Below are positions 1 to 64,000 of a stretch of DNA of 64,000 bases, piece by piece. The position numbers and the translations under genes are program-made. Every line of letters begins with the position of its first letter. Position 1 is the stretch's first letter. Source of the DNA: Cystobasidiopsis lactophilus (Eukaryota > Basidiomycota > Agaricostilbomycetes > Agaricostilbales > Chionosphaeraceae); contig BCIO01000003.1 of assembly GCA_001599975.1 (NCBI GenBank), forward strand, positions 1,544,677 through 1,608,676, given 5' to 3'. Under the pieces are notes generated by a model. That model saw only the letters and a program-made list of their open reading frames with translations, was not told where the DNA came from and did no database searches.

Positions 1-151
1 GAAGTACTGCGAGCATTTTCGTCGTCGATGATCGCCTGCCTTTCTTTGGCAAAGTAGGCCTGAGCTTCTTGGCCATCAGCGAGGTAGCGGGCAGTACGAG
101 CCGGGTCGTTGAAGCTCTGGACGTAAGCCAAGCCCGCTCTCAGCCAATCTG
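1..151 (-). CDS. partial exon of an unrecognised protein, paralogue of the 842-1543 gene
   Basis: Read on the minus strand from a 3' splice site near 152 (TATGCAG), this segment stays open to the window edge and encodes DWLRAGLAYVQSF, NDPARTARYLADG and then an acidic stretch ending near DDENARST. The neighbouring minus-strand gene has DWVERGIARVESF and GDPERLARYLEMG at the same relative place, so the two share a segment and look like tandem paralogues. I do not recognise the family. The rest of the gene lies to the left of the window. The upstream exon, somewhere in 152-840, could not be assigned. Confidence 0.5.
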
Positions 152-840
152 CATACACTCAGGGTTAGTTGTAACCTCTTTAGCAAGGGCAGACAGATAA
201 GACGTGCCATTGCTGCAAAAAATTGCAAGCTGTCAGATTTAGGGTTCCCGAGCTTCGCGCAGCGTCACCCACCCAGGAGGAATTGTAAGAGCAGCATAAG
301 AGGACATCATTTTGTCAGATATAGAGAAATGTAGCACAAGAGGTCGAGGGTCGCTCGTCGTGCGAGAGCAGGACGCAGGCAACGCAGGCCAGATTTGAAG
401 CAGTGCATACGTACGACGACCTGTGACGCATGTTGACTTCGAAAGGGGTGCGGCCACTCGTTTCCAAGTGTTTTACAATCGTCAGCAGAGAAAAGTGACT
501 GTGAAAAGAATTCTCGAGCAAAGGGGCCTCCACCGAAAGAAGAAGGGTCCCAAAAAGCAGTCCAATTCAAGCCATATTGCCGCTGGGAAGTGCATGAGTA
601 TCTTCTTGCCAGAAATCGGTGACTCTGCAAGAGCAAAAGGTGTTCGAGATGGAGCAACACAGGGTGACGAGATGATCAAAGGTAAAGCAAAAGGGAAGAT
701 CAGCGCTATTGGGTAGAGTTGGCCAGGGTAGAGAACGGTGCTTTGCGTCGGTTGCTGTACAACTAGCTCGAAGTGACGAAGAAGCAGGAATTCACGGGCA
801 TTTCCGTTGAGCGCAGCACCAGAAACTTACACTTCGAAGT
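152..840. other. unresolved stretch between two paralogous minus-strand segments
   Basis: This stretch should hold the 5' exons of the left-edge gene and perhaps the last exon of the next gene. Splicing 842-1543 at a donor inside its tail (GTAGGT, acceptor TTTCTAG) would carry its reading frame to a stop at 763-765, giving a tail rich in K, D and S. No segment matching the first exon of the 842-1543 gene was found. Open frames here are short and show no recognisable domain. No RNA gene was seen. Confidence 0.3.
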
Positions 841-841
841 C

Positions 842-1543
842 TCAGGCTTGGGGAATCCAGCATCGTGATCGACGGCACCATCTTTGACCACAGTCGAGAT
901 GTCCTAGAAAGCAGTGAGCTACCATTCTTGAGCATGAGGCCGGGCCAAGACCTACAGCTTGAGTCGTCTCTGGGCCATCTCGAGCAGCATGGTCCTCAGC
1001 ACGAGTCAGGCCTTCGTCATGATCATGGCGATGCCTCATAGCAAAGTATACATCCGGATGCTCTTTTTTGAGCATGGCGCGGTAGTCGTGGCGGGCTTGC
1101 TCCTCCTTCACAGCGAGGGCGCCACGGGCCAAAAAGTCGTTGAGACGGCCAACGCTGTTGCGGTGGACTCTGATCTGCATATGAGGCTTCCTGGGCACAT
1201 TCTTGTGCTTGACTCTAGCGCTGTCAAGGGTCTTCATGTGGTCTCGGGCCTCGTTGCCCATTTCGAGGTAACGAGCAAGGCGCTCTGGGTCACCAAAGCT
1301 CTCGACTCGGGCAATGCCGCGCTCCACCCAGTCCTCTATTGGGGCGATTCTCATTAGATTCCGCTGTAAAGCACAAGAGGCCGCGATAATGGACTTACCT
1401 GGGTCGCCTTCTTCTGAATCTCCCCAGCAAAAGTCCCAGTCCTCGCCGCCCTCGTCGCAAAAAGAGACCCGGACATTCTCCAAGTTGATATCAGGAAATT
1501 CATTCTAGAGCAAGTCGGTCTGGATAGTGGGCGGGGTAGCCAT
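842..1543 (-). pseudogene. unrecognised gene with an in-frame TAG just after the likely start codon
   Basis: An ATG at 1543-1541 begins MATPPTIQTDLL, meets a TAG at 1507-1505, and the same frame then continues with NEFPDINLENVRVSFCDEGG and more acidic, aromatic residues. A short intron follows (about 35 nt, GTAAGT to TTTACAG near 1367-1401), then the segment shared with the left-edge gene, then a His/Arg-rich region with HRHDHDEG. A second intron may lie near the tail, so the stop at 842 is not certain. The family is unknown to me. It may be a gene broken by one nonsense change (CAG to TAG would suffice), a gene starting further in, or one in which CTCTAG is a 3' splice site for an unseen upstream exon. 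Confidence 0.4.
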
Positions 1544-1866
1544 GTTGATGCTGCAAACCCGGAGTCAGTCCCGCTAGTCCACTGGGGGCACACTTGCAAG
1601 TCTTGCGGGGCTCACTTTGGTGCAGCAATGGGATCGCTCGAGCAGAGAAGAGCACAAAAGACTAGATCAGGGCCTCACGAACAAGTCTGGTGCGATATCG
1701 TCGCCTCAGCTTAACCGCAGAGTTTGCCACCAAACTTTCGGGCTGGGGCGCCGGTGTCGACTGCAACATGCCTTTTCACAAAAGCTAGTGATACAATTTC
1801 GATTAATTTGCAGATCGGCTCCGTAGAGGTTGTCGTATGGGGCGAGTCTCCTCTACAAACCACCCT

Positions 1867-2579
1867 TCACTCGCCCTTGACGATCTCGTCTCCCTTTCCC
1901 GCTTGGATCTTCTCCACCTCATCTTTTAGTGGATAAGAGGATTTGATTTCTTCGATCATGGCATTGGGGCGCTTTTCAGACGTGTGCATAATCAGGTGCG
2001 TGACGATGCCTGAGCCGCGATTAGTTCAGAACTAAGGAAAAGCACAAAGCGCCACACCTCCAAGAATACCAAAGGAAGCACCACCTCCGAGGGTCAAGTA
2101 AAGAGGGACGCGTTTGTAGAGGACGGTGGTGGTCAGCAGCGCGCCGAGAACGGATCCGACCGTGCTGAAGTCGTCCGTCTTGATTTGGCCGACGTTGTGC
2201 TTCAACCGGTACGCTCGATCCTGGATTCCCTCGTCTGCCATATTTCGCATGCGGCCGTACCTACGCCAAGCTCTTCACAACTTGCGAACTTGTTAGATGA
2301 CGAACTCAGTCTCACCCAAGCGCAAAGCCGACGGGCGGCCCGACACTATGGCCAAGCTAATATAAGGATTAATCTGATCAAAGCCGAAGAGTGAGACATA
2401 CATGAAGGTGAAGAAAGCATTGGTCCTGTGACCCGCAGCGAATGAGGCCAGGCGCATTGGCAGACCGAGTACACGCCCTTACCTTAAGAACCTCCGGAAG
2501 CTGAACGGACGCTTGTGTCGCATGAGGATAGACGAGGCCAGAGCGACAGGAGGGGTCAAGACCGCAAACATTTGCATCC
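1867..2579 (-). CDS. small multi-pass membrane protein, unrecognised family
   Basis: At least four exons can be joined. The first clear one ends at 2579 and starts with an MQMFAVLTPPVALASS-like hydrophobic run. It is followed by an exon with AFFTFMYVSLFGFDQINPYI, then an exon joined at an AAGAG acceptor reading AWRRYGRMRNMADEGIQDR, and a last exon at 2009-1867 after a 48-nt intron (2010-2057). Three or four hydrophobic segments are visible (near the N-terminus, at FFTFMYVSLFGF, and a glycine-rich one at LGGGASFGILGGIVTHLIM). The C-terminal tail is charged and ends KGDEIVKGE. An earlier exon starting MTTVEDDRAFVLRHTTV at 2694 may precede it, but I could not find a donor in the right phase. Function unknown; probably an organellar membrane protein. 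Confidence 0.6.
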
Positions 2580-2920
2580 CTGGATGGGCAAGCCGACGTC
2601 AGATTCCCAAGGCAGCAACAACAGCCAGGGGCGGCGCGCCTTTGACGGTGGTGTGGCGAAGCACAAAAGCTCTGTCATCCTCAACTGTCGTCATTGCTGG
2701 CGGTATGAAGAAGAAGGAGCTGGCGCTGGCGAGATCTATGCAAAGAGGAGAGAGGTTGCAAAAGTGGTGCTTGATGGTGCTGTATGAGTGTGTACAAGTA
2801 TTGTATGATGCTACTGTCTATCCGGATCGTCTTTGAAATCGCCATCTAACGAGGCGTACAGCAGGAAAGCCCTTGTTGACGAAGTCAGATCCGTTGTCGA
2901 CTGCTCCAAGCTCGGACGAC

Positions 2921-4281
2921 CTACAAGCTCCACGGTGGCACGAGAAAGCCAAGAAGCTGCCATCGTAGAGGGGTTGGCGCTCTGGGCAATCGCCGGGACG
3001 CATGCAGAAAAGCATTCGGGTTCGTCTCCAGATTGCTCTCCAAGAGCGAGTTGGTGGCTGGAAGGTGGGCGGCAACGGCGGAAGCTCTGCCGAACACGAT
3101 ATGCTGCGCGTTTTTCCTGAGGAGAGGCATAGCCCGCGGGAGGGAAGGGGGCGGCTTTGGAGGCGGTACCTTGGCCCCGACCGAGAGATTGTGCTGTGTC
3201 CACGCGTGCGCCCAGTCCATGCGACTCTCCCAGACTACAGCCCGGGCACGATCAAATGGCTTCGAGACCAGGCTGAACAGAAAGCCCGCTGCATGTAGGT
3301 ATCAGCAGTGATTAACCTGGTTTCGGCAAAGATCGAACCTGAAGTGCCAGTCAGAACGATTGCCAAAGCCTGTCCGACTCTTGCAACAATCTGAGGAACA
3401 CTGGTGTCCTTCTCGATGCGGCGGCGCAAGTCCCTTGCAGCGTGTCGTCCTGCCTCAAATACGGCAAAAAAGCAACCGAACCCGAGGGTATCGCGCACGA
3501 CGCCGAGGACCAGCATGCTCCATCCACGAATCGCAAAGCGGCGAATCTTGCGAAGCCTGGTGTGCACTCCGCTAGTCGACGTATGGTAGAAAGGTGGCGC
3601 GATGGCGGCTGCCAGCGCAGTTCTCCAGCTCTTGAACTTTGACGACGTCAAGACAAGCCTTATGTTGTCTAATGGGGCTGATATGATGGAGTTGATGGAT
3701 CCGGCGAACGCTCCGCAAAGGAAAGGCCAAGTCCACCTTGGGGGCGTGGACGTTTCGGGGAGCTCCCGGAGCAGGATTTCGGAGGCGGAGAATGTGAAGA
3801 AGAGTTGGAAGCCCAGGAGTGAGTTACTGATAAGAAGTACGTCAGCTAGATGCCAACGACTGAGCTTGTCTTCTTACACCAAAAGTGGCGGAAAGACGAC
3901 TTTGGGAATGATTTTCAACCCTCCCTCCGCCTGAATCATTCGCTTGACAGCGTCCACAGATACTGTTCTTACAGAGTATCACTCAGTACGACGTATGAGG
4001 AGCACTGGAAACGAGAAACAAAGAAAACGGACATCCGCCAGTTGAGTGATGGGCGCGAGCCAGCGACTCTAGGGCAGCCAAGCTAGACACCTTGGCCTAG
4101 AAGGAAACAACTTCAATCCTCAGCCACAAGCTGAAGGACAGATTCACCGTACAGGCCTGAACAACCTCATGGGTCGCGAGAACATCAGAAAGGCGGACCG
4201 GCCAAGTGCTGAACTAAAAGACTGGCCAGCCTTTGTCTTCCCATGCTCCTTGTCCTCCAGACTAGAGGTTGCATCTTGCAT
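2921..4281 (-). CDS. mitochondrial carrier family (SLC25) protein
   Basis: The spliced protein starts MQDATSSLEDKEHGKTKAGQ and carries three degenerate carrier repeats. Repeat signatures are SRPMRLFRP in the first, APLDNIRLVL in the second (P-x-D-x-x-R) and SKPFDRARAV in the third. The carrier-type segment VVRDTLGFGCFFAVFE lies in between. Carriers of this family are six-helix transporters of the inner mitochondrial membrane. The first repeat lacks the usual acidic residue after Pro, as in a fungal subgroup whose substrate is not known. Introns are short; one acceptor is TCTAG near 4090 and another CAG near 3963. The C-terminus runs on about 100 residues past the third signature, is proline-rich and ends VPPWSL. 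Substrate cannot be assigned. Confidence 0.78.
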
Positions 4282-4613
4282 TGATCAGATTTCGTGTTGT
4301 ACAAAGCGCGCGAAGGTCGTGCCAGCCAAGCGCCTGCCACTTGGCCGGAGGCGCGAGTTCGTCCAGCAGCGTCGTCCTGCGCACAGCAAGTTGAAAGGCC
4401 TTCTAAGGCTCTGCTGACAGGGTCAACCTGGCTGGCGAAGCTCAAGAAGCATCTGCCGAGTAGGCAAGCAAGCGGCTGGGTGGCTGTGCCACCCACACTT
4501 TCACAGGTTCTGATGAGGTCTCCTTCCTTCCAAGATATAGACCAAAGTGAACCCTAAGAGTCCATGCTCTATTGGGAATAGCATAAGCGTCGTCTCCCAG
4601 CCACCCTGCTCCC
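4282..4613. other. intergenic gap, carrier 5' side / regulator 3' side
   Basis: This gap of about 330 bp separates the carrier start (4281) from the transcription-factor stop (4614-4616), both on the minus strand. It must hold the 3' UTR of the regulator and the promoter of the carrier. I see no conserved reading frame or obvious TATA element. Confidence 0.5.
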
Positions 4614-7415
4614 TCAGGTCCAGCCCGCCGAGTTGCCATGAAAAAGCAGGTTCCAATCATCGCCCGAGAAGACCTGATCGTTTGGCGCTAAAGCTGGAAG
4701 ATCGAACCAGTTTCGCGGAGGCGACGGCTTGGGAAGAAGGATACCAAAGTCCTGCAGGCACGCGTCGAGCAATTGAGAATTGGGGACAAACAGGCGGATT
4801 CAAAGGCGGACTGACCTGGAGAAGAGACAAGCTGTCTCCGTTGGTGGTATTGTAAAACGCATTGGCGAGGTTTTCAGAGTCTGCCGTTCCAAAGGCCGCA
4901 AACTGTGATGCTGGTGGCTGAGAGTCACCTTCACCCACGCCTTGGGCGACAAGCTGGAAGACGCTGTCGAGATTGGCGCTATCAGCTGCCGAGCCTACAG
5001 ACAAACGGCGTTTTTGAGCAGTGGCCAACAAAGACTCGGTGACCTTGCGCGCTTGACTGTTGGGAAAGCGGCGTGAGCACCCTACCACATTGCTGGAAAG
5101 CTTTGCACCCACCGCGCAATGCGAGCGACACTGGGGTTGTGCGTTCGCTCGCCAGACTCGCAGACCTCTGAGGAGACGAAACCCGTGCACAGGTCAAAAG
5201 CACGTCTATGGCAACCGAAAGAGGTAAAACCCACTGCGGGCGGCCTCGATCAGATCGAGCTTCAGCTCCACTTGAGAGGCAGGCTGAGCAATATCTAGGG
5301 CGTGCCACAAATCGATGAAGCAAATGATGACAGCTCCGAGCAGCTGGACGTAGGGCGTCCAAAATCGCGCGGCCGGAGTTCCCACAATGCCCTGCATGTG
5401 GAGTACTTGTCAATCAGGCCTTTTCAGTAGAACAGAGTTTGCACTAACTTGATGCGCCACAATCAACGCTCGAGCCGAAGCCAAGCACGCCACGGTCGAC
5501 GGCTTGAAGCGCTCGTCTTTCAAGCCGCGAGCCATCCAAGGGCGGTGGAGTCGACACAGGCGGTTTTGGATAGAGGTCAGCACAGCGTTGGCACGCAAGT
5601 TCGCGTTGCGTAGGGGAGAGTTGACCGGCGCCGAGGAGGGAAGAGCGCTCGTCATCTTCAGAAACTGCTCGTGGATGCGCAAAATCATGGAGTAGTCCAC
5701 TTCTTTGCCGGAGCTCAAAACGTCGCCGATCTGCTTTTGGTGCTTGGCCATTTCCCACCGCGCAATTTCGTAGGAGACGTCGGTGAGCTCGTCGGCCGGC
5801 CTGGCGGTAACCTCGACGTGCAGTCCTAGATCCGAGTCGTTCAGGTTGAGAGGAAGAGGCGTGTTGAAGCTGTTCAGGCCAACAGAGCTGATATTGCCCC
5901 TCAAGCCTTGGATCCAATCGAGCAGGACGAGACGGTGCCATAGCCTCTTCGCCATTTCTCGCTTCATCGAGTTGCGGCCCGTTGGCCACGCACGATCGTC
6001 GCTTGGCATTTTCTGGTTCTCGTCGCTCCCCAACCTTGGATCGACGTCAGTGCGTGCCTTTGTTTTCCACATGGTTCGAGAGGAGCATACTGGTGGAAGC
6101 CCAGAATACAGGCTAATCGGACGCCCGAGCCCAGCCAAAGCAGGTAGGTTGTCGTGTTCAAAGTTACGGGCCCAGAAAAGTGGGTCAAAAAGGCCTGCCG
6201 GACCAAGTACGAAGCGTCAGCAAAGCGAGACCAAAAGCAAGTCAGCGTGCTTACTCCCGTGAGGAGAATGGTCTCAATGACTCGCACTTGGGCGACGGCA
6301 TCCCACTTTGCCACATGCATACATTGGCGGACGGCCTCCATCCACGTTTGAGGCAGCGCCTGCAGCTCTTGCTCCGAGAGGTTCTGCTGAAGTGCGTTTG
6401 GCGTGGCTTCGGGTAAGCTGCCCAATGCCAAGTTCAAGGTCATGAGGAAAGATGAGACTAAGGTGAGAGCATCAGCACGAGTGGGAGACAGGAAGCGGCA
6501 CAAATGTGCTCACTCCAAGCCGGGTCGACGTCCACCACGGTGCCCTCGTTGCGCATTTGCTTGAACTCTTCGTATTCGGCAAGAAAGGTAGGAGCGTGCT
6601 TGACTTTCCAGGACCAGTCAAAGCTCTCGAAGTACGTGTCCATCAGGCAGTCCGACACCGCAAAGCTGGGCAGGATGGAGTACACGCTTTGCATGGCTGC
6701 ATGCCGCTCGCGCCGTTCGTTTTCGCCGAGGGGGAAAGCGATGGTCGTGAGGCGGCCGGGCAAAGGCATGGTCGTCTCGCCCATGGGTGGCGAGTGCACG
6801 CCGACCGCGGCCGCCGACCGCATAGCTCCCTCTGCCGGAGTCGACAGCGACGCAGTAGGATCAGCAAAGTAGTGCGATCTGCCCATTGCCAGTTCCTCGA
6901 GAACCATGGCGGCGTCCTCGAGCCCATCGAGTTCCTCTGGCGGTCGACTGCGACTGGGGCCAGCCACCGGAGGTAGTCGAATGCCCGCTTCGGCCAATGC
7001 GCTTTCGATTGTTTCGATTCGGCTGCGAAGGTAGTCCACGTCGTCTGAGAGGGCAAATGGCTGAGGCTCGGGCGGCAAGTCGCTGTCTTCCCATCCTACG
7101 TGCGCGCTGGATTAGATGCAAGATATTCCAGTTTGAGAGCGAGTGGTGCTCACTGCAAGTCGACGTGATCTTGCGTTTAACACATGCGGTACATGGTTGC
7201 TGGCGGCTGCACTTGATCTTGCGCCTGTGGCAATTTGTGCACGAGAGTGCCGTCCTCACTCGCTTCTTCTTGCTGAGTTCATTCTCGTCGTTCGCCGACA
7301 GTATGGACGTCATGGCCTCTTGCCAGGGTATCGCCGGTACGTGAGCAGAAACGAGAGACGGTCCGACGAGTCCACTAGACGCCGTTTGCGAAGAGGGAGT
7401 GCGGGAGCGGGCCAT
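4614..7415 (-). CDS. Zn2Cys6 fungal transcription factor
   Basis: The N-terminus holds a binuclear zinc cluster, CTNCHRRKIKCSRQQPC then CVKRKITSTC, preceded by basic residues (KKKRVRTALS). An acidic linker follows, then the fungal-specific regulatory middle region with runs such as SDCLMDTYFESFDWSWK and LACILGFHQY...REMAKRLWHRLVLLD. This is a DNA-binding regulator acting in the nucleus; its targets are not evident. The chosen start is ATG 7415-7413 (MARSRTPSSQ); the frame stays open upstream to another ATG at 7493. The C-terminal exon 4614-4751, after an intron at 4752-4815, ends FSGDDWNLLFHGNSAGWT, a conserved-looking tail that supports this end over the read-through alternative. Confidence 0.85.
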
Positions 7416-7807
7416 TGTGCTGGCTGGCTGCCCGCCTGAGCAGTGCCGGTTTTCAGTGCATTCCACAAGATGTACGTGTCGCAAACAAGGCATTAGGATG
7501 TGGTCGTTGCCGCCCGCACTGGACGATCCGGTCCTCGCTTGAATGCATTCCTCTCGGAGAAAGTGGCGGCCTTGCCAAGGGTCGCCACCCAGGATCTGAG
7601 GCGATCAGATCAGCCTGCTATAGCTCGACCAAGTGGGCTACTAGAAGAGCCAGGTCGGTGCTTCAGTCTTGTGGCCTCCTTGAAATACCAAGCAGTCAGC
7701 AAGTTCTGCGCCTGAGTAGCTGTCTCGCACTCACCTGGGCCAGAATGCACCTGGATGCAGATGCCAGTCTCCTGATGGGCAATCGCCAGCGCCAGAATGG
7801 CTGAAAT
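7416..7807. other. intergenic gap upstream of the Zn2Cys6 gene
   Basis: About 390 bp between the regulator start and the GPN2 stop, both minus strand. It holds the regulator promoter and the GPN2 3' UTR. No conserved frame, repeat or RNA gene was seen. The regulator frame is open through the first 80 bp, so a longer N-terminus is possible. Confidence 0.5.
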
Positions 7808-9122
7808 TCAGGTTTGCTGCTGCTGCGGCGGCGGTTGCTGGGCGCCGTGGACCATCTTGCCTTCCTCTTCCCACCCAGCCCGCTCGAAGTCGTCATACTC
7901 TTGCTTGCTGTCAACCCAGCGTTCCTGGATGTCCAGACCCGCCAACGACTGGTCGACGGGGCGGAAGAACTGCGAGGCGTCCAGGGTGTCCTCCTCTTCC
8001 CCTTCCAGCGGAGGCGGCACGTAGCCGAGAGCAGCATCAATCTTCTTGACCAAGCTCGCCATAGATATTTTGTCCTGTGAGTAGGCTCGGCAGACAGTCA
8101 GATTGACTAGACAGCAGCAGGTGCTTAGCAACCCACCTCGACGCATAAGGTCTCAAACCCGACCAGTCCAAAGTCCTCCACCAGCTCGCAGATAGCTTTG
8201 GTCAGGCCGGCGTACTTTTGACCCCGCTTGGACTTCGCCTCTTCGTCGAGCAAATCTTCGAGAAAGGACAAATCTTGGACCTCAGTGTAGTAATCTACGT
8301 TGAACGCTGGCGAGAGGGGTAAAGATCAGAGGCCTCCCCAAATTCAGACCCATAAGAAGAAGAGACAACATACGTAGAGCACCATAGGACGCCAGCAGGT
8401 CGATCTTGGACAAGACGTTGATGTGTGGCAGCTCCATCTGCAGCATGGTCCGGAGGGCGAGCAGCAAGACGGACACGAATTTGGAGGCGTCTGTGATGTG
8501 ATGTGCGTCTGTGAGGTGGACAGCGGCCAGCTGCGAGATTACAACATGGACATTGCGACGTCTGCGCAAGAAGCTTGTTGCCACTCACCCGATAGCCCAA
8601 TTTCTCCAGCCTGGTCACGATCCGTCTCAAGCTCTGTACGATCCAACCGCCAATTCAACATTTGAAAAGCCAAACCCCGCGAGGGAGAGAGAGAAGGGGC
8701 CAAACCATATGGTCGGTGCTGAGCTCGACTTGGCCGGGCAGGTCAAACACAAAGTAGCCCCGGTCAAACTTGGCCAGCTCGTCCTCCAGCCAGTCCAGGT
8801 TGGCCTCTAGGTACTCCAGGCAATAGAGCATGCCGCCGTTGGGCCCCAAGCCAAACTCGACCATGACATCCTCGAGCGAGATGAGCGAGGCGATGGAGAT
8901 GTCCGCCGCGTAAGGCGGGTTCGGGCAGGCCGGGTCGAGGTTGACGAGCGTCACTGGCCTTTTCAAGGCGGACAAGAATTGCCTGCGCGAACGAAAGCCA
9001 TGTCACAAAAGCCGGTCGCTTTTCGAAGAGAGCTCTCGCAGAAAAACTGACTGCAAGCCATAGCAATAGGTCGACTTGCCAGCGCCTGGCGGGCCCATCA
9101 CCAGCTGGCCAAAAGAGCTCAT
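7808..9122 (-). CDS. GPN2: GPN-loop GTPase 2
   Basis: The protein starts [20 protein letters not shown] with a Walker A motif. It carries the diagnostic GPN loop in [18 protein letters not shown], the G3 motif [11 protein letters not shown] and the G4-like [10 protein letters not shown]. It also has the family segment [15 protein letters not shown] GTPases act in the cytoplasm on assembly and nuclear import of RNA polymerase II and III. The C-terminus is acidic and ends in a Gln/Pro-rich tail ([10 protein letters not shown]). At least five exons can be joined; intron 1 begins GTCAGT after the YGLQ codons and ends CGCAG. Length and motif order match eukaryotic Gpn2 rather than Gpn1 or Gpn3. 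Confidence 0.9.
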
Positions 9123-9283
9123 GGTCCCTGTAAGCCAGAACTCCGGAAACTTTCTCAGGTCGGTCGCTGTGGACGAAGCCTCAAAGTCGCCAGCTTGGCT
9201 TCGCTGGCAGCTGGGCCACGCACACCAGTGGCAAAAATGTTCAACTTTCTCTATATCCCCAAGTTTATGAATACACAGCTGGA

Positions 9284-10750
9284 CTAGGACAAGAAGGTGC
9301 TGGGGATCCCAGGCCAAGGCGCGGCCGCCGTCGTCGGGTTTGACCGCCCTGTTTGGAAGGAGCTGCGGTCGATGATGCTGGTCACTTCTACCCCTGTCAC
9401 CCTACCTGTCCCTGCCAGCGTCGTGCGTTGACTCATGTCCTCCTCTTCCTCCTCCTTCGAGATTGAAGCTGCTTTAGGGCGCGGCTGTCGCCTTGTTGGT
9501 GGTTCGACGCTGGAAATGGAGGAGAGCGAGTCATACTCGGTAGGGAGGGGGAAAGAGTCATGTTGGTAAGCCAACGTAGATTCCGACGACTGCTGGGCGA
9601 TGGAGAGAGGGCGTTGAGGGGGTTCGCCGAACCAAGAGCGGGAGAATTGCTCCCGGCAGTACAAGGCGCGCTCTCGCCTGCGCCGGAGGTAGATGAAGAC
9701 GAAAGCGAGGAGTAGAAGCAGGCCTAGAGAGCCGACGGCGAGGGTGGCGATCCACTTGGTGTTGAATGCAGGTGAGCTGAGGTGTCCTCGCGTGGTTCAG
9801 CGAACTGCCACAGAAAGTGTGAGGCGGGGAAGTTTACCTGGCCTTGTGTACGGAAGTGGAGAGGGTCAAATCATTCGTCACCGTCGATGATGAGGTGTGA
9901 CTGTTTGTATCTTCAGCTTTGAACTCGCAGAAAAGAGAAGAGAGCCCTCAAAAATAATACTCACCTTGAAGAAATTGTCTTAGCAGAGCTGCAGGATATC
10001 AAAGTGGAACCCTTAAAACTCGTGCTGCTAGTCTTCACATTCGTCGATGAGGAAAGAGTAGGTGGTGGTGGTGTTGGTGGTGCTAGCGAAGAAGAAGAAG
10101 ACGACCTGGCGCTGACAAACGTCAGCCCTCCAATTAAGAGTGGTTGTCTCTCTCCAAAAACTCACGTCGAGGTCACTGGTAGAGCATAGCCGCAGCCGTC
10201 GGAATTGGTCGAGCCCAAGGTGTAAGTTTCCGCGCTGAAATTGCCCTGGAACGAGTCCTCAAACACGAGCGCGAACTGCACCCTGTGCTCCCCTCTCCCG
10301 ACTTAGTCCCAAGACCCAAGGACAAAAAGAAGGGAGCGGTGGACGCACACAGTTCCAGGTTGGGCCACGCTGCTCCAGTTCCAATGGTACACCCCCGGGT
10401 CCACGTCAGAGGGCGAGACGACGTGGTTGAGAGCGACGTAAGGGGACAAAGCCTGCACTTGGTCCAACGTCGCCGCGCCCGTTTTGGGGCTGCCGAAAGA
10501 AGGGAAGGCGAGGAAGGTGGCCTTGCTCTTGGCAGGCGTGCCCACTCCCAAACCGCCAAACGTACACAAAGCCAGGCCGCAGTGACCTGTTAGGACACCT
10601 TCAACTTCTGCGTTATGAACCGAAACATAAAAGCGCACTGGGCATGGGGTAGAAGAGGGAAGACACGCCTCGGTCAAAAGTGCTATTGACTCCAGGCGAA
10701 GGGCTGGCTTGGGTGGATGTGACCACCAAGAGAAACCATACTCTCAGCAT
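9284..10750 (-). CDS. secreted Ser/Thr-rich single-pass surface protein
   Basis: The start at 10750 gives a signal peptide, MLRVWFLLVVTSTQASP. The ectodomain has Asn-glycosylation sequons (NST, NWS, NFS) and conserved-looking blocks such as ATFLAFPSFGSPKTGAATLD and VVQFALVFEDSFQGNFSAE. A Ser/Thr/Pro-rich stretch (ARSSSSSSLAPPTPPPPT) and one membrane helix (WIATLAVGSLGLLLLLAFVF) follow. The helix is closed by basic residues IYLRRRRERA, and a cytoplasmic tail of about 125 residues contains an acidic run (KEEEEEDM). The plan resembles fungal wall sensors of the WSC/Mid2 type, but I see no WSC cysteine domain, so no name is given. Five introns can be placed. It shares a short promoter with the divergent ProRS gene. 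Confidence 0.72.
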
Positions 10751-10973
10751 CGAGCACTTTGAAAGCTGGTCACAAGCAAAAAAACGCCGACGTCGAGAGG
10801 CGAGCCTCGTTCAACCCCGAGCGAGAAGAAGCAGACAGAACGCGTTCGTGTGAGAGACAGACGCCGGAGATGTGAAGCAAATGGCCCATTAGTTTCAGTC
10901 TCGCACATGATACTGTATATATTAGACAACACACACGGACGACAAGGGCCAAAGTCCAGGTTGGAGTCAAACA
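10751..10973. promoter_or_regulatory. 223-bp divergent promoter between surface protein and ProRS
   Basis: The two start codons point away from each other and are 223 bp apart, so both promoters must lie here or overlap. An AT-rich stretch at about 10911-10924 (tactgtatatattag) is the best TATA-like element and sits about 55 bp upstream of the ProRS ATG. No further motif was recognised. Confidence 0.5.
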
Positions 10974-13472
10974 ATGACCGCCCTGCAATGCTACTGGTTC
11001 CGGCCCAAGCCCGTCAAGGAGCCCGTCCAGCTCGTGCTCGTCGTCGCTGAGCAAGCCAAGAACATTGGCAGAGCCTCGGACCTGGCCAAGCTGCTCAAGT
11101 TCAAAGACCTGCGAAGCGCCGAGGATGCCCAAGTCGCCGCTGTGCTGCCTGGCAAGACTAAAGCTGATGGTTGGTTGCTTTACCTTTCTGGCTGTTTGTG
11201 TGTTTTGTATTTTAAGTGAGGGAGATAGCCACCCCGTTGGACATCACCCCAAACAACGCCAGCCAAATCCAAGTCGTCCTCTCCTCCTCCGTCGCCTCCT
11301 TGACCGATGTCACCCTCGCCTCCTTGCCGACCACCGCCCAGGCACTGCAGGAGCACTTGGTCGCCGTCCAGGTCACCGTGTTCGACCAGGTGTTCACTGA
11401 AAAAGGAGCAGAGCCGTGTGTCTTCCCTTTCCCATTCAAGCTCTTGTCTTTTGAGCTGATCTGATCAAGGGTGTTTCTCTCACACAGCGTCGTTCCAGCA
11501 GCAGCAGCCGCAACCGCTCCAAAACCCGCCAAAGCCCCAGCCGCAGGAGCCCCAGAAGAGCTCCAGCACGAGGGCATGTCGATCAAAAAAGAGTCAGACG
11601 ATTTTGGCGGCTGGTATCAGCAGGTGCTGACCAAGGCGGAGATGATCGACTACTACGACGTCTCGGGCTGCTACATCCTCCGCGCCCCCTCGTACTACAT
11701 CTGGGAGCGCATCCAGGCCTTCTTCGACGGCGAGATCAAGAAGCTCGGCGTCGAGAACGCCTACTTCCCCATGTTTGTGTCCGCCAAGGTGCTCGAGAGG
11801 GAGAAGGACCACATCGAGGGCTTTGCGCCCGAAGTCGCTTGGGTCACCAGGGCGTGCGTGTTTCCCTGCCCACTTTTGTTGTTTCCCGCTTTTTGGCTCA
11901 ACTCGAAACCTTGGAAACCGACACAGAGGCTCGTCTGACCTTGAAGAACCTATTGCCATTCGACCTACCTCGTCAGTTGCCTCCCTTTTCGGATCGACTT
12001 TCTTGCGTCTGAAACTTGCGCAAAACTGACAGAGAAACCGTCATGTACCCATCTTACGCCAAGGTGCGTTTCCTTCTACAATTGATCACATCCGTGATTC
12101 GTGACTCATTTGGATGGGACAGTGGATTCGAAGCCACCGCGACCTGCCCCTCAAGCTCAACCAGTGGAACAGCGTGGTCCGGTGGGAGTTCAAAAACCCT
12201 CGTGCGTGTTCCTCCTGCCCGTTCCACATCCACCAGTGGTGAATAACATCTTCGAACGCGCACAGAACCTTTTCTGCGAACGCGCGAGTTCCTGTGGCAA
12301 GAAGGCCACACCGCCCACTTGCTCAAAGAGTCGGCGGACACCGAGGTGCTCGACATCCTCGACCTCTACCGGCGCGTGTACGAGGACCTGCTCGCCGTGC
12401 CCGTCATCCCGGGAGTCAAGTCGGACAAGGAGCGCTTCGCCGGCGGGCTCTACACCACCACCGTCGAGGGCTTCATCCCCACCTCTGGCCGCGGCATCCA
12501 GGGCGGCACGTCCCACTCGCTCGGCCAGAACTTTAGCAAGATGTTCAACATCTCGGTCGAGGACCCGGACAAGGGCTCGGACGGGAGCAACAAGGACAAG
12601 CTGTTCGTCTGGCAAAACTCGTGGGGCCTGTCCACGCGCACCATCGGCGTCATGACCATGGTGCACTCGGACGACAAGGGCTTGGTCTTGCCCCCTCGCG
12701 TCGCCCAGTGGCAGTGCATCATCGTGCCCACCGGCGTCGGGAAGGAAGCGAGCGAGGACACCAGGAAAGCCGTCTCGGCCAAGGCGGAGGAGGTCGTCGC
12801 CACCCTCAAGGCTGCTGGCGTCAAGTGCAAGGCTGACATGCGCGACAAATACACCCCGGGGTACAAGTACGCCGACTGGGAAATGCGGGTGCGTGCTCGC
12901 CTCTCGTGCTGGACTAAAGCTCACTTGGCGAATATGTGCACAGGGCGTGCCGGTGCGGTTGGAAGTCGGACCCAAGGACATCGCCAAGAACTCAGTCATG
13001 GCCTGCCGCCGCGACACTGGCGCCAAATCCCCCATCGCCATCGCCAACCTGGTCCAAGGCGTGCAGGACCTGCTCGAGGCCATCCAGGCCAACCTGTTCG
13101 CCGTGGCCAAGAAGGAGTACGACGCGCGGCTCAAGGTCATCGACGACTGGAAGGACTTTGTGCCCGCGCTCAACTCGAAGAACGTGTGCGTCATCCGCTG
13201 GTGCGAGCAGGAGCCCTGCGAGGACGCCATCAAGGACCAATCCGCCAAAGAGTGCGTCTGCCTCCTCGCTGGGAGATTTTTTTTCGTCGTTGATGTGTGA
13301 ACATTTGACCAGGTCGGCAGCGGTTCAGGATGAGCGGGCGCCCTCTGCCGGTGCGAAATCGCTCTGCATTCCTTACGACCAGGCTCGCTTTGGACCCTTG
13401 GGCGACAACCCCAAGTGCTTGAAGTGCGGCTCCCCGGCGAAAAAGTGGACCTTGTTCGGAAGGAGCTACTAG
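10974..13472 (+). CDS. prolyl-tRNA synthetase, cytosolic
   Basis: A class II aminoacyl-tRNA synthetase that charges tRNA-Pro. After an N-terminal appended region ([20 protein letters not shown]) and an Ala/Pro linker comes the catalytic core. It opens [20 protein letters not shown] and contains the motif-2 region [12 protein letters not shown] and the motif-3 region [20 protein letters not shown]. The anticodon-binding domain ([12 protein letters not shown]) follows, then a C-terminal zinc domain with [13 protein letters not shown] and [18 protein letters not shown]. The terminal Tyr and the zinc domain are typical of eukaryote-type ProRS. The start is in the context ACAATGACC. About eight short introns interrupt it, mostly in the first half; the exon beginning at the [12 protein letters not shown] segment is long and well conserved. 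Confidence 0.93.
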
Positions 13473-13750
13473 ACAACGGGCTATAGACGGGGGGCTTCTC
13501 CTTTGGGACATGCCTGCTGCGAATTTAGGGAGAGAGGGCAGATTGCGTAAGGTAGATCGAGAACCACGTTTGAAAAATCGCGAACTTTGGGCGAAGGCCA
13601 ACACGCTGGTTCTTGCCTTTCCAGGAAGCCAAAAACGTCAGTCTCGCAGAGTGAGACATCCAAGCCTCACGATTTGTTGCTTCATTGCTCACCTCGTTGC
13701 ACACCAGCTCCTCCCCTGACTCCGCCGCCCGCCCAGAGCCTATCGCCAAT

Positions 13751-14968
13751 ATGCCTGCCAACCGTGAGCACATTCCGATCCGCCAAGCTCCTGTTCGCGC
13801 ATAAAATCGCTGACCTCGCCGTCATCTCCCAGGGTTCTGCGCCATCGTTGGCCTCTTCCTTATAGGCTCCAGCTGGTGAGTTGGAAAGCCCCCTTGGGCC
13901 ATCGGCGCCAGCCTCACAACAAAGCTCACTCACCATCTCTGCCCATTGTTTTTTTTCCTAGCATCCTCCTCCTTTTCACCCACCTCAGTCAAGTGCGACC
14001 CAACCAGACGGTTATCAGGAACCTGAAGCTGGTCACCGTCGATACCTCTGGGCTCGGCCCCGCCTTGACCGCCGCCAACCCCGGCCTGGATGTGTCGGCG
14101 CTCTACGGCACCGGTGTGCGAACGGGCGACAACACGGGCGTGAGGCAGTTCTACGAGTGGGGCATCTGGCAAGAGTGCGAGTCCACCACCGAGGCCGCGA
14201 CCAGCGGCGTCTCCTGCGATGGCAACTCCTTCGGCCACCGCTTCAACCCGTTCAGCACCCTCGTCGCTGACGTCCCGACCAACCTCCAGTCCGATGTCGC
14301 CAACCTCATCGGCAACAACGACTTCACCTCCAGCCACCCGAGCACCTACACGTGAGTGCTGGGCCTCCGCTGCCGTTGCAGGCGTTGGGAGCGGACCGCT
14401 GAAAATAAAATCTGGGACAAAATCAGGCACGTCGCCTTCTGGCTCATCTTCATCGGCTCCCTCTTGGCCGGCCTCTCCTTCGTCCTTGGCTTGTTGCCCC
14501 ACAGGTTCACCTACTTCCTCGGCTCCGGCGCCGCCTTCTTCGCTTTCCTGATGCTCGTCACCGGCGCTTCCCTCTGGACCGTAAGTTGTTTCTGAAGGGG
14601 TTTTTGGGCTTTTCGGCCCCAATCAGCCGTACATCTTTGGCTCACACATTTGTTTTTAGGCTTCCATTCACAAAGTCAGGTCAATCAACAGCGCTTCGGC
14701 CGGCATCAGCGTCTCGTACGAGGACTCCCTCTGGCTGCTGTGCGTTTCTTTCCTCTCGTTGCCCCTTTCTTTAGAGCCCAGGGCTCAGTTTGGCCTCATA
14801 TTCAGATGGGCTGCGACCGGCGCCACCCTGCTGTCGATCCTGCCCTTCCTCATCGCCTGCTGCTTCCCCGGCAAGAGGGACTACGTAGGCCTCCCCATCC
14901 GCAGTGTTTTGTTTCTCGCGCTTACCGCTCGTTTGCAGGATCTCGATGATGAGAAATACTGTGAGTAA
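13751..14968 (+). CDS. SUR7/PalI family plasma-membrane protein
   Basis: Exon 1 is only 13 nt (13751-13763, MPAN-), followed by a 69-nt intron and a 43-nt second exon that supplies the first membrane helix (FCAIVGLFLIGSSCILLLF). The extracellular loop contains the claudin-like signature of this family, YEWGIWQECES followed by GVSCDG. Three more hydrophobic helices follow (HVAFWLIFIGSLLAGLSFVL, YFLGSGAAFFAFLMLVTG, TGATLLSILPFLIACCF). Family members sit in eisosomes or act in pH and stress sensing at the fungal plasma membrane. The C-terminus is uncertain. The last exon reads DLDDEKY; without splicing it ends two residues later at 14968, while splicing at GTGAGT could give a TAA across the junction or a tail ending near 15127. 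Confidence 0.82.
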
Positions 14969-15416
14969 CCTCTGGCTCAGTTTGCCAATCATGTGGCTGC
15001 ATGCTCACTCTTGCACTCCGCTCAGAATCGTCCCTCGCAAAGCTCGCATGCCGTCCTCCCACACACCACCCCCTTTTCTCCGCAGCTCTTCCTACATACA
15101 CTACTTCTTCTCTCGACCACCCCCTTAATACTTCAAAAGCACTAATTATGGGACCTTGGAAACCTTCGTAGTGCGCCTGTACTTACCCACACGCCCTGCT
15201 TCTTGGAACTGTTGTTATTACATACCTCGTTTCTGCGTCCGCTCTCAACTCTCTTTAAAGGCTCGTTCAGCTTCGTGACTTTCGTCCACACCATGCGTCG
15301 ACATCGGAGCGGAAACCATTTGAAGCGACAAAATTGAACTTCTTGCATTTCGCTCCCGGTCCACCAATTCGTTCCTATTATTCCAAAAGCGCCAAAAGCT
15401 CGTCCATAGCGGACCA
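14969..15416. other. 448-bp gap between SUR7-like gene and ALG3
   Basis: The left part contains a pyrimidine-rich stretch with several possible 3' splice sites (15025, 15095) that may belong to the SUR7-like gene's terminal introns. The rest should be the 3' UTR and the ALG3 promoter. No other frame or RNA gene was seen. Confidence 0.5.
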
Positions 15417-16875
15417 ATGGCGTGGCTTCGTCAGAGGCTGAAGCAGGTGGCCGCGCATCCGGCGACGTTTCCAGTCGTCGCTGGCGCTCTTCTAGTTCTC
15501 GAGACGGCGCTCTGCCTGGGCATCGTGCACAAGGTGCCTTACACTGAAATCGACTTTTCGACCTACATGCAGCAAGTCGAGGTCTTTCTTCAAGGAGAGC
15601 GCCGGTACTCGAAGCTCGTAGGCAGCACTGGCCCTGCCGTGTACGCGTCCTTCCTTGCTCAGCACCAATGCTGGGCGCTCATAGGTCATTCTAGGTATCC
15701 TGCTGGGCACGTCTACGCATACACCGTCCTGTCCTGGATCACCTCGCGCGGCCAAGATTTGCGACTGGGCCAATTGTGCTTCACGGCCCTCTACCTATTT
15801 ACCTTCCTCTGTGTCCTCCTGATCTACAAAAAGGCCAAGGTAACTATTTCGTTGCACTTTGCGGGCAGTTCGTAACCCTTATGACCAGATGCCAACTGCG
15901 ACACTGCTGTTGCTCCCTTGGTCAAAGCGCCTCCACTCCATCTACCTCTTGCGGCTGTTCAATGATGCCATCGCAATGGCGTTCCTGTACCCTTGCATCT
16001 ACTGCGCGATGACCCAACATTGGATCTTGGCCAGCTTTCTTTACAGGCAAGTGTCTTCAAATTGATGCTGGCCATTACATCTCAGCCAGCTTTTCCAAGC
16101 AGTCTCGCGCTGTCGGTCAAAATGAACATCCTTCTGTTCCTTCCGGCCTTTCTTTACACATCTCTCCTCAAAAAAGGCATCACAGCGACTTGCCAGCATT
16201 GCATCATCATCGGCCTGGTCCAACTCCTGATGGGCCTGCCCTTTATCGCCGCTGACCACCAGGCGTATGTCTCCGCAGCCTTCGACTTCTCCCGAGAGTT
16301 CCTATACAAATGGACTGTCAACTGGCGGTTCCTCAGCCCCGCCGTTTTCGCTTCCCGGCCCTTTGCCACCACCCTCCTCCTGTCGCACCTCGCTCTCCTG
16401 ATTATCTTCCTTCGAAAATGGTCCCTGATACATCGAGGGTGGCGGAGGATCCTGATGCGATCAGTGGGGAGCCCAACCCAGCCGGGCGCCTTAATTCCTT
16501 CATTGGTGTCCCCAAACTGTATGTTGGCGGTTCACTTCTACCGAGATCCGAGTCAATGACTCCTTTCACAATCCAGACATCGCAACGGTCTTCTTCGCCT
16601 CCAACCTCATTGGCGTGGCCTGTGCCCGGTCCCTGCACTACCAGTTTTACTCGTGGTACGCATGGCAGCTCCCGTTCCTGCTCTTTGCCAGACCCATCCC
16701 ACCGACCTCGTCGGGTAAGCGGTCTCCAGAAAGAGGGGCGTGGACAGTCGCCATACGGCTGCTGGTCCTAGGGACCATAGAATGGTGTTGGAACGTGTTT
16801 CCGGCAACCGCGACATCGAGCACATTGCTTCTCATTTGTCACATTGGGATACTGCTTCGCTTGTACAATGCATAA
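15417..16875 (+). CDS. ALG3: Dol-P-Man:Man5GlcNAc2-PP-dolichol alpha-1,3-mannosyltransferase
   Basis: This ER membrane enzyme adds the first lumenal mannose to the lipid-linked N-glycan precursor, using dolichyl-phosphate mannose. The N-terminal family signature is clear, EIDFSTYMQQVEVFLQGERR followed by STGPAVY and YPAGHVYAYTV, with an intron between the two halves. Further family blocks are LPWSKRLHSIYLLRLFNDA, SVKMNILLFLPAFL, NWRFLSP and NLIGVACARSLHYQFYSWY near the C-terminus. About ten hydrophobic helices are visible. A late intron starting GTAAGCGG splits SS from VAIRLLVLGTIEW. The stop is 33 bp from the stop of the convergent carnitine acetyltransferase gene. Confidence 0.93.
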
Positions 16876-16908
16876 CCCCTTAGACCCTCACAACTTTCTT
16901 CAATGTAC

Positions 16909-19755
16909 TTATTCAGCATACTTCAACTGCAAGCGAGTGCCGATCGGCGTTCTGAGCGATGGCTGCTCTCGGGTCTTGTCCGCGTCTTCTAGGCCATAGA
17001 ATCCATAGCCACCTATTTGCAGACAAAGAACATCAGATCGACTTTGCCGAGTCGAAAGCGACTCACCCATCATGTCTTGCCAATCGGTGGACCCTCGGCT
17101 ACCCTTGAGATTGCTAACAGAGTAGCCTCGAGCATGTTTGCCAGTCATGGGCTGACCGGTCTTGGCGTCCACGATGCCGGCGTGATGGTCCACAAAGGTG
17201 AGGTTCGGGCGCTCGTTGGCCTCCCGGTGCAGCTGGACGATCAAACGCTGGACGTCGATGAAGTACGCCTTCAGAGTATCCAAGAAGCGCTTGGTCTGGA
17301 GGTGCTTTGAAGAAGCACAGAATGACAAGGCGTCATCCTGCCCAGCACCGCGAAGTTAGATTCTTCGCCGAACTTGAGCAAAGACAGTTCAAACCTTGAT
17401 AATGTAGCCAATGCCAAAGCCATTAGGAACACTTGTCAAGCGAATTAAGCATAGGCGCTCCAGAGGCAAATAAGGCCTGGAGCGGCTTACACCGGGCCAA
17501 AGCCGAAAAAGCGAAGCGCGGGGTTGCCGCAGTTACTAGTAGAGAGCACAGAGTGGTTGAGCTTGGCGTAGCCTTGGTCTTGGAAGAACTCCGGGACGTC
17601 GGCTCCGTTTTGGGTGGCCAAGCAGTACATGGCGTAGAGGATGCGGTCTTGCCCAAGACCTTTTGAGCAATCGCGACTGATGTTGACGTGCGTCTGGCAG
17701 GCCTTCTTGAGAGCAGCGACCTTGTCCCGGGATGGCGCATCGCTGCAGTAGGACTTCACAAACTCGACAGCGTCAGGGGACACCGAGCGAATGGCTTCCG
17801 TCCGGCCGTGCAAGAACGCCTTCGTCATGGCGGGCTCGTAAGTCGAGTTGACAACGCCGTACAGCGAAAAGTAAGCCGCTTGATAAGCCATCTGAACGAA
17901 AGCGTCCGGGCTGAAGCCGTGGCCTGTTAAAACAATCGGCTTAGTGGATTGCTTAAACACGGACAGAAAAGTCACTTACGAGTGATAAAATTCTTGCCAT
18001 AGCGCTCAAACTCAAGAGTGACGACTTCGTTCTGACAGATTAGGTCGCTCAAGCGCGTCTCGGCGAAGCGGACAGCCAATTTGAGTTCGGGGGTGAGGTT
18101 CCACTCGAGCTTCTTCGGCGCGGTGTCCACCTCTTCGATCATTTCTTCTTCTATAGCATCGCCTTTGGCTGGGGCCTTCTTGCCGCCGCCAGTCGCATAG
18201 GGCGAGAGCTTGGCCTGGAACAGGGTCCCCGCCGAGGTGTTGATGGTCTTCGCAAAGAGCAAGATCAAATTGGTATAAACGTCCGCGACGAAGCTGAGCG
18301 AAGCAGTAAGTCAGCACAACGCAGTACCTTGAGCCAGCACAGGAAACGCCTACCGAAGAACAGTGTGACCGTCCACACCCGAGTGCTCAAAGTTGACTCC
18401 CGCTGCGCCATTGGCCGCAACAATAATTTGCAGCTGGATTTTGCGCCATTCAGTGACCTTATGCAGATATCGAAAGCTTGGACTTGAACTGACCTTGTCG
18501 TACCACCGATTGACGCAGGTGCCGACTTGGACGCCTGGAGGGGAGAAAAGTTAGAAAGTTGCCGGATACCTGTGAGGTATACGCACCTCTGTCGATTTTG
18601 TATGTGCCACAAAGCATGCTCTCTGCCAGCTCGTCGGGCGATTGCGGCTCGGTGTCGTCTAGACAAACGACGAAAAGCGCGCTATCGACGATCTCCAAGA
18701 TGGCGCGATTGGTATCGTCGGCCTCCAGCTGCTCGCGACGCTTGGCCTCGACTTTGCGGCTTTCGGTTGACAGCACGCCGACGGCGCCCAGAGCCACCGC
18801 GTGAGGCTCAGTCTTGTCCGCCTCGGTGCAAATGGCCTCCAGGTTGAGTTGGAGAGCGCGCTCAGTCAAGAGCGGCCGGTGTTTATTGTCTAGGACATCG
18901 AACCAGAAGAACTGGCCACGCCGCATAACGACGATATGGCGACTGAGCGAGTCTGTTACGATGCGGCACCCTTGGCTGCAAAGACCAATCAACGGCTGAT
19001 ACAAGGCATTGGCGGTAGTTGTAACTTACTCGTATGGGATGCGCGCGGTGCCAAAGAGCCGGGTGTACTGCGTCATGTCTAAAGGAGTGCCTCTCATGTC
19101 GTCCGGTCGCAGGACGCCTTTGGCCCGGATACGTTCAGCCCGGAACTTGGCATCTCGAGCACAATACTCACCAGTGCGTAGGTCGTGGATGAACCCAAGA
19201 GAGGAGAGGATGAGCGACGAGGCTCGAACGAGCTGCGTGCCTCGGGACGGGGTCGGGTCGTCTCTGCAGGCTCGGTCAATGCAGGATTTGTGCTTAGAAG
19301 AGGTAAATGACCTACTGTAAGATGAAGAACGGGTTCAGCGAGAGGACCACTGGATCGGGGTAGTTCAAATAGCTCTCGTCCTGAATCGGCAGTCCAAAGC
19401 TGTCAACAGAGCCCGCCAACGAAAGTGAAAGCAACAGCCTCCTCACCCAGAACTCTTCAATGTACGAGTCGCGCGTTGCGGCATACTCCTTGAGCTTCTC
19501 GTGCAAAGCCGGACCTTCGCCTTCGACGAACTCCTGGCAGAGGCGCTCCGTGGCAGCGTGCTCCTCGGGAGTTTGCAGGCCTTTGAGGCATCTCAAGTAC
19601 CGCTTGATGGTATCTTCCAATGGCGGCACTGGCAGTTTGGGTAGTGCGCTTTGGTGCTTGAGGGTTATGCCGCCGCCGGACTCCTTCGCGGGCTCAGCAA
19701 GGCCATTGGATGAGGCTGTGACTTTGGTGGCTCTGGTGGCTTCGTGACCGCCCAT
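16909..19755 (-). CDS. carnitine O-acetyltransferase
   Basis: A member of the choline/carnitine acyltransferase family, which moves acetyl groups between CoA and carnitine in mitochondria, peroxisomes or cytosol. The N-terminal family block LPKLPVPPLEDTIKRYLRCL is followed by RDSYIEEFW. Then come SLNPFFILQDDPTPSRGTQL, YTRLFGTARIPYE, and the catalytic His region VNFEHSGVDGHTVLR. Later blocks are YQAAYFSLYG, FLHGRTEAIRSVSPDAVEF and GLGQDRILYAMYCLA. All expected blocks are present in order. The N-terminus (MGGHEATRATKVTASSNG) is not an obvious import signal and the C-terminus (QLKYAE) is not a PTS1 signal, so location is open. At least ten introns; the first lies between EEFW and the FGLPIQ codons. 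Confidence 0.92.
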
Positions 19756-20015
19756 TTACGAAAGCAGAACGGTAACGCTCAGTGTGAGGGTGGCTGAAGC
19801 GGAGTGAGAGTTTCGGAGGCGGCAAAGTGAGGGGGAGAGGCCGGCGCAACTTTTACGCCCAGTCTCAGAGCGCATGCTCAAGGGCAGCCTAGCCTTCAAG
19901 CTCTTCCGTGAAGCTAGTGCAGAGGGACACCAAAGCAATTGGGACCATAGATCGCCACATTTGAGAATATTGAGGCACCCAAGTGGCGAATCATTTCGCT
20001 CGTCCCACATCCGCC

Positions 20016-23845
<3,830 letters not shown>

Positions 23846-24236
23846 GCTCTCTTGGCTCCCAGCATTTTCAATCCAATCTATTCCAGCATCACCGGCCTTT
23901 GGGCTCTTGAATACTCTGTTGCAATCCCAATGTACTTTTCCTCTGAGACCACATCTTGAGCGAGTGCCACTTCACCGTGGGAAGCATTTTTGTTGCCGAT
24001 TCCCTTTCAAAGGTTGAACGAACTAGTAGTACGCCTCGCTCTCCTCCGTCCTCTGCATTATATTCTGCGTTACACTACCTCACATACCTTTATACGAATA
24101 TACAGACCACTAGCGGGTCACGCTGCGAGCAAGGTAGTGAGCGAGAATGTTCAGCTCGATCTTGTCCCAAAACAGCGACGAGTTCGGCTCGTATCCTGAA
24201 ATCCTACCTACCTACCAAGGTCCACAGACTCAGTGA
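23846..24236. other. 391-bp gap between demethylase and quinone reductase
   Basis: Both neighbours are on the plus strand, so this holds the demethylase 3' UTR and the promoter of the next gene. An AT-rich part near 24055-24105 (tatattctgcg, tttatacgaatatacag) could be the core promoter. Nothing else was seen. Confidence 0.45.
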
Positions 24237-25672
24237 ATGCTTCGTTCGCTGCCCAACAAGCTGCCCAACAAGCTGCCAAACCTCGTCGCCAGGATTCAAA
24301 AGGCCAACATGTCGTCCATCCCGGCGAAAATGAATGCGATCCAGATCCAGAAGCAAGGCGGTATTGAAGAGCTGGAGCTGCGAGAGGTAAGGCTTTATCC
24401 TCGTCCCTATCGGCGATTACAAGATCCAACGGCGTCCGGCTGCAGGTATATGTGCCATCGCCCGGAGACAACGAGGTCCTCGTCAAAACCGAATGGGCAG
24501 GCATAAATTTTATCGATACATATCGTACGCGGGATGCTTCTACGATGCCCTGTCTCGACGTCTGACGTTCTGGAAGAACGGGGTGGCATCTACAAGTTGC
24601 GGTTTTGTCCAGGCTTGCGAGGGCCGTCACTGACTCCAATCTTTCAGGATCGCAACACCCTGCGTGCTCGGAAATGGTGAGTGCGGTCGCCTGGATATTT
24701 CAAGGAAGGACCTCACATCTTGGTTTCAGAGTTCGCCGGCAAGGTCGTCAAACTGGGCAAGAACGTAGACCCAAAGGCTTATGGATTCGACGTTGGCGAC
24801 AAGGTCGCATCGTACAGTAACCTTACTGGCTACGGCGAGTTCAGCATTTCCCCTGCCTTGCGGACCATCAAGATTCCAGACGGCGTGTCCACCAAGCTGG
24901 CAGCAACGTCCCTCCTTCAAGGACTGACAGCACTGACCGCCCTGAGGGAAGCTCACGCCATCAAAGCGGGAGAATACATCCTAGTGAGGCCGCCGCCGGC
25001 TGGCGGTGACCAGATTCCTGACCGGTCTGTCATTGGCAGATTCCAGCTGCAGCCGGTGGACTTGGCCTCTTGCTTTGCCAAATGGCTTCAGCTCTTGGAG
25101 CCCATGTCATTGGCACGACTTCTACCCAAGAGAAAGCCGACCTGGCCAAACAAAATGGGGCCGAGGATGTCGTACTTTACGGCGGCGTGCCGCTGGATGA
25201 GGTGGCGCAGAAGCTCAAAGCCCTCACGCCCAACGGCGAAGGCTTCCACGCTATCATCGACGGCGTTGGCAAGGACACGTTCGAGATGGATCTCCAAGTC
25301 ATACGCAGAAAAGGCACCTTGGTCAGCATTGGCAACGCCAGCGGAGCTGTCGAGCCCATTGCCCCGCTCCGCCTGTCTCCCAAAAACGTTAAGCTCGTCA
25401 GGCCAGTCCTCAACAACTGTAAGGTTTCTCTGATTGCGCCGCCTCGGTGCGACGAAAATTTTCCTCATCCCAAGCCTCCAGATCTCTTCGAGCGTGAAGA
25501 GTTTGAAACCTACGCCACCGAATTTTTCCGCGACTTCGTGAGCAAGCTAAGCTTCCGCCTGAATAAAGAAGAGGGCTACGACTTCTCGACGGAAGGCGTC
25601 CGGGCTGCTCACACCGATATTTCTTCGCGGGCATCCGTGGGCAAGCTCTTGATTAGAGTGTGCGCCGAATAA
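24237..25672 (+). CDS. NADPH:quinone oxidoreductase, zeta-crystallin type
   Basis: A zinc-free medium-chain dehydrogenase/reductase of the Zta1 type. The N-terminal block is MNAIQIQKQGGIEELELREV, followed by PGDNEVLVKTEWAGINFID. Then come FAGKVVKLGKNV, GFDVGDKVASY and ATSLLQGLTALTALREAH, and the nucleotide-binding region ALGAHVIGTTSTQEKADLAK, LTPNGEGFHAIIDGVG and KGTLVSIGNASGAV. The C-terminus REEFETYATEFF to SVGKLLIRVCAE matches the family end. Two in-frame starts exist. ATG 24237 adds a basic, amphipathic, repeat-bearing N-terminus (MLRSLPNKLPNKLPNLVARI) that looks like a mitochondrial import signal; ATG 24309 would give a cytosolic form. Several introns; the one after VLNN splits off the last exon. 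Confidence 0.87.
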
Positions 25673-26041
25673 ATGGGCCAGAGGGGCTCATGTGGCATCA
25701 TATTTGATTAGCGGCTGAACCGAGTTGAATGGCTTTATTGCCTATAAGATGCACGGAGCACTTGGTGGCCAGTGGCAAAAATTCGCTGTGGAGTCGAACA
25801 GCCACCCACAGCCCTTAGCTTAGGCCAGCAGCGCATTTGTTGGTGTTTTTCATTGTCGCAAAGCAATTCATGCACCCAACTGATGGCCAGACAGCTAGCG
25901 CCGTGGCCACAGACTTGAAGCCTTCCCTCAACTCGCCAAAGAAGCTCCGAGTCTTCGCGCGGCTTTTTGGAGCTTCTGTCACGAATTCCCTATTGTCGGA
26001 CTTTTGAGAATCCACGTCACACTGGCAGTAAACGAATTGCC
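25673..26041. other. 369-bp gap between quinone reductase and HIBADH
   Basis: Both neighbours are on the plus strand. This holds the 3' UTR of the reductase and the HIBADH promoter. The opposite strand shows a long open frame reaching into it from the HIBADH gene, which I regard as a shadow. No RNA gene was seen. Confidence 0.5.
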
Positions 26042-27174
26042 ATGGCAAACGCTCTACAGACCCTTTGCCGGCAGAGTGCTCCATTGCTGTCTCGCCGGGC
26101 TTTGCACACGCACACTCCTGGACCTCACGCCCAGCTCTCAAGGCGGAGTAGCATTGGCTTTGTGGGTCTTGGCGTAAGTGGACAGCCTCTGTAAGCCCTA
26201 CAGTCCCTCGCTTAATGTCTGGGATGCAGTCACTCGGTGGGCCAATGGCCTTCAATCTAGCGTCCAAAGCCCTTCGGTCGGGAACTACGACCCGCATTTT
26301 GGTGCACGATGATTCACCGCGAAGCCTGTCGTTCTGGTTAGAAAGCCATCTGCGAAGGTTTCCCCAGGCCGGCACCATCCTGCCAGCGTCTCCGGCCCAA
26401 ATGCTACGCTCCTGCGGCACTGTGATTTCGTGCCTTTCGTCGGCGGAAGAGGCACTGGAACTGTATACCGCCGAAGAGAGCGGAATATTTGCCTGTATGC
26501 AGGATTTGGACGCGGAAACCCTCAACCAAACTGTCCTCGTTGACGCCACCACCAAAGACGTCCAGGCGCACCGCGACTTGGCCCGCAAGTTCGAAGAAAT
26601 AGGTGTTCCGCTTATTGATGCCCCTGTACTGGGCGGTATTACCGAAGCCGAGCTGGGGACCCTCTCCTTTCTGGTGGGCGGTCGCCGGGAGACATTCGAC
26701 CAGGTAGCAGGACTGCTGGCTACGATGAGCAAGGAAGCTCGCTGGATTGGCGACAGTGGCGCAGGGCTTGCTGCCAAGCTATCGATTAGCCTGCTGGGGG
26801 GTGTCAGCATGCTTGCAACAGCAGAAGCCATGGCGTTAGGCATCTCGCATGGATTAGCGCCCAGGATCTTGGGGGAGCTGCTCAACTCGAGTCAAGCCCG
26901 TTGCTGGGCGTCAGACACTGGCAATCCTGTGCCGGGTGCGCTGCCGTCGATCTTGACAGCAGCCGACCGAGGTTACGAAGGCGGACTGGCCACTTCCGTT
27001 CTCTCCCAAGATCTCAGGTTGGCGCTCGCCGGCAAAGGCACAGGGCTGTCTCTTGGTGCAACCGAAGTAGCGGCCAAGACTTTCGACCAAATGGCGTCCG
27101 GGAGCAAATGGGCGAGCAAAGACTTCTCCTCTGTTTATCAATGGCTCGTGGAGGACCAAGTGAGCGCCGATTAA
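26042..27174 (+). CDS. 3-hydroxyisobutyrate dehydrogenase, mitochondrial
   Basis: Oxidises 3-hydroxyisobutyrate to methylmalonate semialdehyde with NAD in valine breakdown. The N-terminus MANALQTLCRQSAPLLSRRA is a typical basic mitochondrial import signal. The dinucleotide-binding motif IGFVGLG is cut by an intron (GTAAGTGGAC to GATGCAG), and the next exon continues SLGGPMAFNLASKAL. Family motifs follow: the substrate-binding segment IDAPVLGGITEAELGTLSFL, the catalytic-Lys helix region GAGLAAKLSISLLGGVSM, and a C-terminal KDFSSVYQWLVED. Only one intron is evident, so most of the protein is in one large exon. The stop is 66 bp from the stop of the convergent Arf exchange factor gene. Confidence 0.9.
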
Positions 27175-27240
27175 GTCTTTGCCTGATCCATGTGACACAA
27201 GCTTGCGAGCAGTGAGACCAATCAAATTGCATCGGGTTCA

Positions 27241-30200
27241 CTAAAGACCAGCTGTCGCCAAAGCCATGGCTGAAGTTGGCGTGGACTGCCGCCGCCCCTC
27301 ATAGTCGGCAGAGGCCGGGGTTTCGCCATCGACTTCCGCACCAGGCGTCTGTTGGTGCTGGACGGCATCAGCAGGAGCGTCGAGCATCGGCGATTTTCGG
27401 GCTTGGTAATCCATGACGGGAATCGGCCGTGTGGGCGCCTGGGGAAAGAGCTCCTGCTGGAGCGTCGGCAGGAAGGTGTCGATCCTCTGAATCCCGAGGT
27501 CCGTTAGAGCTGTGATGCTAGCATGCGAAAGAGCCCGCGACTCACGCTGAAGGTGGTGTCCCAGAGCTTCTTTTGTTCTTCTGTGCGACCGTGTTCGGTC
27601 GGAGGGACGAGGATGCCTTGTGCAGCCATTACCAATATCGCGTTCTTGAGCTGCTCCGGAACAGCCTCGTACTGCAACTGTGCTCAGCTGGCAGGTCTTT
27701 GGGTGGCCCAGGAACAAGAGCGACCCACCATAGCGTCTCTGCGGCCAGAATGCATCATGCGGTCCAACGCCTCTAACACACGCGCCCAAATGCCAACAAG
27801 CTGGCCCTGTTGCACGCGAGCAGGGGTGGCGGCGCAATGCAGGAAAATCTTGCAGAGCAGGGCGCAAGCTCGTAGCCTAGTCTCGCCCATGCCCGCCGCG
27901 TATGGGTCGCGCCGGAAGACTTGAGGCTTGAGCAACTCGTCCAGAGTCGGGAAGATAATTTTGTTGAAAATGGTCAGCAGGTCCACCTGAGGGTTGGATA
28001 ACAGCTCTTGCGTGATGAGTGTGCGCTGCAAGTGGGAGAGAGATGTTTGTCGGAGCGCTCGCACGGAGTTGGTGCTTTGCTCCGCATAAGCCGCCAGAAC
28101 GGGTAGCCAATACACCTCCCAAGCTGCAATCCAGTTATCAGAGGCACAGCCTGGGAAGCAACGAATAAGAATCGTGCTTGCCTTGTGTGAATGGGAGGCC
28201 AGAGTTCTGCACCAGCTGATCGATGAAGCCTTGGCAGTCTCGGATGATGTCGAGTGCGGCTCTCCCGCGTTCGATGGCGGAATCACTAGGATGCAAATGT
28301 GGTCAATGGCATGCAAGAGAGAGTATAGGACGCGCATACCTGACTACCGGCTCTTCGCTGACACCCTTTTGACTTGCCACACTCGCGAACGCATTGACGC
28401 ATTCCACAAAGGCGACAAAGTTTTGCGCGGTGAGGCCTCGCCCGCCGCCCACATTATTCGCATCATCGTAAACAAAAGTGCGCAGCATTTCGAAGGCTGG
28501 CTTAGCCGCCGTTTCTTTGGACGCGGTGCTTGAGAAGAAGAAAAAGATGGTGTTCCACTGGGGTGCCGAGTCGATGGCCGAAGAATGGGCATTGATGAGT
28601 GCAGTGACTCCGCTGACCAGTTGCTCGGCAACCGACGATACGATGGCAGCGGGCAAAGCGCGCAACAGGTCAAGCGAGCTGAAGAGCGGCTCAGTCGATC
28701 CGGTCTGCACCACTTCAGTTGAGACACGGCCAAGAACAGCAGAAAAGCCAGGCTTACCTGTTCGGTTGTCGCAGACGCGCTGCGTAGCAGCCCAACGACT
28801 GCCCTCTCCACCAGCAAAGGCGAATAAATTGTCGCGTTGCTGAGGATTTGGCCGCAAAATTCAAATACGGACCCCCAGATCTTCACGTTGCTCCCGTTTT
28901 GCGAGAGGGTGGCAACAGACACCAGAGCTTCCAGAAGGAAAGCAGCCGCGGGGTCGTAGGCCATTTGCCGGTGCGCTCTGGGCGCGGCGATGGCCAGGCC
29001 CGATCCAACCGCAGGGCTGCGCTTGACGTTGGACCGTTCGGCAAGCTCTTTGATGGACTCAATGACGCTCAAGACGCTCTCTTGCGGCAGTCCAAGCATT
29101 GACTCCCACAACTCGTCCAGTCGGCAAGACGCAACAGCATCCACGGCCACGAGCGTGTTGTCGATATCGCTCTCGGTGAGATCTCGACCGAGGCCATCAG
29201 CCTGATTTGGCGCCGCGTACGGTGAAAGAAGGTAGCTGGAGAGGGTGCTGAGCAAACCCCCGTCTTGGCTGCGATCCCTGCCGTTCGAGGTGGCTGGAGT
29301 TTGAGGGGGGCGAAGAGGGATTGTGCTCCCGACTGGGAAAGTCGGAGGGAGGAGGGAGTGCAAGAAGAGGGAGGTCAGAATATCAAAAACGTTGACCCAT
29401 GCGGTGCGGATGGCCGCGCCATTGGACCGAGCGATGCTGAAGAGAACGATAGCCGACAGCTGGGCCTTGGTGTGCATGCCCAACCGGATAGACAGCGGAG
29501 AAACAGTGACTTGGTAGGCATCGGTGCCGTCTGTGGCGGGGACCTTGACAGTCGGGAACGCCGCGGAATCGGCCTGGCTGTTGGATGCCAGGCCTGTGAT
29601 TTGAGACAAACAGCCGATAGTATAGTCGAAGACTTGGGGTAGAATGAAGCGGGTGGCAAGGTCGGCACATTGCTGAAAGCCAGAGATGATGGATTGAAGC
29701 AGGTATTCGTCTTGGCCATGTTGGAACGCATAGGACAATGTCGACACCAGAGGTTTCCAAATCAGCGCAAAAATATCAGAGTCGTAAATAGTCGTGTCAG
29801 GGAGGACGAGTTGGCCATTATTGTTGGATTCGCTCCGCTTGAGCAGCTCGCGCCAGGCATACTCGAAGCCGAGCTGACCATGGTGCTCTTCAGGCAACAC
29901 AATTTCGCGCTTGCGGATGTCATCGTAGATTGCTTTCTGTGAAATTCACCAGACCAACAGATGAGTCTGAGTCTACGCAAAGCGTCCGAGCCAAGCCACG
30001 TACGAGGAAGTCCACGTCAAAATCCTTTCCGTCGTTGACGCCCCGAAGGTTCTTGCGGTAGTCGTCAAACTTCATGCGGTTCTTGACGTTCTGTGGGTTG
30101 TGCTGATCCGTGTTCAGCATGATGACGGAGTAGGACAGGACGTAGGCAGCGTCGTTGCTTTTGACCATCGCGTTTTCGGGTTTCTGCGCAGTGTAGTACG

Positions 30201-32569
30201 CCTCCGCAAACACTTCAGTGATCCGGGCGATCTGCTGAGATTCGCCTGGCAGTCGGAAGGACTCGAGCAGGTCGCGCATGGCGTCCGAGATGATTTGCTG
30301 CCAGCACCTTGAGCACCAAGACAAGACGTATAGACTAAGATAAAGCAGACCCACTTCGCTGAAGTCGAAAAGCTTCATGAATTCCGTAAGGACGTCCAAA
30401 TTTTCCGGGCGCGAAATGTAGTCGCCAAGCTCCCGCTTGTCCAGGCGCACGCAGTCCTTGAGAAAGGCGGCCAGCTGTACAGTCCGGGAGGCAGGAGATG
30501 AAGGTGAATAGAGAAAGCCATTGTCTTCCAGGAATCGGAGGCCAGTCTTGGCTTTGGCATTGAACAGAGCGGCGCCTTGGAGAAGCAAGCGCTTGGACGA
30601 CTTGCTCTGCGCCAATCGCGCAGCAGCCTGCGCATCCTGTGGTAGAGCACTTTTGAGAGGTAGACCACTGCGCTAAGACCGGGATGACCGACCTCGGCTG
30701 AAAGCGGTGGCAGCGAGTCGTTGCAACTGCGGTTCGCCATTCCTTTGAGCAGCGCCAACAGCGTATCTAAGCACATGGCTTGATAAGCATCTAGTCCACT
30801 GGTGCCAGAGGATGCAGGAACTGCGTTCGGGTTGGCCAGTCCAGCTCCCGGTAAGAAGACGCCACGAGCAAAAAACTTGATGGAGCGCTCCAACAAGTCT
30901 TCCGAGTCGACCTTGGTGTCGTAGTTAATCCAAAGGAGAGTGGCAATGTGTGTGTCCTGGTAGATCATAGCAAGCTGCTCTAGCAGCAGCGTGCGCACTT
31001 CAGCCGACAAAGACTCTTTGGAGGCCTTGAGCGAAGGGGCAGGGGAAGCCGTGTCCCGAGGTGGGATGCTAGTGGAGGCACCGAGGGAGCTCGATGATCG
31101 TTTGATGAGGTTGTGGTCGTCGGCGAAGGCGGAAGTGAAAGCGTTGGAGGCCAAATCTGCGTCCCACGTGGCGAGATCCTGCTCCCGCTCCACTTCCCGC
31201 TTGCCCCCGCTGAGCCGGTCGAGTAAGAAGGATAGATAGAGTTCAAGCTGAAGCCGCAAGCCGCCCTTCATGGTGTCGAACAGAGCTGACACCAAACGCA
31301 GGCAGGCAGCGAGCATGCCGCTCGTAGAGGCGTTGTCGGCCTGGAGCTGCGCCCGGATGAGCTCGAAGACGTGCTTGCACAGCGAGTCGGACACCATTTC
31401 TTTCAAGCTCTTGAACCTGCCCAGGGAAGCACCACCAACTTCGAAGGCGGTCTGAAGGATGTTGAGCGCCAAAAGACGCATGGAGTCGGTGTGGGTTTGG
31501 TCGTAGGGATCCAACAGGCTTATGAGGACCCGAAGGAGCTCTTTGATGGAAGGCAAGCCATAGGCGCGATCATCGGTGGCCAAGGTCGAAGCAGCGCCAT
31601 TAGCCGCCCTCTCTTCCGAGGCCGAATGGTCTGGCAGAAGGCCAGAGCTCGGGTCCGGCGTGGATATCTGCACTGCATCTTCTGCGGCGGGCGCGGAGGA
31701 GTCAGATTGGGGTAGAACTGGCGTCGCAAGAGCATAAAGGTGCTCGTCTTCGGGCGACAAGGTTTTGAGCTTGCTGAAGACAGTCATCACCAACGCCTGC
31801 ATGGTGCGTTCGGCAGATTTGCGAAGCATCTCTGTGCCATCGTATGAACATCAATCCAGAACTGGGTGGCGAGGTGGGAGGCGAGAACACGCACCGCTGA
31901 GTCTCATCTGGCAGCACATGCTCAACCCCGTCTCCATTATCATGCAAACGCTCTCGTCGTTGAGAGCATGCCCTAGGTCAGTGTTCAGCAGGCAGCTCTT
32001 GAGGACGTCGAGGATTTTGAGCAGGACGACCTCGTCAGAGATCGAGTCGGATGCCTCAAACTTGCAGTGGGTCGCAGCCGAGATGAGGTCGACCAGAGCA
32101 GGCTGCAAGGAGGGCGATTGTGGGTGAATGAGCTTGTACGCCAGCATCTTGTCGATGCTGGTCAGCGCGACGGCCGTGATGGGGCCTGACGTGTCGCCGG
32201 AGCGCACAATCTCCAGGAAGGGAGCGAGCAGCGTTTGTGCATCGATGAGAAGCACGTCTGGATGTACAGTTAAGCGCGAGCAGGACTGCGGCAAAGGACA
32301 AGCAGCCCACCGCCGGTCTCGCGCAGGGCCAGCTGCAGCTCAGCGAAGAGGAAAGGGCCGACGCCTTTGGTGTGGGACGAGGCGCGCCTGACGTTGGGCT
32401 GGAGGAGGTTCTGCGCAGACGCAGACTTGCGTGGCAGCCCCGAGTCGTAGAGCAACGCATTCGCGAGCGAGGCCCAGCGTGCATTGCGCCTCAGCGCGGA
32501 CAAGACGGCGTTGATTTCGTTCAATACCAGCGTCCGAGGCTGGATCTCCAAGGTCGAGTAGCTCGCCAT
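27241..32569 (-). CDS. Sec7-domain Arf guanine-nucleotide exchange factor, GEA/GBF1 type
   Basis: Activates Arf GTPases at the early Golgi for COPI coat assembly. The N-terminus MASYSTLEIQPRTLVLNEIN and the following region correspond to the DCB and HUS domains. The Sec7 domain contains KRLLLQGAALFNAKAKTGLR, LGDYISRPENLDVL, and the catalytic glutamate loop FRLPGESQQIARITEVFAE. It continues with SYSVIMLNTDQHNPQVK-type sequence ending in the KNLRGVNDG region. Large helical HDS-like regions follow to the C-terminus (SAMALATAGL). More than ten introns interrupt it; the longest exon covers the part from EHHGQLGFEYAWRELLK onward. A run between the HUS and Sec7 domains is Ser/Thr-rich and probably disordered. 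Confidence 0.92.
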
Positions 32570-32778
32570 GTTGTTGAATCAGGACAGAATGCTGGGTTGT
32601 CAAACGAACGGGGCCATGCGAGGTGGACGGCTGGCTGTGGTCAACAGAAGTCGGATCGGTTTCGCCAAAAGGGCCAAGTATAGTGGCCAGCTGTCAATGG
32701 GACGGCGCGTTGGACGCTCAAGATTCAGAACTGCCTAATAAATACATTTCCTCGCAGGAAGGATAGCGAGAGCCCCTG

Positions 32779-34979
32779 CTACGCCATCAACGCGCTGACA
32801 ATGCTCTCGACCCTCAAAGTCCGGATGTCTGAGTACGTCTGGCCAGTGCCGACAAATAGCAAAGGTTGTCCAGTGACATAGGTCATGCTCACTGCCGCGC
32901 CAACCTTGTCGTCAACTGCGCCACACTTGAGTCAGTTGCGCGACTGCAAAGGAAAATATGATTGCGGACGCACTCGTATCAAACTTCGTGAGGACAATGC
33001 CGTCAATGCCTCGTCGTCCCGACTGTGCGGTGGCAGTAAAGTCGCGGAGCGAAGTGTTGAACTTGGTGAGCTGGTCGACAGCTTCGTTGCCCACCAGCGC
33101 CTCGCCAACAAACAGTATCTTGTCCGGCTTGTTGACGGCAATCAACTGCAAGAGTACTGTTAGCGTATCGGGCCAAGGTCAGGGGAAAGAACCAAAAGCA
33201 AACCTTGGCCAATGCCCTCATGAGGGGCTCGTTATCCTGCATCCTCCCCGCCGTGTCGATGAGCACAACGTCGAAGCCTTGCTGCTTTCCATAGGCAATG
33301 GCGTCCCTGGCGATACCAGCTGAGTCCTTGCCGTACCCCTTCTGGTAGAGCTCCACTTGAGTGTCGGTGGACAGCATGGACAGATTGTTGACGTGGACTT
33401 TGAGTTGCTCGACCGCGCCTGACCTGAACGTGTCACACGCGGCGATGAGGACGCGCTGCTTGTTCTGCAAAAGCCAATAGGCGATCTTGGACAGATTGGT
33501 AGATTTGCCAACGCCATTAACGCCCACAAAGGTGATGGTGTAAGGCTCCTTTGTCTTTTGGTTGACGTCGGACGATTTGCGCTGGATGTCCAGCAGGATA
33601 TCAGTCGAGGTGCGGGGCGTGAGGATGCGGGTAAGGGCGTCAGTCATGGCGAGGCGCACAGCCTTCTTCAAAGAGCTCGACCGGAAGCCGGTGGCCTGCT
33701 TGGAGCCTTTCAAGGAGTCCGCGACCGACTTGCAGATAGCCTCGGCCACCTCTCGAGCTACGTTCTTGGACAGGAGCTGCTCTTGGATGGCTGCGATGAC
33801 CGGTTGAAGGTCGGCGTCGGTCAGTGCCTTGCTCGACCAGCCAAGGACGGAGGAGAGCCGCCCAAAGAGCCCAGTGGGAGCATCCTTGGACTGCTTCCGG
33901 TTCGCTGTAGGTAGGAAGGCATCGTCTTCATCTTCATCTGAGTCCTCGGCCGCGCCTTTGAAGTCGGCCACACTGTAGAACCCTTTGGCATCGACGGTCC
34001 CCAAGGACTGCGAATCAAGCAGCTGCGCCTTCAGATCAGCTGCGCTGCGTGAGTCGAGCTGCTTGGTCGGCGTAGCAGAAGGGGAAAAGTCCAAGGCGGC
34101 CATTTCGTCCTTTGACGCATTGCCACCTTCCCACCGCCGCATTTCCTTCTTTGCTTTAGCCGATCTCGACAGGTTGGGCGTGGTTTCGACGTCCGTATTG
34201 GTCTCTGAGCCCGAGCCCGCGTCGGGGCCGCCAACAAGCCGCTTTCTCTGCTTGGACTTCTGGCGAGACTTGAAGGCGGACAGGTTGCGGGCGATGATGT
34301 CGGCGTCTGCCTCTTGGCCTCCTCCTCCATTTTCCAGCGGTGCCTTGAGGCTGGCCCCATCTTGGGATGGATTCGTAAACATGGCGGGGGCTGAGCGGGA
34401 TGGGGTCGAGGAGCCAGCGCCATTCTTGCCCTCCAGCTCTCGGACCACGTCGACAAAGGTGTCCTCCCAGCCCTTCCATTGCCAGCCCGAGCTTCCAAAC
34501 ACCTTCTTTTGTAAGGCCGGCTCGCAGTCTTGTGGGCTGATCTGGCCGGAGAGGAGGGAGACCAGGCACTCGACCACGTCGCCGAACAGCCGCAGGAACA
34601 GGGTGCGGATGGTCTGCAGCAAGGTCGGGATGTAGGTCAGGGTGAGCAGGCGGGGATAGGCGACGGCAAAGATGAGCCCGTGCGTGTTGTCTCGCAGCCA
34701 CTTCATCTTGAGGTTGCCGACCTCGCATGAATCTTCGTCTGCGTCCGGCCCCGCCTCGATGAACCGCTCCCTGAGGAGCACATCGAACGGCGCTGCTCCT
34801 GAGGTCGACAGCGACTTGGACCACAGCACGATGCCGCCTATCCAGGGTGTTAGTCCTGCTTTAGGCGGAGATGTGAGCTACTCGCCGTGGGTCAATATGC
34901 AGCTGAGGGGCAAGCATTAGCACACATTGGCCTCGTCCTGCAAGTTGATAATGCCTTACAAATGGTCTAGCAAGCTCAT
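32779..34979 (-). CDS. signal recognition particle receptor subunit alpha
   Basis: Docks SRP-ribosome complexes at the ER and hydrolyses GTP. The N-terminal SRX domain is spread over small exons: MSLLDHF at 34979-34960, CILTHG at 34902-34886, then GGIVLWSKSLS. A charged, disordered linker follows. The NG domain has G1 GVNGVGKSTNLSKIAYWL, the DTFRSGAVEQLKVH segment, G3 DTAGRMQDNEPL and G4 TKFDT, ending TLRVESIVSALMA. All expected GTPase motifs are present. Intron 2 (34838-34885) has GC rather than GT at its 5' end (GCGAGT); this is needed to restore THGGIVLW, which matches the family. The final exon begins after TKFDT with VDDKVGAAVSMTY. Confidence 0.93.
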
Positions 34980-35239
34980 GCTCTCATATTTTGCTGCGCT
35001 CAACAACAACTCGAAAGGTCGTTTGGCGCCAAAAAGCACAAATCTAAGGTGGACGCCACGTCCTGCTCACTGAGGCGAACATGCGATGCGATGGGCCAAG
35101 TGATTAAGGCTACGAAGGCCTAACATGACAAGACAAAGAATTGAAAAAGCCCAAGCGCCAAGAGGCAATGACATGAAAGAAACGTCGAGCTCCCCAAGCG
35201 GGCACCGTCTATGAAGCTTGCTAAAATGACGAAGTGCCC

Positions 35240-37348
<2,109 letters not shown>

Positions 37349-37677
37349 GATGGGTGGTCTTGGGTTGGTTGAGTTGGGAGAGCAAGAATCTACTGTTGAA
37401 TCTTGCTGCACAACTCTGAAGAAGCTGTAACAGTCGTCGAGCTCGCCCAAGAGCTTCAATGGGGCCTCCAAAAATTTGTGAGCCCTCGTGCGAAATGAAA
37501 ATTGACCAGTGGTGGTCATCGCATAAACACCTTCTCTATTAATCTACGTCCAAGGGTATACAATTCCGAAATGAGTGCAGCTGTCATGCTCTCTGCCATG
37601 CCGTCCATGCCAAGAACTCGCTTCCAGCGCGAGGCGGCCAACCCTGCTCAACCTTCATATTGTGGCGAGCCGTGTGA
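37349..37677. other. gap between eIF4A start and hemerythrin gene A stop
   Basis: Holds the eIF4A promoter and the 3' flank of the first hemerythrin gene. From 37506 rightwards the sequence is similar to 39274 onwards, which marks the left edge of the tandem duplication. No other feature was seen. Confidence 0.5.
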
Positions 37678-38703
37678 TCACATAGGCCTGCACACAAAGA
37701 TGAAGATCGTCAAGAAGGTTGACCAACAAGCGAAGCCTAAAAATGGGCAATGGACTTACAATCGTCTCATCTCGTCCAGTGTCCAGTACTTCCGCATGCT
37801 GAATGACGCATATAAGCCCAACTTTCATGCGAAGACATTGAGATTAAGATGTCCTTACTTCTCAGCCCGCAGCTCTCCGACCTCCTCATCCAGATGGGTC
37901 TGCATAATTGGTCAGCGCCGGACGATGGCATCAATGGCTACAGCAGAAGCTTACCCAAAGGACCGTACCGAACGAATCAAGGACTTCTTTCAGCTCTTCT
38001 AGCCGAAGCTCGCGCGTGCTGGTCATGCACTCGTCGACGTAGGTGCCGAGCTTGCCCTGGTTTGCCACCCTTTCCTTAGATCTTCGTCTGGCAACGAATG
38101 ACAGACAGCCTCTCACCAATCCGGCGTGAATGCCCTTATGTTGATCCTAGTGAGACCAAAGCTCGGTCAGCGCTTCGTTGCTTCCTTTGTAAGAAAGGGA
38201 CTGACTGGGAGATCGGCGCTGAATGCGGGCATCTTCTTGGACAACAGCGGGAAGATATAGGCCTCTTCGATGTCGTGGTGCATAGTCAGTTTTTGAACAA
38301 AGTCGTCAGCCACTCGAAGGAAGGCGCGAATAGACCTGCCGCCTCTGTAAGCACGCAGTCACTTTCGGTCCAAGGGAAAGAAGCCCACATGCCCCCTGGG
38401 CGCTTGTTGTTCTCGCACGCTTTGTACATGATTTGCCAATTTGATTTGAAGTGGTTGTGGTACATTCTGCACAAAGGCGATAAGTTAAGCTGAAGTGCGA
38501 AGCTGCCACCAAAAGAGAGCGCACTCCATGCCCGTCGCCATCTTGTTGCTACATGGATCAGGAAAGCATCAGACTTTTCAGCAGTGTGCGCAATGACGCA
38601 GAGCGCACTAGAGCTTGTAGTCGGCTGCGGACAGGGGTGGCAAAGATGGGCTGCTCGCGACCGAGGCATGCCCGCTTGAGGTCGGGTTGGAGAGGGTTGA
38701 CAT
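37678..38703 (-). CDS. hemerythrin (HHE) domain protein, copy A
   Basis: Nine exons join to a 182-residue protein starting MSTLSNPTSSGHASVASSPS. The HHE cation-binding domain has the likely metal ligands in MEMYHNHFKSNW, LTMHHDIEEAYIFPLL, DQHKGIHAGL and LWTHLDEEVGEL, and the fungal family end ENMRKYWTLDEMRRLPM. Such proteins bind a di-iron (or other metal) centre in a four-helix bundle; the role in fungi is not settled. The intron after SFGTVLW is 37900-37954 with a normal GTAAGC donor, and the last intron is 37688-37759 with GTAAGT. Introns sit at the same codons as in copy B. The start is the ATG at 38703-38701, which lines up with the start of copy B. Confidence 0.88.
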
Positions 38704-39183
38704 GGCTCTAGGAGTGTAGACAGGAAGACGGTTGCAAAACAAGCGTTGAGAGACTGGACTGGCAGTGAAAGGGGCAAGGCGCATGCAATGAGCGATTGGA
38801 AAGCAAAGATGCGAGAGGAAGAAAGGTTTGGGATTCGGTCGATGTGGAACAAGAAGATTTATACGCGCAGCTCGAGGCCAGACGCAAGGTCAGCAAAGGT
38901 CGAGGTCAGCACCTCGGGTCGACAACCGGAGGCGCTTGCAAATAAAGTCCGGTGCGTGTCCTGATATCTCCGTGGGCCTCTCCATCGTTTGCTTCTTCAG
39001 CTCTGCTGTCGTCATAGGCATTCAACAGTCATCCTTTAGGAGTCCGTATCGTGGATGGTGTCGTGGTGGCAGACAGTCAGCCAGTGGTAAAGATGTCAGC
39101 ATCTTAACTGTGCCAGCATGCCCTGAAGTTCGTTATTCCGCTGAGCGCCCATTACAACAACAGGCTGGCGTTGTATCGAAAGA
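38704..39183. other. upstream region of hemerythrin gene A, unit 1
   Basis: About 480 bp similar, with many changes, to 40469-40950. It would have been the divergent promoter of a hemerythrin gene and IML1 before or after duplication. Conserved islands include atctccgtg/atctccgta near 38968, cgtttgcttctt near 38988, and a gtaaagatg-catctt block near 39087. No intact frame was found. Confidence 0.5.
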
Positions 39184-39273
39184 CATGATGCTTCCACTTC
39201 GAGCTCCGACTTGATCGTTCAGCCGGAAGACCTGCGCCCAAGGGTGGCGGACCTCCCGCCACCGCACGTGAAG
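39184..39273 (+). pseudogene. truncated copy of the IML1 5' coding end
   Basis: Positions 39184-39215 are identical to 40951-40982, where the first recognisable IML1 exon begins. In frame it reads DASTSSSDLIVQPEDL and continues open for about 20 codons. It then runs into the left edge of duplication unit 2 and has no further IML1 sequence. It is therefore a stub left by the tandem duplication rather than a gene. Whether it is transcribed is unknown. Confidence 0.65.
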
Positions 39274-39445
39274 CCAGTGGTGGTTATTACTACAAAGACG
39301 TTCTCTACGATTCTAGGCCGAAAAGTCTCAATTCTGACAAAGGTCCAGCTAACGTGCCTTCTCCGGTGCCGTCCATCCCAAAAGCCCGCGTCCAGCGCGA
39401 GGCGATCACCCTACCCATCCTCCATACTTCGAGCTCCTCATATTG

Positions 39446-40468
39446 TCACATGGGCCTGTGCACACAATGTCAAGATCTTCAAGACGATTGGACCCGGAGC
39501 CTGAAAGAGATATCGACTTGCATTCGCCTCATTTCATCCAAAGTCCAGTACTTTCGCATGCTGCAGGATGCATATGGGCTCAGGTTTCATGCGAGCAGAT
39601 CCAAGCTGAGATAGACTCCACTTTTCAGCCCGCAGCTCGCCAACCTCGGCATCTAGGTGAGTCTGCATGCTCGATCAGCGTCAGAAGGTCGCACTGTTGG
39701 CAGCAGCTGATAACTCGCCCAAAGGACAGTCCCGAACGAATCGAGGATCTCTTTCAACTCTTCCATTCGAAGCTCGCGCGTGCTGGTTAGGCACTCGTCG
39801 ACGTAGGCCTCTAGCTTGTCCTAGTTTGCCACCTTGCTCAGGTGTTTGCCTCGTAGCGAGTGACCGGTTCTCACTAATCCAGCATGGATTCCTTTATGCT
39901 GATCCTGAGTGGGACCTCAGCGCTTTGATCTTCCACCAGCAAAAAGTACTAACTGGGAGATCAGCGCTAAAGGCGGGCATCTTCTTGGCCAGCAAAGGGA
40001 AGAAATAGGTCTCTTCGATGTTGTGGTGCATAGTCAATTTTCGAACGAAGTCCTCAGCCGTTCGAAGGAAGGCGCGAATGGACCTGCCATCCTTGTAAGC
40101 GGAAAGGCCGCTTTAGTCGAAGAAAATACGCCCACATGCCCCCGGGTCGCTTGTTGTTCTCGCAAGCCGTGTACATAAGCTTCCACTCCTGCTTAAAATG
40201 GTTGTGGAATAGTCTGTACACGTTTGAACACGCCAATTAAAGGTGCACAACATGATTTTGCGAAAGGTGATCCTCTCTGACTCACTCCATGTGAGATGCC
40301 ATTTTGTCACTACGGATTTCAGAACTAGCAGCATCAGCCTGATCAATAGCGCCGGCAGAGACACAAAACGCACTAAGCTTTATAGTCGGCTGCGGACAAA
40401 GGTGGCAAAGACGGGCTCTCCGCCACCGGGGCATCCACGCTGGAAGCGGTGTTTGAAAGAGTCGACAT
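39446..40468 (-). CDS. hemerythrin (HHE) domain protein, copy B
   Basis: Paralogue of copy A with the same nine-exon structure. The spliced protein starts MSTLSNTASSVDAPVAESPS and has ligand segments MELFHNHFKQEW, LTMHHNIEETYFFPLL, DQHKGIHAGL and LWTHLDAEVGEL, ending ENMRKYWTLDEMRRMPM. No reading-frame damage is seen once introns are removed; a TAG at the end of intron 5 (AACTAG) is the 3' splice site. Two introns have GC at the 5' end where copy A has GT: 39663-39718 (GCGAGT) and 39456-39521 (GCAAGT). It shares a divergent promoter of about 480 bp with IML1. Confidence 0.88.
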
Positions 40469-40949
40469 GGCTCTCAAAGTGCAAACAGGAGAAGGAGTCC
40501 AGAACAGGCGGTGAGAGGCAAGGCCGGCAATGAAGTGCTGGGCAATGCGCATGCACACACAGCTGGCAAAACTTAAAGCAACGCTCTATAGCAGGGCCAG
40601 GAACGACAGCAGACTTTGAGACTAGTTTTTGGCACTTGGTCGACGTGCACCGAGGAGCGACTCTCACAAGTCAGCGGCTCGGCGACATTACGAGCGACAC
40701 ACGAAAAGTCCGTGTTCTCCTCCTATCTCCGTACGTCTCTCATTCGTTTGCTTCTTGCTGCTCCGCTGCCAGCAAGACGTGCAAGGGCCCTTCTTTACGA
40801 GGTTGATACATGGAGAGCGTCGGCTTCGGGCATTGAGCCGTGTAAAGATGCCGACATCTTGACTTTGCCAACACAATGCTAACCCTGTGGACGTTCGTCA
40901 TTTCCGCTTCAAATCATGGCGCAAAGGCAAGCTAAAGTTAGCTTCATAG
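40469..40949. promoter_or_regulatory. divergent promoter of hemerythrin gene B and IML1, plus unplaced IML1 5' exon
   Basis: The two genes point away from each other. The IML1 start codon was not found. An in-frame TAG lies just upstream of the first clear exon, so a 3' splice site (CATAG at 40945-40949) must join it to an exon further left. A donor-like GTAAAG near 40843 with a GCTAAC branch-like site at 40879 would make a plausible intron. The same layout is kept in unit 1. Confidence 0.5.
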
Positions 40950-43900
40950 GCATGATGCTTCCACTTCGAGCTCCGACTTGATTGTCCGCCCTGGGGAAGC
41001 GTGTGGCGGCCTCGAGTTGGGCGACGTTGCTCTGGTGGAAACCCCGAATCGAGAGCCGCTGGTCATCAAAGCCGACGAACAAGCTGTGGACGCGGCCTCG
41101 AGGCACCCCTCCCAAGCATGCCAGCTCTCGATCAGCCAAGCCCTCGCTTCTGCCTGCGGCCTTGCCAATCGCGACCAAGTGCAAGTCACGAAACTTCCAC
41201 ACCCTGTGCCGGCACAGTACCGAGCCACCCACGTTGAACTCTTCTTCAGAGATGCTTACCTGTAAGGATGTTCGCTTTTAGCTCCGCCATCGAAGATCTA
41301 AGCGAATTGGCAACCCAGCGCCCGAGCCGAGATGCACCGCATCCACATGAGCCTACTAGGATCATGCTTGTGGGTAGGAGAGAGGGTGCCACTGCCGGGA
41401 ACAAGCATGAAGTGTAGAGTCGGTGAGATTTGGGTCAGAGGTGTAAGCACTGAGTCTTGAAACTTGGGAGCTCTCCAGCTCAGACCTTGTTGCAGTCCGA
41501 GGTATGCTCATTTCGCGGCTCGGAGAGCCCATCTAAAACTGAAGAGCTCCAAGCGGATTTCTGCCTATGTCGACCACGAGACCGAGGTGGTCTTTCGCTC
41601 CCAAAGCGCCAGCGTCTGCATCTTTCTCCAGGTGAGTGGGCGAGTCAGGCCGCTTTCCGAGCTCAACGCTCATTTGATTGCAGATTTCTTCGGAATGCTG
41701 GGACTTCGACAGCGATGGCAGCATGTTTCACGAAAAAATGGTTGAGCTTTTTCTGCCCGAGCTTTTTGCGCGGTGGAAGCGAGCATCGACAAACCACATC
41801 GTGACCCTCGTTCTCTTCTCGAGGGTCTTATATCAAGATTACGAGGTCCCGTTGCTCGTCAACAAGGATGCTATAGGCCAAGATGCCCATGGCCGCTCAT
41901 GCATGGATGTCTACCGCGTCCTGTTGGATTTGGAAGCTGGGAGCGACTGGAACCAAGTGCGCAATAGATTGCTGTCCGAGGTGACCCAGTTTTCCCGCTC
42001 CATCATCCTCGATCACAACCAGTCGGCAGACGGTGGCGCGCTTGGGCGAATTTCGGCAGCGCACGAGGGCAACGTGTTAGAAGCCATCAACATGGCCTCC
42101 AAGTCGTTCGACAAGCGCTACCTTGTGAGTCTGTCTAGCTACAGAGAGGAGGCAAAGCCTCACACCGAACTTCCAGGACAGAGACCTGTTGCGCACCGGC
42201 ATGGCGATCGTTTTGGTGACGGCGTAAGCTACTGCGCTGCCTTCCAGGTGGCCTGCTCTCTAACAAAGCCTCTTAGAGGCACCTGCTACTTCCATGTAGA
42301 CAAGAACCTCCTGCGCCTCACCGATCAAAGATTGTCCGACATGGGCGTCACCGTCGACTGTGTCAGCTTGGCCAAGTTGCCTCTTCACGACGTTCCCGTC
42401 TTTTCCTTTGCGTCCGAAGAACCCGTTCCCGTCGAGATCAAGCTGGGTCAAAAAATCACGCCGACCCGGTTCCAGGCGCGAATTGGGATCATCGAGCCTC
42501 GCAAGCAGGACGGCAGCACCAGCACAGAAGATGGAGCCCGCGCCTTGCCGCCCTCGCTTGCCAAGATCTTGCAGTCTAGCCGGAAACACAAGGCGGAGCG
42601 CATCACCGACCCCCTGTACTTCGACTCTCCCTCGGAAGCGGCCGGCAGCCTGCAAACCTACTACTCGGTTCCTTCGTTCTTGGACGCCTCATTTTTCAGC
42701 AGACAACCCGATAAGCCTTTTCGAAGTGACCGCTTCATGCCGAGGTCACGGATGCACGCCGTCGAGAACCTGGCGGCGGTGGCAGAGTGCGAAAACGCTG
42801 TCATTAGCCTGCCCTTACTGCCGCCTTCCAAAGTCGGGAAACTAGAAGCCGATCGCGATGCGCGGCGAAAAGAGCGGGAGGCCTTTGATCTGGCCGCTTG
42901 CTCCGGTTCCAGCAAGCCTTCTCGAGTGAAGCTGGCGAAACCGCATCCGCCACCGCGACGTATCGTCCACAATGACCCTCTACCAGAGTTGAAAGAGGAC
43001 TCCGTCGTCTCCACCCACACCGAGCGTGGCCGCACGCTAATCCGGCAGCCCAGCGTGGTCCTTCCAGCCATGACCACCCTGCCCACTGCACTGACACCAG
43101 CAACTACCACCGATGCTGTCGGCGCCGTCACACCCACCCCCTCATTCGATTCTCCACTCAAGCTCATCAATATGGCACCTGGAGCTGGCATATCGCCTAA
43201 AGCGAAGGCCAATTTCAGCCACGCCTTGATGGCTCGCATTAGTGCACAAGCCCAAGGGTCGGCCCCAGTCCCTGATCAGCCCCCAAAACCATCATGGATG
43301 GATCTGCTGACTGGCAAAGCCAAGGGACCCGCCGTTTCGCACCGGTTCGACGAAGCGGGCAGCTCGCGAGCAGATTCAGAAACCGCCAGCCTGCATTCGC
43401 GCCGCCGAGGCAGCTCGCCTTCATCCATTGTCAGCCTCAAAGCTGCCTCTGAAGAATCGCCGAAGACCCAACCCATCTCAATCTCGATGTCCCAGCGGCG
43501 AGGCTCCCGAAGTCAGTCTCGGCCACGGGTGATTTCGACCTCATCTTCTGAAGAGCTGTCTGCAAGCGACCTGTCCGATTCTGATTCGGAAGAGCCGACC
43601 AGGCCGTTCAACCCCTCCAACGTCCGAAACGCACAACACGACCTTACCCATGAGAGCCGCAGATGGCCCCGAGCGCCCGATCAGTGCATGGTCAAGTGGA
43701 AATCACTTTGCACACCGGCTCAGCTTCCGCTCTACATCGACTTCTTGCCGGACGAAGAAGACCTTCGGACGCACTACGACGTCGGAGAATACTACCTCCC
43801 CATCAAGCCGCAGATGACTTCCCTGTTCATCCAGCCCCAGAAAGAGCGAAGCGAGCAGGCAGCTGTTCTCCTCAGAGAGCTGGTGTGGCACCGAATCTTT

Positions 43901-46129
43901 CAAGGGTTTCAGGTGGTTCGGCTGAAGGGGCTTGGAGACCGGCGGGCTGCCAACATTCAAGACCTGCAAGCTCTGCTCTTTAACGCCGACTTCTCCAACA
44001 AACCGGAGGTGAGGCAAGCTTTCATTAGAATATCGTGCCGCGTTGTATCAAGCAGCTCCTTTCAGATCGTTCTGTCCTACGCTCGCCACATCCACAAGAT
44101 CCGTTATGACCCGGCGCACCAGCGCATCGTTGTCAAAGTCTATCTTCGCCACACTAGCTTCAAGAAGCACTCGCATCACCACACGTTCCTCATCTGGGCC
44201 CGCTACGGGCAACGCTTTGAGCCCAGCAAAACCTCCTTTGTTTATACTGATCTGGACGGCGACGTTTACGACTTCCCTCAGCTGGACAGACTGCTGGCAG
44301 GATTGGACCAGAAGCAGCTGTTGTGGAAAGACAGGCTTCGCTTTTGGCGCACCAGATTTTTGGTCATGCCCAGTGCCATCAAAGACTCAAAATCGCTGAT
44401 CCAGACGACGTGAGGCTGTACTGTTCCGTCTTCATCGAGCCCCGTGTCTGACATGGAAGAAATCAAAGCGAGGGCCTGGACGAAAACAGTTCGGACGATG
44501 ACATTCGTCTGACCGGCATCATCAAACTTTTCCAGCTCTTCCAGAACGCACAGTGGGAAAACCCGCTTAACGCTCAGAGAGGAAACATCTCCTATCTATT
44601 TGTCGACACTACTCGGCCCTCTCAATACGGCACGGAAGAATTGCAGATGCAGCAAAGCGAGCAAGAGGCCCGCCGCACAAGGTCTATTCGTCCAGTACGG
44701 TTTGCCCTGTCTGACTGAGCCGAACTACAAAGCTCTAAGCTGCCCACAGATGCACCCTTTGATGGAGACCGCCCTTGATGAGATTGCCACGGCCATGCGT
44801 GACCCTGCATTCGGGATGAAACTGGAGACAAGGCGTTGGCACCTGTAGGTGGTTCTTTCTTCCCTCAAATGCGTAGTCGAATATCATTTTCTCTCCCAGA
44901 CGGACTTTTCCTTACAGCTTTTCAGGCTCGGACCTCATTGACTGGTTCGTCGCCACCTTTGTCGACACCGATGATAGGACCAGCGCCTTGCAGGCTGGCA
45001 AAGTCCTGCAAAATAAAGGCCTGTTTAAATCCTTGGGCGCCGACCGCACTTTAATCGAGTGGGTGCACCTCATGCCTAGAAGCATATGAAAGGTCTAACA
45101 GCAAACAGCGGCAACTACTTCTACTACCTGGCACCTGAGCACTCGCCTCAACGCCCTTCGACGCGCAGTTGGTTCAGGTCAACCTCAGGCAAGGCATCGG
45201 AAGACTCCAGCCCTCAGCCCCAGGGGCCCGCAACCAACGAGAACGCCGACGCCATTGAAGTTGTCCCGACAACGATCAAAATCACCATGTCCACCTCCAT
45301 CGTTCTAGACCTTGATCAAGCAAAGCGCACCGGCCGCGTTGAAGTAGCGCAGTGCCATCTCGACATCGTCCACAATCCTGCGAGCGTTTTCCACTTTGAG
45401 GTGCGCACTGCGATCGTAGTCCAAAGGGGGACGCCGATGAACGGCTTTATATCACACACAGATCAATTGGCTCGGTGCTGCAGCCTATGGTGTAGACGAT
45501 ATCATTCGAACGCTTTCGCGGACCATCGAGAGGACCGGCCTACGCCTCGTGGAGTGCCCCGTCCTGACGCCGTTATGTATGTTCTTGCCTCCGCGCTTCT
45601 GCATTGCTAATCTCAATTTGGCGTGGCAGCTATGACCGAGCTGAGTCCGCTGAAGCAGTCGGTCAAGGTCCGGTTGGCTTCGGTTCCGCCAGCGCAGAGC
45701 TTGGCCGACGCTGAGAGCAAGATCTATCAGCTCTTGGAGCGGTGTGACTACTTGATGGACCGCGAAGCGGACGGACGCATGCCGGCAAACGTGTCCCTGC
45801 GGTACAGCTACCGCCGCAGCACCACCCACCACAGCATCTTTGTCCACCTTTCTGGGATCGCGGTGGTGCAAGTTCTGGCCGAAGAGATGGCGATTCTGTG
45901 GGCCCCCAATCGGCTTTACTGCTCCCGCCTGGCCACAGGACGCCTGTCGCACTCGCCGCCTCCCTCGCACGACGCGCTGCTGGCATCGCTGTCTGCTTTC
46001 TGCGGAGATGTTGCACGCTTGGATGCTTTCTGGGCAGAGCTCGACGCTCTGGAGTCTAGTTCAGAGAGCGCGAGCGCCAGCGCGAGCACGATCACTGGCG
46101 TCGAGCACGTTTTGCAGATTCGAACCTGA
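40950..46129 (+). CDS. IML1: IML1/DEPDC5, GATOR1 (SEACIT) subunit
   Basis: Part of the GATOR1 complex, which turns TORC1 off at the vacuole when amino acids are low by acting on Rag GTPases. The N-terminal block DLIVRPGEACGGLELGDVAL is followed by an intron from a GTAAGG donor near 41263. Then come ISSECWDFDSDGSMFHEKMV and ELFLPELFARWKR, typical of the IML1 N-terminal domain. One exon of about 2.7 kb covers the middle, including a Ser-rich, probably disordered region and the conserved YHKIRYDP-type block HIHKIRYDPAHQRIVVKVYL. The DEP domain is seen in FGMKLETRRWHL and FSGSDLIDWFVATFVD. The C-terminal domain ends GVEHVLQIRT. The first exon is missing from this call (see the preceding entry). 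The stop is 42 bp from the SYF1 stop. Confidence 0.88.
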
Positions 46130-46171
46130 AGGCCCAAAGATTCCCAAGTGACCCCAGTGGTCTCTACCGAT

Positions 46172-49100
46172 CTAATCCTCCTCCTCGTCGTCGTCCAGCT
46201 CGATCTCGTCGATATTGGTCTGAGACACTGAGGTCTCTGCTTGGTCTTGAGAGGGTCGAGCCATTGCGCCCTTGTTTTGAGCGGGAACGAACGCTGGCTT
46301 GGCGGCGGCGGAGGTTTCGCTTTCTGCTTCCGCTTCGAGCTGCTCCATAGCACCCAAATGAGTCGCTTGCTCGGCGGGTACGATTGGCCTTTTGGATTGG
46401 ACTGATGCCGTGCTATAGGCGCGGAGTAAAACTTAGCAAATGGTGACCAACGTGAAGTGGAGAGAAACACGTACATCCAGGCCTTTTCGATGTTGTAACG
46501 CGCTTGAACAGATCGCTTGACTGGGCAGTTGACACGTGAGCAAGAGTAGCACTCGGAGCAAGAGACGACTTACTTCGCAGGTACTCGCGGAAAGTGTCCT
46601 CTGAGCCATGCGCCAGTTCGTATGCGTGCCCTGGAAACGTGCAAAGTTAACCTCCATTGTGTCAAAGGGGCGACGGAGCTTACATTCAGCCCAGTAGTCA
46701 GGATTGACTCGGGGGTCGCAAAACTGCGAGCCATGGGCGTAGATGGCGCGAGCCCGGTCGATCTCGCCAAGTTTTCGCTCCAATGCAGCAAAGCGAAGGC
46801 ACATCTCTGCGGTGGAGTGGTCAGGCAGCGATTCGATGGCGCGTTGATAGACGGGACGAGTTGCCGGCAGGCCAAAGTTGGACGCCGTCTTCGCGATGAG
46901 GATCTCGAAGGCCTGCGGGGATGCAGTGAGCGGCAACCAAAGACTTGGAGGAGATGCAACCTACCTCGAACTGATCGGCCTTGTCCACCTTTTCCACTGC
47001 GCGGTCGTACACTCGCAACGCCCGCTTTGCCAACCCGTTCTCCTCTTCCATTTTGGCATACATCATGAACAAGCTCTTGGCGAACTTCGGCGGCACATGC
47101 GCGATGGCGTCTTCAAAGAGGTCGCGGGCGCGCTCGATTTTGCTGCCGTCCTTGTAGCGCGCCAAGAACTTGGCCAGGTAGGCGTTCAAAAGCTCAAAGC
47201 GGATCGGGTAGGTGAACAGGTCCAAGCCGCGCTCGAAGACCTTAAACGAGTCCTCGAAGTAGTCGTTGTCTTCGAGGAACTGGGCGTAGTTGACGACCAT
47301 TTGAGCGTTTGCGATCTTGAGCTCGAAGATCTTGTCGTAGACGGCTTTGGTGCTGGCTGTCGACCCCAGACTCTCTTCAAGGTCGGCTCTGAAGGACCAG
47401 AGCTTGAGACTCTTAAAAAGTCTCGCTTGGCTGGTGAGACTCTGTGTGAGGTCGAAAGATCGACTTGAGCCCATCTGCCAGGAGAAACAAAACAAAGCAG
47501 AACAACACGGACCTCGTCGTGAAAGCTTATGTTCGTCTTGCGCGGCACGTTCGTTGCCCGGGCCATCACCTTAAGCGCTTCGTCAAAGTTCTCGGCGCGC
47601 ACTTCCATCTCCGCCCACTCGCACCACACCGTCGCCAGATCGTCCACCTTCTTGAACGGCACCTGCACAGCCTTTTCCAGGACCTTTCTTGCGGACTTCA
47701 AATCCGGCTCTGCCTCCTGCGAGACCCCGCCTTGTTCGAAAAACTTGGCCCAGGAAATGTAGAGTTGGTGAAGATGGCCCTGAGCTTTCCTTGGGTTGAT
47801 AGTCTCTGTCGCCATGCGGTATGTGTCGTCGACCTGCTCGAAACGCCCGACAGTCAGACAAAGGAGTTCTAGGCAATCGGAGTCAAGCGGACCTTTTCGT
47901 CGTCGTTGCCGTAGAGCACGACTCGCTTCTCCCATTCTTGAATATCGTTGGGATTTCTTCGCAAAAGAACTTCGTTGACCAGGAAGGGCCTGCGATCCAT
48001 CAGAGCCTCGAACGATTTCATTTGCTCGTCCAGCTCCGCCTCGTCGTCCTCATCTGCCTCGCCTGCCGCAATGGAATCCATCAAGCCGGACACAAACGAC
48101 TCGGAGAACTCGGCATAGGCGTCAAAGACCATGGTGAAGTCCTTGATGGTGAGGACGCTCCGCAGACCCTCCTCGAAAACTTCGCGGGCGTGGGCAAACT
48201 CGCCCTTCTTGATCCAAAACGTTGCCAAACCGATGAAGAGGCGGCCGGCTTGATCAGGGTATACTTTAATGCCTTTGTTGCGGATGATGTTTTCCACGTT
48301 GAGCTTCGTGCCGTCGCTGGACATGGTGAGCTTGAACAGCTCTTTCTCGGGCTCGCCCGCAGGTGCAGGTGCAGGCGTCGGCTGAGGCGGCCCCGCCTTT
48401 CTAATCAGGGCTGTGCCGTTCTGGCCGGCGGGCACAACATTTTCCTTGCCGTCAGGCTGGGGCGCAGGGGAAGACGGCCTGGGCGCAGCCTCCTCCTCCG
48501 CAGTGAGCGACCCAGCCGGTAGGTCATCCAAGTCGATGCCGATCTCGTCTGGAAAGCGTTCGGCAGTCTCGAGGAATTGGGCGAGCAGTTGGAAGGCCGA
48601 CTTGCCCTCTGGGCTTCGGTAACTGCCTTTCGCAGCGGACAAGGAAAGCTCGAGCAACAGCTTGGCACAACGAAGAGCGCTTTCGGAGGCCGCGCCCTCT
48701 TCTTCTTGTGAGAGCAGCAGCTCGATGTAGTACTCGGCCAAGGTAGAGTCAACGGCGAGGTAGCGCTGCCATATGGAAGAGAGGTAGGGGCCGCCGACGG
48801 AAGCCGCGTGCCGAAGATACAGGCGCCAGATTCTAGGGTGCAGGCTGCCAGCCAGCGTACGTAGCGCCCTGTCGAAAGTGCGGCGGGCGTGGGAGAGGGA
48901 GAGGAAAGCTGGGCATTTGGGGTGGGTGAAGATTGTCAGGTAATCGAGCCACAGCCGGGGCATCTGCAACACACAAGTACCGTTAGGGTCAGCTGAGTCA
49001 TGAGCAGTAGAAAGAGAAGGGAGAGAGTGCGTACGGTGGGCAAACAAATGAGTGCTCGCTCATATGCTCCGGCCAGCGACTTCCACTCTTCCTTGCCCAC

Positions 49101-49637
49101 AATGCCGTTCAGTCCGCCCACCCAAGCGAGGTCGAAATCCACATCGCCTTCGTCCGTTTCCCCTGCCTTGTCTTCCCGGATCAAGGTGAGCAACTTTTCG
49201 CCGACGCTGGCCTCCAACTCGACCCGCTTTTTGCGAGGCGCAGAGAGCTTGACCGCTTTGCCTTTGGCCGGCGTGCCAAGGACATAAGCCTTGCGCCACT
49301 CCAAGTAAGCGTGCCAGAGCTTGAAGCTGGTCGGGTGGTGGCTGAGCGCCCGCTCGTAGACGTCGACCAGGCGAGCGTAGGCAGTCCGCCCTGCCGCCGT
49401 GGCCAGCTGCCCGCCCAGGAGCTCCAGCTCGTCATCTGAGGCCGTCCCGCGAGCGTCCAGCTGCTGCTGGAGCACCGCTTCGTGCACCTTGTTGATGTAG
49501 CTGAGCCAGTGCGAGAGGACGCTGTTTTTCGACAGCTCGTCCTCGATTCTCAGGTCGGAGGACGGCGTGAGGCTGAAGAGGTCTGGTAGCGGCTTGGTGA
49601 CCGGCAGTGTGGCCGCGATGGACTGAAGAGTGTCCAT
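46172..49637 (-). CDS. SYF1: pre-mRNA-splicing factor SYF1
   Basis: HAT-repeat scaffold of the Prp19-associated (NTC) complex, needed for spliceosome activation. The N-terminus MDTLQSIAATLPVTKPLPDL is followed by a tandem array of half-a-TPR repeats, with signatures such as FKLWHAYLEWRKAYVLG, RIWRLYLRHAASVGGPY, FIGLATFWIKKGEFAHAREV, VWCEWAEMEVRAENFDEAL and KLWSFRADLEESLGSTAST. The HAT-rich C-terminal half contains TYPIRFELLNAYLAKFLARY and CLRFAALERKLGEIDRARAI. The tail is acidic (IDEIELDDDEEED), as in other SYF1 proteins. Introns are few in the 5' half and more frequent towards the 3' end. The start ATG is at 49637-49635. Confidence 0.92.
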
Positions 49638-49845
49638 GATGCCGACGGACCTTTTCTTTTGGCTGCTGCTCTCAAGCCAAGTTCGAAGTCGACGACACTT
49701 TTTTGGTTTTGCCTGTCGCCGCTTTTGGGCGCTACATGGACTTGGTGTGCATGAAACAACGAGAACAACGTGAGTGGTGGGTGAACGATTGCACGGGTGC
49801 GAGCCCAGCTACGACAAAATGGGCACCTCCTGATTTCCGAAGCGA

Positions 49846-51571
49846 CTATTCTTCGTCGTCGCTTTCATCGTCCTCCTGCTCCTCCAACCACTTGATGAAG
49901 GGCTTGGCGGCGAGGCGAACCTGCTTCGAGACCTGCGCAGAGCGAGTTGAAAAGACCGCAAGCATGACGAGAAGCAGAAAAGAGAGACTCACTTCTTTGG
50001 GCACGTACTTCTTGCTGACGTGCTTGCCCCATTTCAAGGCGGGCTCCTCCTCGAGAACTTCGGCTTGGTAGACTACACCGAGCAATGAGCGGAAGTAGCG
50101 GATAGAACGCGGAAGAGACGCACAGGCCATGAGGATCTTGGGCGTCTGGGGCACCAGGTCGGGGTAATTGACGCCAATGTGGCGCTCAAGGCCACCCAAC
50201 AAGCTCTTCTGAAACTTTTCGCCCTTGTCCTCCGAAGACAGTAACTGGGACAGCGTTTTGAGCACTGCGATCAGGGAACGCAGGAATGAAGACGGCCTCA
50301 CTTTCAGCAAAAGCGGAGCGTGATCCTCCACCTCTTCGGCGATCTTGTCGGTGAACAGACCTTCGACAAGAGCTTGGACGGTGCGGTGCTTCTTGTCGAT
50401 GCCCATCTCGACAGCCTTCTTGTAGATCTCGGCATCGGTCGCCGTGCGGTTGTCCGCGACCCACTGCTTGTACACACCGTAGGGTCCACCTTCCTCGTCG
50501 TCGTCGTCGGCAAGGATGGCGGCAGTGATGCCCGAGTTGAGAGCTTCCATGCGAGCGGCCATGGCCTCTTTGGACGTGTCGGCCGCCCAGTCGACCTGGT
50601 CTGCGTCCACGACTTCGACCTTGGACATATCTTTGGCGCCGGCCGCGATCTTGCGGGACATTTCGTCGTCGCCCGAGCCCTCGTCGCCGTCTTCGCCGGC
50701 CGCATCCGGGGAAGCGCCCCCATTCTCGGTCGCCTTCTTGCCCTTCTTGGACGGCTTCTTGGGCGGGTTCTTCAAGATGAAGGTGACCAGCTTGTGGCGC
50801 ATGTCGACCGCCTTGCGCTCACCGCAGGCCTTGCAGTCACGCAAGATGTTGTCGTCTCGAGTGATGATGAGGTCGGTCTCTGAGAAAATCCGGCCCGTTG
50901 AGCTCAGGAAAATGACGAGACAAGAGCTCAGAGCGCACCTGGGTTTTTGCACGAGCCGCAGAGCACAAACTTGTCGATGAAGACGTCGAGGAGCTCGCGA
51001 AGCCTCTCTTGCGTGTGGATGCCGTTGACAATGAAGCGTTCGGCTTTGTCGTCCAAAATGGCTATATAGAGTACATCAGCTCTGTGGTATGAGAAGTGCG
51101 GCAGGAGAGATTCACTTTGGGCCCCAAGTCTGCAAGCGGGACCGACCTCAGCTGGAAGATCAGGCGGATCAGAAAGGGAGCAACCCACTCGCAGCCAAAG
51201 AATTTAGTCGCGTAGCCGGGAGGGCGGCTGAGGGAGCGCGACACGTCCACAATGTTGGGGAGCACTGGACATGCACCTGCATGTCAGCATCCCTTCTCTA
51301 CGGTCATGAGGTGACGGGCAGCAAACGCACCAGTCTTGACTCCGTTGCCTTTGCCTTCCACTTTGGTCAGCAAGACTGGCATCCTGGCAAACGCTTCTTG
51401 GTTAGAACCTGCTCCCTGTCCGCAAACATCCAGGGGACTTGCTTGTATCGGTAATGGGCATCGCCAGCATTTTGGCGCCCAATATTGACTACTCCGGCCC
51501 TAAAAGGAGAGGGAAGGAAACGTCAGCAGGGCCAGCAAGGCCAGCAACTCAATGGGGGCCGCCACCTACAT
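49846..51571 (-). CDS. translation initiation factor eIF5 (GTPase-activating protein for eIF2)
   Basis: Stimulates GTP hydrolysis by eIF2 and sets start-codon stringency. The spliced N-terminus is MAGVVNIGRQNAGDAHYRYK then MPVLLTKVEGKGNGVKT, matching the family. The zinc ribbon is CGSCKNP...RDCKACG, followed by a Lys-rich and acidic linker, a W2 domain (YPDLVPQTPKILMAF, then KWGKHVSKKYVPKEV) and an acidic aromatic end AKPFIKWLEEQEDDESDDEE. The start codon is split: A and T at 51571-51570, G at 51499, with a 70-nt intron (51500-51569, GTAGGT to TTTTAG) between. Intron 2 (51384-51442) has a GC donor (GCAAGT). The GAP arginine region near the N-terminus is within the conserved block. No alternative ATG in frame upstream fits. 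Confidence 0.92.
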
Positions 51572-51723
51572 GATGAGAATAGATTTTTCAGGTTCTGCAG
51601 AGGCTCAAGCGTGAGCTCCAGCTCGCTGATGAGATCAATAGAGTCTTCGTACAGGTCAGAAAGCGGCGAATGGTCGATGAATGAAGTCTTGCAGCAAGCT
51701 GTTTGCGTGAGGCGCATGCGCAT
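51489..51723 (-). promoter_or_regulatory. overlapping upstream ORF before the eIF5 start codon
   Basis: If the mRNA begins upstream of 51723, the first intron's 5' exon contains an ORF from ATG 51723-51721 (a second ATG follows at 51717-51715). In the spliced mRNA it has 54 codons, passes over the eIF5 start in the -1 frame and stops at TAG 51491-51489, ten bases into the eIF5 frame. Both ATGs have a pyrimidine at -3 (TTCATG, CGCATG), a poor context, while the spliced eIF5 ATG reads ATCATGG, a good one. Transcript start was not established. Confidence 0.5.
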
Positions 51724-52211
51724 GAACGAGATGAGCCTGGAGCCTGCAGTCAGCCTAACTTGTTTCTAGCGCCACCACCTGCCACTGGCTCCCGTGCACT
51801 TAAAAGGCTAGGGAGAGCAGTTTGGGCAGGTAGGATGAGTCAGAAAACGACCAACCCTGTGCGTCGAAGGTGCTGGAGGGGCTGGGGCCGGAGATCTAGC
51901 TAGCGAACAAATCGTGGGCAATAGGCTTGGATGGCGCTTGCTTAAAAGAGGTGTCACGAGCTGTGAGGGGAGCTGGAGCAGAGACGGCTGCGCTGTTGGA
52001 GAAAGAAGGGCGGAGAGCCGTTTTGTCTGCGTTTGCCAGAGGAAGCTCAAAATTGTGGGAGGCCGCTCGGTTCTCGTAGACAGACCGCTTTTTAGGAGTA
52101 TGCAATGACAATGTTATGTACAGGTTTCTCTCAGGGTGCAAGGGTATCCTCTTGTTGGGGCGTTTCCACATTCTAACCACTGCCAAAACCGACAAAACTT
52201 GGAGAGGTGTG
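51572..52211. other. 640-bp gap between NOT1 and eIF5
   Basis: Contains the NOT1 3' UTR, eIF5 promoter and eIF5 5' UTR with the upstream ORF. It also has a minus-strand frame at 51896-52171, listed separately. No RNA gene was recognised. Confidence 0.5.
51896..52171 (-). CDS. candidate 91-residue hypothetical protein
   Basis: An uninterrupted minus-strand frame from ATG 52171 starts MWKRPNKRIPLHPERNLYIT and is then Ala/Ser/Pro-rich (SFSNSAAVSAPAPLTARDTS), ending PIAHDLFAS. It sits between the NOT1 stop and the eIF5 start on the same strand. I recognise no domain. It could be a small gene, an upstream ORF of eIF5, or chance openness in the NOT1 3' UTR. Confidence 0.22.
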   Translation of the reverse strand: MWKRPNKRIPLHPERNLYITLSLHTPKKRSVYENRAASHNFELPLANADKTALRPSFSNSAAVSAPAPLTARDTSFKQAPSKPIAHDLFAS

Positions 52212-55200
52212 CTACTTTTGTTGCTGCGCCTTGCTACGCATGGTGGAGAGCATGGGCAAGAAGGACTTGAGCAGCTCGGGTCGTTGGAAGAACGGGGCCT
52301 CTTCGACATTGAAACGGCGCAAAAGTTCGATCTGCGTCGCGACGAGGCCGAAGGGGTGGGGGCGGACAGTGCAGATGCGCTCCAGGAGAACGCGCACGAC
52401 GATCTCTTTGGAGAGGTTGTCGCTCCGCTCTGAGCCGAAGATGAAGAGGATCAGTTGGGCGGCCCAGTGGGTGTGCAGGTTAGGGAAGCGCAGCTGGTTA
52501 GCGGCGGCCGACATCAGGTGGTAACGTCCTAAAGGCCTCCAATCAGCGCATGTACACAAAGCCAGGGTCACAGCATAGTGAACTCACCTTCGGGGTCCAG
52601 GTCGTTCATCAACGTTTGGAAGAGCTGCACGCTCAGGCCTTGCTCGTCAAACGTGGCCGAGCTGTTGCCCAAGGCGGCAATGCCATTTGTCATTAAAGTC
52701 ATGAAAAAGGAGCTAATGAGCTTCTTGTTGTAGAGCAGGGGGCCGTCCGGGCCGGCCTGAACTTGGAGTTGGCCGGCAAACGAGGTGATGGCAGCTGGCG
52801 CCATCTCGCCGCGAAGAATGCTGTCCAAGGCTTGATGAAGCTGCTGGACGGAGCTAAGGGGCGAGAGGAAGTCGGTGAGAATGACAGGCGGGCGGCGGAA
52901 GTCCGAGTGGGCGAAAACGTCGCCGGCGAACGGATCAGAGAGCTTGACATCCGAAGGGAACGCCGACAACACAATATTCTGAGGACGTGCACGGCACTGA
53001 GCAACAAGTCCGGTAGGGCAGGCAGAAGGAGGAGGGGACAAACCTGAAGCTGCATGCAGGAGCTGGGGATCGCATCGCACAGGCTAATGTAATGGGTCGA
53101 CAAGAAATCTGGGTAGTCATGCAGCAAGACCAGAAAGATCTTGCTGGTGGCCACGTAGAGCGACTTGATCGTCTCGGGTAATGGCCCGCGGTGCACGTGC
53201 GGTTCCAGAAAGCGCAACAGCGAGACCAGCAGGCGCAAGAAGGTGGTCTGGCCTTCACGGTCGCGCAACAGCTTAGGCATCAAAAGCCGATGGGAGATCA
53301 ACGATATCCAGGAGAAAGTGAAGCCCGGGAAATAAAGGGGCTGGAGGGTGTTGATCGAGTGGCTGTTATGTGAACGCTCAATGCATGGCCAAGTGAGTGC
53401 AGGCTTGGAACGAAAGCCTCACCTCAAGGCGACCAGGATCTTCGGGTATGCGGCGCCCAGGTGGTTCTCGACGTGGCTAAGGTTGCTCAAAAAGGAAGAG
53501 AACAGGCGATAGAAAGGCTTCTGGGCTACAGCAAAGTGCACGCCGAGCTCTTCGTGGCACTGGGCCAGCACCAAGACGATGATGGAGAGCACTGAGGGTT
53601 GTGACAGCGGTAAGCCTGGTACAAAACGGCAAAAGCGAAAATCCTACCTTTCGTGAGGTAAAATGCTTTGGCGTCCAAGTTGCCCATGTCGCCCGTGCCA
53701 TCTCCGTGATATTTGAGCATGAAAGCGATCAGGCTACCGAGAGCATCGACAGGGGAAAAGATGCCCGATTCAATCGTGCCTCCCAGAGCCTTTTGCTTGA
53801 TGTAGTTGTCGATGCTGACCTCGGTGCAGGCTGAACAGCACAGGAGTTAGCACAAAGGCAGCTCAAAGGCAGACGAATGGGGAGACGTACTTCGGAAGAA
53901 ACGGGAGGAGAGATCTTCGCCCTTCAAGATGCCTTGCTCTTGCAGCTGGACCACATACTCCACGAAAGAATTCTCCAAAGACGTTGACTGCTGGAAGATG
54001 CGGACCCATTGAACGAAGAACAGGGTGAGCTGCTCTTTGACCTCGGCGTTTTCGATCCCTTGCCTGGCGGCCGCCGCTCCTCCAGGGCCGGCGCGAAGCT
54101 CCTCGATGACCTGTAGAGCGGCCTCCGTCGCCTTCTCGGCACGGTGTGCTTGAAGCAGCGCATCGATCAGGTGGACCAGCTGCTCCTTGGTGGCCAAGGC
54201 AGGCTTGGAGTGCAGGGCCTGGCGCACGAAGCGAGCGGCAAAGTCGACGGTGGTGGCGCGGAAGTCGCGGGTGACAAACTTGGCCAGCTGCGCCTCGTAG
54301 TCTTGCAGAGGGATGATGTTATGCTGAATTAGGGCGACCGTAACAGGGACGTTGAACTTGCGCTGTTGCCGAGTCCCTGAGGCGTCAGCTGGCTTTCTCT
54401 GAGCGAGCGAGAGATGGCGCTCACCTCGTCTTCTGCGTAGACCAACCAAGACATGACTTCGCGCAGGACCTTGTCCGAGAAAGCGCACAGCTTGTCGAGC
54501 AAGGTAGCGTACACTTCTCGCGCTAGGTCGGTCGGGGCCCGGTAGAGCAGCTGGACCACCTTCTGGGAGCATGCCAGCGCTGTTTCGTCGGTATGCAGCG
54601 AGCGGGCGGCCAGGGTGGGCAGGTCGTTGAGCACACCGGTGATCTCGTTATTCATGGGCAGTTCAGCCAAAGACAGTGCTGTTTCAGTGTGCAGGTGGCC
54701 GTCCAACTCGGTGACGACGTGGTTAAAGCTGTCGACTGCCTGCTGCACAGTGAGCATGAGGGCTGGGCCTTGTCCCGGATAGTCGGCCTTGGGCCGCAGC
54801 GCAGTCTCGTCGTCGTTGGCGGGAGTCATGCCACGAGCGGCACGCTCCAACGAGCTGACCGCCGCTGCGCGGACGCGGCTGAAGTCTTCGTAGACTTGGA
54901 GCTGCTGGGGCTGAAGACCATTGACTTTGAGGCGCAAGGGGTCCGGCAACATGTTGGAGAAGTGCGAGGCGGCCTGCGAGGCTTGGTCCCAGTACGCTTG
55001 ATTCGAGTGCTCGCGGTGCTTCCGGCGGCTGCCGTAGGCTGCTGCCAGACCTTCATCAATCTCGCCGACCGCCTTTTCCATCGCCACGCGCTCCACCACC
55101 GAGCAAGCCAGCTCAAGGTTGTCATTGACTACAAAGGTGATGGCGGACTCGGGCAAGTTGTGCTGCACAGCGAAGCCGCCTTTGTCAGTAAAGGCGGTAA

Positions 55201-58200
55201 TGGAGAACGATTCACTCACTTCAGAGAAGCCGTTCTGGATGAGCAGGTTCCTCAAGTTGGTTATGATGCTGAGTCGAAGCGGCTCCTTGCAGGTGACCAA
55301 AGCCAGGCTGCCAGCCAAGTTCTGCACCATCAGGTGGGCGGATTTGCGCAGCTTAGCCTCGTCGCCCTCCATAGCAAAATCCTTTGCTGCGAGTTCGCGA
55401 GTGGAGATGCCGGCAATGGTTACCGAACGCTCAACGACGGGTGCGATAATCTCGCGAATGGCGCGATCGAGGGCGGCGAAGACGACGCGCTTGAAGTTGG
55501 GGTTGTTGGCAAACTGGGGAATTTGAGGGCTGAAGACGACGTAAGACGGGAGGGACTGCAAAGCGGCTGTGATGCTCTCTTGGAGACCGACAGCGAAGCC
55601 AGCGCCGCTGGTGAGCATGACACCGGGCTGGCGGGCGGCCTGAGATGGGAAGCCAGTCGCCGTGTCACGGTCGTTGGCGATCATGGCAGCGCTCGGCGCA
55701 GATCCTGGAGCGGCAGCTTCGCTCTTTTCCGGGCGGCTGCGCAGAATCTGAGAGGCCTCGATCTGCTTGAGATCCAGATTCAGGCTCTTGCATAGCACCT
55801 CAATCTCGAATTTGAGGTTGAGCTTGAGCTCGGCGAACTGGTAGAGCTCGACCAGCAACCGAACGATGGCCATGAGCCACGGGTTTGGCGGCTTGAAAAC
55901 CTTTGACTTGGCGGCCTGCTCGAGGATTTTGCAGACGAACGGGATGGCGGCGATCAGGCGGCCGCTGTCGTAGCCCTGCACCAGCAGCTCTTTGAAAGCG
56001 ATGTTGTTGTGCTTAATCGGTTTGTTGCGAGCCAGGGTGAGCGCGCCAACCCAGGCGCCTAGGTTCTTGAGCAGAGTGCGCTCTGTGCTCGACTGGGTCG
56101 TCTTGTCCGAATTTAAGAGCACGGCCGACTTGCTGTATGACTCTTGCAGAATGTGCTTATCCAAGAGCGGGCGCCCGAGGCCGCTAAGAAAGTCGAGGTA
56201 GAGGCCGTGGTTGTTGGGCTCGATACAGACGCGCTGGGCGACAAAGTAGTTGGCCAGCCAGCGGAAATTGTCCTCTTGCAGGCGCTCGTTCATATCGGCA
56301 ATCTTGGCCTCGAGGTTGGACGGCGCCAAATTGTTGATGATGAACAGGATCTTGTCAGAGGTGTCCTCGTCTGGCGGCTGCAGAGGCTCGTCGGTGTCCG
56401 GCGACGCTTGAATGGCGGCAAAAGGCAGCGCTGGGGCGGCCCCTTCTGCCTGCGGGTCCAACAGACCGTTCTGGAGGGCCAACGCCTCGGCTGAGCCTGG
56501 CTCAGCCAAGACTGCACGTGCGTAGGCGGCGACCTCGGGGTTGGCGGTCGAGATGTGGGGGATGTTGAGGATGGCGTTGGCGAGCTGAGGCCACTCTTGC
56601 AGACGCGGTTGGAAGCGCGCGAGGGCATTGATACCAAAGCGGTAAGAGGCCGTTGTGGGCGGGTGCTTGAGGGCGTCGAGAACGTAGCGAACAGCGATGC
56701 CGAGTGGGATGTGGTCGACGACCTGGTGCTGGATGAGACAGCCAAAGAGGTGGGCCGTTAACAGCAGCTCTTGCGGAGGGTAAGTGGCCACGAAGCGCAT
56801 CTCGTCCATAAGGCCGTGCAACATGCACTGGTAGAACTCGATGGGCCGAGCCTCGCCAGAATCGCGGGCGCGCTGGAGGATGTGCACGACCTCGTCGACC
56901 GTGATTTCGGCTTCATACATGCGGCGAAAGGTGGAATCCACTTCGGTTTCAATGTCCGAAGGGAAGGCGGCCACCGCCATGCCGGGCTCTTGGTCGCCGC
57001 CGGGGGCGAAGTTGAGGAGGCGGGGGTGGAGCTGCAGGCTCAGCGTGCGGACTTCTTTGAACGCCTCGATGTCCTCCGAGCTGAACAACTCGTGGCTCAT
57101 GCGCAGCGCACGCATGAAAATTGCCACAGCCCCGGCCAGCAGCGGCATCGTGGTCGCCTCGGGCGGTGGGTCCATCTCGTTCCGGTGCAGCTCGTAGCGG
57201 ACCTTGCTGCCAACAAAGGCCAGCGTTTCCTTCACAAACGGGGCGCCGTGACGGGCGATGGTCGTCTGCAACCAGCGTGCCAGCTCGAGGTATTCCCTGC
57301 GCGAAGCCAACGCAGCGGCATCGAGCGCCAGACGGAAGGGTCGCAGCTCGAGGATATCCTGCAGGATGTGCAAGTCTTGGCCGACGTCCACGATGCGGCC
57401 GAGATTGAGCTCCGATTCGTCGTAAAAGTCGCGAAGCGCGGCCAGCACAAACCCACGATCGAGCTGCCAAAGCTTAAAGAAAACCAGCTGGTGCGAGGGG
57501 GCGCCGGCGAGGAAGGTGGAGAGCAGGCGGGCGCAGAGAGAGGTGTGCAGGGCGTTCCATGGCTTGTCAATGACGACGAGACCAATTAACACGAGCTCAG
57601 GGTGGCTCTTGCTGGCGCGCTCAAGGATGTCGCTGACGGTCTGCTCCAGACTCTCGTCGTGCGACAGGCGGATGAGGGTCTGGATGAGCTCGACGGCGTT
57701 CCAGGCGGCGCCTTGGACGGCTTGGGCCAGACCGCGGATGGTAGAGTTGGCGCCTGCTACGTCGGCAGCGGACACGATTTCGGTGATGTCTGGGAAGGCG
57801 CCGATGGAAGGGATTTCGGTGGGAAGGAAGGCGAGGCGCTCGAGCAAGAGCAGCTGGCGGCTAGGGTTCGTCCACTTGCCCCACAGTGCTTTGGTGGCAC
57901 TGGTAGAGTTGAGGAAGATGCCTGCTAGCGCCTTGAGGGCCCAAGTCTCTGGCAGCGGATCCGAAGACTCGTCGAAAGCGGTGAAGATGACTGCGTTCCA
58001 GTTGGACCCCGCAGGCAACTGCTCATAGAGCACTCGAACAAAGACGGCGGGGTCGATGCCGATGTTGTCGCCAGCGGTCGCGGCGAGGCCGAGGTAATCA
58101 ACCAGCAGCTCGGCCAAGCGTCGCTCGGAGCTTGGTGAAGAGGGCGGCGAAGGACACTTGCCGTGCTTCACAATGATGGCTTTGAAGAGCTCCGCGAAGC

Positions 58201-59255
58201 AGGAGTTGGGGTCTGGGATCAAGCGATGTAGGATGGAGATTGTAGGCGTGGTCGTCGCGAATCTGGAGCGGCGCCAAAGCCTCAGGGTTCAGCCCACAGC
58301 TTTGGCGAGCGAGAGAAGAGTCCAAAAACGCACTCCATATTGTCCAAAGAGTGCAAAGCAACCTGCGTGGCGATTTGCACGCCCACTCGAGTGCGAATGG
58401 CCCGCACAAAATTCTTCTTATGCTCGATGTCGAACAGAGGCTGCACGGCTGGCGATGGCCGGTCGTCCCACACTCCTAGTTCGCATTTTTCGGGGTCGAT
58501 TTGCCAGTCTGAGACGACGCGGTCGAGCAGCCGGCTTAGGGCGATTGGCCCGACCACGTCACTTGCCTGTCCCGCCGCCAATCCTTCCACTGCCGCGTGC
58601 CAACTGTCCTTGATCAACGCATAGGCGGCCAGGCCAAACTCTTTGGCCTTGCCGTGCAGGGCGAGGGCGTTGCGGTAGGCCGCCGGTGACTGGTTGGCCT
58701 GGTTGGCTGGCGGAAGGACGAGCACCTTGACCATTTCCAGGCCCAGCACCAAGCGCTCGAGGCCGGTGAAGCTGCCGCGATCGCAGAACGAGGCCAGGTG
58801 TTCGCCCATGCTGCGAAAGGCCTCGGACGACGCTGAGCCGGACGAGGTGTCATTCAATCCGGACAGCACGGCCTCGCGGAAGCGGTGGGTGAGCAAGGGG
58901 TCTCTGACGAGCTTTTTGGTGCAGGAGAGGAGCAGTCGGAGCGCGAGATGGGGCGCGGGCGTGGGATGGGGAACAGGCGCATTGAGCGGGCTGGACAGCG
59001 CAGGGGCGGACGAGATGATCAGGCGACGGACGAGATGAATGTTGGCCTCTGCGCCATGCGCCTCGACCAGCTGCAGCGGCGTCCAAGACGTAAGCTGACC
59101 CTTTTGACTGGAGACGTGGGGAGGAAGAGACTCACAGCGTTGATCTCTCTGGCATTCCTCTCGTAGCTCTCGTCACTGATCGTGCTCAATTGAAAGACCA
59201 GCTGGGCCTTTATGATGGCCAGAGTCGAGGCCTGGTTCTGCTCGGAAGTCAGCAT
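52212..59255 (-). CDS. NOT1: CCR4-NOT complex scaffold subunit NOT1
   Basis: Central scaffold of the main mRNA deadenylase complex. The N-terminal exon reads MLTSEQNQASTLAIIKAQLV, then LTSWTPLQLVEAHGAEANIH. A single exon of about 3.9 kb (58222-54370) carries the HEAT-like N-terminal domain, the MIF4G domain that binds the CAF1 deadenylase (NIAFKELLVQGYDSGRLIAA, NPWLMAIVRLLVELYQFAEL), and the CAF40-binding DUF3819 region (FKRVVFAALDRAIREIIAPV, TKDFAMEGDEAKLR-like). The C-terminal NOT1 domain is spread over smaller exons (LVLLHDYPDFLSTHYISLCD, IVLSAFPSDVKLSDPF) and ends MLSTMRSKAQQQK. Upstream in-frame ATGs at 59303 and 59504 make the exact start uncertain. An intron near 58340 joins LDNME to FATTTPTISILHRL. 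Confidence 0.93.
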
Positions 59256-59638
59256 GTCGGCCCTCCCAGCGGACTCGGGCGATGCGCACCGTCTGCGAGC
59301 CATTGGATGCGCTCCGCATGCTTGGGGATGTGGGACTTTTCTCAACCTCTCAGCTTGTCTCGACGCATCGCCACCAAGGACAGGCGCTCTCTCAAGAGCT
59401 TGGGGGTCCGAGTCGAGCTGGTTGCCTGCTCTGCGCCCAAGTTTGCTCGCTCCCGCACGCAACCCGTGGTGGCAAAATGCAAACAAGGTCTCTCTACTTG
59501 GCATGTCATCTCTAGTTCCTCTGACATCGCTATGATACTGATTGCGCGAGACGGAAGAAATCTACGGTGCGGCTAACCCTTGCAAGCCCGAAAACGCAGG
59601 GCTTTGTAATGGTAGGAGAACTGCAGCAGGTAGACAGG
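59256..59638. other. 383-bp gap between methyltransferase and NOT1
   Basis: Both neighbours are on the minus strand. It holds the NOT1 promoter or extra N-terminal coding sequence, since the NOT1 frame is open to 59504. No other feature was seen. Confidence 0.45.
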
Positions 59639-61110
59639 TCAACAGCGAGGGCGGTGATATGAGAAGCGACGCACCAGACCACGCTCGTTCTCAGTGTAAG
59701 GCAAGTTGTCGACAAAGTCGCTGAGCTCCACCTCAAAACCCGTGAGCTGGAGCAGCTCCAACACCTCTTCCGCGGTGGGCTCGATGAGGGGCCCGGGCCC
59801 GTGGTACAGAAGGGCGCCAATGTTGAGAAAGTGGCCACCGGGCTTCAGCATCCTGTGGACTTTGCCTGCAGGCGGTTGGTTAGCAAAGCTCAGGCGGCCA
59901 AATTTGAAGGGCAGCGCACAAAACGTGTCTGCCATGTCATCCGGCACGTCAATGAAGAAGCACGAAGCCACAAAATCGAAGCTGCCAGGCTTGAGAGCCG
60001 GGTGATCTGTTTCGTCGGCTTGCAAAAAGTCGCCGGGCAGCATGGTGATTCGGCCAAGGACTTCAGGATCGATTTGAACGTCGGGGAAGCGAACAGAGCG
60101 CGCCATGTCGGCCACCGAGCGCTGGTGCGAGAAGCTGGAAATCCAGGGGCACACTTGATGTTCGTTGATCGAACGACTCTTGAAGACCATCTCTTTCCCG
60201 AAAAGCATAAAGTACGAGAGCTCGACGCTGTACAACAAGAACATTGTTCAGCTGTGAAATTGAAGCTTAGTACATTAGACATACCCCACAACTTCGCACC
60301 CTGTGAAAGAGAGGACTAAGTCGCCACCGAATCGACGGTGGATAGTTTGTCTTACCCATTGCCGCCAAATCTATTGACCTTCTATCAGCCCAAAATCTCA
60401 AGACAATAGATCGTCGATTTACCATAGCACAGACGGCCAAGGCCGGCTCCTGGGACCAGCACTTTGGGAGGCGAGGAAGGCTTGGAGGCGATGTGCTTTC
60501 TGCAGGCTTCAAGGATGAAGTCGTGGGTGGCGTATCGTTCTTGAGCACCATCCTCTTCATACCCGTACGTAAGGATCTCTCTCGATTTCACTAAGCAGAG
60601 GGCAACGAACGCGACCAATCGCGCACCAAGTGTTTGAACAGCTCGTCAACACGGCTACAGCAGCAGTCAGCCACTTCAAGCCTTCCGCGATTTCAGAGTA
60701 AACTCATACGAGAAGGCGTTTACAGGCGGATCAGACGCGAAGGCATGCTTGACGGGTCGATAGGGCGCCCCAGTTCTCAGGAGTGCACGACAGAGCTGCC
60801 CGTTGATCCAGATGGCATCTTCGACGGCATCAAGTTTCGCTCCCCATCGCAAAGGGTCCAAGTAGAGCTTCCTCTTGCCGGGCGGGGCCTTCCTCAAAGC
60901 GAGTCGCTTGGTTCGAATGCGGCCATAATTGACCTTTTCCCATCCCTTCAGACTCGCCCGAGCCTGGCTTAGAAACGGACTTGTATCGCTTGAACCTGGG
61001 CTGGGCTTGAGCACGCGCCACCAGCCCAGCGGGAAGTACTTGTATGGCAGGCCGAACAATGCGACCGTAAAACACAAGGCGAGCAACGCTTCGAGCAAGT
61101 CAACGGGCAT
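59639..61110 (-). CDS. carnosine N-methyltransferase family (N2227) protein
   Basis: SAM-dependent methyltransferase of the CARNMT1/YNL092W family, which methylates the imidazole of carnosine-like substrates. The SAM motif is KVLVPGAGLGRLCYDLAAMG, spread over small exons. It is followed by GCEVVGVELSYFMLFGKEMV, the family block NEHQVCPWISSFSHQRSVAD, then LPGDFLQ, GSFDFVASCFFIDVPDDM and MLKPGGHFLNIGALLYHGPG. The N-terminal family helix KLDAVEDAIWINGQLCRALL is present. The start ATG 61110 adds a hydrophobic segment, LLEALLALCFTVALFGL, that looks like a membrane anchor and is unusual for the family. Introns are dense around the SAM motif; acceptors there (CAATAG, TTTCACAG, TTGTACAG) were chosen by frame and family fit. 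Confidence 0.86.
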
Positions 61111-61260
61111 CAAGCGCGCATGTGTTGGCGTTGCGTGTTCGCTCAAAGTACCATAACGTGTCAAGACACAAGCCAGCAGTCACAAATCACCAGTCGAGGC
61201 AGGTCGTCGTCTGCCTCAGAGGTTGGAGTCGGACCGCCTCGATCAAACCTCCGCATTACG
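61111..61260. promoter_or_regulatory. 150-bp divergent promoter, methyltransferase and Ggc1
   Basis: The two start codons diverge across 150 bp, so core promoters are shared or overlap. No TATA-like element stands out. The methyltransferase frame is open for a further 54 bp upstream of its ATG. Confidence 0.45.
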
Positions 61261-62829
61261 ATGGCGCCAAACATGGGCAAGCACAAGGAAGTGCGTCGTC
61301 TGTTCGAGCTCCAATTACACGAAGAGTCTGCTCACTGCGACACAGAGCGTGGCCGCTCGGGTGACTGGCGCTGGCGCTGCAGGTCAGTCTGCCCACCAAA
61401 TTTTTGCAGGACGGTCTTGAATGCCTGCACAGGCATCTGCGAGCTCGCTCTCTTCCACCCGATAGACACTGTGGCCAAGCGCTTGATGTGTGGCTCTCTT
61501 TTCGATGTGCCGAGCGCAGAGCTTAACAGGCAATCACTTGGACAGGTCGAACAAGGTCTGTCTGCTGCATAAACTCTTGTGCCCCATGATACATCAGATC
61601 CTGATCAGGTAGGACTCCATACAGGCCAAAGATTTTGGCTACAGCACCGTCATATTCAAGAACTATGCGAATGCGCCATTGGGAACCAGATTGCTATCGT
61701 GCGTTGAGGCCTCCGCTGCTTCACTGGTTGGTCCAGCGCTCAGTGGCAGCGTGCAGTCTCTTTCCTGGCTTGGGCTATGCTGGTGCTTCCTTTTTCATCT
61801 GCCACGCACGCCCAATCTGACTCCCGTCCACAGGGAGCTACAAGATCCTCCAAAGAGTTTATGTGCGTTTACCCCGGAAGCCCAGGAGCCAGTACAACAC
61901 GCTGATCTTCATCGACTGCACACAGAAATTCGGTGGCCAGCCCTACGTCAACGACTTCTTGAACGCCAACTACAAGCAGCAGTTCATCTCCGCTTTCGGC
62001 GAGAAGAACGGCAAAGCCATGACCAGCGCCGTCGCCGGCTCCATCATTGGCATTGGCGAGGTCGTCTTGCTGCCCCTCGACTTGCTCAAGGTCAAGCGTC
62101 AGACCAACCCCGAAGCGTTCCGCGGCCGCGGCATCTTCAAGCTGATCGCTGACGAGGGCTTTGGCCTTTATGCCGGTTGGTCTTGGACCATGGCACGCAA
62201 CGCCCCGGGCTCTTTCGCCCTGTTCGGCGGCTCCTCATTCACCAAGGAGTACATTTTTGGCTTGAAAGACTACTCGGCAGCGACCTGGGGCCAAAACTTT
62301 GTGGCGTCCATTGCTGGGTCGGTGGCTTCCATTGCTGTCAGCCAGCCCATCGACCTCATCAAGAGTAAGTTCCTCTTGCCTTAATTGTCCTGCCTGAGGC
62401 GCCGATTCATCCGTGGGCCAGCTCGCATCCAAAACCAAAATTTCGAGACACGGCAAGGCGGCTTTGCCATCATTTCCGAACTCATCAAGCACGAAGGCCC
62501 AGCTGCTTTTTTCAAGGTGAGGGCTGAAGTGCCATCAGTTTCCTGTCATCAATTTGAGGTCGGTCTTCTCACATCCGATTCGCCAGGGCTTGACTCCCAA
62601 GATTCTCGTTGTCGGTGAGCACACGCCTTCCTGGGCTGTTTCTTAGCTAGCTGTTGTGGCACCTTGCTCAACGACTTCATCGTTTGACGCGATCTACAGG
62701 CCCGAAGGTGTGTTCTTTTCCTATTTTCCTAGATAATTTCGATTCTCACGGTCAAAAACGACCAATCCAGTTAATCTTCAGTTTTACTTTAGCTCAAAGT
62801 TTGATCCCCTTCTTTGGCAAGCTCATGTA
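61261..62829 (+). CDS. GGC1: mitochondrial GTP/GDP carrier, Ggc1 type
   Basis: Inner-membrane carrier that exchanges GTP for GDP between cytosol and mitochondrial matrix. Exon 1 is 30 nt (MAPNMGKHKE); the next exon gives SVARVTGAGAAG and then ICELALFHPIDTVAKRLM, with the carrier motif HPIDTVAKR. The large exon carries VAGSIIGIGEVVLLPLDLLK followed by VKRQTNPEAFRGRG, highly typical of Ggc1, and VSQPIDLIK in the third repeat. The end is GPKLIFSFTLAQSLIPFFGK LM. All three signatures P-x-D-x-x-[KR] are present. Introns are short; the first begins GTGCGT after KHKE. The gene is head to head with the methyltransferase, with 150 bp between start codons. Confidence 0.93.
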
Positions 62830-63042
62830 GACGAGAGGGGGCCGAGAGCGAGAGCGAGAGGTGGTCGTAGACGGATTTTTTGTACGAGTTATCTAGAGGC
62901 CTTCACCAATTCACACCTCAATCCCTTCTCTTACACCTCAAGCAGAGGATTGGAACGGCAGCCACCACTCTTGTGTGTTCACGAGGACAGAAAGTTCAAA
63001 GCGAGCACTTGCATCTCTTCCGCACTCCATTCAACCGAAAAG
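62830..63042. promoter_or_regulatory. promoter region of fibrillarin
   Basis: 213 bp between the Ggc1 stop and the fibrillarin ATG. It holds a short GAGAGC-type purine repeat (about 62840-62862, gagagcgagagcgagag) that could be a regulatory or nucleosome-free element. No other motif was recognised. Confidence 0.4.
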
Positions 63043-64000
63043 ATGGCAATTCGTACGGGGCTTGCATCGCCGCCTACTTTGTTGTACTGATCTTTTCTCA
63101 CAGCTAGAGGAGGATCACGCGGCGGTCGCGGCGGCTTTGGCGGCGGCAGAGGAGGCAGCAGAGGAGGAGGATTTGGCGGTGGCTCTCGAGGTGACTATCC
63201 TGTCCACTCCGCTCGCTCTCCCCAGCTAAACCTTGCATTCAGGCGGATTTGGAGGTAGCAGAGGTGCGTTTCAGCCAACCACATGGGCTGCAGGCGAGCT
63301 CAACTCAATGGCAAACAGGTGCTCCGGGAGGTCGAGGTAAATTTTGCATAGCTTCGCTGCTGCCTGATCTCCCCCTCATAGCTCTTTACTTGACAGGCCG
63401 TGGTGCTCCAAGAGGTCGTGGCGCAGCTGGTGGCAGAGGTAGAGGTAAGCCAGGCGCGGCTTTGTCCAACTGGCAGCGACGCTCATGCAAAAAATTGTTT
63501 GGTGGCAGGCGCACCTCGAGGCGGCGGCCGCGGTGGAGCTCGGGGCGGCGCCAAGGGCGGTGCTTCCAAGGTCATCCTCGAACCTCACAGGCACGCTGGC
63601 GTCTTCATCGCCAAGGGGGCGAAGGAGGCCCTCCTCGTCACAAAATCGCTGGTGCCCGGCGAGTCCGTCTACGCCGAAAAGCGCATTTCCATCGAGAGCG
63701 ACAATGCGACTGGCGACAAGATCAAGACAGAGTACCGCGTGTGGAACCCGTTCAGGAGCAAGCTGGCGGCTGGCATCTTGGGAGGCCTCGACAACATTTA
63801 TATCGCACCCGGCAAAAAGGTCCTCTACCTTGGCGCGGCTTCGGGCACCAGTGTGTCTCATGTGGCAGATGTGGTTGGACCGGTGCGCACTGCCTTAGGC
63901 CCACTCCATCTCGTTGGAGCCTAACGAGTGGTGTGCCAAACTTCAGGAGGGATCCGTTTACGCTGTCGAGTTTTCGCACCGCTCCGGCCGTGACCTGATC
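63043..64000 (+). CDS. NOP1: fibrillarin (rRNA 2'-O-methyltransferase), 3' end beyond window
   Basis: Catalytic subunit of box C/D snoRNPs in the nucleolus. Exon 1 ends MAI- and exon 2 starts the Gly/Arg-rich domain ([19 protein letters not shown]). The GAR domain is spread over further exons at 63243-63263, 63319-63336 and 63397-63444, then an exon at 63509-63882 with [18 protein letters not shown]. The methyltransferase fold follows: [54 protein letters not shown], and the SAM motif [20 protein letters not shown]. After an intron (63883-63946) the frame continues [18 protein letters not shown] to the window edge. The start ATG has context AAGATGG. Confidence 0.94.

Follow-up and report, generated by a model that had tools for sequence, protein, structure and literature searches.

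An intron within the start codon of an eIF5 gene of Cystobasidiopsis lactophilus and an upstream open reading frame that overlaps it

The window analysed here, a stretch of 64,000 nucleotides of Cystobasidiopsis lactophilus DNA, carries an eIF5 gene on its minus strand, from 51571 to 49846. The gene is modelled with nine exons and eight introns (70, 59, 66, 59, 54, 59, 51 and 60 nt in order, those after the first being placed by homology) and encodes a product of 415 residues (Table 1). This product has an N-terminal PF01873 eIF5/eIF2beta domain (6.9e-34) and a C-terminal PF02020 W2 domain (5.7e-19), both above cut-off, as is characteristic of the eIF5 family, and the best 13 of the 27 sequences matched in a structure-sequence search are named eIF5. 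The best eIF5 chains in the PDB are 6zu9 (9e-90) and 9h6y (3.1e-78), which we take to be those of yeast and human, respectively. Their alignment with the product begins at residue 3 of these chains, and the N-terminus of the model should therefore be correct to within two or three residues. A search of the whole genome for PF01873 returned three matching stretches, one of them in this gene and the other two next to each other on contig C5, where they presumably represent eIF2-beta.

Table 1. Positions of the features of the eIF5 locus in the window.
Feature	Position	Strand	Description	Basis
Upstream ORF, exon 1 part	51570..51723	-	ATGs at 51723 and 51717, contexts TCGTTC|ATG|C and ATGCGC|ATG|C	sequence
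Exon 1, coding part	51570..51571	-	AT of the eIF5 start codon	sequence
Intron 1	51500..51569	-	70 nt, GTAGGT...CTGAC...CTTTTAG, divides the start codon after AT	sequence
Exon 2	51443..51499	-	from the G of the start codon to ...HYRYK	sequence and homology
Upstream ORF, final part after splicing	51489..51499	-	TAG ends at base 13 of the eIF5 frame	sequence
Alternative acceptors	51489..51492	-	GGAG (last base 51492) and GTAG (last base 51489)	acceptor scores, frame check
Intron 2	51384..51442	-	GC-AG (GCAAGT...GCCAG), CTAAC branch-like site	sequence and homology
Exons 3-9 and introns 3-8	49846..51383	-	TAG at the end	gene model, domains, alignment

The A of the eIF5 start codon lies at 51571, and the coding part of exon 1 is limited to the AT, the last base of which is at 51570; the G is provided by exon 2, which opens at 51499 with GGCC (GGCCGGAGTAGTC). 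The intron that separates them (GTAGGT...CTCCTTTTAG) has the donor GTAGGT and the 3' end TTTTAG, with a CTGAC branch-like site and a pyrimidine run upstream of the acceptor. Removal of this intron gives ATG GCC GGA GTA GTC AAT ATT GGG CGC, or M A G V V N I G R, while its retention gives ATG TAG and a product of a single residue; the +4 base of the ATG is T in the unspliced and G in the spliced form. A preliminary description of this DNA had already proposed a start codon split by an intron, a match of the spliced ATG GCC GGA GTA GTC to the eIF5 N-terminus (VNIGR), an ATG-TAG in the unspliced form and the change at +4. Direct reading agrees to the letter with the 51570|51499 junction and likewise with the ATG-TAG and the T to G change, and the sequence together with the eIF5 alignment bears out the N-terminus. 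The VNIxR...YRYK segment is absent without exon 2, which supports both this exon and the split start. A donor within the ATG and an acceptor that rebuilds the ATG in frame with a conserved protein, as found here from sequence and homology, point to a real eIF5 gene and a real intron 1, with a start codon divided by a spliceosomal intron. The further proposal that splicing is needed for eIF5 to start at this ATG is supported as well, since retention puts a stop directly after it.

To place these features against other genes, we used a small self-trained gene finder, run on the window and on 200 kb of the same contig, whose ab initio models are unverified. Its last round yielded 98 genes and 514 introns; the statistics given here are drawn from the 85 genes scoring at least 15 and from 447 introns of up to 100 nt, longer ones being dropped. 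At the intron density of the predicted genes (0.00342 per CDS base), chance alone would split the start codon as AT|G in about 0.34% of genes, or about 24 of the roughly 7,100 that we estimate for the genome by scaling the 85 genes in 264 kb to 22.1 Mb. A donor that begins with GTAA, GTGA or GTAG after AT automatically creates an ATG-stop on retention, and 158 of the 447 predicted introns have such donors, so that about nine genes with ATG-stop splits would be expected in the genome without selection. The ATG-stop is therefore unremarkable and stems from the splice donor rather than from eIF5 as such; a specially evolved start-stop was considered and rejected, the frequency of this donor type being sufficient to account for it. 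The most frequent donor in the window and in L007-L026 is GTGCGT (84 of 514 introns). The base before the acceptor AG is C in 426 of 478 introns, with an A ahead of that C in 243 of the 478, and there is little preference for pyrimidines farther upstream.

The gene finder was permitted to use split starts and chose none in its 98 predicted genes, which is uninformative on their rarity because it also missed that of eIF5: its ab initio model starts this gene at an internal Met of exon 3 (51383-49846) and leaves out exons 1 and 2. The same error may occur in automatic annotations, for which it serves as a warning.

The preliminary description had suggested that retention of intron 1 could act as an on/off switch. 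Under such a scheme the intron would be kept conditionally, ribosomes would meet AUG-UAG and eIF5 would be absent, and the one-residue product encoded by the retained sequence fits this idea. The acceptor of intron 1 is also weak by our position matrix, at the 10th percentile of the 447 predicted introns, which leaves room for inefficient splicing; this matrix rewards a C before the AG and credits the pyrimidine run little, because the predicted-intron columns show only a weak preference for pyrimidines, and the acceptors of eIF5 introns 2, 3, 5 and 7 also score low (12th, 14th, 15th and 8th percentiles). Against a switch, the donor is ordinary (38th percentile of the 447) and both the branch-like site and the pyrimidine run are in place. 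Moreover, the protein is truncated by retention of intron 1, 2, 3, 4 or 6, whereas the frame stays open with intron 5, 7 or 8, and intron 1 is thus not a unique switch, since five of the eight introns would have a like effect. For the 447 predicted introns as a whole, retention brings in an in-frame stop in 249, a frameshift only in 152 and neither in 46. We therefore consider it very unlikely that regulated retention of intron 1 shuts off eIF5. More probably, this short spliceosomal intron is removed constitutively, and the ATG-TAG of the unspliced RNA would be a by-product of the donor sequence, serving at most to render rare unspliced transcripts non-productive, with a start-stop, a stop far upstream and likely nonsense-mediated decay.

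Three other features of the gene structure were seen along the way. The donor of intron 2 is GC, as in 11 of the 447 predicted introns. Introns 5, 7 and 8 (51115-51062, 50123-50073 and 49992-49933) have lengths divisible by three and contain no in-frame stop, a combination found in three of the eight eIF5 introns against 46 of the 447 predicted ones. Finally, a 37-nt intron-like stretch at 50301-50265 on the minus strand (GTGAGG...CTGATCGCAG) would break the frame if excised and, when read through, adjoins residues absent from the best-matching eIF5 chain; either it is coding, or there is a one-base sequence error close by.

The eIF5 start is overlapped by an upstream ORF that the earlier reading of the sequence had not mentioned. 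This frame has 54 codons in the spliced form and 66 in the unspliced form, where it ends 49 bases beyond the A of the main ATG; its peptide has no match in Pfam. Start contexts were scored with a matrix built from the 85 predicted starts. None of these 85 starts scores below either of the two upstream ATGs, a comparison that is biased because the finder that chose them rewards good context. By contrast, the two upstream ATGs outscore 1616 and 1410, respectively, of the 7361 ATGs in the analysed sequence, about a fifth, and 29 and 25 of the 139 ATGs located within 160 bases upstream of predicted starts, and these counts weaken the idea that the upstream contexts are extreme. The main ATG, once spliced, outscores 56 of the 85 predicted starts as well as 131 of the 139 ATGs upstream of them, while its unspliced context falls at the 44th percentile. 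The locus thus pairs poor-context upstream AUGs with a main AUG whose context is good. Of 1020 control windows, 254 were open, and 9 of these reached the codon score of the upstream frame; of 2000 shuffles of its stretch, 222 were open. An ATG occurs within 160 genomic bases upstream in 70 of 84 predicted genes, and an out-of-frame upstream frame overlapping the start within the same distance in 28 of the 84. Since such frames and contexts are common, the position and context of the upstream ORF alone prove nothing, and it may lie outside the mRNA.

These counts also bear on a simpler explanation, in which intron 1 merely boosts expression, as an intron near the start, and both the ATG-stop and the upstream ORF are irrelevant. 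Neither the frequency of such frames (28 of 84 genes) nor the context counts set the upstream ORF apart statistically, and because its context is unexceptional among ATGs at large, we lowered our confidence in the explanation favoured below and raised that in expression enhancement. On the other hand, enhancement leaves unexplained the poor-context upstream ORF that is reported for the eIF5 mRNAs of many eukaryotes (PMC3426882, PMC5823381), and we regard it as unlikely on the whole, though deserving of consideration.

We favour, with some confidence, the explanation that this is an ordinary eIF5 gene with an AT|G intron that is probably spliced constitutively and that its regulation more likely goes through the overlapping upstream ORF, in other words that the regulated step is translation rather than splicing. 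If, as we infer, transcription starts far enough upstream to include the 54-codon ORF with its poor-context ATGs, then ribosomes must leak past these ATGs to initiate eIF5 synthesis, because the ORF overlaps the eIF5 start. High levels of eIF5 would relax start selection, leading to more upstream initiation and consequently to less eIF5. The preliminary description had also raised eIF5 autoregulation by way of retention of intron 1; the autoregulatory part of that suggestion fits the overlapping upstream frame better, while the retention part is not supported.

Splicing and translation could also be more closely connected. Splicing within the start codon and the stringency of start-codon selection might form a single circuit, in which the feedback on eIF5 has a splicing arm. 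Intron 1 would set the end of the upstream ORF, 13 bases into eIF5 in the spliced form or inside the intron in the unspliced form, as well as the fate of the main AUG, which either has a G after it or becomes a start-stop, and minor alternative acceptors could even fuse the upstream ORF to eIF5. We think it highly improbable that the gene works in this way. As for the fusion itself, splicing to an acceptor 8 or 11 bases beyond the expected one would delete the main ATG and bring the upstream ORF into the eIF5 frame, giving a protein of 462-463 residues initiated from a poor-context start. The frame does stay open through the end of eIF5 with both alternative acceptors, and the GTAG site scores 1.40 compared to 2.37 for the expected site. 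The GGAG site, however, scores only -2.62, the first AG downstream of the branch-like site is that of TTTTAG, and a fused protein would lack the MA start and carry about 50 residues ahead of the point where the best eIF5 chains begin, all of which makes this reading extremely doubtful. Another alternative acceptor, at 51416 within intron 2, was rejected, the joined exons giving a 16-residue product. The constitutively spliced gene with its upstream ORF remains our preferred reading.

Taken by itself, the observed arrangement is a clear instance of a divided start codon in a gene with control over the choice of start codons. The feedback on eIF5 would extend to this genome if the upstream ORF is part of the transcript and acts as it does in other eukaryotes. 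We also located a candidate eIF1 gene on the minus strand of contig C6 (L004, G000:C6), named as eIF1 from its sequence, HIRIQQRNGRKTLTTVQG. A single start was found for it, MSNPFAVDSLEEEDVAQ, joined by a 163-nt intron to the conserved exon, with introns limited to 220 nt or less and minimum site scores imposed. This candidate start (MSNPFAVDSLEEED; L004, minus strand) has a poor context, below that of all 85 predicted starts, with 1074 of the 7361 ATGs at large scoring lower. On this tentative eIF1 model, the poor start context agrees with the eIF1/eIF5 scheme set out in a published account (PMC5823381).

Start codons interrupted by introns have been described in Yarrowia lipolytica, where the donor of 42 of 2421 introns immediately follows a start-codon nucleotide (A, T or G) and where a figure legend remarks on the TRR, mostly a stop, that comes next (PMC13309789). 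The C. lactophilus intron resembles these in having its donor within or just after the start codon, and differs from them in the organism and in the gene being eIF5 (PMC13309789). It also recalls the minimal start-stop upstream ORFs, in that a stop directly follows the AUG; unlike them, it has this configuration in unspliced RNA only and uses the main ATG itself. Among the matches listed in literature searches on split or interrupted starts, start-stops and eIF5 upstream ORFs, no paper dealt with an intron inside the start codon of eIF5. Relatives were sought in viral contigs and prokaryote genomes, with 5 and 28 pattern matches, respectively, of which none was confirmed, and near records may have been omitted. 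A comparison of 5.8S rRNA gave no match. The size of the genome and its short, closely spaced introns would suit a fungus, perhaps a basidiomycete.

Loughran et al. in 2012 reportedly described eIF5 autoregulation through poor-context upstream ORFs. By analogy with this already-known kind of control, the upstream ORF is a likelier regulator of eIF5 than the retention of intron 1. Poor-context upstream ORFs that feed back on eIF5 are reported for many eIF5 mRNAs in two papers (PMC5823381, PMC3426882), one of which terms them a near universal feature (PMC3426882). In Cryptococcus, the eIF5 mRNA is stated to have a poor-context uAUG, aaagaguucAUG, that bears ribosome density, and a upf1 mutant of C. 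deneoformans has 2.6-fold more of the eIF5 transcript (PMC7049704). The gene studied here is like these systems, Cryptococcus included, in being the same gene with upstream ATGs in poor context and a main ATG in good context, and the guucAUG of the Cryptococcus uAUG recurs in the upstream start here (TCGTTC|ATG) (PMC7049704). A possible difference from the published eIF5 systems is that the upstream ORF here overlaps the main start, an overlap created by splicing inside the start codon.
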